Assembly (NCBI GenBank): GCA_028753945.1
Contig: JAPNXP010000006.1
Location: forward strand, 2,046,001 to 2,110,000
Direction: 5' to 3'
DNA length: 64,000 nt
Origin: Hexactinellida sp. DTS-2022
Lineage: Eukaryota; Porifera; Hexactinellida
The notes under the pieces are model-generated. The model was not told where the DNA came from. It worked only from the letters and a program-made list of their open reading frames with translations, and did not search any database. Positions within the stretch are counted from its first letter, which is position 1. Every line of letters begins with the position of its first letter. Shown here one piece after another: positions 1 to 64,000 of the stretch. Both the position numbers and the translations under genes were made by a program.

Positions 1-1945
1 TGATTACCTGTTTTGAACTTCTAACTATATTTTGTATTCTATCTGCAATATTTATCCCTTTTTAATTAATTTAATTACTGATAATTAAAGCTAATTATAC
101 ACTAATCCAATTTCCAATGTAGTATATCTAATTGACTATTTTTTCCTAATCTAATAATTTCCCAATTCAGCATATGGTTATAATACTAACAATTACAAGG
201 ACACAACTTTATTTTAAAACAAAAACTACTGCGTATTACAAACAAGCAGAATAAATATACAAAATTAATTATATAAAACAAACTAATAAATACATAAACT
301 AACTAAGAATTTAAATACAAAAAATATTATAAAAACCGCAATAGCGCCCCCTCCTCCCCCGTAGCATCCTCCTTAATGTCAAAATCTCCCCTTCTCCACT
401 CCACCTCATCTCCTCCATCGCCTTCCTCTCCTCTCCCCTTCCCACTTCCCAAAATATAACCAGAGCAAATACAGTAGTAACATTTAAATTAGGTAAGTTT
501 GTTACGTAGCTATTACATACTTCACATTGGGAATTTTCAGGGGTGTAAGTTGAAATAGGGACACTATGCTAGATAGACTCTAATGAAGTATTATTTACAT
601 ATAGGTTATCTGTAGCTGCAAACTGAATGGCATAATCAAAAATGATGTACGTAGCTCCTAAACGGAGTTATAGACAGTTCATGTTAATTCTGTCATAAAT
701 TATACTTTAGGTTTGTTAACAAATTTTTTATTGTTCACCCATGATTATTGTTTCTATTTCTTGAACAAGGTATAACTTTTTCAAAAATCCTAATATATAT
801 GGTTCAAAGTTATTAAGTGACCCACGTCGCGCCTTTTCGCGCATTTAGAAACTATTTTATTAGAATATTACATCTCCTAGGTTTTAGAGCTAGTAGAACC
901 TAGTTTTGACAATATTGTTGAGATCTCAGTATGTAAAAAGTATTTCCAACAATATACCGACAGTTCAGCTCCCTGCTAAACTTTAATTCATCAAATTGAC
1001 ACCGAATTGTTTGATATTAGTCAGATTCTAATTCATTGTAATCCATAACTCACTGGATTCGAGTTAAGAAATTCAAAAGCTTCCTTGTTATGCATAAGAA
1101 ATAATTTTAATTGAAGGAGTATAATTTGTACTTGAATCACATATCTTAATAAATTAATTAATATTAATAGAAAATATCTGTGGGCAAATTTTTGGGAATC
1201 TGGAATTTGGTTTATATTGAAGTTAAATATGTCTACTTTATATTAAAAACACTAAAAAACCCCATAGACCTCGACACGATATTTCCCATCACCTTGAATG
1301 AGGGGGACTAAGCAAGAATTTATTGTCCGAATCGTATATTTTCCGTTAGCCACATCCCATAATCAATTTATACTCAATTTATCAATTTAATCAATTTATA
1401 CATTATGATATCTAATATATATAATTAAACCATCTATATCAGAATATTCAAAAGAGTAGTCATTCTCAAGAAAAGTGTTCTCAAAATCTGCAATGAAGCA
1501 TTAGTAACTTTCTATAACCGCAAAATAGAAATACTAATTGTCAAAAATCTAATACTTTGAATAGTCATAACAACCAATATATTTCCTGGATTGCAGAATG
1601 AAATTATGCATTAGTAGGTTATTTGCTATTCTGAATTCAGTGGTGACCATGAATTCAAGTTTCAAGAGAATAATAATTTTACCCTATTTCCCCTTAAATT
1701 CCCACTGTGTACTTATACAGTAGTTATTAACTTTGTATAGCCAACTCACGAAATTATATTACACAGTGTCATTTACGCCAATAGCCAACACTACCTTACC
1801 TGATTACGATTAACAAAATAATATAAACAAAATATTTTATACAAAATTTGTTGCTGTGAAATAAAACGATTTTTAAAAAATGTTTAAACCTTTTATTTCT
1901 CCTGAATTTCAATAATCAAATTCTTACGACTTATGGTCACTATCC
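1..1945. other. AT-rich non-coding stretch
   Basis: No gene with recognisable domains is visible on either strand. The only compositional oddity is a pyrimidine-rich tract at about 341-450. Read on the minus strand it is purine-rich and gives a short Gly/Glu/Asp-rich open frame of about 50 codons ending in TAA. I see no homology or convincing splice acceptor for it. Confidence 0.6.
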
Positions 1946-2140
1946 CAGGGTTTTTTTAAGGCCGATCTTGGTGTAAATTTGCACCAAGATTTTTTGGTTT
2001 ACACCACGATTCCGTTCGGCAGCGGCCTCTGCAGTGTTGAGTTACACCACGATTAAGGGTCGGCCGCAGCCGCTGCAGTTTTTAGTTACACCAAGGCCGC
2101 GCTGAGTTCCACCAAGGTCTGAACCTTAAAAAAAAACCTG
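1946..2140. mobile_element. hAT-type MITE, CAGGGTTTTTTTAAGG family
   Basis: The element starts CAGGGTTTTTTTAAGG and ends in the inverse of that sequence (CCTTAAAAAAAAACCTG). It is flanked by cactatcc and tactatcc, a 7-of-8 match, which is the 8-bp target duplication expected for hAT. The interior alternates 'ttggtgtaa' and 'ttacacca' phrases. Related copies are at 50185-50337, 51986-52138 and 55339-55538. There is no coding capacity, so it must have been moved in trans. Confidence 0.85.
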
Positions 2141-2561
2141 TACTATCCTACCAATTTTATTGGTTATAGAAATAATCACAATGATTAACTTCTTTCTAAA
2201 TGTACTAGGCGAATGTCTAGAAAGGAATATACATATATTTATGAGATAAGTAATAGGTAAACTATTTTTTCAATCAGTTTTAATTGTATTAACCAATTAT
2301 TAATTTTGGGGCCTCCTCCTTTTACCCAGACAGCTGGCCTACCCTCTCCATTCATACAGTGGAAACCGCACATCTATAGCCATTCAATCGGCCCCCATTT
2401 TTAATTAAATTACCCTTCGTTCATATGTGTGTAACGACATAATAAATTGCGCATCGCATTGATGCGCCTTGTTAATGCGGTTCCCATTGTACAAAGAAAA
2501 CTCTCAAAGGAAACTAGGTTAAGTTACACTTTATTACTCAAACTATGAAATTAACCAGTAA
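2141..2561. other. no gene seen
   Basis: Non-coding sequence between the hAT MITE and the pogo-like end. The only local structure I noticed is a short imperfect hairpin near 2448-2470 (gcgcatcgcattgatgcgc). Confidence 0.5.
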
Positions 2562-2563
2562 TA

Positions 2564-2700
2564 CAGTGAACTCCAAGTCGGCTATAAATCGGCTTATAAC
2601 GAAGTTCAATGGTCCGGACATCCTTTTATTTGACTATACTATAGTCAAGGAAATCGATATAATGAAATTCTCTTTTTGGCTAATATTTATTTTGGACATA
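2564..2700 (-). mobile_element. Pogo/Tigger-like MITE end (truncated)
   Basis: Begins with TA then CAGTGAACTCC and contains 'cttataacgaagtt' and 'tggtccggacatcc'. The same phrases occur, reversed, at the right end of the complete element at 32381-32762. The opposite end is not found before 2941, so this is a partial copy. Confidence 0.5.
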
Positions 2701-2808
2701 ATCTGAAGTTGTTCCATAAGTCTTGTAATTCGTGTTCAGCATTGATACGACAGGTTGATTGTAATCGAAGTAGTTTTTGGATATTTAGGATGGCTGAGCT
2801 ATTTAAAA

Positions 2809-2874
2809 GTACCTGGCGCATGCGCTACTAGTACCTGGCGCATGCGATACGGGTATCTGGCGCATGCGCTGCTA
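2809..2874. repeat. Three tandem 22-bp units with NRF1-like palindromes
   Basis: Three consecutive 22-bp units begin gtacctggcgcatgcg (third unit gtatctgg...). Each holds GCGCATGCG; units 1 and 3 have the full 10-bp palindrome GCGCATGCGC. That palindrome is the core of the site bound by NRF1-family transcription factors. No start codon or coding exon is evident next to it. It could be a regulatory cluster or simply a small CpG-containing satellite. Confidence 0.75.
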
Positions 2875-2942
2875 CTACATTTAATACATATTATACGTAT
2901 AGGCAACATTCCTATTAAATGTGACAGTTTCCAATGTGAATA

Positions 2943-3061
2943 CAGTCAACTCCCGTTATAACGAAGTGCTCGGGACCATAGTTTAATTTCGTTATAAGCG
3001 GAGTTTGTTATAAACTGATTTCGTTCTAACCAGAGTTCGTTATAAGCAGAATTCGTTAAAA
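2943..3061 (+). mobile_element. Pogo/Tigger-like MITE, left half, interrupted at 3062
   Basis: Starts after a TA with CAGTCAACTCCCGTTATAAC and repeats 'cgttataagc' phrases. It matches the start of the complete MITE at 32381-32762. The match breaks at 3062 and resumes at about 7651-7683 (taaaatcaatagtttagagg, like taaaatcattagctttgagg in the complete copy). The DNA between is therefore a later insertion. Confidence 0.75.
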
Positions 3062-3296
3062 CCGGTGTCAGAGGAGATCCTATTCCCCCGTGAATATTGT
3101 TCCCGAACTATTTTCCTAGGAAATATTGTTCCCCTCTAGGGAATCTTGTTCCCCTCTGCCTAATAGATTATTATTGCGAAAAATTTATTATTTTCGCAAA
3201 ATACTACAATAGACATAAAAAATCGCATTTAAATCAATAAATCTGATTCGAATCAAAAAAATCGGATTTTTTTATTTAATAATATGATATTTAAAT

Positions 3297-3572
3297 CAGT
3301 GGTTCTTAACCCTTTTTATGTCATTTCCCCTTTTAGCCAGTTCATTCAACCCGATTTCCCCCTTATGATTATAAAAGTAGCCTTGAATTACTAATTATTA
3401 GCTGTCTGGCGATAACTGCTTCTTGGCCACCAGTGGATCAATGTTAGGAGTATTATTTTATTTGGGTTTAATTATTAGTATTAATTTTGTCTAAATTGAT
3501 TTACCCCTTATTATGGCCTTATATTCCAGAAATATCCCCCCTGGGGGAAATTTCCCCCAGGTTAAGAACTAG
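3297..3572. mobile_element. hAT-type MITE, CAGTGGTTCTTAACC ends
   Basis: Left end CAGTGGTTCTTAACCC; right end reads, inverted, CTAGTTCTTAACC. Flanks are atatttaaat and ttatttaaat. It sits inside an AT-rich patch full of 'tttaaatc', itself possibly another MITE (about 3210-3640). 'CAGTGGTTCTTAACC' is a widespread hAT terminus. Confidence 0.7.
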
Positions 3573-4048
3573 TTATTTAAATCATGATATTTATTAATAT
3601 AAATAATTGATTTAAATCATTATTTAAAAGGGGACACTTAGTGAATTTTCAAATATCGAAAATGAGAAACAGCGTGGGGTACCAAAATAAGGAGAGAGTA
3701 CCCAAATGGAAAGTGCACCTTGGATTGGTTAGAAGTGCCGAATAAGATATTTCAGAATACATTGAATATCAACACAAATTTAATTATTTGTGTATTCTAG
3801 GATATACTCCTCTTTCACATCAACGAGTATTGCGGATTTATTCATGAAATATATTGAAAACTGTTTTACACTCTCATAATATTCTTTTTTTAGTAATAAT
3901 AACCACTGGCAACTAGACAACTGCGACAATTCATGCATTTGTAAATAGATGGAAACAATAACTAGTGTTGTACATTAAGTTATACTGGTAAATATTGGTT
4001 GCGGAGCAGAAATAACTAGGATTCTTTAATTTTTTAAAGTTTCCTACC

Positions 4049-4523
4049 CATGAATCGACCGAGTACTCGGCCACTTTTTCGAACTCGGCCGATCTAGGCC
4101 GATTTTGGCCGAGTATTTAAACCCCAAAATATTCACTTAAACCATGGGATAACAACACAGTTCTCAAACTTTATTTATAGATGAAGTTACTTTATTGTTA
4201 ATAATTGTGGTTAAAGGCACTAAATAGTATGATTAAAATATATTGAGCACTGCTAATATCCTTTCAAAATAAACATTAATTTAATCTTCTATGTCTTCAT
4301 CACTGTCGTACATTCTGTCCTAAAAATTTCGCTTGCTGCTAGTTTGCTATCGCAGAAATTTGAAATATAATTATACAATAACATACAATATTATTGAGGG
4401 AATATTTTGATATCAAACTCAATATTTCACTAAAATAGGAACTCGGCCTCGGCCTCGGCTCCGGCCAAAAAAAGTCAAACTCGGCCTCGGCTCGGCCAGA
4501 ATTCTGAACTCGGTCGATTCATG
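4049..4523. mobile_element. hAT-type MITE, CATGAATCGACCGAGT ends
   Basis: Perfect inverted ends CATGAATCGACCGAGT and ACTCGGTCGATTCATG. A perfect 8-bp duplication, ttcctacc, is at 4041-4048 and 4524-4531. The subterminal regions are rich in 'ctcggcc' repeats. It is inserted in the 3' part of the P element, so it is younger than that element. Confidence 0.92.
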
Positions 4524-4529
4524 TTCCTA

Positions 4530-6880
4530 CCCTGAATAGCTTTTAAATGTTCTCGCTGTCTTGAGTTAATGTCTTTAACTTTATTTAATAGGATACAATT
4601 AGTTGCTATGGAACATATTTTATGAAGAATTGTCCATCCTTGTTCTTTACAAAAGCTCCATTCATTCCTCCAATTTGCACTCTGTGTATCTTCAATCAAA
4701 TCGTTGTTAGTTGGATCAAAATCTTCCGTGAGGGTCCTGCTAAAAATCGATGCATTAGGTAACTGTCTTTCTCAATGGTGAGGAATAGTTTCCAAACTAC
4801 GATGATGATGGTGATGGCCATTTGAGTGAACCTCGGTCAGTAAGTTGGATGAGTTTGTATGTGTCATTAAATTCAACAACATTCAACTCTTTGTCTTGGG
4901 TCAGCATAGAAAAACAAGCTTCACAGCTCTTAGATTGCTTCATATAGGAATGTACTGCATAGCCTCCTACAAAGGCGATAGATTGGAGAAGTGAAGTATC
5001 CAGAGCCAAGGTTGGAATGTTTCTTATGACCGAGATAAATAGATCTAAATTTAGAAAACTTTCCAATGGTTCATCAGGTGGCGGGGAGGATTATTGAATC
5101 AAATCTTTGACATTGACGTAGTCGCTTTCCTGTTGGTGTGAGAATATTTAAGCATGCTGGAAAGTTTGATTCTCCTTTCGCTCTCTAGTATTTGTGAATA
5201 CGAGATATGGTATTGTGCACCAGACATCATGCGGTACAAACCAAAATATGTTCAATTGGATCATTTTGCAATCGCGAAGTGAGAACATAATCAAAGCCAC
5301 AGTCTGAGTGAGGTGATTAACGGAACCTCAGTCTGAGTGAGGTGATTAACGGAACCTCTATCTCCTCTTCGATTTCGTGCACGAAATCGAAGAGGAGATA
5401 GAGGTTCCGTTTCGGATATTTGGATGAGTAACGGTAGGAGTTAGAGTTTTACTATCTGAAGAGAATATTTTTAAAAGGCTAACATTTAGCGGATAATTAT
5501 CTGTACATATTGCTTGTACTATCAGACCACAACGTTCAATATCAGTAATAACAGACTTGACTACTGTAAAGATATCTTCAGCTGTATTCGAAGAGCAGGG
5601 TAATAGACGGACCACCTGAGACCATTTTCTGTGGAGACTTGATGCCATTATGGCGAAAACTGTTTTAATAGGTTGATCAGGCAGGGTGCAACGAATAACC
5701 GATTATTCTTCCTCCTGTATAAACCACAGTAGATTTGACATGTATCTCATCCATGTGTAGAATTAGATTTCGCTCCCTTTGATTAAATTCTGAAGTTTCT
5801 TTTTTGAGAAAGGTTGAATGATCATTCTCTAAACCGAATTTAGAATAGAGCCGTTGGAGAGTTTTAGGATGAGGAAGAGTAATACAGTCTAACGATTGGA
5901 GGTATCGATAACATGCTGGTGACATAATATGGGATTTGAGAGCCAACACTTGTGTAATTACATTATACTTCCTACTGTTCTTATGCAGAAGAACATTATC
6001 TAGTTGGCATTGGATGAATTGTAGACGTGAGAGGTACGCTAATTTACAATCGTTGTCAGTAATGGGTCAGATAGTTGTGAATACAGTTTAGTTATCGATA
6101 CACTAAGGTGGTTCGAAGCTTCTTTAAGATGATGGTCAAATGAGTCAAACAAATTATCGGGGGTAGAAGAACCTTCAATTTCTTCGAAACAAACTTCAAC
6201 TTGCCTTGTATCAGATAAAGTGTTTATATAAAGGGGAATTTCAACATTATCGCTAATCCCATTATCGTCAAGTTCTCATTTATCATTAAACGAATTTCAA
6301 TGTTCAGCACATGATCATGTAATTTTGGCTTGAAGATGTGTAATACATTCAGAATACCAAACGACCAAACGACTTATTCGATGAAGTTAGTAATGACATC
6401 TCGCTGTTAGTTCTTGGAAATTGCGCACCTTGAATCTCTCGTCATCGTGTGCTTGTTGGTCTAAGAAAAGTTTAAGAGCTTGTGCAAACTGTTATTCCTT
6501 CTTTGACTCGCGGTTAAATCGAGTTGGCCTTGGCAATGATTCAGAAGAAAGGTAACTAGGGCAGCCAGGCAATTAGAAGGAAATGCTGTAGAACGAAGTT
6601 TAGGTCTTTCGCGTATTCTCTCGGTAGCACTTCCGTCAGCTTGTAATGTTCTGTCAACAGTAATTATATCTTCAGGGTGAAAGTGATGTGCACAAATATA
6701 AATATGTTTCAAACTTTCAATATTTTCTCGATGGAGCGCATTAATCCATTGATCACGTAACTCTGGGGGCGTGGCAGGAAGTTTAAAAACTTGCTTATAA
6801 GGCTCACAGCGGTAATTACCCAGGAGCAGAGCACTGGTTCGGCATAAATAATACGGATATCAACAATTATAGAGGGATTA
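4530..6880 (-). pseudogene. P-element (THAP9-like) transposase pseudogene
   Basis: Decayed copy of the gene seen at 34381-37156. The THAP zinc-finger end is at 6710-6860. It keeps the PPELRDQW motif and the C-x2-H end (CAHH), but the second Cys region near 6825 carries a small deletion and frameshift. Next comes a block with MDEIHVKS (5677-5949), the first acidic motif of P transposases, then SSLHRKW and TDNYPLN (5358-5648), and a C-terminal part with GLYRMMSG, LLQSIAFVGGYAVHSY and QLTDRGSLKWPS (4797-5250). Around 270 residues are missing between the 'FDFVH' motif and the 'NHLT' motif, and a perfect palindrome sits at that junction. Several frameshifts show it is dead. Confidence 0.85.
5348..5411. 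repeat. 64-bp perfect palindrome with no spacer
   Basis: The two 32-bp arms meet at cgtg/cacg (centre between 5379 and 5380) with no mismatch. Just before it (about 5300-5357) the phrase tctgagtgaggtgattaacg occurs twice in tandem. The palindrome ends exactly where the transposase pseudogene loses its frame after the 'FDFVH' motif. It therefore marks the junction of an internal deletion. Confidence 0.92.
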
Positions 6881-7335
6881 GCTAAAAACAAATTAATTGT
6901 AAATATAATTGAGTTAATTAAAATTAACGGGAAGTAAGTAATAGCATGTAATAAGAATAGAGGAGTATAATAAAGAAAGTTAAGTTATCTTACTTAGTAG
7001 TAGAAGAGGAGAAAATAGTCGCTAATAATATTTATGTGGGCCAACAACAACAGTCTTGAGAGTTGATACAACTGTATAAATTTGTTGTAGAAATTGTGGT
7101 TGCGTAAGCAAATGCACTTCTAACCATGGTGCACTTTTCCAATTGGGTACTCTCTCCTTATTTTCGTACTCCACGGAAACAGTATTACGTATTATTCTAC
7201 ATTTATCCATAACAGAATGGAGAAATTCGGCCATATTCGCCTATATCGGAATATTATATAATTTTTGTTTATTAGGAGTATATTAGTTGCAGTAGTTAGG
7301 TAATTCACAACTTTTCTACATATTATAGTAACCTT

Positions 7336-7413
7336 AAGCCCATCATACACGATGCAACATTGTTGCATGGCAACTGTTGCGCGCAACAAAGTTGCATCGT
7401 GTATGATGGGCTT
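7336..7413. mobile_element. 78-bp mini-MITE with perfect hairpin arms
   Basis: Arms AAGCCCATCATACACGATGC and GCATCGTGTATGATGGGCTT pair perfectly over at least 23 bp. The short centre holds further 'gttgc/gcaac' repeats. Flanking bases (ctt/tag) do not settle the superfamily. A transcript would fold into a long stem. Confidence 0.75.
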
Positions 7414-7963
7414 TAGTTCCATTTTGTATTGAGGGGAAGATAATTTTATAGTTAATCTGCACTTCGGGGGAACAATATTTACTAGCAAATATTTTCGGGG
7501 GAACAATATTTACTAGTGGATATTGTACGGGGGAACAAAATTTACCAGGGGGAAACACTCGGGGGGTACATTATTCTCTAGGAAATATGGTGTGGGAACA
7601 GTATTTCCTAGGAACCCTGTTCGGGAGAACAGGATCTACTATGACACCGGAGTAAAATCAATAGTTTAGAGGCCAGTAGCGTAAACTTGGGGGGTGCTGG
7701 CACCCCCATGATTTTCTGTTATTAATCGTGGAAATATAGATTCAGTAGAAAGTCCGAAGAGATTCTGGTACACTAAAAATGGAATATTTACTATTAACAC
7801 TATTTATCATTTAAATAACAACTCAATCACAATGAATTTTCATGTGAGGTGTTGATTCCTATGCTAGTATCGATGCTTACTTTCTTCCTTGTATTCTTGG
7901 GACTAGAGGATCTTTCGAAGTAGTGTCTTGTGATAAGGATTGGAATTTTTTTCTCCTTCTTCG

Positions 7964-8846
7964 TTAAGTCTGTTTTAGAAATTGTACATATCTTTCTGTT
8001 ACTTTCGACACCGTGTAAGGCCCAAGTTGTTTCGTTTGCTTCTCCATTGCTGATTGATGTGTAGAAGTTCGAGATTCACCGATGTGCTAACTGCTTCGAG
8101 GGGATTATCAGGAGGTGGGCAAAAAATGTCGTTTATTCCTTCGATATCATCTAGTGGATCTATGACTTCAGAGAAAATCGATTCTTCCAAATCAAAGTCT
8201 TCCTCATCGTTGGTCTGCAGGTTGTTAATGGTGGACAAGATATCTTGATGCCGGGACTCTCTTCCCCACATAACCTTGAATTGAGTTTGTTCGAGGGATC
8301 TTTCCTTGCAGGAGTTCATTGCAAGCACATCCTGTTTCAGCAGTTAGGACCAATGATCCCCTATCTGACTCTACATTTTAATCAGTTTTCTATATGGATA
8401 ATTCATAAATGGGTTTAAATTGTATATTACAAAATACTAACTGTTTCAGAATCTTGTTGTGCGCTTCGACTAAGCCGTTATCCATCGGGTGGTAAGCACG
8501 AGTGCTACGATTGTTTGTAGCCAATTTCTGTTTGAATTCCTAAATATCTGTTAAATACATTAAATATATACAACTAACGATACATACTCAAGTGCTAATT
8601 AGTGTCAAAAATTAGATACACTATGTCGGAAGTATCTAACAAACAGTATTACATTATACTACTCACACTGTTTGTGAACTCTTTGCCCTGTTCGTGCTGG
8701 ATTATATCAGGTAATCCCATATCGAGATATATGTCCTTCAGATTCTGAATAACTTCTTGTGAAGTCTTAGTCTTGAAAGGGCGTACTGCAACATATTTTC
8801 TCAGGTAGCATACAGTGGCTAGAATGTGTTTATAGCCGTCTTCACT
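7964..8846 (-). pseudogene. GIN1/GINGER-type integrase, core and GPY/F part (three exons)
   Basis: Three minus-strand exons join in phase. Exon 8667-8846 starts SEDGYKHILATV and ends QGKEFTNS before a GTGAGT donor. Exon 8438-8539 encodes TRAYHPMDNGLVEAHNKILK, with the catalytic Glu of an rve core. Exon 7964-8331 has MNSCKERSLEQTQF, an acidic linker, and after a frameshift near 8045 a GPYTV motif typical of the GPY/F module. Where the family has SDNG the exon reads HEQG, so the second catalytic Asp is replaced by Glu. Introns inside an integrase gene point to GINGER/GIN1 rather than to a retroelement. The N-terminal part is at 14797-15194. Confidence 0.75.
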
Positions 8847-9188
8847 CTCAGGTATTTACATTAAATTGAGATAGATATAAATTTACTAATTGGTTTAAAA
8901 TTAGTACCTACTAAGCCGAAGTACGTACTAACCGAGTTATACTGTAGTACATATATGTATACAAAAGCAAATTAACTCTGTCAATTGAAGTTTAATCAAT
9001 GTTTAATGCTGATATTCGCACTCAGCATAAGATTTCCAGTCATTATAGGGGTCACATGACCATGTTTGGGAGGGAGGACATTCCTTGACAACGCTGTAAT
9101 GTAACACATTCCATTCTCAAATATTGGTTATACCCTATCGAGTGACCCCTCTTTCTTCATCGCAACGTCATTTGAGAATTACTATGAG

Positions 9189-10140
9189 CCATAGCCTACT
9201 TAATATACGGCTATATATGTCGCCGAGAAGTTCATAAAACAAAGAGGCCAGTTTCTAATTTTAATTCTAGGATAAACTATGCCTCCTATTGTTGTTATTA
9301 GGGTTATATGTGGAGTAATCAACCATTGCGATTCCATTAGAACCACTTTTGAGAATCTCAGATTTGTGGTTAAGCTATTTAGGCGCCATTTAATGATGAC
9401 AGTAACAATTTTTGGTAAAATGAAATTTTTTTTAAATATCGTAAATTTCATTTTCTTGCGGCTTTTAATAATTTTATATTAGGAATACTAAATAGGGATA
9501 TATTTCATACCCCAAGGGCTACTAAATCATAAAATGGCGACATTCTAATTTTTTTTAAATTATATAGCAACCACATGAAGTATTATCCGAATTACAACTT
9601 ACTATTTTCTTCCATAAAACGTATATAAATGCTGGTTTATGTATATTCATTCTCATTATATATTCGGAAAGTGTATACTAAGTATATTACCAAATTATTT
9701 TCATTTTCTTGTAGTTCTTTGACTCGAATTGTAAATTTTTGTATATTTGTGGTGTCATCATTAAACGGCGCCTAAATAGCTTAACCATAACCTTAGATTC
9801 TCAAAAGTGGTTCTAATTGATTACCCCATATACAACCCAAATAACAACTATAGCAGGCATGGTCTATCCTAGAATGAAAATTAGAAACCGGCCTCTTTGT
9901 TTTATGGCCTTCTCGGCGACATACAGTGTATTATACAGTCATTTGTAAATACGCTCCTAATCCTGGTCAGATCCAATTTTCATACTCCTAAATCACAAAT
10001 TAATGTTACTGTATAGGGGTATATGCCAATTTTTCGCGATCCTAATTGATTTTCCCCCTAAATCATACTTCAAAAGGAGCTTCTCGCGCTCCTGGATAAT
10101 TCCCTGGCGATATATATAGCCGTATATGAAGTAGGCCATG
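9189..10140. repeat. Foldback element with interrupted right arm
   Basis: Sequence from about 9189 reads back inverted from about 9920 (gtcgccgagaag versus cttctcggcgac, axis near 9569). The outermost left piece, catagcctacttaatatacg, finds its inverse only at 10108-10140. The right arm therefore carries about 180 bp of extra sequence (9921-10107). Arms are about 240-370 bp and imperfect. No coding capacity. Confidence 0.7.
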
Positions 10141-11683
10141 TAACACTCTACGAGGTAATTTAACAAGTAATCGCGAGAGCGGGCTTTTGTCCGACACTTT
10201 CCGAAAAATCTTTGGCCGCCGTCTTGATAATATTAAAATTTCGTGATGCCTCCATGTCCATATCTTTTTATAGTATATTTATCTATGTCTGTGCCAATTT
10301 TCTTATTTGTATAAAAAATTGAACAATTCACTCCAATATGGCTGTTATGCTGCCCCACTATATGTTACAAAGCTAACTGAATAGTTTCTGATCATTATGA
10401 ATTTGCGAATATTTTACACTGATATACAGCCACATTTCCTTACGTGCCATTTGTCCCAAAAGTAGCACGTGACATAAACATAGATGCCACTTCATGGTTA
10501 TTGCATAAACATGACTTAATCATAATGTTATGATATTTAAATTATATTACAGATAAAGTCATTTGAGAGTAGTTTAATTCAGCATGCTTTATTACGCAAA
10601 CGAGAAGTTTATTGTATCAGGAATTAAAATTCAGTTGTTCAAATAGTTTTGATGGATTAGTATGCATTTAGTTAGAATCCATCATAACATTTAAAATGAT
10701 TCAAAATTTAAAATAGCCCAATTGAATAATACAAAACCCCTCACAGACGGGATAGGAGTGTGCTCCTTCTGATTGCACTTCCCCAATCTTTAATTTAACT
10801 AGAATTTCAATATTCAAATTACATTTCATCTTAGTGTAATATAATTTAATTCATGTTTGAATTGTGAAGATTCAAATGTTTAAATTAATTAAAGATTTAA
10901 TTATTACAAATATAAATTAGGAATACGCGTAGTATTTACATTTCTATTTTGAATAATAGAATTGACATCATCATCATCAACTTGTAAAATGTCCCAACTA
11001 CCAAGTGTTTTCATTGCACTTGTATAAAACACATATTTACTTACAAACTAATCAATAACAGTCATTATCTAGCAGATAGTAGGCTTATGTAATATGTTCT
11101 ATAGTATTCAGTATACTATAGAGTCATTACAATATGGAGAAGATGGCTGATTTACATAAAAAACCGTTAATAAAACGTAGAATTGATTAGCGACCTAATA
11201 ATTTTAATTGATTATTAAATGGAAAGAACATCCTTAGGAGAATACAACTTCTATATTTTAATAACTAATTCGAATTATTAAAGAGCTACTGGACCAGAAT
11301 ACAAATTTCGGTAAAAGCGAAATTGAGAAATCGGGCTTCGAGGTGATCATCTCCAGGAAATTCTATATCTCCTGTCCAAATTTTAAATCTCTATCACCCA
11401 TGGTCTAGTCAAGCTATCGCCAGCTGGAAGTCCAGAAGAGGTAAATTCAATACTGTGCACTTATAATATACGTACAACTATAGTAGGAGCCTACTATAAC
11501 GTTTTTACTAGAATAAGCACTCTAAAAATAAGAATGTTCAATTGAAACGAGATAGGTAGGAAATTTTATATAGTATGAACAAAATACAGAAGTAGTCCAG
11601 CCAAAGATGGACTATCCTTTATAATAATGTCACTGTAAATGGCAAGTGGTCCGGCCATGACCGAACCACGTGCTACCTAGGAA
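10141..11683. other. no gene seen
   Basis: AT-rich DNA that falls within the interrupted integrase pseudogene (between its exons at 14797 and 8846). The missing integrase exons (second half of the zinc finger and first catalytic Asp) should lie here but I did not find them. Confidence 0.5.
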
Positions 11684-12594
11684 CAGGGATGGATCCTTTG
11701 GGGTTCAGTGGGGTTGCACCCCCCCAGTGGCGAAACCTTTGGGGGGGGCCCTCATAACTGGTTTCCAAAAGGGATATGTTGTTATTTATAAAACCTAAAC
11801 ATCTTTGGTACAACTGCACAATATTACACTCCTCCTATTATGTGACAAGAATAGCTGTACATCGATGTTTGAGCGTCTAAGATTTTTTTTATCTGGGGGA
11901 GTTGCCCCCAGATCCCCCTTATCGTTGCTCTCTCCAGAACACCCCCTCACGATAATCCTCGATACGCCACTTCCCCCCCTCCCAAGAATATTATAATATA
12001 ATCCCAAATTATATCTAGGGACTGGCACAATTTCCGAGATTTGTTGAGAGAAATATATGAGAGTTCTCTTCCCTATCTTTTCTGTGAGTACTTTTTGGGA
12101 ACTTTGTATATCAAATATCAGGAAAATCGTTAACTAAACGTTAACTGTTGATTCATTGTGATAGTTTGTTAATTGATAATTTAATTAAATCATTATTAAT
12201 TTATAGTTACGGTATGTATGAATTTAGAATAGATTTCTTTGACGTATATTAAATATATTTCAACTTTCTTGAAAGTTGCTTTCTCAAATGCAGTTCTTAA
12301 AAAAAGAACGTCCAAATACTTGCGCATTTTACTCGCGGGCGCTTCCTACGGCGTCCACATTTCTAATGCCCAACCCTTTGGTATTGCACCCAGTGGCGTA
12401 ACTAAGGTTTCGGGGGCCCCGGTTCAAAAGTATGTGCCGGGACTACCGGTCCCAATAGTTCAAATTGGAGTAGTAAATTTAAGGAGGTTCGCGACATGCA
12501 TCTGGGTAATTTTGGTATCGGAAATGGTATTACCCGAAATTTTGACGAAGTATGATTAAAGTATATCTGCATATGGAGAATTTTGGAACCTTTG

Positions 12595-13013
12595 CATACC
12601 TGCCAACCGTACAGGGATATCCTGTACAGTACAGGGATTTTAACCATTTTAGCTGTTCTGTACAGGAATACAGAAATTTTTAATAAACTAATTATGAGTC
12701 AAATAATGCCAAAAATGTCTACAGTGATGATAATATATTCTGCCATGCATTCTGCATTTACCACATAAAGGCACAATTGGTTTATATATTTATACAAGCG
12801 TACAGGGATTCCCTGTACAGTATACAATTCAATGCATTCTCCTTTCCTAAGTGATAATTTTTATATGTAAGTCAGTAAGTGTATAGTAATTCCCTGACGA
12901 GCGAGCGCAGCGACCGAGAAAATTCTTTGGGAGGTGTACAGGGATTTTGGCCAGTGTACAGGAGAAATTGGAGCCCTGTACAAGGATATTACACAAATAG
13001 GTTGGTAGGTATG
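12595..13013. mobile_element. hAT-type MITE, CATACCTGCCAACC ends, nested
   Basis: Inverted ends CATACCTGCCAACC and GGTTGGTAGGTATG. The interior repeats 'tgtacaggg' and 'ccctgtac' many times. The target duplication is poor (aacctttg, ccttgcga). It lies inside the 3.1-kb hAT element. Confidence 0.65.
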
Positions 13014-13127
13014 CCTTGCGACCGCGAGCCATCGGGGCCCTGTATCAATGAACCGCCTGAAACCGCCTACACGTCCCACCCAAATTGCAAAAAATCATAA
13101 AAAAATTACGTTAAGCTTATTTTCTCA

Positions 13128-14338
13128 AGAATATCCACTAAACCGTGAGCTTCGTTATATATGGCCTTACTACTACTCCGAACCATGGATTAATTAAAGG
13201 CCATTGATTATTAGCTGACATATCTTTATCTCAATAGCTGGTAATGACAAACCTGAGAAATGCATTATAATTGTATAGGAAGTTAGGACAATGATATTAA
13301 GGCATACATAACACCCTTTAGAATTGTGATATATCACCATTTGTTTACGTAATGGATATTTTTCGTGGGAAATTATCATGTTTTTATAGCCTGCTATAAC
13401 ATAGTCAAACGCATTATAAATGTTCAAAATTGGAACATGAGGATGTCCATAACTAGTTGAATGAAATATATCGAAATCATAAATGGAATGTTGACACATT
13501 CCTCGGTAGCCTGGGAAATGCATATTTCTTAAAATGAGCCATAACTCAAAAACTATCTATTTTATGTAAACTATGCTAGTACTGATCTATCCGCAATTTG
13601 TAACTTCCTATTCATTGATAATACATTTTCTAGGCCTAACTTCATTAATTTTTGAGATAATGAATGTATTCCCATATAAAATAATTAAGTGCTAATACAT
13701 TCATTATCTCAAAGATTATTCATGTTAGGCCTAGAAAATGTATTATCAATGAATAGGAAGTTACCAATTGCGGATAGATATTCCATTTATAATTTCGATA
13801 TACAGTGGAGCCTCCCATAACGGACACTCCAAATAGCGGACAACCTCTAAATAACGGACAACCTCGTGGCACGGATTTATTTATTTAGCATATGTCTAAT
13901 AGAAAAGCAACCTCTAAATAGCGGACAACCTCTAAATAACGGACAACGGTTCCGGTCCCAAGGTGTCCGTTGTTCAGAGGCTCTACTGTATTTCATTCAA
14001 CGAGTTATGAACATCCTCATGTTCCAATTTTGAACATTTATAACGCGTTTAACAATGTTAAAAGCAGGCTATAAAAACACGATAATTCCCACGGAAAATA
14101 GCAATTACATAATCAAATGGTGATATATCACAATTATAAAGGGTGTTATATATGCCTTGATATCATGTTCCTAACTTCCTATACAATTATAATGCATTTC
14201 TCAGGTCTGTCAATACTAGCTATTGAGATAAAAATATGTCAGCTAATAATCTATGGCCTTTAAGTAATCCATGGTCCAGCAAAATCTACTCAGTAGTAAG
14301 GCCTCATATAAACAAGGTCACGTCTAAACATATTTATG
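13128..14338. repeat. Foldback element, copy 1 (about 0.5-kb arms)
   Basis: The left arm from 'accgtgagcttcg' through 'ccatggattaattaaaggcc' is repeated inverted from about 14000 to 14338. The centre near 13690 is an AT-rich hairpin (tgagataatgaatgtatt). A pogo-like MITE (13803-13988) interrupts the right arm. The same family is complete at 21258-22340. Short terminal pieces with ggccttatatagagtaggct are at 37397-37427 and 48773-48805. Confidence 0.85.
13803..13988. mobile_element. Pogo/Tigger-like MITE, nested in the foldback
   Basis: CAGTGGAGCCTCCCATAACG at the left and an imperfect inverse (gttcagaggctctactg) at the right, with TA on both sides (13801-13802, 13989-13990). The interior repeats 'aaatagcggacaacctct'. 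A decayed relative may lie near 46892-47040. Confidence 0.85.
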
Positions 14339-14796
14339 AATGTTGAAAATTCCAATTCGAAATTGAAAACATTATAATAGTATAAGGGTCCAAATTTGTA
14401 AATCCGTGTAGTTTCTAACTACTCTAATAGATGTTTCCTGTAAATATATTTAAAAATTAAACAATTTATCATGCATTGTTAATTGTTTTGATATTTCTAC
14501 TCTTAACTAACAAAATTCAGCTTATGAAACCATCCAGTTTCTTCAATAAATTCTGAAAATACAATAAAATATGTATTTATATATAAAAATTGTGGTAATT
14601 GTAATCTTGGTGTGATTTATATAACAATCGCACAAAAAGTATCATTTATTGTTAAACCTAAAAAGTATTTTCGATGTGATTTTTAGCAAATTAGCCCGGA
14701 CGTGCGCCTATAGCAACGCCTCTGATTGCACCCCCCCAGATATTTTGTGCTGGATCCATCCCTGCCTAGGAAAGTACACCGGATAATTAAACTCAC

Positions 14797-15194
14797 ATAT
14801 TCTTTAACATGTTGTGAAACGCCTGCCCATCTGTATCTTTGCTGAACTGAATGTAGGGTCGTATTTATTCCGGGATGACCGACTTCGTCATGGAACTTCT
14901 CATAGATGCTATCCAACTCAGACTGCAATGGAACTGCCAAATCTGTTTCTGTGCAGTCCTCTTTTACTCACTAAAGGGAGAATTAAATTAAACCATGATA
15001 TATTTAAAAATGGTCTAGGCCCTAGGGGAATAAGGAAGTAAATATTACCTTGAAAAGTCTGTTGGCATCTCCAATAAAATAGGAAGACAATCTTATTTTG
15101 TAGTTCCATTTTGTCTGACGTGAAGCTTGAGTGCTTCAGGATATTTTTATTCCCTAAGAGAGTGAATTATTTCTTCATATTCATTTGGATTCAT
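14797..15194 (-). pseudogene. GIN1/GINGER-type integrase, N-terminal part (two exons)
   Basis: Exon 15049-15194 starts at an ATG and reads MNPNEYEEIIHSLRE, then a TAA, then KYPEALKLHVRQNG, a second TAA and LEMPTDFS, ending at a GTAATA donor. Exon 14797 to about 14960 encodes VPLQSELDSIYEKFHDEVGH, PGINTTLHSVQQRYRW and HVKEYV. That is the His-His half of an integrase zinc finger, and it ends at a GTGAGT donor. The Cys-Cys half should follow but the 3.1-kb hAT insertion begins 33 bp beyond. With 7964-8846 this forms one minus-strand gene now spread over about 7 kb. In-frame stops make it a pseudogene. Confidence 0.72.
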
Positions 15195-16649
15195 TTCAAA
15201 ATAAGAAAGGATTTGATTGTTTATTTGTTGTAAATGAATAAGAGAATTAATGTATATATTAATTTTCTTATATAGTTAATTTGATAATAGTATATTATTT
15301 ATCTATATTATCTCAAAATCATAGTATTCTTAAATTCATAACAAAAAGTAAAATAAGCCAAAAATTCCTTTTATAGTGTCTCAAATATCACTGTATAATT
15401 TCTAATTGCACATCCATGGTTTGCTAATGCTACGTGTCAAAATCTCACGCGTCTCAAAATATCATGCAACAGACCTATTTACCATATTGATAAAATGCTT
15501 TCAATTGGCATGACAATCGATTTCGATTTACTTTTTATTGCGATTAATCCTTACGTGATTTCTAGCTTTCCAAAGTTCGTCACAGGGAGTTTTTCATAAT
15601 ATTGTCTACCTATTGTTGTCATCGTCTTGCAATTTAATACCGTTTTACACGTAGAGTCACAAATTCTATTTTTCAGCTCCATTCAAAAAAATTTCATTTT
15701 TCATTGATCTTAATGCAATCATGTTACTTTCCTGTCTCCAACCAAATAATTGTCACACAATAATTTCTACACACTTGTTCTATCCAAACAATAGTTCAAA
15801 CTTCTCACGTGATACTATTGCCTTGACCTTCAACGCAATCTCCGTGACATACGCATTTGATTTATTTGCGAGATCTTAAATAACTTTTCCAAATTATGAA
15901 GCAGTTAATAAATCACCAAAATTTGAAATTCGAATTGCGTTGTTATTCAACTAGGATCAGAGCCGCCAAGAATACTGATGGCTTTCAGTCCATTTTTATA
16001 CCAAAGTCCCTCGAACTTTATTAATTCTTCATATTCTAGGTTGATTGGTAAGTTCATTTGCCTTCTTTGCTTAAAATTTAATCAAATTTAATTTTTCAGA
16101 TTCAGTGAACTGTTTAATCTATTTCCATTGTTTAAACTTGTAATAATTATATTGAATCTATAATTCTGTTGTTTCAACTTGTAATTAATATATTGATTAA
16201 ACTTATTAAATCTTACTCTATTGTTTCTAATTGCGATAATTATATTGATTTAACTTGTGAAATCAAGCTGGCTTCTATCTAATTGTAGTATTACTATACA
16301 ATGGATGAAAGCAGATTAATTAAATATGGAATTTGTTGACTTAACTCAACTCATCGTGGATAACTTAGCTAAAATAATTAGCTATTTATATAATTTATTA
16401 GCTATACATAATGAATGAATGGCATTAAACTCTTGATGGTTTAAGATAGGAAGAAGCTTGAAATTTATCAATCGTTCCTTTGTCCGGTAACAACTTGGTA
16501 AATGGGTGTAAACACTTTGAGGCGTTCAAGACATGGCGAAAAAGTCCAAAATTGCAGCCTGTGCCGAAAGCATTTTCATTTGGAGGCACTAATAGTTACC
16601 CAACCACCAAATGTTGTGCTCCAAAGGGAAAGGCGTCGGCACAAGGTGG
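15195..16649. other. no gene seen
   Basis: AT-rich sequence with many short direct repeats (for example 'ttgtttaaacttgtaat' variants near 16130-16250). No domain-bearing frame or inverted-repeat element was recognised. Confidence 0.5.
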
Positions 16650-18160
16650 AATTTTGTATTTTTCTCCTTACAGCGCTTGATACAAGCCCACATCTTGTTG
16701 CACTCTTCTCTTCTGGATGAAAACCCACATGCGAAACACACTACACCGCTTCCGTAACCTTCTCCCTCAGACCTTCCACATATGATGTGCATGAAACCAA
16801 ATCAGTGTGGGCACGAATGTGCCCTAAAAGTTACTTCTCCCAAACAACACAGTCTAGAGTGGAAATCGAACAATTTGGTTGAATTGTATCTGGTGAAGTT
16901 AACGGAGATCCTGTGGATATGTAATAATTGGACGCAATTATTTCATCTGAAATCTGGTTTTCAGAGATAAATGAATTTAATAGAGGTGGTGGAGCAGTGA
17001 TATTTGAATGAAACGATTCGAATTGTCACTCACAATTGTCCCAACAGGATGAGCTGTCAAAATTTAATTGTCGCACTCATCGATTTGTGTGGGAAATTTC
17101 GGATGAGGGGATAGAATAGACGAATACGATTGATCACCACCATCGGATGGATACTCGGTTACTTATAACTCCGCGTTTAGAACCTCTGCATGACCAGGTT
17201 GTGCAATGTTCCTCTGGAAAATCGCATATCATCTTCAATATTAATGTATGGCCATAATTCATGGGGTATGCCAATATTCGTTAGTCCCATTGGCGCCTTC
17301 TTGTTATCGACAGCTTCATGAGAAGTCATCCGGATAGCAGTATGATAGCTGGTGTTATGATTCCACTGTACCCACCTTGGGTACTTCACCCAACAATGGT
17401 CGTTGTTATTATCGCACCATACCGAAAAGGCCGTCTTTGATCTCCACATCACCTTGAGAATCTAGTGTATGGGTTTCCGTGGACTATTTTAATTGTTGTC
17501 CATCTCGTTGCTAGGGTGCCGATGAGGAGATTGTTAGAGAACTTCCTACCATTATCTGAGTGTAGAATGTGTGGCGGTCCAGAGTCACGAAAAATATACT
17601 AGTGCAATTCATCAATGTATGTGAGAAGTTGCTAGTTATTTTCAGCCGACCTACGTTTAAATGGAACCAGCTTGATCTTCTTGGTAAAATGATCCGAATA
17701 AACCAAGAGATATTTGTAGGGTGTAACCCCATCAGCGGACAAGTTGACCTCAAAGTTTTGATTGCTCATATCGATCAGGTCCATCTGAGCCATGCTGAGA
17801 AAATCGGTGGATGTGATGGATTTCACAACTACACTCTTGAGAGACTCTTGCATTTTTAGATGACATACTTATCGAGTTTTCACAAAACCCCCACAGATCT
17901 TCTCTGTTACACCATGATTTTTCAGTGCAACGTGCTTGTACAGTTTGGTTCCACCTGTATGGTTACCTTCGACCCTATGAACCGAGTCCAATTTATCGTA
18001 CTGCTCTTCTATTGCCAATACTCTTCTGGATATTCCATCCTTCTTGCCCTTAAGATACATGATACTTGTTCCCTGATAGTACACCAATTCAAAACGGTCC
18101 TGAACCCTTTGCCATCTGGAGAGTTCATTCTTCTGGAGGACTGATGCTTTGGTTTCCTAG
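16650..18160 (-). pseudogene. KRBA2-like integrase pseudogene
   Basis: Minus-strand blocks in the order of KRBA2-type integrases. At 17869-18150 is RWQRVQDRFELVYYQGTS and then an HHCC-like segment (VEGNHTGGTKLYKHV, HGVTEKICGGFVKT). At 17632-17853 is the core start (QMDLIDMS, YKYLLVYSDHFTK), with the first catalytic Asp. At about 17500-17600 is LHSDNGRKFSNN, with the second. At 17177-17452 is the distal core (WVQWNHNTSYHTAIRMTSHE). At 16650-16792 is a Cys/His-rich tail (FMHIICGRSEGEGYG, VVCFACGF). The third acidic residue is lost in a short deletion after VHGNPYT, and the frame changes between blocks. The element edges were not found. Confidence 0.75.
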
Positions 18161-18674
18161 GTGTAAAGTGATTTTATCAGCTATATTAGCTCGCGTAATG
18201 GTAGTACTTGATGGCTCCGTTGATAGAGTTACTTGTTGAATTCACTCCTGCACATGTTACTCTTCAAGTCGATCCAAATGGTATCCACAAATAAGAGATC
18301 TTATGGATGCGCCCATTGATCTATTTATAAGCAATTTTGTTTACAGTTACAGTTGTGTGATCACAAATCAGCGCTTAACATCAAACAGATGTCATACTTC
18401 CATTCTCTTTGGCAACAATAGCAGGAAATTAAATACTTTGAACATTGTAATGCAATCACTATTTGTTTATGCTATCATCATATAATATTGTAAAAGTGTA
18501 ATAATTACAGGATTTTGTCTTTATTAATTATCCAGATAAGGTTACTAGATTCTAAATTTGCTACTGGTTAACTGTTATTTGCGTGCATAATACAGTCGCC
18601 GCTTAACTGGGTCTAACTATCCTCGAACCATTGACACTATTATGCCCATTTCATTGTTTATAATATTATTGAAC

Positions 18675-18837
18675 CATGCTTGTCAAAAGTTCCCTAAATA
18701 TTAACTCAGGTCAGGTCAGTTCAGGTCTTTTAAAAAATTCCCCCGGTCAGGTCAGTTCAGGTCTTTAATCAAAATTGCATCAGGTCACTCTAAACTCAAG
18801 TCAGTTCAGGTCATGACCTGAACCTTTGACAAGCCTG
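18675..18837. mobile_element. hAT-type MITE, CAGGCTTGTCAAAGGTT ends
   Basis: Left end CATGCTTGTCAAAAGTT; right end, inverted, CAGGCTTGTCAAAGGTT. A perfect 8-bp duplication, tattgaac, is at 18667-18674 and 18838-18845. The interior is mostly 'caggtcagttcaggtc' repeats. Confidence 0.9.
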
Positions 18838-18994
18838 TATTGAACACTACTGGAATGTAATATTTTTAATTGTACTGCATGCTTTGCTACAATTCTCAAA
18901 AATAAACGGCACTATCAGTAATATGATTCCATTCCCTTGGAAAACCTGCCTATCATGGCCAACAAATACCACCTTTATTATTTATTACAGATTG

Positions 18995-19130
18995 ACCACA
19001 AACATAATAAATCCTCTAATCTCGCGTTTGCACTGTTGTAAACGCGAGATTAACTAGGCTTAATATAATCTCGCGTTTACACCAGTGTGAATGCGTGTAC
19101 ACCAATCTCGCGTTTGCACTGCACCAAATT
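18995..19130. repeat. Short hairpins around 'aatctcgcgttt'
   Basis: The phrase aatctcgcgtttgcact occurs with its inverse aaacgcgagatt a few bases away, and again downstream, giving up to three alternative stems. It may be the remains of a MITE; no target duplication was seen. Confidence 0.5.
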
Positions 19131-19519
19131 CCAATAACCAAAATATTGTAGGCTTCGACTTTATTAATATGACGTCATCGAAAGTTTATATTTATAATAT
19201 TTTATGTTTTATAATGTCAATACGGTATTTCTTCCCTACAAAATTTCGATCTTGATGATGTCCAGACTGACCACATCGTTCAGATTTGAACATCTCCGTA
19301 ATTCACTAAAACGGGATCACTTTGGGATGTGAATCTAACAAATGTATCCATAATATTGGTTTAGAAACTATATTTTCGAGCCAAAGTTTCCCTATATTTC
19401 CTCACCAATTTGTTTCTTGCCTCTATCCCTCTTCAAAATTCCTTTAATAACAGCAGATTGCAGATGGACACACTCTAAAAAACTTGTTGCGTCAGAAAAT
19501 TAGGGAGCGCAGCATTAGC

Positions 19520-19690
19520 TCGAATTGTTATGTTGTCGATAGCTCGAATTTAGCATGTTGTCGATAGCTCGACTCGGTTTTACTATGTTGTCGATAGTTC
19601 GACTCAGTTTTATATGTGTCGATAGCTCGATTCATTTTTACATATGTTGTCGATAGCTCGACTCATTCATTTGTAGCTCTGTTGTCAATG
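19520..19690. repeat. Left terminal array of the MULE
   Basis: About five to six units of roughly 25-35 bp containing TGTCGATAGCTCGA, each followed by a variable 'ctcagttttata' stretch. It is the inverse of the array at 20760-21035. Confidence 0.85.
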
Positions 19691-19818
19691 GGGAAATAAT
19701 TGCTGAATAGGTTTGTTTTGAGAAATCACATTTTATGTGAATTCCAAACAACTTGCTTCTCTGGTATAAATAGCTTTTTGGACCCTTGTACTATTGTAAT
19801 ATTTACATCTTCAACTAT

Positions 19819-20651
19819 GGAATACATATCAGACAGCTATAGGCGTAGTAATGAAAAAATTCTTACAACAACCGATGAGTTTAAGTATTCTAAATATAAA
19901 ATGAAAGAAAATGCAACATACCTCAGATGTGTTTTATCAAAAAATGGGTGTAAATAGACAGCTAAATTAAAGTTTGAAACTAATTTGATATATCCCAATT
20001 CAATTCATAACCATGGCATTGATGAGTACAGGTCAGGATTTTATGAATTGAAGACAAAATGTAAGAAAATGGCTCAAACTACTCAAGATAATTTAAGGAA
20101 AATTTTCGATGACGAAACAAGAACTAGTCAGTTTGCAACTGAAATTTCTTTCAATGAGTGTGAGTCTTCTATGTACCGTTCTAGGAGAAGATTGCAGCCT
20201 AAGATCCCCCTTACAGCTATTGAATTCTCAGCTATGTTACCCGAATCTATTTTTGCGACTCACTACAAATTTACTGTCACGACATATAACCATACTGCTG
20301 TTGTCTTTTATTCTCAACAAATTACTTATCAGAAATTTCCAAAATTCAGTCTGATGGGACATTTTATACAGTGCCAAGCCAATTCTCCCAATTATGGACA
20401 GTATTCGTGGTAATTGATCGACATGGCATACATTGTTTAATGACCTCTGAAGATCAAAAACTATATACTGCAATAATAGCTAAGATCCATTCTCTCATTC
20501 CAGATTTCATACCGAAAATCTCTATTTCTGACTGGGAACCAGCACCGCGAAATTCTATGAAAGAAATTTATCCCGCCATTAAAAATCAGGGAGTAGCATA
20601 CACTTATATTTATCACTTTTTCATTCATTTACACAGTATTTTAATTTCTTA
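19819..20651 (+). pseudogene. FLYWCH zinc finger plus MULE transposase, truncated
   Basis: The frame starts MEYISDSYRRSNEKILTTTD and continues with a FLYWCH finger (YLRCVLSKNGCK, then NSIHNHGID), broken by one in-frame TAG at 19955-19957. A helical stretch follows, then the MULE core: SDGTFYTVPSQFSQLW (first acidic motif, after a +1 shift near 20345) and SISDWEPAPRNSM (second). The frame ends at 20651, before the third acidic residue and the C-terminal zinc region. The gene is therefore about half the usual length and non-functional. Confidence 0.8.
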
Positions 20652-20759
20652 GTAGTAATTAAATATTTCTCACTAGTACAATATACGTATTCAATAACCA
20701 ATGGAAAATTTCAAACAGTAAAATAATTATACATGAAACATTGGGGAAACTTATGTAAA

Positions 20760-21035
20760 ACTGAGTCGAGCTATCGACAACATAGTCAGAAACTGAGTCG
20801 ATCTACCGAGAACTTGTGTAAAATGAGTCGAGCTATCGATAACATATGTAAAATGAGTCGAGCTATCGACAACTTATGTAAAATGAGTCGAGCTATCGAC
20901 AACATAGTCAGAAACTGAGTCGAGTAATCGACAACATAGTCAGAAACTGAGTCGAGCTATCGACAACATATCTAAAATGAGTCGAGCTATCGACAACATG
21001 GTAAATTCGAGCTATCGACAACATACCAATTCGAG
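20760..21035. repeat. Right terminal array of the MULE
   Basis: About nine units of 'gagtcgagctatcgacaaca' separated by tatgtaaaat or tagtcagaaact spacers. Unit variants are interleaved (one carries 'gagtaatcg'), which suggests unequal exchange or slippage within the array. Confidence 0.9.
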
Positions 21036-21257
21036 CTCAAGTATACGCCCCGAAATTACCCTCGAGCAACGTTTCCTGTTGAGGTTGTTCCACCACTTGA
21101 GTTTAGTTGGTCAACTTTCTAACCAGTCTTTCCTTGAATTGGAATTTGAAGAAATTTCATCCACTGAGAGATCAGCTCAACCTTTCGATATGGAGGTGAA
21201 AACCAACATTTTAAACCACCAAAAGATGCAAGTATACCGTATACTAATCTAGTAGAT

Positions 21258-22340
21258 AGGCCGAATCGTGAACTACGTTATATAGGGCCTATGTACCACT
21301 TTGTCAAACTGGACCATGGATTAAAGGAAGGCTATTGATAAATAGGTTATTTATCGTTATCAAAATAACTAGTAGTGATAGACCTCATAAATGTTCTATA
21401 TACGAACATGGTATCAAGGTATACATAGCATCCTTCAGAATTGAGCTATGTCCTCATTCGATTACGTAATCGCTATTTTTGGTGGGTATTATTGTGTTTT
21501 TATAGCTCGCTTTTAACATAGTTAGACGCGTTATAAATGTTCAAAATTGGATCAGGAGGATGTCCATAACTAGTTAAAAGAAATATATTGAAATTATAAA
21601 TGGAATGTTGACACATTCCTCGGTTGCCATGGATATGTATATTTCCTAAAATGAGCCATAACCAAAAACTATCGATTTTATGTACACTAGGCTAGTACTG
21701 ATCTATCCGCAATAGTTAACTTCCTATTCATTGATAGTACATTCCATAGGCCTACTACAATAGTTTTTGAGATAATAAGATAATTAGCACTTAATTCATA
21801 ATGAGGTAATACACTCATTATCTCAAAGATTATTGAAGTTGGCCTAGAAATGGGTATAATCAATAAATAGGAAGTTACCTATTGCGGATAGATCAGTACA
21901 AGCATAGTTACATAAAATTGATAGTTTTTGAGTTATGGCTCATTTTAATAAAATTGCATTTCCCTGGCAACCGAGGAATGTGTCAAGATTCCATTTATAA
22001 TTTCGATATACTTCATTCAACTAGTTATGGACATCCTCCTGATCCAATTTTGACCATTTATAACGCGTCTAACTATGTTAAAAGCGGGCTATAAAAACAC
22101 AATAATACCCACCAAAAATAGCGATTACGTAATCAAATGAGGACATAGCTCAATTCTGAAGGGTGCTATGTATACCTTGATACCATGTTCCTATATAGTT
22201 ATAGAACATTTATGAGGTCTATCACTACTAGTTATTTAGATAACGATAAATAACCTATTTATCAATAGCCTTCCTTTAATCCATGGTCCAGTTTCACAAA
22301 TTTGGTGCATAGGCCTTATATAGCGTAGGTCACGGCTGAA
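21258..22340. repeat. Foldback element, copy 2 (about 0.5-kb arms)
   Basis: The left arm (tatatagggcctatgt, ccatggattaaaggaaggct, ...) returns inverted at the right (agccttcctttaatccatgg, cataggccttatatagcg). The axis is near 21795 and no large insertion is present. It is homologous to 13128-14338 along its length. No coding capacity; an RNA copy would form a duplex of about 500 bp. Confidence 0.88.
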
Positions 22341-22365
22341 TTTATGTATATGGTAGAAATAGGTA

Positions 22366-22626
22366 CCGTATTTATTCGAATAGTAGCCTCTATTCGAATA
22401 ATCGCCTGCCTCCAATAATCGCTCCCCTAAAGTAGCAAATAAAAATTTATTACTGCTACCCGGAGTAAACATTTACATCTAATATAACTCACAATACGAT
22501 TATCAACCGATTATCATAATTAAATTGTAATAAAATGTGATATTCTAGAAAATTGCTCAAAATTATTGGTCGAAAAATGGATTAAAAAACAATAATCGCC
22601 TAGGCTACTATTCGAGTAAATTTCGG
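22366..22626. mobile_element. MITE with CCGTATTTATTCGAATAGTA ends
   Basis: Left CCGTATTTATTCGAATAGTA; right, inverted, CCGAAATTTACTCGAATAGT. TA lies on both sides, as in Tc1/mariner-type elements. Internal 'aataatcgcct' repeats occur on both arms. A relative with CCGATTTCCCCGAATAAG ends is at about 57577-57842. Confidence 0.75.
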
Positions 22627-22699
22627 TATGTCATTCAAGCCGCTTCATATCTGAGAACAACTACCTACTGGCCGTAATGTGTTGAACGAGAATCGATCA

Positions 22700-24662
22700 A
22701 TACCAAGACTTATCTTTCAAATCTTTGGGGGTGCCAGTGCATGTTTGACAATTTGCACCTCCTGAACCATACAGGAATTCCGCCATCTTTCTGTCGAACA
22801 TGGATCCAATCATATCGACGACAATTAGACCTATATCGAGATATATACGGTTGATCATAACTTCCATAAATCTCTGGATATAATCTTTGCATTCCTTCGA
22901 AGGGCAAAGGAAAATGGGTCTCTGTTAGAGTATGTCGAGTTTTCCTCCAAACAACTGTGTTCGATTTTGTGTGGATGGAGATTGGCTTAAAGCAAAATCC
23001 AATGAAATTATTTCGCTTGTATTGGTGTGTTGCTGGTTGTAGATATAATGGCAAACAGAGCCATCTATGCTGTCGGCAATTCTAAATGTTTCTGGGAATT
23101 CTTAGCTGGCTGGAAGATTTATAGTATATAATATTATCTCCAAGATTTGTTGAATTAGAAGGAATACGTAGTGTTACACCAATTGGCTGTATTGTTTATG
23201 GATTTATAGAAAGCCGCGATATCAACATGTTTTTTTATAACTGCTACATTGCTATATGAAGGAAAGATGATATTTTCTGTGATCAATTTTTGGCGATGTT
23301 GTGTGATATTCTTCTACCCACTCCAACTAGATCGAGCACGAATAACCTTTATCTAGTGCAGGGGTCGGCAACCCCCGGCCCGCGGGCCAGATCGGCCCGC
23401 TGCTCTCTATAAACCTGCTCATCGTGACCCCCGATTCGGTCATTCAAATGAAATCCAACATCATGCACCCTCGCTAGACGTGTTGCGATTCAAAGAAATT
23501 CTGTTCCGATTGTGAATTGTACGGATTAGTCAAGTAGTAATACGATTTCTATTAGCCTCTATAAAATGAGACCCTGATAATCTGTACGAAACAAGTCCAA
23601 ACCTTTTAAATCCAAACTAAATATATATTATACATAGTATACTACCTAAAGACTTCTCTAAGACATTTTCATAATTCCATTATAATATTCAAATTTTTTT
23701 CCAATTTATATGAAAAATAGTTTTGGATCTGCTGTTCGGACTAGCGATGATCGGATTTGCAAGGGTGTACAATATTTTATAAATAATAGTGGTAATATTG
23801 TTAGACCGAATTAGTATATACCAGACCCCCCACTTTGAATAGTATAAGTATTCACTTGTGCTAGTGTATATTAGAGTCAATTAGTTAGTTTAGTATTGCA
23901 TACCAACATTATTTCTGTTTTTCTCTATTGTCAGTATTCTCAAGTAATAATAGTACGTTGTATCTATAACGTTTCCGTCTAAGCGCGCACACCGCTTCAC
24001 ACAATAATATTCAGAAAATCAATGATATTTAGTCATAATTAACAATTCTACAATGGAAATTACGAGTATGACCAAAGGATAGTAAATCGCTTGGCCCGAA
24101 TAATGCAGTAAATTACTCAATCTGGCCCGAATGCTGAAAAGGTTGCCGACTCCTGATCTAGTCGAATAGCTTTATCTTTTAGGTTACTGCATCCACCATT
24201 AGCTACTATTTCTTTAGCAACATTGGAAACCTGACGGTTGTAATTCTTCATTAGCTAAAATGATAGAGCAGCAATTACTACAGACTCGAATTTTTAATTG
24301 CAGCAACCTACCTTAAGTGCTCCAAAATTAAATATGGTCTGGATCTTTGTCGCTGCAAAGAAACACTCAACAGAGACTTTCTTGTCTGAGATTGTGCAGA
24401 CGTTTCAAACATTCAGATGACTCTAAAGATTTGGCGGTTACTTGTTAGGTTTTGCTTCCCAATGAATTTCGGAGGTTCACCACCATTGTTTAATTGGTCC
24501 AAGTTTTTCTTAGCTTTTATTTACTTTGGATTACACTATTATTTTTTGAAGACCTAACAGAGTAAATCTTCTTCAGTATTTAAAAGAGTTATTATTTCAT
24601 TGACTCCTCCAGGAATGTTGTGATCATTCTTTATCAAAATGTACGCAAATTCACGAGGGTTC
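22700..24662 (-). pseudogene. Broken multi-exon gene of unknown type, split by a hAT element
   Basis: Minus-strand coding-like blocks lie between plausible splice sites. Block 24559-24662 follows a TTTCAG acceptor and reads NPREFAYILIKNDHNIPGGV and NEIITLLNTEEDL. Block 24312 to about 24440 reads SSECLKRLHNLRQ, then after a frameshift KKVSVECFFAATKIQ and TIFNFGALK before a GTAGGT donor. Block from 24254 downward reads LMKNYNRQVSNVAKEIVANG and CSNLKDKAIRLD, then is cut by the hAT element. A further block at about 22700-22908 reads DRKMAEFLYGSGGANCQTCT and GTPKDLKDK. That Gly-Gly-Ala-x-Cys-x2-Cys pattern recalls the zinc-binding segment of RAG1/Transib-like transposases, but I hold that loosely. 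I do not recognise the gene. Confidence 0.5.
23359..24155. mobile_element. hAT element, CAGGGGTCGGCAACC ends (797 bp)
   Basis: Left CAGGGGTCGGCAACCCCCGG; right, inverted, CAGGAGTCGGCAACC. The flanks atctagtg and atctagtc match at 7 of 8. It interrupts a coding-like block on the minus strand. A 311-bp deletion derivative is at 44135-44445. No transposase recognised. Confidence 0.88.
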
Positions 24663-24758
24663 CTGAAATTAAGCTTCAAGCATTTGTAAATTTGTAAATT
24701 GTATTTAATAGTATTAGAATACTGAAAAAATATTTATTAACTAAATATATGTTGCCAT

Positions 24759-24905
24759 CAGAGGCGGAGCCAGGATTTTTCGGCAGGGGGGGCACTGGGA
24801 GGGGCAGAGGGGTTTCAGGAGGAACCTCTATGAGTATTTTATGCTCACAGGTTGGGAAGCCTCAAATTAGGGGGGGGCTGATGCCTCCCCCTGGATCCGC
24901 CTCTG
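24759..24905. mobile_element. hAT-type MITE, CAGAGGCGGATCCAG family
   Basis: 147 bp with ends CAGAGGCGGAGCCAGG and CTGGATCCGCCTCTG and a perfect 8-bp duplication, gttgccat (24751-24758 and 24906-24913). The middle is G-rich. Confidence 0.93.
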
Positions 24906-24913
24906 GTTGCCAT

Positions 24914-26347
24914 TACATAATATGCATCATGTATAGTGGTTTGTAACATAATGTAACATAGCAAATTTATTGAGAGTTGTTTAGCAACGAAAAATCGAGA
25001 ATGGAATTTGAATACATTTCCATGTCCATAGAAACGCATCTAAATATTTTTATATGTTGTATTTATTCCATAATAGATTTGTCATTGGAAATTTCTAAGC
25101 TATACCTAGAATGCTATATGTGTTTTGGCGGCCACTTTAAAATTGGAAAAAACATATTTATAATTTTAGTCTCTCACATCCAATGAACAAATTTGAAAAT
25201 TAGACACATTTTGATCAATTTACAGTTTAAATAGATTGAATATCTGTCAAATTTAGAATCTGCATGAAGATTAAGGTACATTGCAGATTCAAACGAAATC
25301 CTAGCAAATGAATTAGTTTAAAATTTGAAACCAAATTATGAATTTTGATAGATATGTTTTGTTGTCTTTAACTGCCATGTACATTTTATGGGTTGATCCC
25401 TCTATGCCACTATATTACATGTTTGTGCCATAATTTCAACTATTCGATTGTTAGGCCTTGTTCTTCTGGATCGTTCCATTTTTTGCACACTCAGAGATAA
25501 TGTTTTGCTAAACAATCGTCACTACTTATTTTTTGCAGTTTTTTGTGGATTTTTTGCCAAAAAAACTGAAAAAAAATTAAAAAAAAAAAAATTCTTTTGG
25601 AGTTTTTTTGCAGTTTTTGTGGTAGCAATAGTGCTCTATTAGCAAGCTATTTTACTGTCAGCATATTTAGCTGTCAGTCACATATGACTGACACCACTTG
25701 AGTGGATAGTTTAGTGTCAGTCATGGGTGACTGACATGGCAGTCAAAGGGTTAACAGAAGCTATTTATAGCTGTAGCTTAATTATGGAGTACTTTGGAAC
25801 TACATAACTCTAAATCTTTTTAATTCATAATAAACCATTATTCACACATAAAAACTTTCATCCATTCCGTGCCCTAAACTAGTGTGCGATGTATCGCCAA
25901 ATTCAACAATGGATAGTCGATTTTTTTTCTAATCGCTAGAATTTATTTATTGTCTGGGATTTCAGTTATTTACAAATTGACTAGGTAATTACTCAATTTA
26001 CAAATTGCCTAAAAGTTTCAGTCATTTACACTAACAAACGAAAAGTATTTGAACAACAGGAATTTTTATTCCAAACACAATATGCTCCTTGTAGCGTATT
26101 AACGGCTGTTTAACCTACTCTGAAACATAGTTATACAATTCATATTCATTCTATCTTAGTTCAATTTTATCCAATGCCCATGAAGTGGCATTAGTGTCCC
26201 TGTCACTTGCAACTTGTGGCACAATTGGCACAAATGGGACCACTGTGGAAAATAATCGTAATTTATTAATTTAACAATTCCATTTAATTCGACAATGTGG
26301 TATTCGAGCTTGAAATCAGAATTTGTATATTCTAATTGCTTCATAAT
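24914..26347. other. no gene seen
   Basis: AT-rich sequence with poly-A/T runs (25550-25620) and a small inverted motif 'tcagtcacatatgactgaca' near 25674. No domain-bearing frame. Confidence 0.5.
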
Positions 26348-26520
26348 CAGGGTGTTATACAGAGGGGGGTGCTGGAATTCCCACCCCCCAGGAAAGATGC
26401 CCCCATCCTAGGAATTGTCTTATTTTGGCCTATACATGTATATGCTGCTCCTTTATCCAAGGGAACAGTCTGTTTCTAGGAAAGTTTCCCCCCCACGAAA
26501 AATTTCTGTATCAAACCCTG
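26348..26520. mobile_element. hAT-type MITE, CAGGGTGTTATACAGA ends
   Basis: Ends CAGGGTGTTATACAGAGGGG and, inverted, CAGGGTTTGATACAGAAATT. Target duplication unclear. A related end (cagggttttatacagagg) occurs within both arms of the large inverted repeat near 50795 and 51725. Confidence 0.7.
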
Positions 26521-27958
26521 ATATTGATTATAAATTGTATATTTAATTAGCAAATTATATAGTTAAGAAGTTTATCACTTCTCTAAAAATCTTCATTCAA
26601 AGCATCAACTAATGTTATTATGCTACTAGAAGCTTGATTATATTTATTCATGATAGTGTTGTTCAAATGCTTTTTTCCGGTTAGTGTAGTGTATACATCG
26701 TCTAATTTATGCATTGACTGTGACATAAAATCTTTTACATGTGCTCAATTGCCACAAATTGATTTATTAACTCACGATTTACTACTATATTATATTCTGA
26801 AATCATTGGTTACGTATCACACAATTATTTAATTCTGTGTTTCATTAGCATGGATACAGCGTAAACATCTTAATCAGGAGAATGATAAACGAAATCCTTT
26901 TAATTGGGACGAAGACCAATTCATATGTTTGTAGGTGGGTTCTTTGGAAACTAGGTAGTAATCCACAGTCGGCATTTAGGTGCAAATACTGTATAAATAT
27001 TATCACTTTAAATATAATTGTTTAATTAATATCATTGAATTCAGCATATAGTACAGCATATAAATGCATATTTACATATCTATCCACCAATAATATTGGT
27101 TGTTATGGTGATGACTGTTTACGTCAAAATGAACAATAATAATTTCCTTTCTGTGGTTTTCTATTGTATTGGATTTCAAATAAACAAGAAATGAGTAGAG
27201 GATTGACTATTGCATATATATTATATTCAAACCAAGCTTTAAATACATAGTATATTGTGATACTGGAAATCATTCCAAAAAAATTCTATTGGCCCTGCGG
27301 CTGTATTTTCTTCAATGAATCGGACAACTATTTATCGTTTAGTTAATACTTTTGAAGTGATGGATTTAATAGTGGCCCTATGTGCGCAGTTTTTTATTGT
27401 TTCATGATCCAGGTTTCATTTCTATTCATATTAAACAGTTATTTAAATGCGCACAGAGTCGCACCAAATAGTTTATTTTACAAAATAGATAAACCACTTC
27501 ATTAATTATTTATCAATAAATATATAGCATCATAAAATAATGGAGAAGCTCTTGAATTTTCAAATCTGAAATCTCTGCGTAAGAAGATTCCATTAACTTT
27601 ATGGAATACCATCATTAGGAATGTGTCAATATCAAACAATTCGATAAAAATTTGATGAATTAAACTCAAGGAGGGAGCTTCACTACCGGAAAATTAGTGG
27701 ATATATACTTTTTGGTATACTATTGACTGAATTCTACATGCTCTAAAGCCTATCTGATGTAATATTCAGATACAAAGGTATCTAATTCGCGAAAAGATGC
27801 GACGGTAGTCCGCTAATAGGCTATTAAAACCTATTGACTTTAAGCCCTATATATTGGTATATTTAAATTATACCAAGTTCAAGAATTATGATCAATGATC
27901 TTCGGTGAATAGTATAATAATATATTAACAAACCTAAATTATATCTTTGACTGAATTA
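26521..27958. other. no gene seen
   Basis: AT-rich. A splice-like acceptor at about 26850 leads into a short open stretch reading QRKHLNQENDKRNPFNWDED before a stop at an AG/GTGGGT donor. I could not match it to any family, including the kinase. Confidence 0.4.
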
Positions 27959-28284
27959 CAGTATTCCCTCGCTAATCCGAACCCCGCTAATCCGAACCCT
28001 CGCTAATCCGAACAGGAGAAACCAAAATATTCTTCTAATAAATGTGGAGAAAAAATCGTAAATTGCAATATAAAAGATAAGTCTCAGGCAAGTGTTTTAA
28101 GGAGTACACTAGATGTTTAGTGCGGATTAACAAGGTTTGTATAAGTTTGGTTCGGATTGTCGAGATTCTCATTTATAGATGCCCATAGAAAATGTATTAC
28201 TTCACTAATCCGAACGAATTCACTAATCGGAACAGAAGATCTTTGAATCGGAACAACTCTGTTCGGATTAGCGAGGGTGTACTG
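27959..28284. mobile_element. Pogo/Tigger-like MITE, CAGTATTCCCTCGCTAATCC ends
   Basis: 326 bp. The right end, inverted, is CAGTACACCCTCGCTAATCC. TA on both sides (27957-27958, 28285-28286). 'cgctaatccgaac' is tandemly repeated at the left end. Confidence 0.9.
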
Positions 28285-30199
28285 TATCATTAAAACGTCT
28301 TGAACCACGTTTAAGAGACCACATACATCATTTTTGATAGTGCCATTCTGTTTTCAGCTACCAATAACCTCTATTTCATGAATACCTTATTTAGTCTATC
28401 TAGCACAGTTTTAATTTTCCACTTACAACCCTGAAAATCCCCACTGTGTAATGCTTTCTTATAAACAGCCATACTCATTTCCACTCCCGGTACTGTACAA
28501 GTTGCATTTCAATATAATGCCTGTACAAGTTAAAAAAGGTAAATTTGTATTTGTTTTTTTGGAGTGAGTGTTCTTCCATTCGATGTGATGTTGCTTCGAA
28601 GGCTAAAATATTGTTGGTTGATCTCCATCAATTGGCTAAAGTATGCTGTCCATTATTTTACGTCTCTATGAAAATTCATTTGCCATATTTTGAGTATACC
28701 AAACCTGTTGTCTTTGAGGTAATGCTTAGCTGAGTGTTTTCCCGCTCTTTAACAAACAATTTTGAGTTGTGTAGTTTTCATCAGACATTCTGTTTGGGCC
28801 ATGCATCAACGTTATCTTCCACAAGAGTACAACTTATAGAAAATTGGGTTCGCACTCCCCCTGAACCCCCCCCCCCCAGGTAGATCCATCCCTCCTCTAT
28901 TCATTAACCAAGATTGAGACATCACATCTTGGTCTTTCACTGTGACGGATTACATGGAGGTAAGAAAAATCCACTAAATTTAAATCCTAGATTCAAACTT
29001 AATGTAGCCTAGTTCGTTAGTTCACTAATCAATTGTATCAAATGCTGCAGGTATATCCAGCATTAACGATATTACCTCATCAACATCGAAATCTAGATTT
29101 ATATCTCTGGTGCTCGTCAGCACAGAAATCTGTGCTACGAATGATGCGATTACTGACTGATTTGATGGATATATTAGTTCATAGCTTACAATCTAATTTG
29201 GAAATTAAACCGTTTCTCTATTATCTTGGATATAAAATTAGTAATTGACTCATTGTTTTCGAATACCTAAGGCTGAAGTGAGGGTTTCTTGGTAATATTT
29301 TTTTTCCTAGAAAGCTTATATCGATCTCGATGTGTACAATTATCGAAAAGCAGGCAGAAGTGGGTCCAAAACTTGTTTCTGAAGAATGATTGATATGAGC
29401 CTAAAGATATAATATTTGAATGGAGATTTGATTATTACACTATTAATTTCGTCACAGCTAACATTGTGAGTTGAACTAAAATGAAATGCCACATTAAAAA
29501 CTAAAACTTGCATTGATTCGAGCTATTCTATCTCTCAGTTCCCAATCTTACCCACGAAACCATTGATGATTTTTTGGCATATTTCTGACTATAGATATCG
29601 ATGTTAGAATAAGTTTGATGTAGTTTAGATATTACCATTGACCTTGAAACAGACCATTGTGTCTGCTTAATGACTGGACTAGTAGTTGGTATCCAACTTC
29701 CGTGACATCTCCAGCACTACCAAAGGTTGTGCGGAACGAATTCATTGAAATCCTCGACGTTCGTTTAGGAAATTAGGAGGAATTCATCAGAAAAATCTTA
29801 ATTTCCTAAGCGAGCAGAGAAAGACTAAGGGGCTCCAGAGATGTAGATTGAAACTACGTAGCACGTTATGCATGACTTAAATAAAATGCTCTTATCTGAA
29901 AAAAATATTCACGAATCAGGTATTGCTTAAAAACCTCAAAATTATAAATTATGTTCCTTAATTCCAAAAACCACTTTCAGCGATGGTTTGTGATGCGAAT
30001 CGGTTGTCAGTCGGACCCCACTAATATATGTGCCATATTTGTGCCAGAAAAATTAACTCTAGCACACACCATTACTTAGCTTTAGAATTAGTTAAACACC
30101 TTAGTTTAACCATGTTTAATGGCTAGTCATTTGTATCCCAGCAATACTGAGCATCTCTAAACTAGCTTCGAAAAATATTATCCGATTTCTTGCGAAAGA
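28285..30199. other. mostly non-coding
   Basis: Contains a C-rich partial hAT end near 28850-28900 (ccccccaggtagatccatcc, like the termini of the element at 11684-14764). No supported gene. Confidence 0.45.
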
Positions 30200-30278
30200 T
30201 TATTGGCGCCACCGTTTAACCAAGACTTGAATCCAATGGACTACTCGCTCTGGTCCATTCTTGAGTGCATATTATGAA
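30200..30278 (+). pseudogene. Tc1/mariner-type transposase scrap
   Basis: A short frame reads PFNQDLNPMDYSLWSILEC before a stop. The 'PDLNPMDYSLW' signature surrounds the third catalytic Asp of mariner-family (IS630) transposases. The preceding 'WPP' is scrambled by a shift, and I found no other conserved block upstream. Confidence 0.65.
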
Positions 30279-30744
30279 AGTATATGTCAGCGAAGAGTGG
30301 GAGAGAATATCCGATATGTTTTTCTTACTTCAGTTGATGCCCTATCTGGCAGAGCAGCTAGCAGATCTAATTAAAACAAGGGAATTATATCGAGTAGCTT
30401 TCATTAATATTTTATTGTATTGATCCTTGTATGCCAAAGGTTATAACCAGTGGGTAGCAAGAGATTTTTTAGTGAATCACGGGAGGTGGGAATTATTGAT
30501 GAATTCAGTTAATACTATACTTAGTAAATAATTAAATACTTACTTAGCTACTAAGCGTTACTAAATAGTGTTTCACGAAGGATTTTTATCAAAACTACAA
30601 ATGTTTCAGGAGCAAAATATTAGTTTTCAAGAGTTAATTTGTCAAATTTTTGTAATTCCGTGCTCATATGCATGTCCAATTGTATCAAAATTTCCCTGAA
30701 GTTACTCATGCCATTCCCTACACATTTCAATGAAGCCGCGTTAT

Positions 30745-31714
30745 CAGGGACGTAGCTAGAGTTTTTGAACTGGGAGCGTACAACCGGCGCAAAACATTAA
30801 CTGATGGCGCGCATTTCTTATATTGGTTAACATTGTATATTTTACACCGCGGGCTCGTTCTTTTAGGTTCTGATGGATTTATCACTTCATATCATTTCAT
30901 TGTAATAATGGTTATTCATTAATTGCAAAAATTTGTCCACATATCACAAAATTTATTATAGCTTCACACCAATAGGCAATGGAGATAATAATCTATACTA
31001 TTAAAACACAAGCCTGGGTGTATATATATATATATATTTGTTTGTATGTTACGAGTTGATTGAAGAAAGTGGACGGTTTCCAAATGTGATTTTTGGCATA
31101 TAGGGGTAACTTTTGGCACCCGCCAACAAGTTGAGGTTTCCACTCAAAATTTGTCACACCTCGACAAGTTATGACGTCATTGTCACATTTCGAGAACCCT
31201 GAAAATTCACTTAATCGTACATAATTCGAGCCCTCTAAGAGATAAAAATCTGAAAATTTAATAGAACATGTACATTAATGATGCGGACACATTGGTCACA
31301 CCAGATCACCAATATGCTTACTCATTATCGCATGATGACGTAATCACTAAATTTTACATTGTTAAATTTGACTATTTAGGCCTATTTACGCTTTATAATC
31401 AATATTAGGAGTATATAAACCACACACCAACCGCGAAGCGGTTGGTGTGTGGTTGTGTTCTGCCGCTAAGCGAATCGCGCTAGTTATGAAATTATATCAC
31501 TGAATATTTAATACCTTAAGTGAAACTTGAAAAGTTTCCAATATATTTATGGTTACAAGTTCAAATTGTAAATTTGTCATATTATTTATTTAAATATCAA
31601 AAAACATACCTATTGAATTAATTGAACTATCCCAATTCCAAGTGTGGGCGCCTCAAGGGACGCATGGGAACAAAGTGGGGCGCAATGGTGCCCCCCCCCC
31701 TGGCTACGCCCTTG
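30745..31714. mobile_element. hAT element, CAGGGACGTAGC ends, carrying a Helitron
   Basis: Left CAGGGACGTAGCTAGAG; right, inverted, CAAGGGCGTAGCCAGGG. Flanks cgcgttat and ggcgttat match at 7 of 8. A C-tract precedes the right end. After removing the Helitron (30992-31483) the element is 478 bp. Confidence 0.82.
30992..31483 (+). mobile_element. Non-autonomous Helitron
   Basis: Starts TCTATACTATTAAAACACAA and ends CGCGCTAG, inserted between A (30991) and T (31484), as Helitrons are. A stem-loop of 17 perfect pairs (AACCACACACCAACCGC / loop gaa / inverse) at 31418-31454 precedes the end. It is somewhat further from the terminus than usual; a weaker GC stem lies closer. Two other Helitron 5' ends with the same start are at 60380 and 54512 (minus strand). 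Confidence 0.75.
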
Positions 31715-32380
31715 GGCGTTATCTTCCTTACTGTTACTTGTAATAGTAACAAAGGCAATGCATCAACCTTCCCCTACCAAAAGTATTCGTACACCCAAAA
31801 ATTCCAATTGGAAATGGTACTATATAAGTCTGACATTATGAGCTAATGCATTCAAATCATATGAGATGTGGTCATTTTAATTGCAGAATCGTATTCAACG
31901 AATCCGGATTAACCTTCGTAGAAGCTTTCATCTGAATAACATATTGATTTGTTTGGAAATTATCATGCGGTGTCACCATGTACCATTCTTCCAATTGCCA
32001 ACATGGTATGAGGTGGGAACAAGTGGCACATAGTGGCAAAGAATGGTAATTTTCAACCTAATCAGTAGCTTTCAGAGGTGAAGGCATCTGAGATGGATAT
32101 ATCGTATGCGTAGAATAAGAATCTGGCATCAAAATTGCAACATCCCATATATTACGAATACAATGCACATTTTTCTAGACACACTTTATTGCTAATTCCT
32201 ATGGGAATTTTTTGGAGTACGAATACTTTTGGTAGGGCACTGTAGACTTGAAGAAGAACCATATTTAAGCTGTTGCTTATAAGTTTTAGCCTAGTGTGAA
32301 AAGGTTAATAAGTAACTGCATCAATAATTACAATAAATAAAACTCATTATATATACGTAATATAGATAATTTGGGATTTA
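31715..32380. other. no gene seen
   Basis: Sequence between the hAT element and the pogo-like MITE; no gene or repeat recognised. The upstream intron of the kinase gene probably includes it. Confidence 0.45.
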
Positions 32381-32762
32381 CAGTCAACTCCCGTTATAAC
32401 GAAGTGCTCCGTACCGTGGTTTCATTTCGTTATAAGCGGAGTTCGATCTTAAAAGAATTATTTACAAGTTGAATTTTGTTGTAACCCGAGTTCATTATAA
32501 ACGGGTTTCTTTATAACCAGAGTTTGTTATAACCAGAATTCGATATAACTGGAGCTCGATATAACCAGATTAAAATCATTAGCTTTGAGGCTATATGGAA
32601 TTTAAATTACTTCGTTATAAGCTGAATTTCATAATTTCCATTTCGTTGTTCACGAAGTTTTAATAATGTAATAAGATTGAAGGATTTCCGGACCATTAAA
32701 TGATTTCGTTATAAGCAGTTCGCTTTCCGCACGGAATCTGTATTATTCCTATTAGGTCACTG
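32381..32762 (+). mobile_element. Pogo/Tigger-like MITE at an intron end (complete copy)
   Basis: 382 bp, starting CAGTCAACTCCCGTTATAAC and ending, inverted, CAGTGACCTAATAGG, with TA on both sides (32379-32380, 32763-32764). 'cgttataa' repeats fill it. Its right edge is 24 nt before the first base of the kinase exon. The pyrimidine tract and AG of the acceptor lie just outside the element, and the branch point may lie inside it. Confidence 0.88.
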
Positions 32763-32780
32763 TACTTTTTTTTACTATAA

Positions 32781-33149
<369 letters not shown>

Positions 33150-33728
33150 TAGCTCCTTTAATGTTGGTTCTTATGTATTGTGTTGTAACCTATATATTAA
33201 TTTAATTTATACAATGTTCAGTAATATGAAATTAGGCCATGGATTTACACCTTTTACATGTTATGGAATTATATCTTTATTGATCCAATATCTTAGTTAT
33301 TTCAGTTTTTAGCAAATCTTATCGATCTTTGTATTAATCCAAAGGAAATTTTGATCATCCTATGTTCAAATGTTGTATTTTTCTTTTCTTTATTATTAAG
33401 TGGGTTAAGTCCTTTAAACATGGTACACATTATAACCACATTAGTTATCTTCGTTTAGAGATAGTCCGCTTTTCCCAGGTTTAACCTTGATTCCTACGAA
33501 ATTTGTATTAATACAGCTTAAATCACTATACAGTGAATACCAACGATAATCATGCAGTTGTTTGGTATGCAGGATTGGACTTGTATATATTTATTCAGTA
33601 GAATGCGGTTTTAACGTACCTGGGTTACTACGTACAGCCAAACCGGTTTTTCTAACACCGGTTTTTTGTAGCCAACTATGTATTCTAAATGTGTAATAAA
33701 TTCCAAATTTTTTAAATTCGGTTTATTG

Positions 33729-34075
33729 TAGGGCTGAAACGAATATTCGAAATGTAACGAATGAACCTTTCTCTAAACGAACGAATATTCGAATATTCGT
33801 TCGTTTGGATGACTAAGCATTAAATCAATTTCTAGAGACAAAATAATTGGAAAATAGGTTTTTGATAATGTTAGAATGGTATAATAATAGTTACAAAGTG
33901 TATTATACACAAGTTAATTAATAATCAGCTACTTTAAGTGGGAATTTATATTTACGATATCTCTAAGCTATACAAAATTATTGTTGTTGTCCAAATTTAG
34001 TCTACGAATATCCGTTTCAATCTAATATTCGTCCAAACGAATATTCGAATATTCGGTATATTCGTTTCAGCCATA
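33729..34075. mobile_element. hAT-type MITE, TAGGGCTGAAACG ends
   Basis: Left TAGGGCTGAAACGAATATTC; right, inverted, TATGGCTGAAACGAATATAC. Flanks gtttattg and atttattg match at 7 of 8. Many copies of the palindrome CGAATATTCG sit near both ends. Confidence 0.85.
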
Positions 34076-34380
34076 ATTTATTGTGACTATCGGATTTTAT
34101 TACTTTTTTTCCATGCCAAGAATTGGTTAGAAAAGAACGGTTTCGACTGAAATTCGGCTTAGTACGTTCTAATTTTTTGTTCAAATTTTATGAAGTATTT
34201 CTTCTCTCAGACTTGACAATTATGTATACTTGATAGCGCGAAATCTAAGATACAAATATAAAGAAATTAAGTGCTAACAATAATCAATATTCTGTAATGG
34301 TAAATAATAATTCATGAAATTTTTTCAATTTACGTTTATCGATGCCTATTTGAAGCACAGAGGAGTTGTAGTTTTTAATT

Positions 34381-37156
34381 TTATTGGCAAGAAAACAATT
34401 TAGCAGCAGTAAAGATTAACTTGCTCAAAATACTCCAACTGTGCACATCGCAATTAATACAATTTGATTTCCAGATAGCAATATCATCATCATTTTCCAT
34501 GTATATCAAGGTGAGTTCTACTAATAACCTTCTAGAGGGACCGTCTACAAGCAAAGTCAACAGCTGATTATTATTTTCTATTGCAATCATTTTCTTCCAT
34601 AAAGTTATAACTGAAGTAAGAACAGGCTCGGACGGATACTTAAGTCCGCCACGATCTGTTAATTGTAAGAGCTTAAACTCAGTATGTGATTCAACATCAA
34701 AAACAAATTCTTTATCATAAGTTAAAGTATCAGTGCACACATGGCATTCCGGAGATCTTTTTAAGAACTTATGGACCGTATAGCCTGCGATAAAAGCTAA
34801 CGACTGAAGGATTTGTTGAGAGCATTCAATGGATGATAGATCGCCAATTTCATCAAGAAAAGGCATTACAGCTATTACATCATCACTAGATGTATCAGAG
34901 GGGGTAGAAAAAGACTTTACAAATGTCTGAATCGTTTGGAAAGCGTCTTGTTGGTCTGAAAACATGTTTAATATACTAGAAAGTTTAAGACGACGCTCGG
35001 TTTCAAGAATCTGAAGGTAAGAAATATGGTGATTCGAACCCGACATCATACAGTAGAGTCCAAATTGGTGTTCCAACGGGTCAGTTTGTAAAAAGGATGA
35101 TAATACATAAGAAAAGCCACAATTTTCAGTTAGATGGTTAGTTATAAGTGGTAAGGCAGTACAGGCGTGTCTAAAACTAGTATACGTTTGCTTACTCAAT
35201 TTACCCGTTTTGTCAGGTGAATCCTGCCAAGCATCTAGCCAAATACTATACGTGTCAAAAATAAAAATTGTCCATCGTTTAAGATCAACGGTCTTGAGAG
35301 GCTATCATTTAAACGGGTCCCTTTGAACCGCGTATTGATATTGAATATTTTCCAAAGAGTAAGAAGGATACTTACGAAACTAGATGTATTATTACGATAC
35401 TTCGGACAACGACTTTCATCTTGGATTTCAAGAGCAGATAGTGTAAGTTCGCTAACAACCTTCAAAACCGATATGACATTTTGCTTTCTAAACTAGATGG
35501 AAAATGAGCTTTTACAGTCAAGTGAGGGGCTAGTTTTGCTAAACTGTATCGTTCAGAATTGTAGAGAAGGCGTACATCTTGAAAGGAAGCAGAATGGATA
35601 CTGAGGGGGTAGCTGCATTTATCAATGTCAATATGTTCAAAATTTGGAAAACGAAATGTTTTATCAAAAAATTTCTGATTTAACCAATTATTGCGTATAC
35701 TTTTCAATATATGGACAAAATCAAATGTAAGGAAGAGAGGTTTATTTTCATCAAAAGGGTGGAGTACTCTAGTTTCCAGCTTTCCACTAAGAGAAAACAA
35801 TTTAAACAAGTTTACATTCAATGGGTAGTTATCGGTAGAAATCATTTGGACCTTTAAACCACAATGCTCAATATCGATTATACAAGATTTGATAGTGGGA
35901 AAGATTTTTTTAGCTGAGATAGTTGCACATGGTAACAAACGGGTAATACAAGACCATTTCCTATGCAAACTAGACACCATAATCGCGAATACAGTTTCCG
36001 TCGGATCCTCAGGGTTCAAATTTGGTGCAAATATTTTCCCGCCTTTATAAGCAATATCAGATTTAACATGGATTTCATCCATTTGAATGATGAAATTTTT
36101 TCCTCGGAACTGAAGCAAGATGTAGCCTGGGTGAGATAAGTGCAAAAATCATTTTCAAGAACGAAGGAAGAATACAACTTATCTAATGTATGGACATGTG
36201 GTAGAGTAATACATTCTAAACCCTGAAGATAGATATAACAAGCTGGAGAAATGAGATGAGTCTTAATGGACATAATTTGTGTTATTATATTGTATCTTCG
36301 CCTGTTTTAGGAGTAAATATATTATCTAATTGACAGAGGATAAATTGAAGCTTAGCTAAATCTGAAGAATTGTATGTAGGTCCGTCGTTACGCGCTAAAT
36401 CATCAATAACATTATTTATATGTTTGTTGGCAAGAGGAATATTGTATGAACAACTATAATCAGAGACAGATTTTAAGGAGATTTCAGCAGTATAGATTCA
36501 ATTTGTCGAATATAATTAATTGAATTTACCGAAAGGGGAATAATTGGTCCATGGAACAAGGCGGATACAGATTAAAAATTATTTACTTCCAGAAATAAAT
36601 TGACAGAAACAGTCCTATAAACCATATTGGGTTGAATGAACCTAGTATTATGATTATCAGGATGCCATACTAACCAATTATCAGGTAATGCAATCAAGAT
36701 TAACTTAGCTTTTAGATCCTGTAAATTTCTGATGACGTACTTATGTTTCTCCTCACTCTCAGATAGTAAGCTAAGCTGTAGTGTCTGATTCATCAATTCT
36801 TCTTCTTTTGCGTCATACGACAAGCGAGTCCGTTTGGTTGTTGTGGTTGAAGAGTAGTAGGATGGACAACCAGGAAGTAAGCAGGGAACTGCGCCGTATC
36901 TCAACTTGGGCTTTGCACGAGGTATTTCAGTGAAAGTTCCGTCTCCATTGGGAACCTTGTGAGAAACTTCGACATCTTCCCGAAAGTGCTTCACGCATAC
37001 GTTGACTACCTTCAGGTCATCAATATCCTCTCGGTGAAGAGCCCGTATCCAAGCCTGTCTGAGTTCTGGTGGATGTTCAGGCATCCTGAATATAGGAACT
37101 CGATCATCTGGGCTGTAGTTACTTCTGCATCCGGGGGCTGAGCAACTGCTGGGCAT
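34381..37156 (-). pseudogene. P-element (THAP9-like) transposase, nearly full length
   Basis: Starts MPSSCSAPGCRSNY at 37156. The THAP finger has C5, C10, C54 and H57 with W36, matching the C2CH pattern. A linker follows (VPNGDGTF, IPRAKPKLR), then helices. After breaks near 36572 and 36480 come SIKTHLISPACYIYLQGLEC (36273) and, past a frameshift near 36115, the catalytic region with IIQMDEIHVKS, SSLHRKW, TDNYPLN and FDFVHILKSIRNNW. The frame shifts near 35462 and 35240. The C-terminal 272-codon block (34381-35199) has DPLEHQFGLYCMMSGSN and LLQLTDRGGLKYPS. Total coding length is close to a full transposase. Only a few stops and shifts suggest it is younger than the copy at 3673-7175. Terminal repeats were not located. 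Confidence 0.85.
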
Positions 37157-37396
37157 AATGTAAATGAATATAATAGTTAGAAGTGAATAGGAACAGTAAG
37201 TGGACAAGAAAATGACAAAATAAATAAAAAGAGAGGCCAATAATCAATAAAAATTCAAACTTACTATTTAGTGGGGTAGTTGTAACAAAAAAATGTGGTT
37301 CATTATAAATAGAAATATGGGTTAATATATTGTGTTTGGTTAAATATTACCATCTATTAGTGCATCCCTAGTCAATAATTTCAAGGTTACGGTTAG

Positions 37397-37427
37397 GCCT
37401 TATATAGAGTAGGCTATGCGTAACGCA
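37397..37427. repeat. Terminal fragment of the foldback family
   Basis: gttaggccttatatagagta and a following ggctatg are identical to 48773-48805 and close to the edge of the foldback at 21258-22340. It lies about 180 bp beyond the stop codon of the Harbinger transposase. Confidence 0.65.
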
Positions 37428-37606
37428 AATGACGTCGATATGTTAATATTTTGTTTAAGTGAACTGTTTCATGTTACAATATACAAAGCACTTGTTGTTT
37501 ATATGTTTTGTTTAATCTTTATGTGATGAATGCATTATATACAACTTATGCTCTTTGATATATAAATTATATTAATTGTATAGTAGCGTTTAAATACAAT
37601 CTTAAT

Positions 37607-38650
37607 TCAACTAAAGTTATGAATAACAAACTGATCCCTGTAGTGTTTTGCAGCAAAATGCCCAGTTTCCTCAAATGCGAATGGTTCATCCATCATACAT
37701 ATATGATGATCAATAATGGAATCTTCCAACATGGGTTGCTTCCAAGCAATAGCCATATTATTAAGAACAGCACATGCGAGAATAATAGTGCAGACTTTAT
37801 CTGGAGCCATGCGGATCTCTCCGTGAAAGCAATGAAATCTTCTCTTCCACCTCCCAAAGGTTTGCTCGATTGATACACGCGTTTTTTTGTGGGAATAATT
37901 ATAATTCTCTTGGACATTTGAAGCAGGTTGCCGGTATGGAGTTAATAAATAGGATTTCAGTATATACCCGCTATCACCTAAGATATGCTCTCCAACCAAG
38001 AAGTTATTCTCCACATATGTTTCAACCTGAGAGAGCTTCCAAATACGTGAGTCATGTACTGAACCAGGGAATCTTGACAATACATCGTAAAATCTACCAT
38101 CAGGTAGACAGAGAGCTTGAACATTTATGGAGTGGTAGAAATGTCTGTTTACATAATCAGCCTCGTTTTCAGAAGGCTTTTGAATACGAACATGTGTTCC
38201 ATCTACAAGTCCAAGAACGCCGAGTAGGTTCGCGAGCTCATAAAACTGGGACTTAATCGTAGCCTTGTCACCAGAACCGGGCATGCTAATAAACTTTGAA
38301 TATACCGATTGTAGTCCGAGTGCAACGGCTCTAATGTACCTGCAAGCTGAGGGTTGGCTCACGTGAACTCCATCACCACAAATTATCTGAAAAGTCCCAG
38401 ATGCAAAAAATTGTAGAGCAACACAAACTTGTACATGTAGATGTGCAGCATGAGATCTATCAGTTGAATTAAGATGATCAACTATGATCTCTTTAATCCT
38501 TAATATTGCTGACCTTGAGAAGCGGTAACGCTGCACCAATTCTAGATCATCATAGAATTCCAAAGGATGACTACGATCTCTGAAGACTCTCTCTCGAGTG
38601 AGAGAATTTTCCGATTCTTCTGCTAAAAACAATGGAATCATTCCTGCCAT
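37607..38650 (-). CDS. Harbinger (PIF/Harbinger, HARBI1-like) transposase, intact
   Basis: A single uninterrupted frame of 347 codons, about the length of HARBI1. The N-terminal helix-rich part (FYDDLELVQRYRFSRSAIL, ALQFFASGTFQ, VSQPSACRYIR) precedes the DDE nuclease. The catalytic positions are D150 in GLVDGTHVRI, D226 in ILGDSGY and E262 in VSIEQTFGRWKRRF; D200 in GSVHDSRIW is also conserved. In the family the enzyme cuts and pastes the element with a Myb/SANT-like partner that brings it to the nucleus and to DNA. It is antisense to the kinase gene within its intron. No stop or shift was found, so it may be recently active or retained by selection. The element's 5' end is probably near 39345. 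Confidence 0.93.
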   Translation of the reverse strand: MAGMIPLFLAEESENSLTRERVFRDRSHPLEFYDDLELVQRYRFSRSAILRIKEIIVDHLNSTDRSHAAHLHVQVCVALQFFASGTFQIICGDGVHVSQPSACRYIRAVALGLQSVYSKFISMPGSGDKATIKSQFYELANLLGVLGLVDGTHVRIQKPSENEADYVNRHFYHSINVQALCLPDGRFYDVLSRFPGSVHDSRIWKLSQVETYVENNFLVGEHILGDSGYILKSYLLTPYRQPASNVQENYNYSHKKTRVSIEQTFGRWKRRFHCFHGEIRMAPDKVCTIILACAVLNNMAIAWKQPMLEDSIIDHHICMMDEPFAFEETGHFAAKHYRDQFVIHNFS

Positions 38651-39235
38651 TTAGATGAAAAGAGAAGAGTATGATAATGATAATAGCACTAACAAATGAA
38701 AATATGTATATCATTTTTCATTATAAACAATTATACTCTAGAAAATCATCGGAGTGCAAGTAAGATCACATTGATATTTCAACAGTATAAGTTATTATAT
38801 TGTACATTCCTAATCACATTCAATAGATGAGTTGGTTGTCAGGAAGATTCCTTATCTTCGTTTTGATATTTAATTATATATAATCCTACTTTACTAGTGT
38901 ATAATCATTATATTATAGATTACAAACATAAACATTGAATTTTCAGAATAAATCCAATCAAGTTAAAACAATATTGGCACCATCGATATCATGCGACTCG
39001 CCAGCCGGCGTGCAGGCAGTACAACTACATAAATAGAAGCTATGTGATATAGGAGTGGGGAATCATTCTTCTTTGTTCCTAATAATTTGACATTAATTGC
39101 CTCAAATGTAGCTCAAAAAGAAAAATTAAGAAATATATATTTTACTAGATCAATAATAAATAAACACTTACCATAACTAATTATACATTAGTTTTGTATT
39201 TAATTAGGATAATGCTCTATTCTAATCATATTTAC

Positions 39236-39345
39236 CTTAAAGTTATTTTTAAGTTCGGTCTTAAGATCGATCTTAACTAAGATCGATCTTAAGACTTAAG
39301 ACTGATCTTAGTACTTAAGTTCTTAGTGAATACGGCCGCTGAATT
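39236..39345 (-). repeat. Probable Harbinger terminus with AAGATCGATCTT repeats
   Basis: Reading inward on the minus strand from 39345 it starts GGCCGTATTCACTAAGAACT, a form common for Harbinger ends. Then come several 'cttaag' and 'aagatcgatctt' palindromes. It lies 0.7 kb upstream of the transposase start in the transposase's orientation. A related copy is at 53410-53570. The opposite terminus was not found. Confidence 0.55.
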
Positions 39346-41475
39346 ACTGTACTTCAGTATTTGTGAAATGGAAGATGGTATACATTTTGACATTTTGATA
39401 ACAGTGAAACGATAAACTCGATCTGGGACGTGGATGTTTACTGAAGAAAGATTGTTACCTTAGGTTTTAAGAGAGTCAAGAATTAAAGCAAATTTACTAT
39501 AATATAAAACAGATGTAAATGTGATTAAAGGAATTAATAAATAATACATAATAAATACTCACTTATAATTCATATTACTATTGTTAAGAATCCACGCAGA
39601 TAAATGTGGAGAAATATACACAATAAGATTTATAGAATCTAATTGGAAAACAACAAGCTCTTCATTGTAGGCAGTGATCTTTCAACACAACAAGTAAGAT
39701 GTAATTCGACACATATTGTAAATATAACTTCATAAATCGCATCCTAAAGTAATTCCGGTCCCGGAGAAAAATTATATTCCCGGTCCCGGTACTGGTCTCG
39801 GTCAAATTTTAGTCCCGATCATTTACTAGCGTATGTACTATGATGTTAACAATACTTAGTTGAATACAAAAAACATATGGAATTAGAACCCGGGATAACT
39901 TTTAAGCAAGGTTTTCATCCCCGCCAGAATTGAATCGGGATCTTATAAGTATATTAGCACCTACACACGTATTCAATAGTAAGGCAAGATGAAATATAGA
40001 CGCTGAAATTGACAGACATAACATTTAGTAATGGGAGTATAGAAATTACCTAAATCTTATTTGCAATTGAAATTGACTTGTATGAAACATCAAAAAAAGA
40101 ATACATATATATATCGCCTAAGATATAGAAAATATATTACTTGTGTTAAACATCAATTCAAATTATATAGCTCTTATTAATTGATTATAACACAGCGATA
40201 AATTAATAATCAATCTACTTTAATGATATGCTTTAGAAATAACTCAAATATATTAAGAGTAAGGCAATTGAATTGAAGATCGGGATGAATAATAGAGTCA
40301 GTTCACTCTAATATCTATTTCTATAGATGTTCACCAGAAGTTATAACCATCTTCATATTATATAAAAGTATACTCGTTTCCTTATCTAGTATTTAGATTC
40401 AAATATTCACCCTTCTAATGTCTGCTTCTATAATTGCGCACTTCTGTAATAGATTATTTTTCAAAATCTGCTGATTGGAATTTAGATATTCTAAATTTAA
40501 AAAAATCAATAAAATCGAGATTATTTAAACTGTCGTCAATACTGGACCCTCTAAACATAGATATCTTAATCCACCCGGACACCAGGAAGTGTCCGAGCAT
40601 CCCAAAGCTGGATTTACTGTTGTCCGGGTAAACTCCGGGGGAAACACTAGTACACTGCCTAGTGATGAGGCATAGTACGACCCTATATTCTATTGACCGT
40701 AGACCAAAGGGCCGACCCTTGTATTTACGAAGCATAGACCAGAAATCCTTATTATTCCACACAGTTCATACTCAATAATAGTCTGCCTAATATCCTCGAT
40801 TATAATTTTTGCGAATACAATACTGCTTTAAGTACAAAGTATATTAGCTTTGATGTACCATAAGGCAAAATTTTATAATACTCCACCTGAGCCTTTTGCC
40901 CACCAAAAAGAATTATTGAGATATAATACTGTGTTTGGGAATCTATCCGAAGACACATAATTACAAATTCGACTAGGTATCCGTAGACCGAATATAAACA
41001 TTCAATTAATAATAAATACAAAGAATTTCCGGTATAAAGAAGTACAAGGGAGTTCGTTCTAAGTACACATTTAGTAAAATTAGACTCAATTATAACGGGA
41101 ATTTAGTGTTTAAACAAAGTCTGTTTTATACATAATTAAAATGTGGTGAAACTGAATAGACATCAAAGTTATAGTATTGCCTCTATAGGATGAGCTAATT
41201 GGAAAATAAATTTTTTATCATTCGAGAGGAAGTATAAAGTATGTGTGTGAGCATAAAGAAAGAAATAGAAATCGCATTTATATGAGGGAAAACCTACTTT
41301 CAAATATCATTATATGAATACAAGTATGCTGAATATAAAAAGGGATACAGAGTAGCGGCTGAGTTTTCCGTCGCAAAGCAGCCAAGACCGAAGGCTCGTG
41401 ACAATAAAGTGAGTTTGGAAAAATTTGATGGGGGGGTGGAGCTGAAACAAGTTTACGATGTTCACTGTCATAGTA
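39346..41475. other. no gene seen
   Basis: AT-rich intron sequence. There is a 'ccggtcccggt' repeat patch at 39749-39835 (a similar patch is at 53649-53690) and a GC-richer stretch at 40570-40720 with the inverted phrases cccggacaccag and gttgtccggg. No coding frame was accepted. Confidence 0.45.
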
Positions 41476-41975
41476 CAGTGGAACCTCTATAAGTGGGGAG
41501 CATGGGACGGCGAAAATTTCAATTGCCCCCCATTCCCCGGTTATAAAATTCAATTGGAAAAACATTATATATGCTATATTATACAAAGTATTCATATAAC
41601 ACACACATTAATGCACGTTATAGTTATTATTTGTATATTATGACAATTTAGTTAACTGCTGATCTACACTAGGTGATTTCTTCTAAAAACATCAGAGTAG
41701 ATCAATCGAAAATATTTTTTCTGTAGAACTTTAGAGTCGATTTATTGGAAATATTGCATTATTTTATAAGAATCATGTTAGGATTTGTCCATTCCCCCCA
41801 TTTATGGAGGTTGTTTTGTATGCAGATAAAAACTCCTTGAAATTTATGGTCCCCCATTCCCCACTTCCCCGCTTATAGAGGTTCATTTGTATGGATATAT
41901 ACGAATATGGTAAAAAAATTCCCCACTTATGGAGGTTCCCCATTTATAGAGACCCCACTTATAGAGGTTGCACTG
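41476..41975. mobile_element. Pogo/Tigger-like MITE, CAGTGGAACCTCTATAAGTG ends
   Basis: 500 bp. The right end, inverted, is CAGTGCAACCTCTATAAGTG. TA on both sides (41474-41475, 41976-41977). The interior repeats 'ccccatttatggaggtt'. Confidence 0.9.
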
Positions 41976-41977
41976 TA

Positions 41978-44126
41978 GCAGATAAATTCAATTGTCTTGA
42001 TAAAAATTTGATATTCTGCATGCGAGATTGTTTCCATAGTATAGTGCATATTTCAGTTATCATCAACATAGGAACACTCTGTGGATAATTGAAGGAAAAT
42101 TTCTTCATCAAATAGAACTCCACAACAGCATGTCAATATAACTGATATCTGCGCAACTTTAGACAGCATCTTGACTTAAGCGACTCAAGGAATTGACTTG
42201 CGTGGTTTCGGTGATGAGAAGGAAACCGGAAATCGTTGGAATTAGTTTATCTCATCTGCAGATTGAAAAACAGTAGGGATGAAAAAATTGAAAAAACTGT
42301 AGGGATTGAAAAACAGTAGGGATGACCCTAAATGACTCTACATTTAGTACTATATTTATAAATTAAAAAAAAAATTGATTTAGGACATTTTCGAAAAATA
42401 TCGATCAAGTGGTATAGTGTCGTTGTCAATTGCCACTTGTGGCGCAAGTGACATCAATGGGAATGAGGCTATATCTCAGTATAAATGATCGTAATGATTA
42501 GATATTTAGAAGTAGGTCGATTGTGAGGAATTCAAATCCGAAATCAGAATTTATATATTTTAATCCCCTCACAAATATCCGAAATTAAATATTTAATTAG
42601 CTCATTATATAGTTAATGAGTTTATCACCTCTATAGAAATTAAAATTTAAAAAATTGCTATATTCTTATACTTAACATATCGTTTCATATAAATAGCATT
42701 GTAGAATCACCCACAAACGTTAGTATGTTGATAGGAACCCTGACTATTTATAAATTAATTATTGGTGATGCAATACTTTTGGCCAGGCAGTATAGATGTT
42801 TCCTATCTTCACACAAGAGTCAGCAAGGAAATCGTAGGGCTTTGTAAGTATCCTGTCTCGGGAATTATTTAAGACAACAATAATAAAATCCTGACAGCGA
42901 GATGGAGAATGCAATTTTAAAGATGCTGGGTGTGACAACTTTCATCAAAGGGCCTTCTAAAACGAAATGTTTAAAAGAATGGTGGCACAGGCTCAGCATT
43001 TGGATAAACATGAGGTTAGGCCCCGTTGTATATATTGTACCACTAGATGGTCGAGGAAGCTCGCGAAGTATAGACACTCTGCTGCAGTATTCACTTTTTT
43101 GATAATGAACACCTTTAAATCTAACTTAATCTTAATTTTTCTCAAAAACTGTCCAGTTAGATTATAATACCTAAATAAATATACCAATCATTTCTAATTT
43201 ACTAAGATAAGATTTATAATAAGATAAATTAAATTTTGTCAATATCTTCTTTCGATATAAAGCCAATAGTATTATCATAAATTACTACATTACTCATCAA
43301 GTAACCTGTTAAAAAATGGACCTTCACAATAAAGAACTAACTTGGAAATACTTGTTACCCAAAAGTTTATAACCCAAGCAAATATGCAACCGATAAGGAT
43401 CTTCGAGGCTAAAATTGACAAAATAAATAAGGATCTTCACCTTAAAGTTTGAAATAGTGTTAATGCAACCACGCAATAGTAGATCAAGACGATCATGACT
43501 GCTATATAAAAAATACAAACAGGGGGGTACAAATTGATGCAATAATTTGTGACATCTCATCGAACTGTATTAAACAGAGGATTTTGAAATCCGGCCGATT
43601 GTCTGATGCAGCGATACTTTGCAAGCGATTTCTGCGTGGCCGTGTTACTCCGTTCAGCTTAGAGCGTACCTCCATGACCGATGATAAGTTGCAATCATTA
43701 GCCGAATTTATGTCGGGAAACTTCAGAAGTTAAACAGCTCAAATTCGAGCGTCACGCATGGTTTGCTCTATGTCAGCAGAAGGATATGTAGACGAGCTGG
43801 TGTCGTGATGGCCCATGAGACGTCCCTGTGCTCCATACAGCGCTTGTTCGCCATCTGGTTCTCAGTTTACAACATGTAAAGATGAACGCTTCTCCAGGAT
43901 GCAAGTAGACTGCTAACCTAGGGCAATGCAGTCCTCACAAATTCCCAATAACAGTGGATCAACTCGAGGTTTCTCATTCTCTCCTGTGTCTGATTCATGG
44001 CTAAAACTCGAGTGAAAAATAAGGTTCTGGATCCCGTACAAGAAAACAAAAAAATTACTCTAACATAAAACATAATTTCTTTAGGTACCTAATAATAAAT
44101 ATTTCAATGCTTGATTTGATACAAAA
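41978..44126. other. intron sequence, one GC-richer island
   Basis: Mostly AT-rich. The phrase gattgaaaaacagtagggat is repeated at about 42263-42330. From about 43560 to 43960 the base composition is clearly more GC-rich than its surroundings, with open stretches on both strands (plus: DAAILCKRFLRGRVTPFSLE; minus: MEVRSKLNGVTRPRRNRLQ). I could not assign either. Confidence 0.4.
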
Positions 44127-44134
44127 GTCCATAA

Positions 44135-44445
44135 CATGGGTTGGCAACCCCGGTCCGTGGGCCACACCTGGCGCGCGTGGCGAAATTATCCGGCGTGAGG
44201 CTCTCAATGAACATACTTGTCGTGACCTCCGATTGAGTCATTCAACTGAAATCCAAAGTATTTTTTAAAAAAGATATTAGAAAGCTAACATTATTAAAAT
44301 AAGTCAATACATATTTACGTAGTCATAATAAACAATTTTACAGTGGATGATTAAGAGTAAACCAAAGGACGGTAGATTGTTTGACCCGATTAATGCGGTA
44401 AATGACTGAATCTGGCCCGCAGACACTAAAAGTTGCTGACCCCTG
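44135..44445. mobile_element. hAT MITE, deletion derivative of the 23359-24155 family
   Basis: Left CATGGGTTGGCAACCCCGG; right, inverted, CAGGGGTCAGCAAC. The shared interior 'tctggcccg' is next to the right end. Flanks gtccataa and gtatataa match at 6 of 8. At 311 bp it lacks most of the middle of the 797-bp copy. Confidence 0.75.
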
Positions 44446-44839
44446 GTATATAAGATGCTATGTTATTTTAGAGAAATTCGAATTTATAGTGTTACTAGAG
44501 CATGGATATGAAAAAAACGGGCTTGAATCCGTGAATCAACAATACTAAAAGGAAAGTCGTACTGTTTTTCCTATTTTGGTATCAAATTTCCAACTTAACA
44601 AGTTGAAACATTTTCGCATTACTGATGAAAGCAATGATGTGATAAATTGTCGAGCCTTCAAACAATAAATTTGAAGAGAAATTATTCAAGTTTGAAATCA
44701 CTATAGTATGAAACAAGAGTCTTGAATCTCTTTATAGCCGAGAGATGCGGAAAAATTTGCGGAATATTAGTGATAACCAGATGAAATTAATTATGGTGAT
44801 ATAAAAATAAACATTTAAACGAAGCACACAAGGCCTAAC

Positions 44840-45330
44840 ACAGAGTTGCGGCAGTCCGCGATGCTAAAATTAGGACCAGAACTGAACCTGTACCGCCGGT
44901 CTAGATCGGGAGTCCTAGTGGTCCCGTCACAATTCTGAGGTAATATGATTGTAAAATATGCTCTTTATCATCAAGTAAAGTCTACCACAAATGCAATGGG
45001 GATGAATTATTGGGACCAGTGACTTGCTAACAATACTAAGAGAATATTCTCAATAAGCGACCCTCACTGTAACTAAATACAATATAGAATTGGTTACCTT
45101 GCGTAATATGTTTATTTGGTGTATATGATACGATTGAAAATTGTCAAAGCTGACTGCAATATCAGATACATTGTACATGTGGGCTAAAGCAAAAACATAT
45201 AGGACCGGTTTTGAATGCCAATAATCACGGACCGGAAGAGACAGTATGTCAAAATTAGGACTGGGACGAAACTGGGACCACCGGTTCAGACAGGGAGTCC
45301 TAGTGGTCCCGTCGCAACACTGGAGTACCA
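44840..45330. repeat. Two dispersed copies of a short GC-rich repeat
   Basis: About 100 bp at 44840-44940 and 45215-45330 share 'aaaattaggac', an 'accggt' phrase and 'gggagtcctagtggtcccgt'. The first has short inverted ends (CAGAGTTGCGG and a cacaattctg end), so these are probably small hAT-type MITEs. Confidence 0.5.
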
Positions 45331-45830
45331 GTAAGTAGTGGATTTTAGAACAGGGATATGGGTTAGCTGATATGAATGAAAAATGAATGAAGGGAAATTT
45401 ATTTTTTGAGTCAGATTCATAGCATTCTAATATACAAGGAAATGGTACTCGAGTTTTTTGAACCATGGATTGGTTAAACGAGTTATGATCACATGCATTT
45501 GATTTGTTAATTTTTAGGCGCCGAAAGAAATAATATGTATTGTATATCGTTGAACATCATTATGCCATATCATACTGATGTCAGGCATCACAATCGAATG
45601 ATATTTGTGACCAATGGTTCAGTCTAAATGGGAAATATGTATTAAACAACCACAGCCTATTTTTAAACATTCTATTTATAACAACCATTATGTATGTAAT
45701 TGGTCATGATACGATTATTATCATAAAAATTAGATTGTTCATCTAAATTCAGTTTTACGAATGACTAGTCTTGTTTGTCTTAAATGCATTGATTTTCTTG
45801 TGTTTTACTATGCAGGCTACTAAGTTAAAC

Positions 45831-46226
45831 ATGCCAACTATGTAGTTGTTCGGCTCCAGATTGCAAAGTCAACTAAATCAGATGACAGTTTTCGCATTTC
45901 AAGGAGCATAAAAAATCAGACCACTCAGAAAAGCCTAATCTGGCAATTTGCAGAGGAGACACACATCGGTTCCCAATGGAGGCGGTACATTTCGCAACAT
46001 TCCACGTGTGAATCTAAAGCTGAATGATATTCTGCACCAGTTTTTCAACAGGGACTATTGTAAATTTGTCACAACGCCAGTAGTCTCGACTCAGCGGAGG
46101 ATGAATTGTTTTCTCAAGCTCTATTACTTAGCCTGACTCAAAAGTAGAAGTAAAGAGAAGTTAAAGATTTCCAAGATATGCAAGACAAGTGATCATTTCT
46201 TTCTCTACCTGAAAATTGGTCATTAT
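45831..46226 (+). pseudogene. THAP/P-element remnant, 5' part only
   Basis: Starts ATGCCAACT and, across shifts, keeps CSAPDC of a THAP finger, then VPNGGGTFRNIPRVNLKL, which aligns with VPNGDGTFTEIPRAKPKL of the copy at 34381-37156. SAEDELFSQALLLSL and FQDMQDK with SLPENWSL match the linker of that copy. The middle of the THAP domain and the whole catalytic region are absent, and stops occur throughout. It is the oldest-looking of the three P copies. Confidence 0.75.
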
Positions 46227-46235
46227 GAAATCTCG

Positions 46236-47333
46236 ATCAGGGTTAATCTAGATTTCTTAGCAGGAACTTTATAATGGTAGATAAATTTTATAGCACACAA
46301 AGGTCCAAACAGAGGTTTGTCCAGGAGTTTCTGAACCAGAAAGACACCCGGCGTCAAATTAAGTGCCAACCTTTGCAATTAAGCACGCCTCGTATATCTG
46401 TTATGGAAATTCGAAATGTATAAAGCTTGCTAAATAATTCAAGACTCTATAATCAAATACAATAAATTTATCAAGAGTAAATCACAAGTCAAACACACAG
46501 ATCCTCTTAGTTCTTGATAACAGGTAATATTTCGATGCTCAACCTATTCCTAAGTTTTGTAGACCTTAATACCAAATTGCTGTAGACTATTATAAGAATG
46601 AACACTTACCTGTTTCCCTGAGTATACAATAGAACAATATTCAGCATCATAGGGTACTGGGTAAATTAAGGGGGTTCCTATAAGCCAGAGTCGGTGTAAG
46701 ATTTTTAAATTAGGAGTATAAAACATATGCATAAACCTTCACAAAGGAAACCAAACATGAGAACAATAGAACTAAGTTTTACATGTTAATAATCATGAAT
46801 CTAACCAAAAAATAGAATTATATAGTTCATAGAAATATAACATAACAAATTCTTAATTTGTTCTTAATGGATGTGTTAAATGCTAAAATACTCAATAGAG
46901 TGGAGCATCTTGGGAAGTCACATCCGATTAGCGGACAAGGTCTAAACAATAGACAAGCTTCGTGGCGAACTATGAAATTACAACATCAAGTAGAAAAGAA
47001 CATCTAAACCGAAACAACAGACTCCGAATAACTGACAGTGATCAGGATCCGAAATGAAATTTCAGGACTTTCAACTTCGAAAGAACGGACAAATGTGCTA
47101 TAAACTACCTCCCTACCCAAAGTATTCGTAAACAAATAATTCATTGGTAGGTACTCGAAAAATAAAAAATATTCGTGCAGCTAAATGTGGGGCTGAATTT
47201 TCTCATACTTTTGCAATGAAGGCACTAGGATATTAACAAGGGAACTAATGCAATTTCAAAAATTGATTAGTGAGCAGGTTAAATATCAGAATAACTGTAT
47301 TCCCATCTGGGTTTAATTAAACGGAATAAATCT
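46236..47333. other. no gene seen
   Basis: AT-rich intron DNA. The 46892-47040 portion resembles, at low identity, the pogo-like MITE at 13803-13988 ('gattagcggacaaggtctaaa'). Confidence 0.4.
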
Positions 47334-47341
47334 ATCGTCAT

Positions 47342-47818
47342 CAGGGATAGTGAATCTGCTGTTAACAGCCATTTTGGCTGTTTGCTGTTAACAGCTAATA
47401 ATTCGTCCCCAATTGGCATTAAACCTTAACTGCATTTAAGTCACCATTAAGTTGTTAATTAACGCCAATTTAAGCTGTTAACTGTCAATGTGAGCTGTTA
47501 ACAGCCCAATTTAAGCTGTTAACAGCCAATTCTAGCTGTTAACAGCCAATTTTGAGCTGTTAACAGCCAATTCTAGCTGTTCAAATTCAATAATTGTATC
47601 AGTAAATTAAGGAAAAGGGACATGCAAAGAAAGTTATACCCAAAATGTTTAAATTCGAATTGTATATCGTGTTTACATAACAGTAAAAATTGAAACTAAA
47701 TCATTATATAATAATATTTCAATTATTGCAATGGTCAGCATCTAGCTGTTAACAGCTTCGATTTTCATTTGCTGTTAACAGCCAGTGGCTGTTAACAGCT
47801 TGGCTGTTTCCATCCCTG
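47342..47818. mobile_element. hAT-type MITE packed with GCTGTTAACAGC palindromes
   Basis: Ends CAGGGATAGTG and CCATCCCTG; flanks atcgtcat and atcatcat match at 7 of 8. Nine copies of the 12-bp perfect palindrome GCTGTTAACAGC, plus one partial, occur: two near the left end, four in tandem in the middle spaced about 20 bp apart, and three near the right end. Confidence 0.88.
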
Positions 47819-48469
47819 ATCATCATTTGTTATTAAATATATATATAGTGTCCTGTTGACTCAACAAACTGATCTCTATAAGATATAATGTAGATATTAT
47901 CTCAATCATAACAATAGATGTAAATTAGCCGATAAAACACTTGAGTGGCTTCTCAGCAGGGGTATTGATTGACTCCAATACGTTCGACTCCATGTGAAAT
48001 TCAAGTGCAAGAAGATTTTAGATAGGGAAGCGTATAGAAAAATTCCATACAATATTATTTCGATGCACAGACGGTCCCAATTGATAGCGCCACTTTTTTG
48101 AAGAGTAAACTACCAACTACTAAATCTATCATTTATATACCAATTTATCCATATTAATGAAACCTCAAAGTTTTCTAGTTCACTTTATTATCATGGATAA
48201 ATGAAATACAATTAGATAAAGAATAATAAAACACATGGACTCCTCATGAGCGGATCCAAGCAGGATCGGGTAAGGCGGTACCGGATCGAGCGTAGCGAGC
48301 GATAGTAATGTGGGGGAATTGAGAGTTTCCCCCCAGAATATTGTTCAAGACAATTATTCAGAAGAGAGACTAAATTGCAGCATTCTTGGGTGCTTCTTGG
48401 TACCACCTAATTTTGCATATTATTTTTTTCAAGGTGGGGCACGTGCCTTATCAGAGTTACTCCTACTAG

Positions 48470-48471
48470 AC

Positions 48472-48508
<37 letters not shown>

Positions 48509-48512
48509 TAGG
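48470..48512. repeat. GA microsatellite
   Basis: An imperfect 'gagaga' run with two 'gaca' interruptions. Confidence 0.9.
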
Positions 48513-48811
48513 AGAGAGGAGTTCCAAGACATGTTGTGTTTCGTATATGTGTTGTATTACAGTAGTTTATATGTTTGTATTTTGTATTTAGGTTTACTTA
48601 TTATCATTAAAAAATATATTAATTCCAAATAAATGTCTGGGTTTATTCTTCACAGGATATACTTGGTTGGGAAATATTTGACTTGATATGCACTTAAGTG
48701 CTTTTATGTTCACTCCCATAAGATTATTCTATTCCTAAAGTCCATCTATTACCGAATCCATGGTACATCTACTGTTAGGCCTTATATAGAGTAGGCTATG
48801 ATGCAAGCTTT

Positions 48812-49261
48812 AGGGAAGCCAGAAAGACTGGGGGGGTACAAACACTGCTGGACATGTCGAAGACGAAGTCATGCTCATTATATCAGCAGATAGAGGTATT
48901 TCTGACTCTGCAGACCGGGTAACAGAGATGTTTCAAAACACCCCTGCTTTTAGTGGAATTTCAGGTGTTGTTGATCTTTTCCAAGCACCAGCTGGGAACA
49001 ATGAAATCCCAATACGCGTAGCATCAAATAGCTTAACAGCATCAACAGAGGGTCCCGTTGAATTTGAAGGAAGTCCAATTTTAGGATCTCCAGAAGTTGA
49101 AATCCCGACATATAAGCCATCGAAGAAAAGTCGGAAGAGGAGGCGAAATGTTGATAACCAAGATGATTCTGTCGAGTTATTGAGTGCTGCAGTTTTGTAT
49201 CAACAGATGGCTATATTCTCAGCACTGCTTCAGTTGATAGAAGAGCAGAGGGTGTATTATA
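48812..49261 (+). pseudogene. Harbinger Myb/SANT-like partner gene, 3' part, broken by a foldback
   Basis: After a possible acceptor (ctttag) the sequence reads EARKTGGG, a motif found downstream of the Myb/SANT domain in Harbinger partner proteins. Past a shift in the G run it continues VEDEVMLIISADRGISDSAD, a Ser/Pro-rich middle, then KKSRKRRRN (a basic patch) and AAVLYQQMAIFSALLQLIEE, a terminal helix. The frame runs into the 3.8-kb foldback at 49262. If that insertion and one TATTATA copy are removed, the frame continues about 13 codons with a basic, Leu-rich tail to a TGA at 53107-53109. The N-terminal DNA-binding domain is missing, replaced by foldback-family sequence. Confidence 0.68.
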
Positions 49262-50184
49262 TACAGGGTAAAAACCCTAACCATCTAAGGAAGTTCCTAA
49301 CCAAACTTTTTAAGGTTTTAATTGATACTTTAGGTCACTAGGAATAGTTTAAGCCCAGACAACATTTTTGAAATTTGTTGGTTTTCACACAAACGGTGAC
49401 GTCATCACACGACTAATCTTTCACACTATCGGTAATAACTATTGATCTATATGTCGCCATGACATGAAAGTTGTATATTTGAATAGGGCGTAAGAAAACC
49501 TATCGATTGATGTATAAATTATTTTATTCAGACGTCATCTGTATTTTTGTTTATGACGTCATCATAAATTTACTTTCGAGGGATTCAGCTGTTTATCACG
49601 ACAAACGTCACTTTACTCGATTTGAATTATTATGTTGACCTTATGCATGTTATAAATAACTTCCGCAAAGGACGTACACACGTTTTCGCAATTTTCGGAA
49701 CTATAATATAGACTAATACTTAGTAAATATACGACAATAATCCACCGATACATATATTCCAATATGTCTGGTGAAAAGATTGTGCATTTTTTGAGATAAA
49801 AGCACCCAATTATGTACAGTTGTTGCATTTTAGCTACTGATCACCTTTAGCTATTGCGCATAGCCCAATTTATGGAAAATGAAATATTCAGGGGGTCAAA
49901 GATTAGTGCCCAATGGAATTCTCCGGCAGTATGAACCAAGGATAGACCATTCAAATGCATTCATTTCGACTGTATATTGTCAGATTCGTCCTCAGCACTA
50001 AATTTCCAGCATTTGAGGGCAATATTTACTATATTTGGGGAAATTATTCTTCGTTATTCCAGTGCAACAGTAGGAATGTTGTAACATTCCGATCTCAAAA
50101 TTGCTACTAGCCATATCGAGTGATACCTTGTTTTCTCGGCTCTGCGTACTGAGTGCGACTTTTGCTATTAGAAACACTCTAAAT

Positions 50185-50337
50185 CAGGGTTTTTTTAAGG
50201 TTGAGACCTTGGTGCAACTCAGCGCGGCCTTGGTGTAACTCAACACTGCAGAGGCTGCTGCCGACCCGAATCGTGGTGTAACTCCAAAAAATCTTAGTGC
50301 AAATTTTACACCAAGATCGGCCTTAAAAAAAACCCTG
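50185..50337. mobile_element. hAT MITE in the left arm (ancestral insertion)
   Basis: CAGGGTTTTTTTAAGG family, with a perfect duplication ctctaaat (50177-50184 and 50338-50345). Its mirror copy with the mirror duplication is at 51986-52138, so it was present before the arms were duplicated or was copied between them. Confidence 0.9.
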
Positions 50338-50399
50338 CTCTAAATATTAAAAAGTATGCAGGATTTTATACAGAAAAGTTTCCTATGATTACTCATTAG

Positions 50400-50584
50400 C
50401 AGTGTTTTTTTTAAGGCAAATTAGAGGCCCAAAATGGGCTTCTAATTTCTCTCAATGGGCCTCTAATTTTTAACGTGCTAAGTACTCAATATCATGAAAT
50501 GTAGAGTGAGAGCCTCTAATTGTTGGGGTGAGGGCCTCTAATTGTTGGTAGGGCCCTCTAAGCAAATCCTTAAAAAAAACACTG
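50400..50584. mobile_element. hAT MITE present only in the left arm
   Basis: Ends CAGTGTTTTTTTTAAGG and CCTTAAAAAAAACACTG with a perfect 8-bp duplication ctcattag (50392-50399, 50585-50592). The right arm has the uninterrupted site (gctaatgagtaatc) near 51925. The interior repeats 'gcctctaatt'. Confidence 0.93.
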
Positions 50585-50877
50585 CTCATTAGCATCCTAG
50601 AAACAATCACATCGCCAACTGGGGGTCAGGGGGGCGCTGTTAGCCCTCCAGTGGGGTCCAGGGGAAAAGCCCCTGGAAGCCAGTAACAATATTAGAGTAC
50701 TAGTACTAGATCCAGCAGTAGAGTGCTATTGCTATTCGCCAAGGAAAAATAGGGGCGATGCCAGGATGCCCCAACCTCTGTATAAAACCCTGGTATGTAT
50801 TGTTCCATATTCCTGCACAAGGCATAATGACCCAGAAATTTTGATTCGGCATTTTCAACACCCATAATGCTTCAATA

Positions 50878-51042
50878 CAGTAGATGTCGGATATGCACAC
50901 CGGTTATAAGAACATATCGGATATAAGCACATTATGTTGGAAAACGTTTGCCATGTATAATTTATGTCGTTTATAACCACATGCCGCTTATAAGCACCAT
51001 AAGTGCAGTTCCCGACGATGTGCTTATAACCGGCATCCACTG
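50878..51042. mobile_element. Pogo/Tigger-like MITE present only in the left arm
   Basis: Starts CAGTAGATGTCGGATATGCA; the right end, inverted, is CAGTGGATGCCGGTTATAAG. TA on both sides (50876-50877, 51043-51044). The right arm shows the empty site near 51638 (aatattgaagc continuing into tttgg). Confidence 0.9.
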
Positions 51043-51985
51043 TATTTTCAAATAAAAGGGATTGTTTCAATAATATCATTTATGCAAGGTCCTTGTGTCT
51101 AATTAGTATCCATTGCTGAATTCTTTATCCAAAGTATCTATTTGCATGGCCGTAAATCCGTAAATAGTGGGAGGATGAAGTACCACACTTCATATTACTT
51201 ATTAATAAAGATAAAATTCAAAAATAATATCAAAAGTAGACTGAAATTTCCATAGATCTTTCTAAGTATTTCAGATTTACTAGCAAATTCCCTTGCTAAA
51301 TAATCAACGTATAGCTTTCAAATGCTATAATAATAGAAATAAATTTGGCATTTTAATGCTGAAGATTTGTTTAGAAAGTAGTCGGAAGATACTCCATTAA
51401 GGCATCCTCTAAACACAAAATGGGGGTATGATTGTATGGAGCATCACATCCACTCCAAAGGATGGGGATATATCCCCCACCAATCCCCCCTGGACATACG
51501 CCCACGTCTATTTGGCATAATTGGCATTTATTCTAGTTCAAATAATAATAAATTCTAACTACTTTCAGCAATTTATCGTTAATTAGACCAAGAACCTTGC
51601 ATTAATAACATCATTGAAAACAATCCCTTTTTTGGAAATATTGAAGCATTATAGGTGTTGAAAATTCCGAATCAAAATTTCTGGGTCATTATGCCTTGTG
51701 CAGGAATATGGAACAATACATACCAGGGTTTTATACAGAGGTTGGGGCATCCTGGCATCGCCCCTATTTTTCCTTGGCGAATAGCAATAGCACTCTACTG
51801 CTGGATCTAGTACTAGTACTCTAATATTGTTACTGGCTTCCAGGGGCTTTTCCCCTGGACCCCACTGGAGGGCTAACAGCGCCCCCCTGACCCCCAGTTG
51901 GCGATGTGATTGTTTCTAGGATGCTAATGAGTAATCATAGGAAACTTTTCTGTATAAAATCCTGCATACTTTTTAATATTTAGAG

Positions 51986-52138
51986 CAGGGTTTTTTTTAA
52001 GGCCGATCTTGGTGTAAAATTTGCACTAAGATTTTTTGGAGTTACACCACGATTCGGGTCGGCAGCAGCCTCTGCAGTGTTGAGTTACACCAAGGCCGCG
52101 CTGAGTTGCACCAAGGTCTCAACCTTAAAAAAACCCTG
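51986..52138. mobile_element. hAT MITE in the right arm (mirror copy)
   Basis: Mirror of 50185-50337, flanked by atttagag on both sides (51978-51985, 52139-52146). One or two homopolymer lengths differ between the two copies. Confidence 0.9.
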
Positions 52139-53409
52139 ATTTAGAGTGTTTCTAATAGCAAAAGTCGCACTCAGTACGCAGAGCCGAGAAAACAAGGTAT
52201 CACTCGATATGGCTAGTAGCAATTTTGAGATCGGAATGTTACAACATTCCTACTGTTGCACTGGAATAACGAAGAATAATTTCCCCAAATATAGTAAATA
52301 TTGCCCTCAAATGCTGGAAATTTAGTGCTGAGGACGAATCTGACAATATACAGTCGAAATGAATGCATTTGAATGGTCTATCCTTGGTTCATACTGCCGG
52401 AGAATTCCATTGGGCACTAATCTTTGACCCCCTGAATATTTCATTTTCCATAAATTGGGCTATGCGCAATAGCTAAAGGTGATCAGTAGCTAAAATGCAA
52501 CAACTGTACATAATTGGGTGCTTTTATCTCAAAAAATGCACAATCTTTTCACCAGACATATTGGAATATATGTATCGGTGGATTATTGTCGTATATTTAC
52601 TAAGTATTAGTCTATATTATAGTTCCGAAAATTGCGAAAACGTGTGTACGTCCTTTGCGGAAGTTATTTATAACATGCATAAGGTCAACATAATAATTCA
52701 AATCGAGTAAAGTGACGTTTGTCGTGATAAACAGCTGAATCCCTCGAAAGTAAATTTATGATGACGTCATAAACAAAAATACAGATGACGTCTGAATAAA
52801 ATAATTTATACATCAATCGATAGGTTTTCTTACGCCCTATTCAAATATACAACTTTCATGTCATGGCGACATATAGATCAATAGTTATTACCGATAGTGT
52901 GAAAGATTAGTCGTGTGATGACGTCACCGTTTGTGTGAAAACCAACAAATTTCAAAAATGTTGTCTGGGCTTAAACTATTCCTAGTGACCTAAAGTATCA
53001 ATTAAAACCTTAAAAAGTTTGGTTAGGAACTTCCTTAGATGGTCAGGGTTTTTACCCTGTATATTATAGATTGAAACGTCTAAGACTGATGGAAAAATCA
53101 TGTAAATGATTTCCAACAATCATATGAATAAATATATAAACCCTTTCTCTATGGTAATGCATATTAGAACTAGAATTACATTTAAAACAATGTAGGTATG
53201 TTTATTCATACAATCAGTAATATCCTGCTACGAATTATATCATGTGATTAGTAGTGTCTGATTACACACAATACCAGAAACCTTTCAAAAATATTTAACG
53301 TTTATCTGAAAGTTTAATATTCAATCAGGTAGATTAAATGTTCGATAGAAGTAAATTTGAACAACGTTTATGAAGTAATTAGTGAAAATCGAATCAAATA
53401 CAATACTTA

Positions 53410-53570
53410 AGACACCTCTCTAAGTAGCTTAAAGTTCGGTCTTAAGATCGAACTTAAATCTTAGTGAATACCGATCTTAGTGAATACGACTTAAGATCGA
53501 ACTTAAGACTTAAGCACTAAGATCGATCTTAAATACGATTTTAAGTTCTTAGTGAATACGGCCGCAGGAT
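53410..53570. repeat. Probable Harbinger terminus, second copy
   Basis: Ends cttagtgaatacggccgc, like 39236-39345, and contains repeated cttaagatcg, 'aagatcgatctt' and 'cttagtgaatac' phrases. It lies 0.3 kb beyond the projected stop of the Myb-like gene, so it may be the 3' end of the element that carried that gene. Confidence 0.5.
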
Positions 53571-53876
53571 AAGGCGGGTGATTCATTCAAATGAGAAAAT
53601 TGAATGTCCTATTCCCAGTTAGGATTTCCGATGAAAAGACGAATATTACCGGGACCGGGACTCAAACCGGTATCCCGGTCGTTTCCTAGCCTAGCATCGG
53701 TTAGGCAAACAATATATTGTAGTAGTTTTTTTTAACTATTTACCAGTTTCCATGATGCCATTATTTTCTTGGCAATATTAGTTTGTTATTATTTATGTAA
53801 ATATAATATACAAAGTATAGATTATCTAATGTTTCAAGTAGGCATGTAGAATTTTCTTTATCGTTATTTACTTTAG

Positions 53877-54233
53877 ATTGCGAATCACAATGAACGTCAA
53901 ATTAAACAACATATTCGTGAAAAATTGGAGCGGATTAAGCGACAAAAGGCTATCGGGCAGGACATCTATGAATTTTCAGGGTCTGATGAAGATACTTCTC
54001 AGGCACCGAAAAGGCAGCGCGACTTGTCTTCTCAGCCCTCCATTGATAATGATACAATGAAAGATAATCGAAAAAGAAATCCTAATGATTTTCCTTTGAA
54101 TGAACAAAAATCACCTGATTCAAAGGACCTTGATAGCACATTGAAACGAACAGAGGGAGATTTAACTCCCGTATCAAGTATTGTGGGATCAAGGTTAATT
54201 TCCGATATTTTGTTTAATTTTAATGATTGTTCG
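53877..54233 (+). CDS. Post-kinase exon of the Misshapen/MAP4K4-type gene
   Basis: After a T-rich tract and TTTAG the exon enters in phase 0 with IANHNERQIKQHIREKLERI, aligning with the NERQ...DHIDR segment that follows the kinase domain in MAP4K4/TNIK. YEFSGSDED then matches the family's YEYSGSEEE acidic motif. The rest (KRQRDLSSQP, KRNPNDFPLNEQKSPDSKDL, and so on) is hydrophilic and low in complexity, as expected for the start of the long linker region. The end is uncertain: the open frame runs to 54272, and I chose the donor tcg/gtaggt at 54234, which keeps phase 0. Phase agrees with the exon ending at 33089. The coiled-coil and CNH exons are not in the window. Confidence 0.82.
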
Positions 54234-54364
54234 GTAGGTATTATGGAGGTATCATCGTTCAAAATGCATTAATGTTGAATATGCGAGTTAAGCATAGAAT
54301 TACGATTATAGTAAATTTACTCCACACAAAACCATTATTTATCTAGTTAGAAATATTTTATATA

Positions 54365-54512
54365 CATCCATTTCCACCATTTTCCAATCTTTTAACTTGT
54401 TTTCCTATAATTCACGTTGAAAGCTGACTTCTGGGTTCACTTTGAATTTTCATTAATTTAAACACACAAACAAACATACAAACACTCTACAATCGAATTT
54501 TAATAACATAGA
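54365..54512 (-). mobile_element. Helitron fragment, 5' end
   Basis: Read on the minus strand it begins TCTATGTTATTAAAATTCG and continues through a single copy of the unit tandemly repeated at 59378-60092 (tataattcacgttgaaagct). The 3' end is absent. It lies just downstream of the kinase exon. Confidence 0.65.
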
Positions 54513-55330
54513 TTATTATGCATAATAGATTTACAGAGGATTGTAGCAACATTTCTTTGTCCAAATTGAAAATTGTCTCTTCATTACATGATAAACTGAT
54601 CCATAGCTTTCATTTAAAGTCATTTAGTTCTGTAGAGTATAATTGTGGTGGAATCATATTTCCGTATGTTTGTGTTTCGTGGAGTAGATGGTTATACTGT
54701 ATTGGACAATTGCATTAATTTAGTTTATATGTTTGTTACAAGCATTTCAATTCATTTGTATATTGGCCTTATTCGTTAGAAATGTGAAGGGATGAGATAG
54801 TTACAGTTAACAAGATATTAATTAAATAACTATCCACTCTTCATTGTAAAAATCAGATGAAGAAGGCCCCGCATCCACTACTATCTACATTGAGCTCTAA
54901 TGACGGAATTTTACATTGTTTGTATTTGATTTGTCCCTTTGCTAAATGAGTAAGTTATTTTGATTCATTTTGTTTTCAATTTTCTTTGTTATAAATTACA
55001 AATTTTAATTTGTCAAACAATGTAAATATCTCTTTTGAGTCCTTTAAATCCATTGGAACCTCACAATGTATCTAATTCAATGTTTACTCATATTATATTT
55101 AACTGCCAACAATACTTGGTTACCTTATTACAAATGAGGAACATCTAAATCTGATCCGATTTCCTGGAGTTCTGTATTCCGAAGTATCGCAAGAACATTA
55201 CTTGTAACTAATTAATACAGTAACAGTAGTTAACTTTAGGAATCTTTCGAAACTGTCTGAAACTTTATAATTTCATAATTCACTCGTCTATTGATATTAT
55301 TCTCACTTATAGACTTTTATGCTACTTAAT
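54513..55330. other. no gene seen
   Basis: AT-rich, presumably intron of the kinase gene. No downstream exon recognised. Confidence 0.45.
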
Positions 55331-55338
55331 ACTGTGTC

Positions 55339-55538
55339 CAGGGGTTTTTTTAAGGTTGAGACCTTGGTACAACTCAGCGTGGCCATGGTGTAACTCAACA
55401 CTGCAGCGGCCGCGGCCGACCCATAATTGTGGTATAATTAACTCAACACTGCAGAGGCCGCTGCCGACCCGAATCGTGGTGTAACTCCTAAAAATCTTGG
55501 TGCAAAATTAACACCAAGATCGGCCTTAGAAAATCCTG
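55339..55538. mobile_element. hAT-type MITE, CAGGGGTTTTTTTAAGG family
   Basis: Ends CAGGGGTTTTTTTAAGG and CCTTAGAAAATCCTG; flanks actgtgtc and actttgtc match at 7 of 8. It has the same interior phrases as 1946-2140, with one segment ('aactcaacactgcag') duplicated. Confidence 0.85.
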
Positions 55539-55771
55539 ACTTTGTCTAATAATTACTATGTGTCTAATAATTATAATAATATCCAGTTTTACCTGGGATC
55601 AATGAAAATGGTCTCGCACGCACAGTATCTTAAAACTGTAGTTTATAGGAAATAGGCATTTGGGTTGCTGATACGCAAAAGTAAAGTATTACTGACATAT
55701 ATGTTACGTATTGATTGCTGGGAATTGCCACAATGTGGCAAAATGGCGGTTATGGAATAATAGGTATTTAC

Positions 55772-56306
55772 CAGGGAATGAAAGGTCAACGAACGAACTT
55801 ATTGAACTTGAACTGAACGGACTGAACGCATGCTTTTAAGGGATTCACGGTGAACGAACTGAACGAACGTCAACGGTTTCCGAATGGCAATTGAACGAAT
55901 TGAACGGATTGAACGAACTGAACTGAACGAACTAAACTGAATAAAGATAAATTACAAATATAGATCCATTAAATATAATAGGTGACTGCAAAAGTGCTGA
56001 TTCCGGACATCCCTAGTGGACTCATGTCTCTTAGCTTAGATTATAGCTTCTTATACTGAACTTAAAACAGCTTGGAGGACCCACTGACTGTACACTGAAT
56101 GAACTGAACTAAACGAATTGAACGAACTGAATGAACTTAATTGAACGGATTGAACGAACGCGGGTTAGCCCGTGAACGAACTGAACGAACGCTGGTGGAC
56201 CGTGGAGCTGAAGTTAGGAGGTGAACTTGAACGAACTGAACGTGCGTCAATTTGAGATGAACTGAATTGCGTCAATTCAGTCCGTTCGTGAACCTTTCAT
56301 TCCCTG
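55772..56306. mobile_element. hAT-type MITE, CAGGGAATGAAAGGT ends, filled with 'gaacgaact' repeats
   Basis: 535 bp with a perfect 8-bp duplication gtatttac (55764-55771, 56307-56314). The interior is largely a degenerate 'tgaacgaac' repeat on both sides of a unique AT-rich core. Confidence 0.92.
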
Positions 56307-56314
56307 GTATTTAC

Positions 56315-57576
56315 GTCAATGGTACGCAGAAAAGTTGTATTAATACAGGTAGGAAATTAACTCCGTAAATTTCAAAATGTTGTTAGTTTTTTGCTATCTG
56401 GTCTACAAAATGTGAAAATGACATCACCATTTATTAATTTAGAATTTTTTACGATGGGTCATTTATAATTCGATATTAACTACTCTAAATTCCTATGCTA
56501 GTTGGTAAATACATCATGTATGCCATTGTATGGCATCGCACTAGCTGCATTATCTTAGGTTAGAATATTTTCTATGGCGACAGTTAAGAAGAATAACATA
56601 TCTAAGAAATATATCAGTAACTAAATACATTGTGACCTCGAAACAACGAACTCTTCGATCAACCGAATGCCCCTCTCTACAAAGATTTCTGCATCAAATA
56701 GTTCAACCTTAGATAATCCGAACTGTAGATTATCTGAACCTTTTTGACTGGTTCCAAAAAGTTAGGGTAATCAAGGTTGCTCAGTAAAAAGAGTGGACTT
56801 TCCATTTTTGGTAATTTGGAACCTTTCTAAAAGTTATTAATATTTTATATGGTATTTAGGATATTTGTAACATTTGTTTCATCTGTGTAACCATGAACAA
56901 TTTTCTACCAGTACATGCTAGCTATTACACTAAATACGGACTGATATATCATGCACATTCTCTTCAAATGAAGTCTTGCGAGCTCAATTTTGACGAAATC
57001 CCCTAATATATTTGTTACATGCAACCATACACATTCTGAAATATTTTTAATCCGTAGCCACTAGTATCTGTTAAAATATAAGCGATGTGAATTTAAATTA
57101 TGTTAATAATTGTTTGCTGTAAACTAGAAGGGTAATTATTCAATTGAGTTGAATATTAACAAAGGACATAAATATAACCAGTCCGATTTCTTTCAACGCC
57201 ATATGGGAATTTGCATAATTTCGTTTGGGCGGCCTTGGGCGGGTCAAAAATCAAATAAAAAACAAATATAACATATATAGATTGAATCCACACTAAGCAG
57301 TTTTTTGTCAGACTGTGTCAACCAAAAGAAGCACACTAATCACACCTCAAAAATTCAGAGACCCCAAATTGGAAAAACTGACGAACATTGGTTAGATAAT
57401 TGTTTCAAAAACATTCGAATCTAGATGTAATCCTTGTAATTTCTCAGTCTATGGCATACTACATGCAAACTACTCAAATTAGACAAAAGTGCAAACGGAA
57501 TGTAGAATATCAACTTGAATTCGCACATATTTTGCGGTTTTTCAACAATTTAATTGTTATCCGAAAATTGACTTAG
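56315..57576. other. no gene seen
   Basis: AT-rich. The 56630-56760 section carries phrases like 'ttagataatccgaactgtagattatc', probably a decayed pogo-like MITE. Confidence 0.4.
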
Positions 57577-57842
57577 CGTGATTCCCCGAATAAGCGCCGG
57601 GGGCTTGAATAATCCCCGAGTCAATTAAAATGACATTGGAATGTTAAAATCTATACACATTAGTTGATCACTGAAATGTAATTCCATTGATTTTGGCAAC
57701 TTCGGTAAGTATACTGTTGGTGGAAACCATTGGAACCGACCTAAATATTATATTCTGGATTTTTCACAAAATTTCAGGATAATTTATTAATTTTTGCCCA
57801 CGAAAGCAATAAGCGCCGGGGCGCTTATTCGGGGAAATCGGT
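57577..57842. mobile_element. MITE with GATTCCCCGAATAAGCGCC ends
   Basis: Left gattccccgaataagcgcc; right, inverted, gatttccccgaataagcgcc. The right end also forms a short hairpin (aagcgccggggcgctt). Its relation to the element at 22366-22626 is suggested by the shared terminal pattern. Confidence 0.7.
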
Positions 57843-58050
57843 ACTTGAAATATATATTATTAGGCTCAGGTAGCAATTCAATGGATTAAAATTGCATTTC
57901 ATTCATCCATTGATATTAAAGTATAGTAAGAAAAGAAGAATAGACAAAATAATATTGTGAAATTTTTGCCTATTACGCCTATTTTCCACACTGTGAATTG
58001 AATGACAACATCAAATATGACGTACGCAGTTTCTTAAGTTTAGTTCTGGG

Positions 58051-58210
58051 CAGGGCAGGATTTACCCTTGAGTGGCCTGAAGGCTGAACCACACAAGTGG
58101 CCCTAACATGATCGACATTGGCCCGTAAGGGTCCTGTAGTGTCCTGTACATTGGTCCTGTAGTGGCCCGAAGGCTATGGCCTGCTTAGCCTAATGGTAAA
58201 TCCGGCCCTG
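58051..58210. mobile_element. hAT-type MITE, CAGGGCAGGATTTACC ends
   Basis: 160 bp. The right end, inverted, is CAGGGCCGGATTTACC. Perfect 8-bp duplication gttctggg (58043-58050, 58211-58218). The interior repeats 'gtcctgtagtg' and 'ggcc'. Confidence 0.93.
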
Positions 58211-58218
58211 GTTCTGGG

Positions 58219-59226
58219 TGATCTGTTGTAAATCTATGAAACACAAATTTTGTGTTTTGTTGAAAATCTTTTGATAATCACTCATGTTTATTGTTCAAAT
58301 ATCTTCAACATGGGAAATATTTTATATAATTCCAGTTTACAAAGGATGTAAGGATTTATACCCTCATATAAAGGGGGTATGCTTACTGAATGTAATTATG
58401 ATGTCTTAGAACTCATATAAACCTTAGATAACCTTTTCTAGCATATCTGTCTCTGTACATTACACTAAATAACCTCCGAATTGTGCAAAACTAACTTCCT
58501 TCAATTTCAAAAACACAACATGAGTACATAGTTCGTTGTTCTTATTGATGCAATTGTCCTTAAGTGCTCAGTTGTTCTTATTATGCAATATATGCTATAC
58601 ATTTTCGTAATCATTAAGATATACCTCTCAATAGTAGCCAATAATTAGTTTTTGCATTTTCACAGCAACACAAAGTGACTATTGAATTCGCTAAAATATT
58701 CAAAGTTGCGACTTTTTTTTCCCGCTTACCTGAAATTTCAATTTATTTATTTTTAACAATTTTGTACAAATAGTTTTTATCCCCTGTTAAAATTAAAATG
58801 CATCAGTGTAACAGTAAATCAGTATAGAATAATACATTTAGCATACTCTTTTTGTATATATTTTTATTATTCAATATCCACTTTTCCTTAAACACTGTAA
58901 TTCGAGTGAAATGAAATACATAGTATGTTGTATTTTTTGAATTCTCAAAACCACAAATGGAATTATACATTTGATATTGTTCGAATCAATTGAAATTTCA
59001 GATGAACTTTAGTATACTATCTAATTTGGATTTAATACCATTTATAAGCATTTTGATAACCATAAATTATTTATCTATTTCCATGTGATATGCCACTGTG
59101 CACGGCCAGGTCATTGGATCAATATTATACATTATTTTTTCATAAATCTATTTCAATTATATAATATCTTTTCAACAGTAAAACTTATTTTTGTAATTCG
59201 TGAAGCAATTGAACATTTTATATATA
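58219..59226. other. no gene seen
   Basis: AT-rich, low complexity in places; no frame or element recognised. Confidence 0.45.
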
Positions 59227-59377
59227 CGAGCACCTTCGGTCTCGGTCGCTTTGCGACAGATCAGTCCTACGCACCTCAAGTTAACGGCCGCTATGCGGCC
59301 TTACTCCCCATCGTTGCTACCATGGAAAATGTTAGAGGAAGTTATATACAACTCTTTCTACCATTTCCATAGTTTTA

Positions 59378-60110
59378 ACTTGTTTACGAATAATTCCCGT
59401 CGGAAGCAAACTTCTAGAATGATTTTGAATTTTTCGTTAATTTGTTTAAATATTTTTGGTAAACAACATAACAACAACAAATATTCATTTTAGAAATTAA
59501 AAAATGCGAAATTCGTGTTCAGCACACTTGTTTACCTATAATTCCCTTTGAAAGCAGACTTCTAGGTTGATTTCGAATTTCATTAATTTGTTACCTATTT
59601 TGTGTAAACACAACAACAACAAATATTCATATTATTAATTTATAAACGCGAAATTCGTGTTCAGCACACTTGTTTACCAATAATACCCGTTGAAAGCTAA
59701 CTTCTTGTAAGATTTTGAGTTTCGTTAATTTGTTTACCTATTTTGTGTAAACAACAACAATAAATATTCATATTATAAATTTATAGGCGCGAAATTCGTG
59801 TCCAGCATACTTGTTTACCTATAATACCCGTTGAAAGCTAACTTCTAGGTTGATTTTGAATTTTCATTAATTTGTTTACCTATTTTGTGTAAACAACAAC
59901 AACAAATATTAATATGAGAAATTTATAAATGCGAAATTCGTGTTCAGCATACTCGCTTACCTATAGTACCCGTTGAAAGCAAATTTCTAGGTTGATTTTG
60001 AATTTTCATTAATTTGTTTACCTATTTTGTGAAACGACAACAACAAATATTAATATGAGAAATTTATATACGCGAAATTCGTGTTCAGCATAATTGTTTA
60101 CCTTAATAAC
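59378..60110. repeat. About five tandem units of 141-148 bp
   Basis: Units start 'acttgtttacctataatacc' at about 59378, 59526, 59668, 59809 and 59951, with a partial sixth at 60092. Each contains ttgaaagctaacttctaggt, 'aacaacaacaaatatt' and gcgaaattcgtgttcagcat. Confidence 0.9.
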
Positions 60111-60212
60111 ATTTGTTTACCTATTATACATTTGAAAGTTAGTTTATATCCCAATATTAATTGCGGTTTCTATTCCCCCAATCACTTTAATACAATCCGG
60201 ACAAACTAACAA

Positions 60213-60356
<144 letters not shown>

Positions 60357-60380
60357 ACAATCGAGATTTAATAATATAGA

Positions 60381-61038
60381 TATGCATTACACGTATAAGT
60401 AAATGCATGATACGTGTATTATATACGCGGATCTTTAGTTTACTATATTACTGACCAGTCCTTTCTCCTGAAAATGGGTTACTGTCATTCCCTTATGTAG
60501 ATAATGCTTTGGTTGAGTATAATGATAGTTCGGAGGTACTAACAACTCAGCATCATATATGTACATGTTCTATTATTCGCATTGTATACAGTCTGCTACG
60601 CTTAATCTGGACACGTTTTTTTCAGGCCTCTTGTCCCAATTGAGCGGAGTTCCCAATTAACCGCAATATTTATGTAAAGTAGCGATCTAGTAGCGATTTA
60701 CAACATTTTCAGTTTTAAAACTGTTATAAACCTGTTATAACAATTACTCCACTGCCTGCGGACCATTGAGACTAGTCAGACCCATAGTATCTGCATTAAT
60801 ATTTTGTGGACCTTTGGAACTCCGTGAACCCAGGGCCGCATTAATTGGGGGCGGGACTATGGGTGCTGCAACATCTAACTAGGGCCTGAGGGGGCCCATT
60901 AGGGGCCCGCGTAGCGGGCCTCCAGAGAGTTCTACCCTGTAGATTCGCAAAGAGCAAAATAGAAATGGCCAGGCACAAACTGGCACTGTAAGATCAAGAG
61001 GTTGCACTACACTATATGCATACTGAATTATACTTTAC
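60381..61038. other. no gene; one hAT-like end
   Basis: At about 60831 CAGGGCCGCATTAATTGGGG looks like a hAT terminus, followed by a G/C-rich palindromic stretch (gggcccgcgtagcgggcc). Its partner end is not clear. Confidence 0.45.
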
Positions 61039-63340
61039 CAGGGTTCCCGAACCCGGTAATTACCCCTAATGGGGTAATATGAGGATTTTCGAAGGGTAAT
61101 TGGGGTGCTTCATTGGATCACAATTTGTTATAATTAGTTCAACAGTATGTTTGAACAGTTGTTATTCGTTTTTGAGGATTTTTAATGGTTCTAATTGGCT
61201 TCAGACTGTGAATTATAGACTACTATTGTCCAAAGGGAGTTTGAAAGTATTCTTGGGTTTATATTGAATGATATTTATATTAGCTACGGAGTGTTTCCAA
61301 TTACAATTTTTCATCGATTATTATAGGTATGATTGATATTGAAATATTCTTAAAAACTCAACTTGGAATATAGTTCGTGTTTAGTCACAAAATGTCAACG
61401 CATAAGTGGACATCTGGTTCTGCGAAGCGCAAAGTGGCTGCTGCAAAAGTATATGATGCTCCGATGCTCTATAAGAGTCTATATGATGCCTTCGTTTTAC
61501 ACAATGTTCGTACCTTTTCAGTATAGCGCTCTTGGTGAATCTAAACCTCATTAATCTCAACCAACTGATCTTAGTGTGTTCATGCATACAGATATGATAG
61601 AAGAACCTTTGCCGAGCACTTCGGCACTAGCGCTCCGGTATCGGAGTCTGAATTTTGCACATTATTAATTCAGTACGTCCGTTATATTGGTTTGTGGGAG
61701 AAATATACGAACCAATGCGCGAATACTCGGCCGAAATCGCCAGCTACGAGTGCCAAAATGCAAATGCTAATTTCAATCCTAGCAGTGTAGTTTTTGGATC
61801 AGAGGATATTGCACGCCGCTATTCTCCCTCGTATTTACCAGTGTTCAAAAAACTTACCCGGGCTAAAATTAAACGCTCCTGGCTGTGTTATTCAATATCA
61901 AATAAAATTTTATTTTGCTTTTCTTGCAAGTTTTTCGGTCATCCGGCTCATTATAATAGTCCATTTGTTACCGGTTTAGTAACTGGAGGAAAGGTGAAGG
62001 AAGGATTGCTGCTGATGAGAACGGCCAAAGCAACCATGCCTCAGTTATTCCTTTAACTGCTCGCAAGCACATTAACGGACTGATTGATGAAGGTTAATTC
62101 AGCTGTATGAATACTAATATGAATACTGACGCTCTCTGCTCACCCGTATTGTCAATGTGCTTTGATTTATATCAGAACGCGGCCTTGCACTTCGTGGATC
62201 ATACCAAACCCATTTATTCTCCGATCAATGGGAACTATCTTGGCTGTTCGGGATTGATGAATGAATAGGAGCTTTTCTATCCGAGCATATTCGCATACAT
62301 GCTAACAAGGGTCTTGGCCACACGTCATACTTGTCCTCTACTGTATGTGATGAAATTTGTTTCCTAAAGGGAAAACGCGTTTTAGTCAAAATTATTAGCG
62401 AAATCAATATCGCTGGTCACTTCCTCATACTGGTAGACTCAATGCGACGCCTGCCATGTGGATCGACTACGTTTGTGATTTGCTATTTGTTGCCGCCTGG
62501 CCCGTTCGAACGCTTTGTTCACTTTCTGCCAATGATGCATTATGCTGCACTGGAACTGGCGACGAGGCTATTAACGATTCTAGATCAACATGGAATTGAC
62601 ATTAAGGAATGCCGTGGGCAGACATACGATAATGCATCGAATATGGATGGAAAGTACAACAGTATAAAGCTATCATTCTTCAAAAATGTCAGTTTGGCGC
62701 ATTCGTCCCATGTGCAGCTCACTCATTGAATCTTGTGGGCAAATAAGCGGCAGAGTGTTGGCCTGGTGCTGTCATCTTTTTCGATTTCATGACTCATCTG
62801 TACAAGTATATCTCTGCATCAACACACCGTTGGCGTGTGCTCAAAGAAGCACTGGGCTCATGTTGCTTGGTGGTTTCAGAAGCTGTCGGCCACTCGATGG
62901 TCAGCACGAGTCGACGCTACAGTAGCTTTAGCCAAGGGATATGACGCTATTTTGGCAGAGCTCTGCGAAATTACTAACGATGTCAATCATAACCGCTAAT
63001 CCCCGGGTAGAGGCACGAGGTTTACGGGATGTCTGGACCAGCTTGAAACCTCGATTTTATCCGAGATGTGGTTTGAAATTATGTCGCAGTACAACATGAT
63101 TACCATCACCCTGAGGACAGTTGGCATAGCTTAGAATACAAAGTTTGATTGACATCGTTCAGCAGAAGCATGACAAGTTCTACTATTTCAGGGTTGTGTG
63201 TAGAGCGAGTTGGACATGAAAAATCAATGGCAGAGAAGAAGCGTGTACGCAAGCAGAATCTTCGATGAGACTTTGGAACTGGTGAGGAAGCATTACTGCA
63301 GCAAAGGGAACGCTTTCGGGGTTCGATCATATGATGTAGA
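61039..63340 (+). mobile_element. hAT element of the ZMYM1-like type, right end not found
   Basis: A CAGGGTTCCCGAACCC terminus at 61039 precedes the transposase remnant by about 350 bp. No matching inverted end was found before another hAT-like end starts at 63342, so the element is truncated or its right end has decayed. Confidence 0.55.
61392..63100 (+). pseudogene. hAT transposase pseudogene, TTF zinc finger/DUF4371 (ZMYM1-like)
   Basis: Starts MSTHKWTSGSAKRKVAA, a basic hAT N-terminus. The TTF-type finger is at 61860-61960 (KRSWLCYS, ILFCFSCKFFGHPA). The catalytic region is at 62331-62700 with VCDEICFLKGKRVLVKIISE, CRGQTYDNASNMDGKYN and, after a shift, PCAAHSLNLVG. Further on are HLYKYISASTHRW, LSATRWSARVDA and KGYDAILAELCEITNDVNH. 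Frame changes occur near 61660, 62060, 62700 and 62870, with several stops, so it cannot encode an active enzyme. The C-terminal dimerisation helices are poorly preserved. Confidence 0.82.
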
Positions 63341-63341
63341 C

Positions 63342-63870
63342 CAGTGGTTCCCGACCTTTTTAACTCGTGAACCCCCTGATACCCGAAAATTTGGTGTTGC
63401 ACCTCTAGGACATACTAAGTCTGAAGCATTCTATTGACAAGGGCATCGATTATAAAAACAGGATGGGGGTGAACATAATATGGTCTCATTAGGGTAAAAA
63501 CCGTTATTATTTAATAATATCACAAGGTTAATCTAAGTATAGATGGAAAAAATTTTGGGTGAAGAGGATTTTCAAAAATCATTGAGTATTATTAAAAATT
63601 TATGACAACAATATTTTGCTAAATTATGAGGTTCACCAATATTGGGGGGGCGGGGGGAGGGTGCGAATGCCCAAAGGTATGTTGTGGTAAATGGACTAGT
63701 ACGGACCAAGCCCTCTTTGAAAAAGCGTCGGGTGCTTACAGAACACAATAGTAATAGATCAATATAGTCGAGTAATCAGAATTTAACTTGTAGATTATAA
63801 CTATATTTAAAAAACTTTATTTTTAAATGCTCAATATTCACTCCACTCCTTGTCCCGTGCACCCCCTTAG
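63342..63870. mobile_element. hAT-like terminus, extent unknown
   Basis: CAGTGGTTCCCGACCTTTTT begins at 63342, a common hAT end, followed by 'ctcgtgaaccccctga'. The inverted partner was not found; a G-run lies at 63643-63660. Confidence 0.45.
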
Positions 63871-64000
63871 CAGGGCCGTAGCCACTGGTCAGGTTGGTCA
63901 GGTTTCAACCTGACCACTTTTAGTTGGTTGGACAGGTTAACCTGAACCCTTGGCCCTGTTGGTACTGTATCCAGCCCGGTCTAACCTGACCACTTTTAAT
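63871..64000. mobile_element. hAT-like element running off the window
   Basis: CAGGGCCGTAGCCACTGG, then 'gtcaggttggtcaggtttca' repeats and their inverses ('aacctgaccactttta'). Only the left end is inside the window. Confidence 0.5.

Follow-up and report, generated by a model that had tools for sequence, protein, structure and literature searches.

The locus contains a fragment of a Harbinger Myb-like gene that is interrupted by a foldback element, with a TTA trinucleotide on either side of the insertion (Table 1). Here, we use the term window for the whole 64,000-nt stretch of DNA that was analysed, and L numbers for individual loci. In the genome listing, the interrupted sequence has 20 further paralogues that are nearly full length, and all five that were examined (L046-L050) run without interruption through the insertion site; three of these contain exactly the predicted empty site TATTATAGATTG, and the other two have small indels there. 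The window copy starts at about 48799 and is without the Myb domain and the transposase part that are found in the paralogues. Its own 162-aa ORF matched no Pfam family, and its identification as Harbinger is therefore based on the paralogues. The initial annotation, made from the window sequence, had described an insertion into a Harbinger Myb-like gene and had proposed a search for uninterrupted copies. Such copies do exist, and the insertion is clean with a precise empty site, but the host is a fragment that lacks the Myb domain. Joining the flanks also restores the approximately 13 additional codons that had been expected upon removal of the element.

Table 1. Features of the foldback element and its insertion site (window coordinates).
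Feature	Position	Strand	Basis
Harbinger Myb-like gene fragment, left part (interrupted)	48799..49259	+	paralogue comparison
Target site duplication TTA, left copy	49257..49259	+	flank scan, empty site
Foldback element, 3804 bp, ends TATACAGGG...CCCTGTATA	49260..53063	.	self-comparison and flank scan
Left outer arm	49260..50401	+	inverted-repeat alignment
Arm segment 82% homologous to right end of coding element L030; mirror 52564-53063	49260..49759	+	
Arm segment ~78% like element B; mirror 52139-52554	49769..50184	+	
MITE1, 153 bp, CAGGG..CCCTG, 8-bp flanking repeat CTCTAAAT; both arms, mirror 51986-52138	50185..50337	+	
MITE2, 185 bp, CAGTG..CACTG, 8-bp flanking repeat CTCATTAG; left arm only	50400..50584	+	
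Left inner arm	50585..50877	+	inverted-repeat alignment
Loop separating the arms; small nested inverted-repeat insertion on its left edge, ~50878-51044 (by eye)	50878..51638	.	
Right inner arm, 99%	51639..51931	-	inverted-repeat alignment
Right outer arm, 1 mismatch/1140 against left arm	51922..53063	-	inverted-repeat alignment
Target site duplication TTA, right copy	53064..53066	+	flank scan, empty site
Harbinger fragment, resumed right of the insertion	53067..53568	+	paralogue comparison

By self-alignment, positions 49255-50401 are the reverse complement of 51922-53068 (1147 nt, 100%, with 1 mismatch in 1140 nt compared). A second inverted pair, formed by the inner arms (293 nt, 99%), and a degenerate inner pair (80 nt at 81%) bring each arm to approximately 1.5 kb of the 3804 bp, as in long-armed foldback-type elements. 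These alignments agree with the earlier description of a foldback of about 3.8 kb with arms of about 1.5 kb, and the symmetry axis, when recomputed, has the same coordinate sum of 102323. The element was also correctly described as non-coding; coding capacity was considered and rejected, the longest ATG-initiated ORF being only 74 aa. The arms include sequence like that of element B, which is a separate, abundant inverted-repeat element of about 1.29 kb, and MITE1, which we take to be of the hAT type. At least 18 foldback copies with both arms are present in the genome, the window copy included.

Target site duplications were examined with an offset-by-length flank scan over the copies, with 300 shuffled pairings as the control. 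Of 24 loci (23 with foldback ends, plus L044), 18 were used; L010, L020 and L024, in which an end is damaged or missing, and L026, L028 and L031, for which the fetched stretch holds one end only, were left out. Outside TATACAGGG...CCCTGTATA, 3-bp flanks match in 15 of the 18 copies (13 of the 15 foldbacks and 2 of the 3 coding elements; shuffles gave a mean of 2.0 and a maximum of 6), the exceptions being L021, L022 and L029. In the window, TATTATA is found on both sides of TACAGGG...CCCTGTA, and the initial annotation had read this heptamer as a 7-bp duplication that marks the outer edges. At that offset, however, a 7-bp match occurs in only two copies, namely the window copy and L016, and each of them has the 3-bp match as well; the 7-bp duplication was rejected. 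The window heptamer is composed of TTA and the terminal TATA beside a TA-rich flank. The duplication is best read as the 3-bp TTA, and the element therefore comprises positions 49260-53063; the TATTATA flanks are present on both sides, but the boundaries move. Duplications of TA and of 4-bp TATA were rejected by the same scan, in which the true pairing did no better than shuffled pairings.

Coding relatives fall into two families. L030 is a 5.9-kb coding element with 323-bp terminal inverted repeats (TIRs; 99.7%), ORFs of 886 and 720 aa, and the duplication TAG. It shares with the foldback element its ends, the 3-bp target duplication and approximately 500 bp of right-end sequence; the match to the foldback arm covers 498 bp at the right end of L030, but no more than 328 bp at the left. 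L044, of the second family, has 328-bp TIRs (97%), ends TATACGGGG, a 924-aa ORF and the duplication TAA. Identity between the ends of the coding copies and those of the foldbacks is 82-87%, and the coding copies are therefore relatives, not proven partners. A firm match to the Pfam family DUF6589 is confined to the L044 type (E 4.5e-10 in the 924-aa ORF; E 0.13 in L030).

Both families contain XPG/FEN-like nuclease motifs, and an alignment of ten relatives from the same genome shows no or almost no variation at D46-G47, D87.Y89, EEAD 183-186, DTD 206-208 and G261.D263. Direct sequence searches of Pfam and PDB with the coding relatives gave no XPG family match, and for this reason a profile-profile test was used. 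With hhalign, the profile of the relatives matched the EXO1/GEN1 of the same genome, a partner profile of two sequences only, with an E value of 1.3e-5, a probability of 80.6 and a score of 47.8, compared with a maximum of 25.0 for 200 column shuffles (0/200 as high), 13.6 for the reversed profile and 15.2 for the EXO1/GEN1 tails. Judged from this profile-profile comparison, the coding relatives seem to carry a predicted XPG/FEN-like nuclease. No DDE/D catalytic triad was identified in them, and Pfam scans of L030, L033, L035 and L044 revealed no P transposase, THAP domain or mariner transposase.

The nuclease of AcademX transposons is of the XPG type. AcademX elements are described as having target site duplications of 3 or 4 bp, and the two Academ lineages as encoding a helicase and a nuclease (PMC10045372). 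By that description, the coding relatives resemble AcademX in their long TIRs, their nuclease-type domain (predicted here from the profile match to EXO1/GEN1, with no direct XPG match in Pfam or PDB), their 3-bp duplications (a 3-bp match in 15 of the 18 foldback and coding copies taken together), and their size of about 5.9 kb; the window element differs in being non-coding and in its kilobase arms. Because a nuclease together with 3-4-bp duplications is reported for AcademX, we consider it likely that the foldback element is a non-autonomous derivative of an Academ(X)-like DNA transposon, the likeness being one of described traits. The element had originally been said to fit no standard class. 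Its coding relatives, whose ends are the same or similar, give a partial answer in pointing towards Academ(X)-like transposons. The foldback might instead belong to a superfamily that has so far no name and has nothing more than an XPG-like nuclease and a 3-bp duplication in common with AcademX, which would also suit the lack of a recognisable DDE/D triad in the coding relatives and of an assigned function for DUF6589 in Pfam. We regard this as unlikely, given that precisely this combination of nuclease and 3-bp duplication is the one reported for AcademX (PMC10045372), and that 5.9 kb is near the mean Academ length in bivalves of 5565 bp (PMC10294476).

The perfect heptamer on either side of the window element would fit a Galileo-like foldback of the P superfamily with a true 7-bp TATTATA duplication, as Drosophila Galileo is described with long TIRs, 2-TIR derivatives and 7-bp duplications (PMC3573991). 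The 2-TIR Galileo copies, which are non-autonomous and consist nearly entirely of long TIRs, are similar to the element studied here, but the 7-bp duplication and P-type transposase of Galileo are replaced here by a 3-bp duplication and relatives with an XPG-like nuclease. Since only two of the 18 copies match over 7 bp at that offset and 15 match over the 3 bp two bases further out, and since neither P nor THAP domains were listed for the scanned relatives, a Galileo-like origin is very improbable. No more credit can be given to an element of the Tc1/mariner type that duplicates TA or the 4-bp TATA, even though in 17 of the 18 copies both CAGGG-type ends are immediately bordered by TATA. This TATA is constant, so that shuffled pairings match as often as true ones and it is uninformative on duplication; the 3 bp beyond it, which vary, match in 15 of the 18 copies. 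In addition, the three paralogues that match at the junction have no TA or TATA between the duplication positions, and the flank and Pfam scans gave neither a TA duplication nor a mariner-type transposase. Tetris of Drosophila virilis and the Tm1 Mutator/foldback of root-knot nematodes have, by description, the foldback architecture in common with the window element, but are different elements.

The two arms of one copy evolve in concert. For 13 of the 18 foldbacks (L010, L020, L024, L025 and L027, whose arms are interrupted or damaged, were left out), arm divergence is 0.16% within copies versus 1.86% between copies, and 84 derived bases are present in both arms versus 15 in one arm. In L009, one arm is nearer to another copy than to its own partner, and L012 is a tie; the TIRs of L029, a decayed coding copy, differ by 5.6%. 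For Galileo, identities of 98-100% between the TIRs of one copy are reported, and TIR growth has been proposed to occur by repair from the other TIR (PMC3573991). MITE1 is present in both arms of 14 of the 15 copies whose two arms span its site (L009, L010 and L013, with one arm truncated before the site, were left out), and in neither arm of L022, which has a single CTCTAAAT there; there are no mixed copies. L016 has a 311-bp segment in both arms, 100% identical. Among the 17 other foldbacks, ten hold at least 275 bp of this segment once, on one side of the loop, L021 holds one plus an inverted 194-bp part, L017, L022 and L023 have some of it, and it is absent from L009, L010 and L013; an old 80-bp stretch (80-89%) is found on the other side in many foldbacks. 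The arms of L016 grew by 311 bp, and foldback arms can gain length as the loop loses it.

Long inverted repeats without mismatches are easily mis-assembled, and the identity of the arms could be an artefact of assembly or polishing, or the palindrome could have formed anew many times, in either case with no arm-to-arm conversion. We see only a small chance of this. MITE2 is confined to one arm, and the arms were therefore not mechanically copied in assembly; the arm architecture and the position of MITE1 are common to the copies, which points to a single foldback ancestor; and L009 and L010 have a one-sided arm truncation in common. If the element is an Academ(X)-like derivative with arms subject to conversion, as we favour, it would be moved in trans by a protein of the coding elements. 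The palindrome may have arisen through repair of one arm from the other that continued beyond the ~325-bp terminal repeats, with the left end replaced by a copy of the right. Repeated conversion between the arms would afterwards have carried MITE1, inserted later, into both of them and pushed the arms inward. It is a long shot that the Academ(X)-like nuclease domain is itself the agent of arm homogenisation. In this scenario, cruciforms or hairpins formed by the arms would be cleaved by an XPG/FEN-like enzyme, either while the element transposes or afterwards, and with the other arm as repair template the palindrome would be rebuilt and grow longer in every cycle; foldbacks would then be a programmed by-product of this transposon class, and not an accident of repair.

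The copies provide a natural series in which arm growth, an insertion copied from arm to arm and a recent one-armed insertion are seen side by side. For kilobase-armed foldbacks, they indicate a probable affiliation other than the P and Mutator groups, and the occurrence of a foldback family alongside a transposon that has a structure-specific-nuclease-like domain hints at a testable connection of the enzyme with palindrome formation. If the Academ assignment is true, the terminal sequences TATACAGGG and TATACGGGG and the duplication data are added for the Academ group. A literature search gave no paper joining Academ, XPG and "DNA transposons" as whole words; among the matches listed, Academ and foldback never appeared together, and GCDTT and DUF6589 did not occur. 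One foldback copy is 10.9 kb in length (L013/L014); no coding relative of the L030 proteins was found in it, and a retroelement that has a reverse transcriptase domain is nested inside it.

The non-coding palindromic element in the window (see the table for coordinates) belongs to a repeated family. A genome search with a 401-bp end query gave at least 41 matches (40 of 52 candidates scored), and the loci retrieved include 18 foldbacks with both arms, the window copy among them; in three of these (L010, L020 and L024) one end is damaged. Two coding elements, L029 and L030, have the same ends, and at three further loci a single end lies in the sequence retrieved. In the window copy, the outer arms are joined by an inner pair of 293 nt (99% alike) and an additional pair of 80 nt (81% alike), giving a total of about 1.5 kb per arm, as the initial annotation had proposed; its axis sum of 102323 was recovered on recomputation, and its reading of the element as non-coding agrees with a longest ATG ORF of 74 aa. 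One foldback copy (L013/L014), 10.9 kb long, contains a nested retroelement in which Pfam detects a reverse transcriptase domain (E 2.4e-16).

Features of the window and of the separate B element (window coordinates unless a locus is named)
Feature	Position	Strand	Description
Palindromic element	49260-53063		3804 bp
Outer arms	within 49255-50401 and 51922-53068		pairing over 1147 nt, 1 mismatch in 1140 compared
Small inverted-repeat insertion	~50878-51044		CAGTAGATGTCGG...; loop edge, one side only
Interrupted Harbinger copy	begins ~48799
Second Harbinger piece	37430-38568	minus	96.6% identical to first 1.1 kb of L048
B element	L044:6785-8072		~1.29 kb, ~425-bp arms, ends TAGTCCAGC

Target site duplications (TSDs) were sought in 18 copies for which both ends could be read (15 foldbacks and 3 coding elements); every offset from 0 to 8 and every length from 2 to 8 was tested against 300 shuffled pairings. 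The strongest signal is a 3-bp match at offset 4, outside TATACAGGG...CCCTGTATA, which is present in 15 copies (shuffled mean 2.0, maximum 6) and absent in L021, L022 and L029. The 7-bp duplication proposed initially was not borne out, as 7 bp match at that offset in only 2/18 copies (the window and L016), compared with 15/18 for 3 bp. This and a 5-bp match at offset 3 in 3/18 (the window, L012 and L016) are weak echoes (shuffled maximum 2 for each), and all copies showing them lie within the 15. The constant TATA is matched equally often by shuffled pairings.

The interrupted sequence has 20 other near-full-length copies listed in the same genome. All five examined (L046-L050) are uninterrupted through the insertion site, where three read TATTATAGATTG and the other two have small indels. 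The empty site had thus been predicted correctly despite the wrong duplication, because both readings predict the same one. No Pfam family matched the 162-aa ORF of the window host sequence, which, judged by its paralogues, is Harbinger: L046 has a Myb/SANT-like domain (Pfam, E 1.9e-9), and L048 has a DDE_Tnp_4 transposase upstream (Pfam, E 1.1e-27). The window copy begins only at about 48799 and is without either part; the target of the foldback was therefore a Harbinger fragment and not a complete gene. Since L048 holds the transposase part, the minus-strand match in the table is a second Harbinger piece.

The transposase partner of the foldback is inferred from shared ends. L030 is 5.9 kb long; its terminal inverted repeats (TIRs) of 323 bp are 99.7% identical, and it has two ORFs (886 and 720 aa). 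L029 is a decayed relative (TIRs 94% alike). A protein search of the genome with the 720-aa ORF listed 70 matches. L044 represents a separate family: its 328-bp TIRs are 97% identical, its ends read TATACGGGG, its 3-bp TSD is TAA, and it has an ORF of 924 aa. The coding copies L030, L033 and L034 have in common a frame change between the two long ORFs, with an overlap of about 20 nt; L044 is open across this position. The frame change may reflect a defect, an intron or recoding.

DUF6589 was detected in the L044 protein (Pfam, E 4.5e-10) and weakly in other coding relatives (E 0.0065 in L035, 0.13 in L030). The C-terminal half gave nothing firm in Pfam, and direct PDB sequence searches did not find the relationship described here. 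In an alignment of ten relatives, D46-G47, D87.Y89, EEAD 183-186, DTD 206-208 and G261.D263 of this half are invariant or nearly so, and these residues fall in order on acidic positions of EXO1 and GEN1 from the same genome (named from an XPG_I match and our reading of their sequences). Profile alignment to these two proteins (hhalign) gave E 1.3e-5, probability 80.6 and a score of 47.8, versus a maximum of 25.0 in 200 column shuffles, 13.6 for the reversed profile and 15.2 for unrelated tails. With moderate confidence, we consider this half an XPG/FEN-like domain; no DDE/D catalytic triad was identified in the coding relatives.

Academ nucleases are of the XPG type. The foldback and its coding relatives probably belong to Academ(X), an assignment made by traits (TSD, nuclease and length), not by sequence. 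AcademX TSDs are described as 3 or 4 bp, and the difference from AcademH in this respect as seemingly related to the encoded helicase and nuclease (PMC10045372); in bivalves, Academ elements are stated to average 5565 bp (PMC10294476). A limited literature search, by which novelty was judged, showed no paper mentioning both Academ and foldback among the 12 of 48 listed.

The first 500 bp of the arm match the L030 right end at 82% over 498 bp, and the left end over 328 bp only, approximately the TIR length, a pattern suggesting that in the foldback the right end has overwritten the left one. Close to the end of this match begins an arm segment (510-925) that is 78-79% like the abundant, separate inverted-repeat element B (at least 63 matches listed genome-wide; 40 of 292 first-look candidates scored). 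Before the duplication, B may have been nested either at the axis or in one arm.

Arm divergence was compared in the 13 of 18 foldbacks with a clean first 700 bp. The mean difference is 0.16% within a copy versus 1.86% between copies, and 84 non-majority bases are common to both arms versus 15 in one arm only. The own arm is clearly closest in 11 copies, is practically tied in L012, and is not closest in L009; of the two coding elements included, L030 fits this pattern and L029 does not. MITE1, a 153-bp insertion with an 8-bp flanking repeat, occupies both arms in 14 of 15 copies spanning its site, with no mixed cases; L022 has it in neither arm and a single CTCTAAAT in both. MITE2 (185 bp) occurs only in the window left arm. 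In L016, a 311-bp segment is present in both arms at 100%; at least 275 bp of it occurs once, on one loop side, in 10 of the 17 other foldbacks, and in the rest it is partial, absent or (L021) present once plus a 194-bp inverted part. Taken together, the divergence values, MITE1 and the L016 segment argue for copying between arms since the divergence of the copies, and for inward arm growth. The process may be that proposed for the Drosophila transposon Galileo, whose TIRs are reported to be 98-100% identical within one copy and are proposed to grow via repair from the opposite TIR (PMC3573991); the arms here are likewise nearly identical within a copy (as assembled). L009 and L010 have a common one-sided arm truncation at about 881-884, which suggests that a deleted foldback transposed again.
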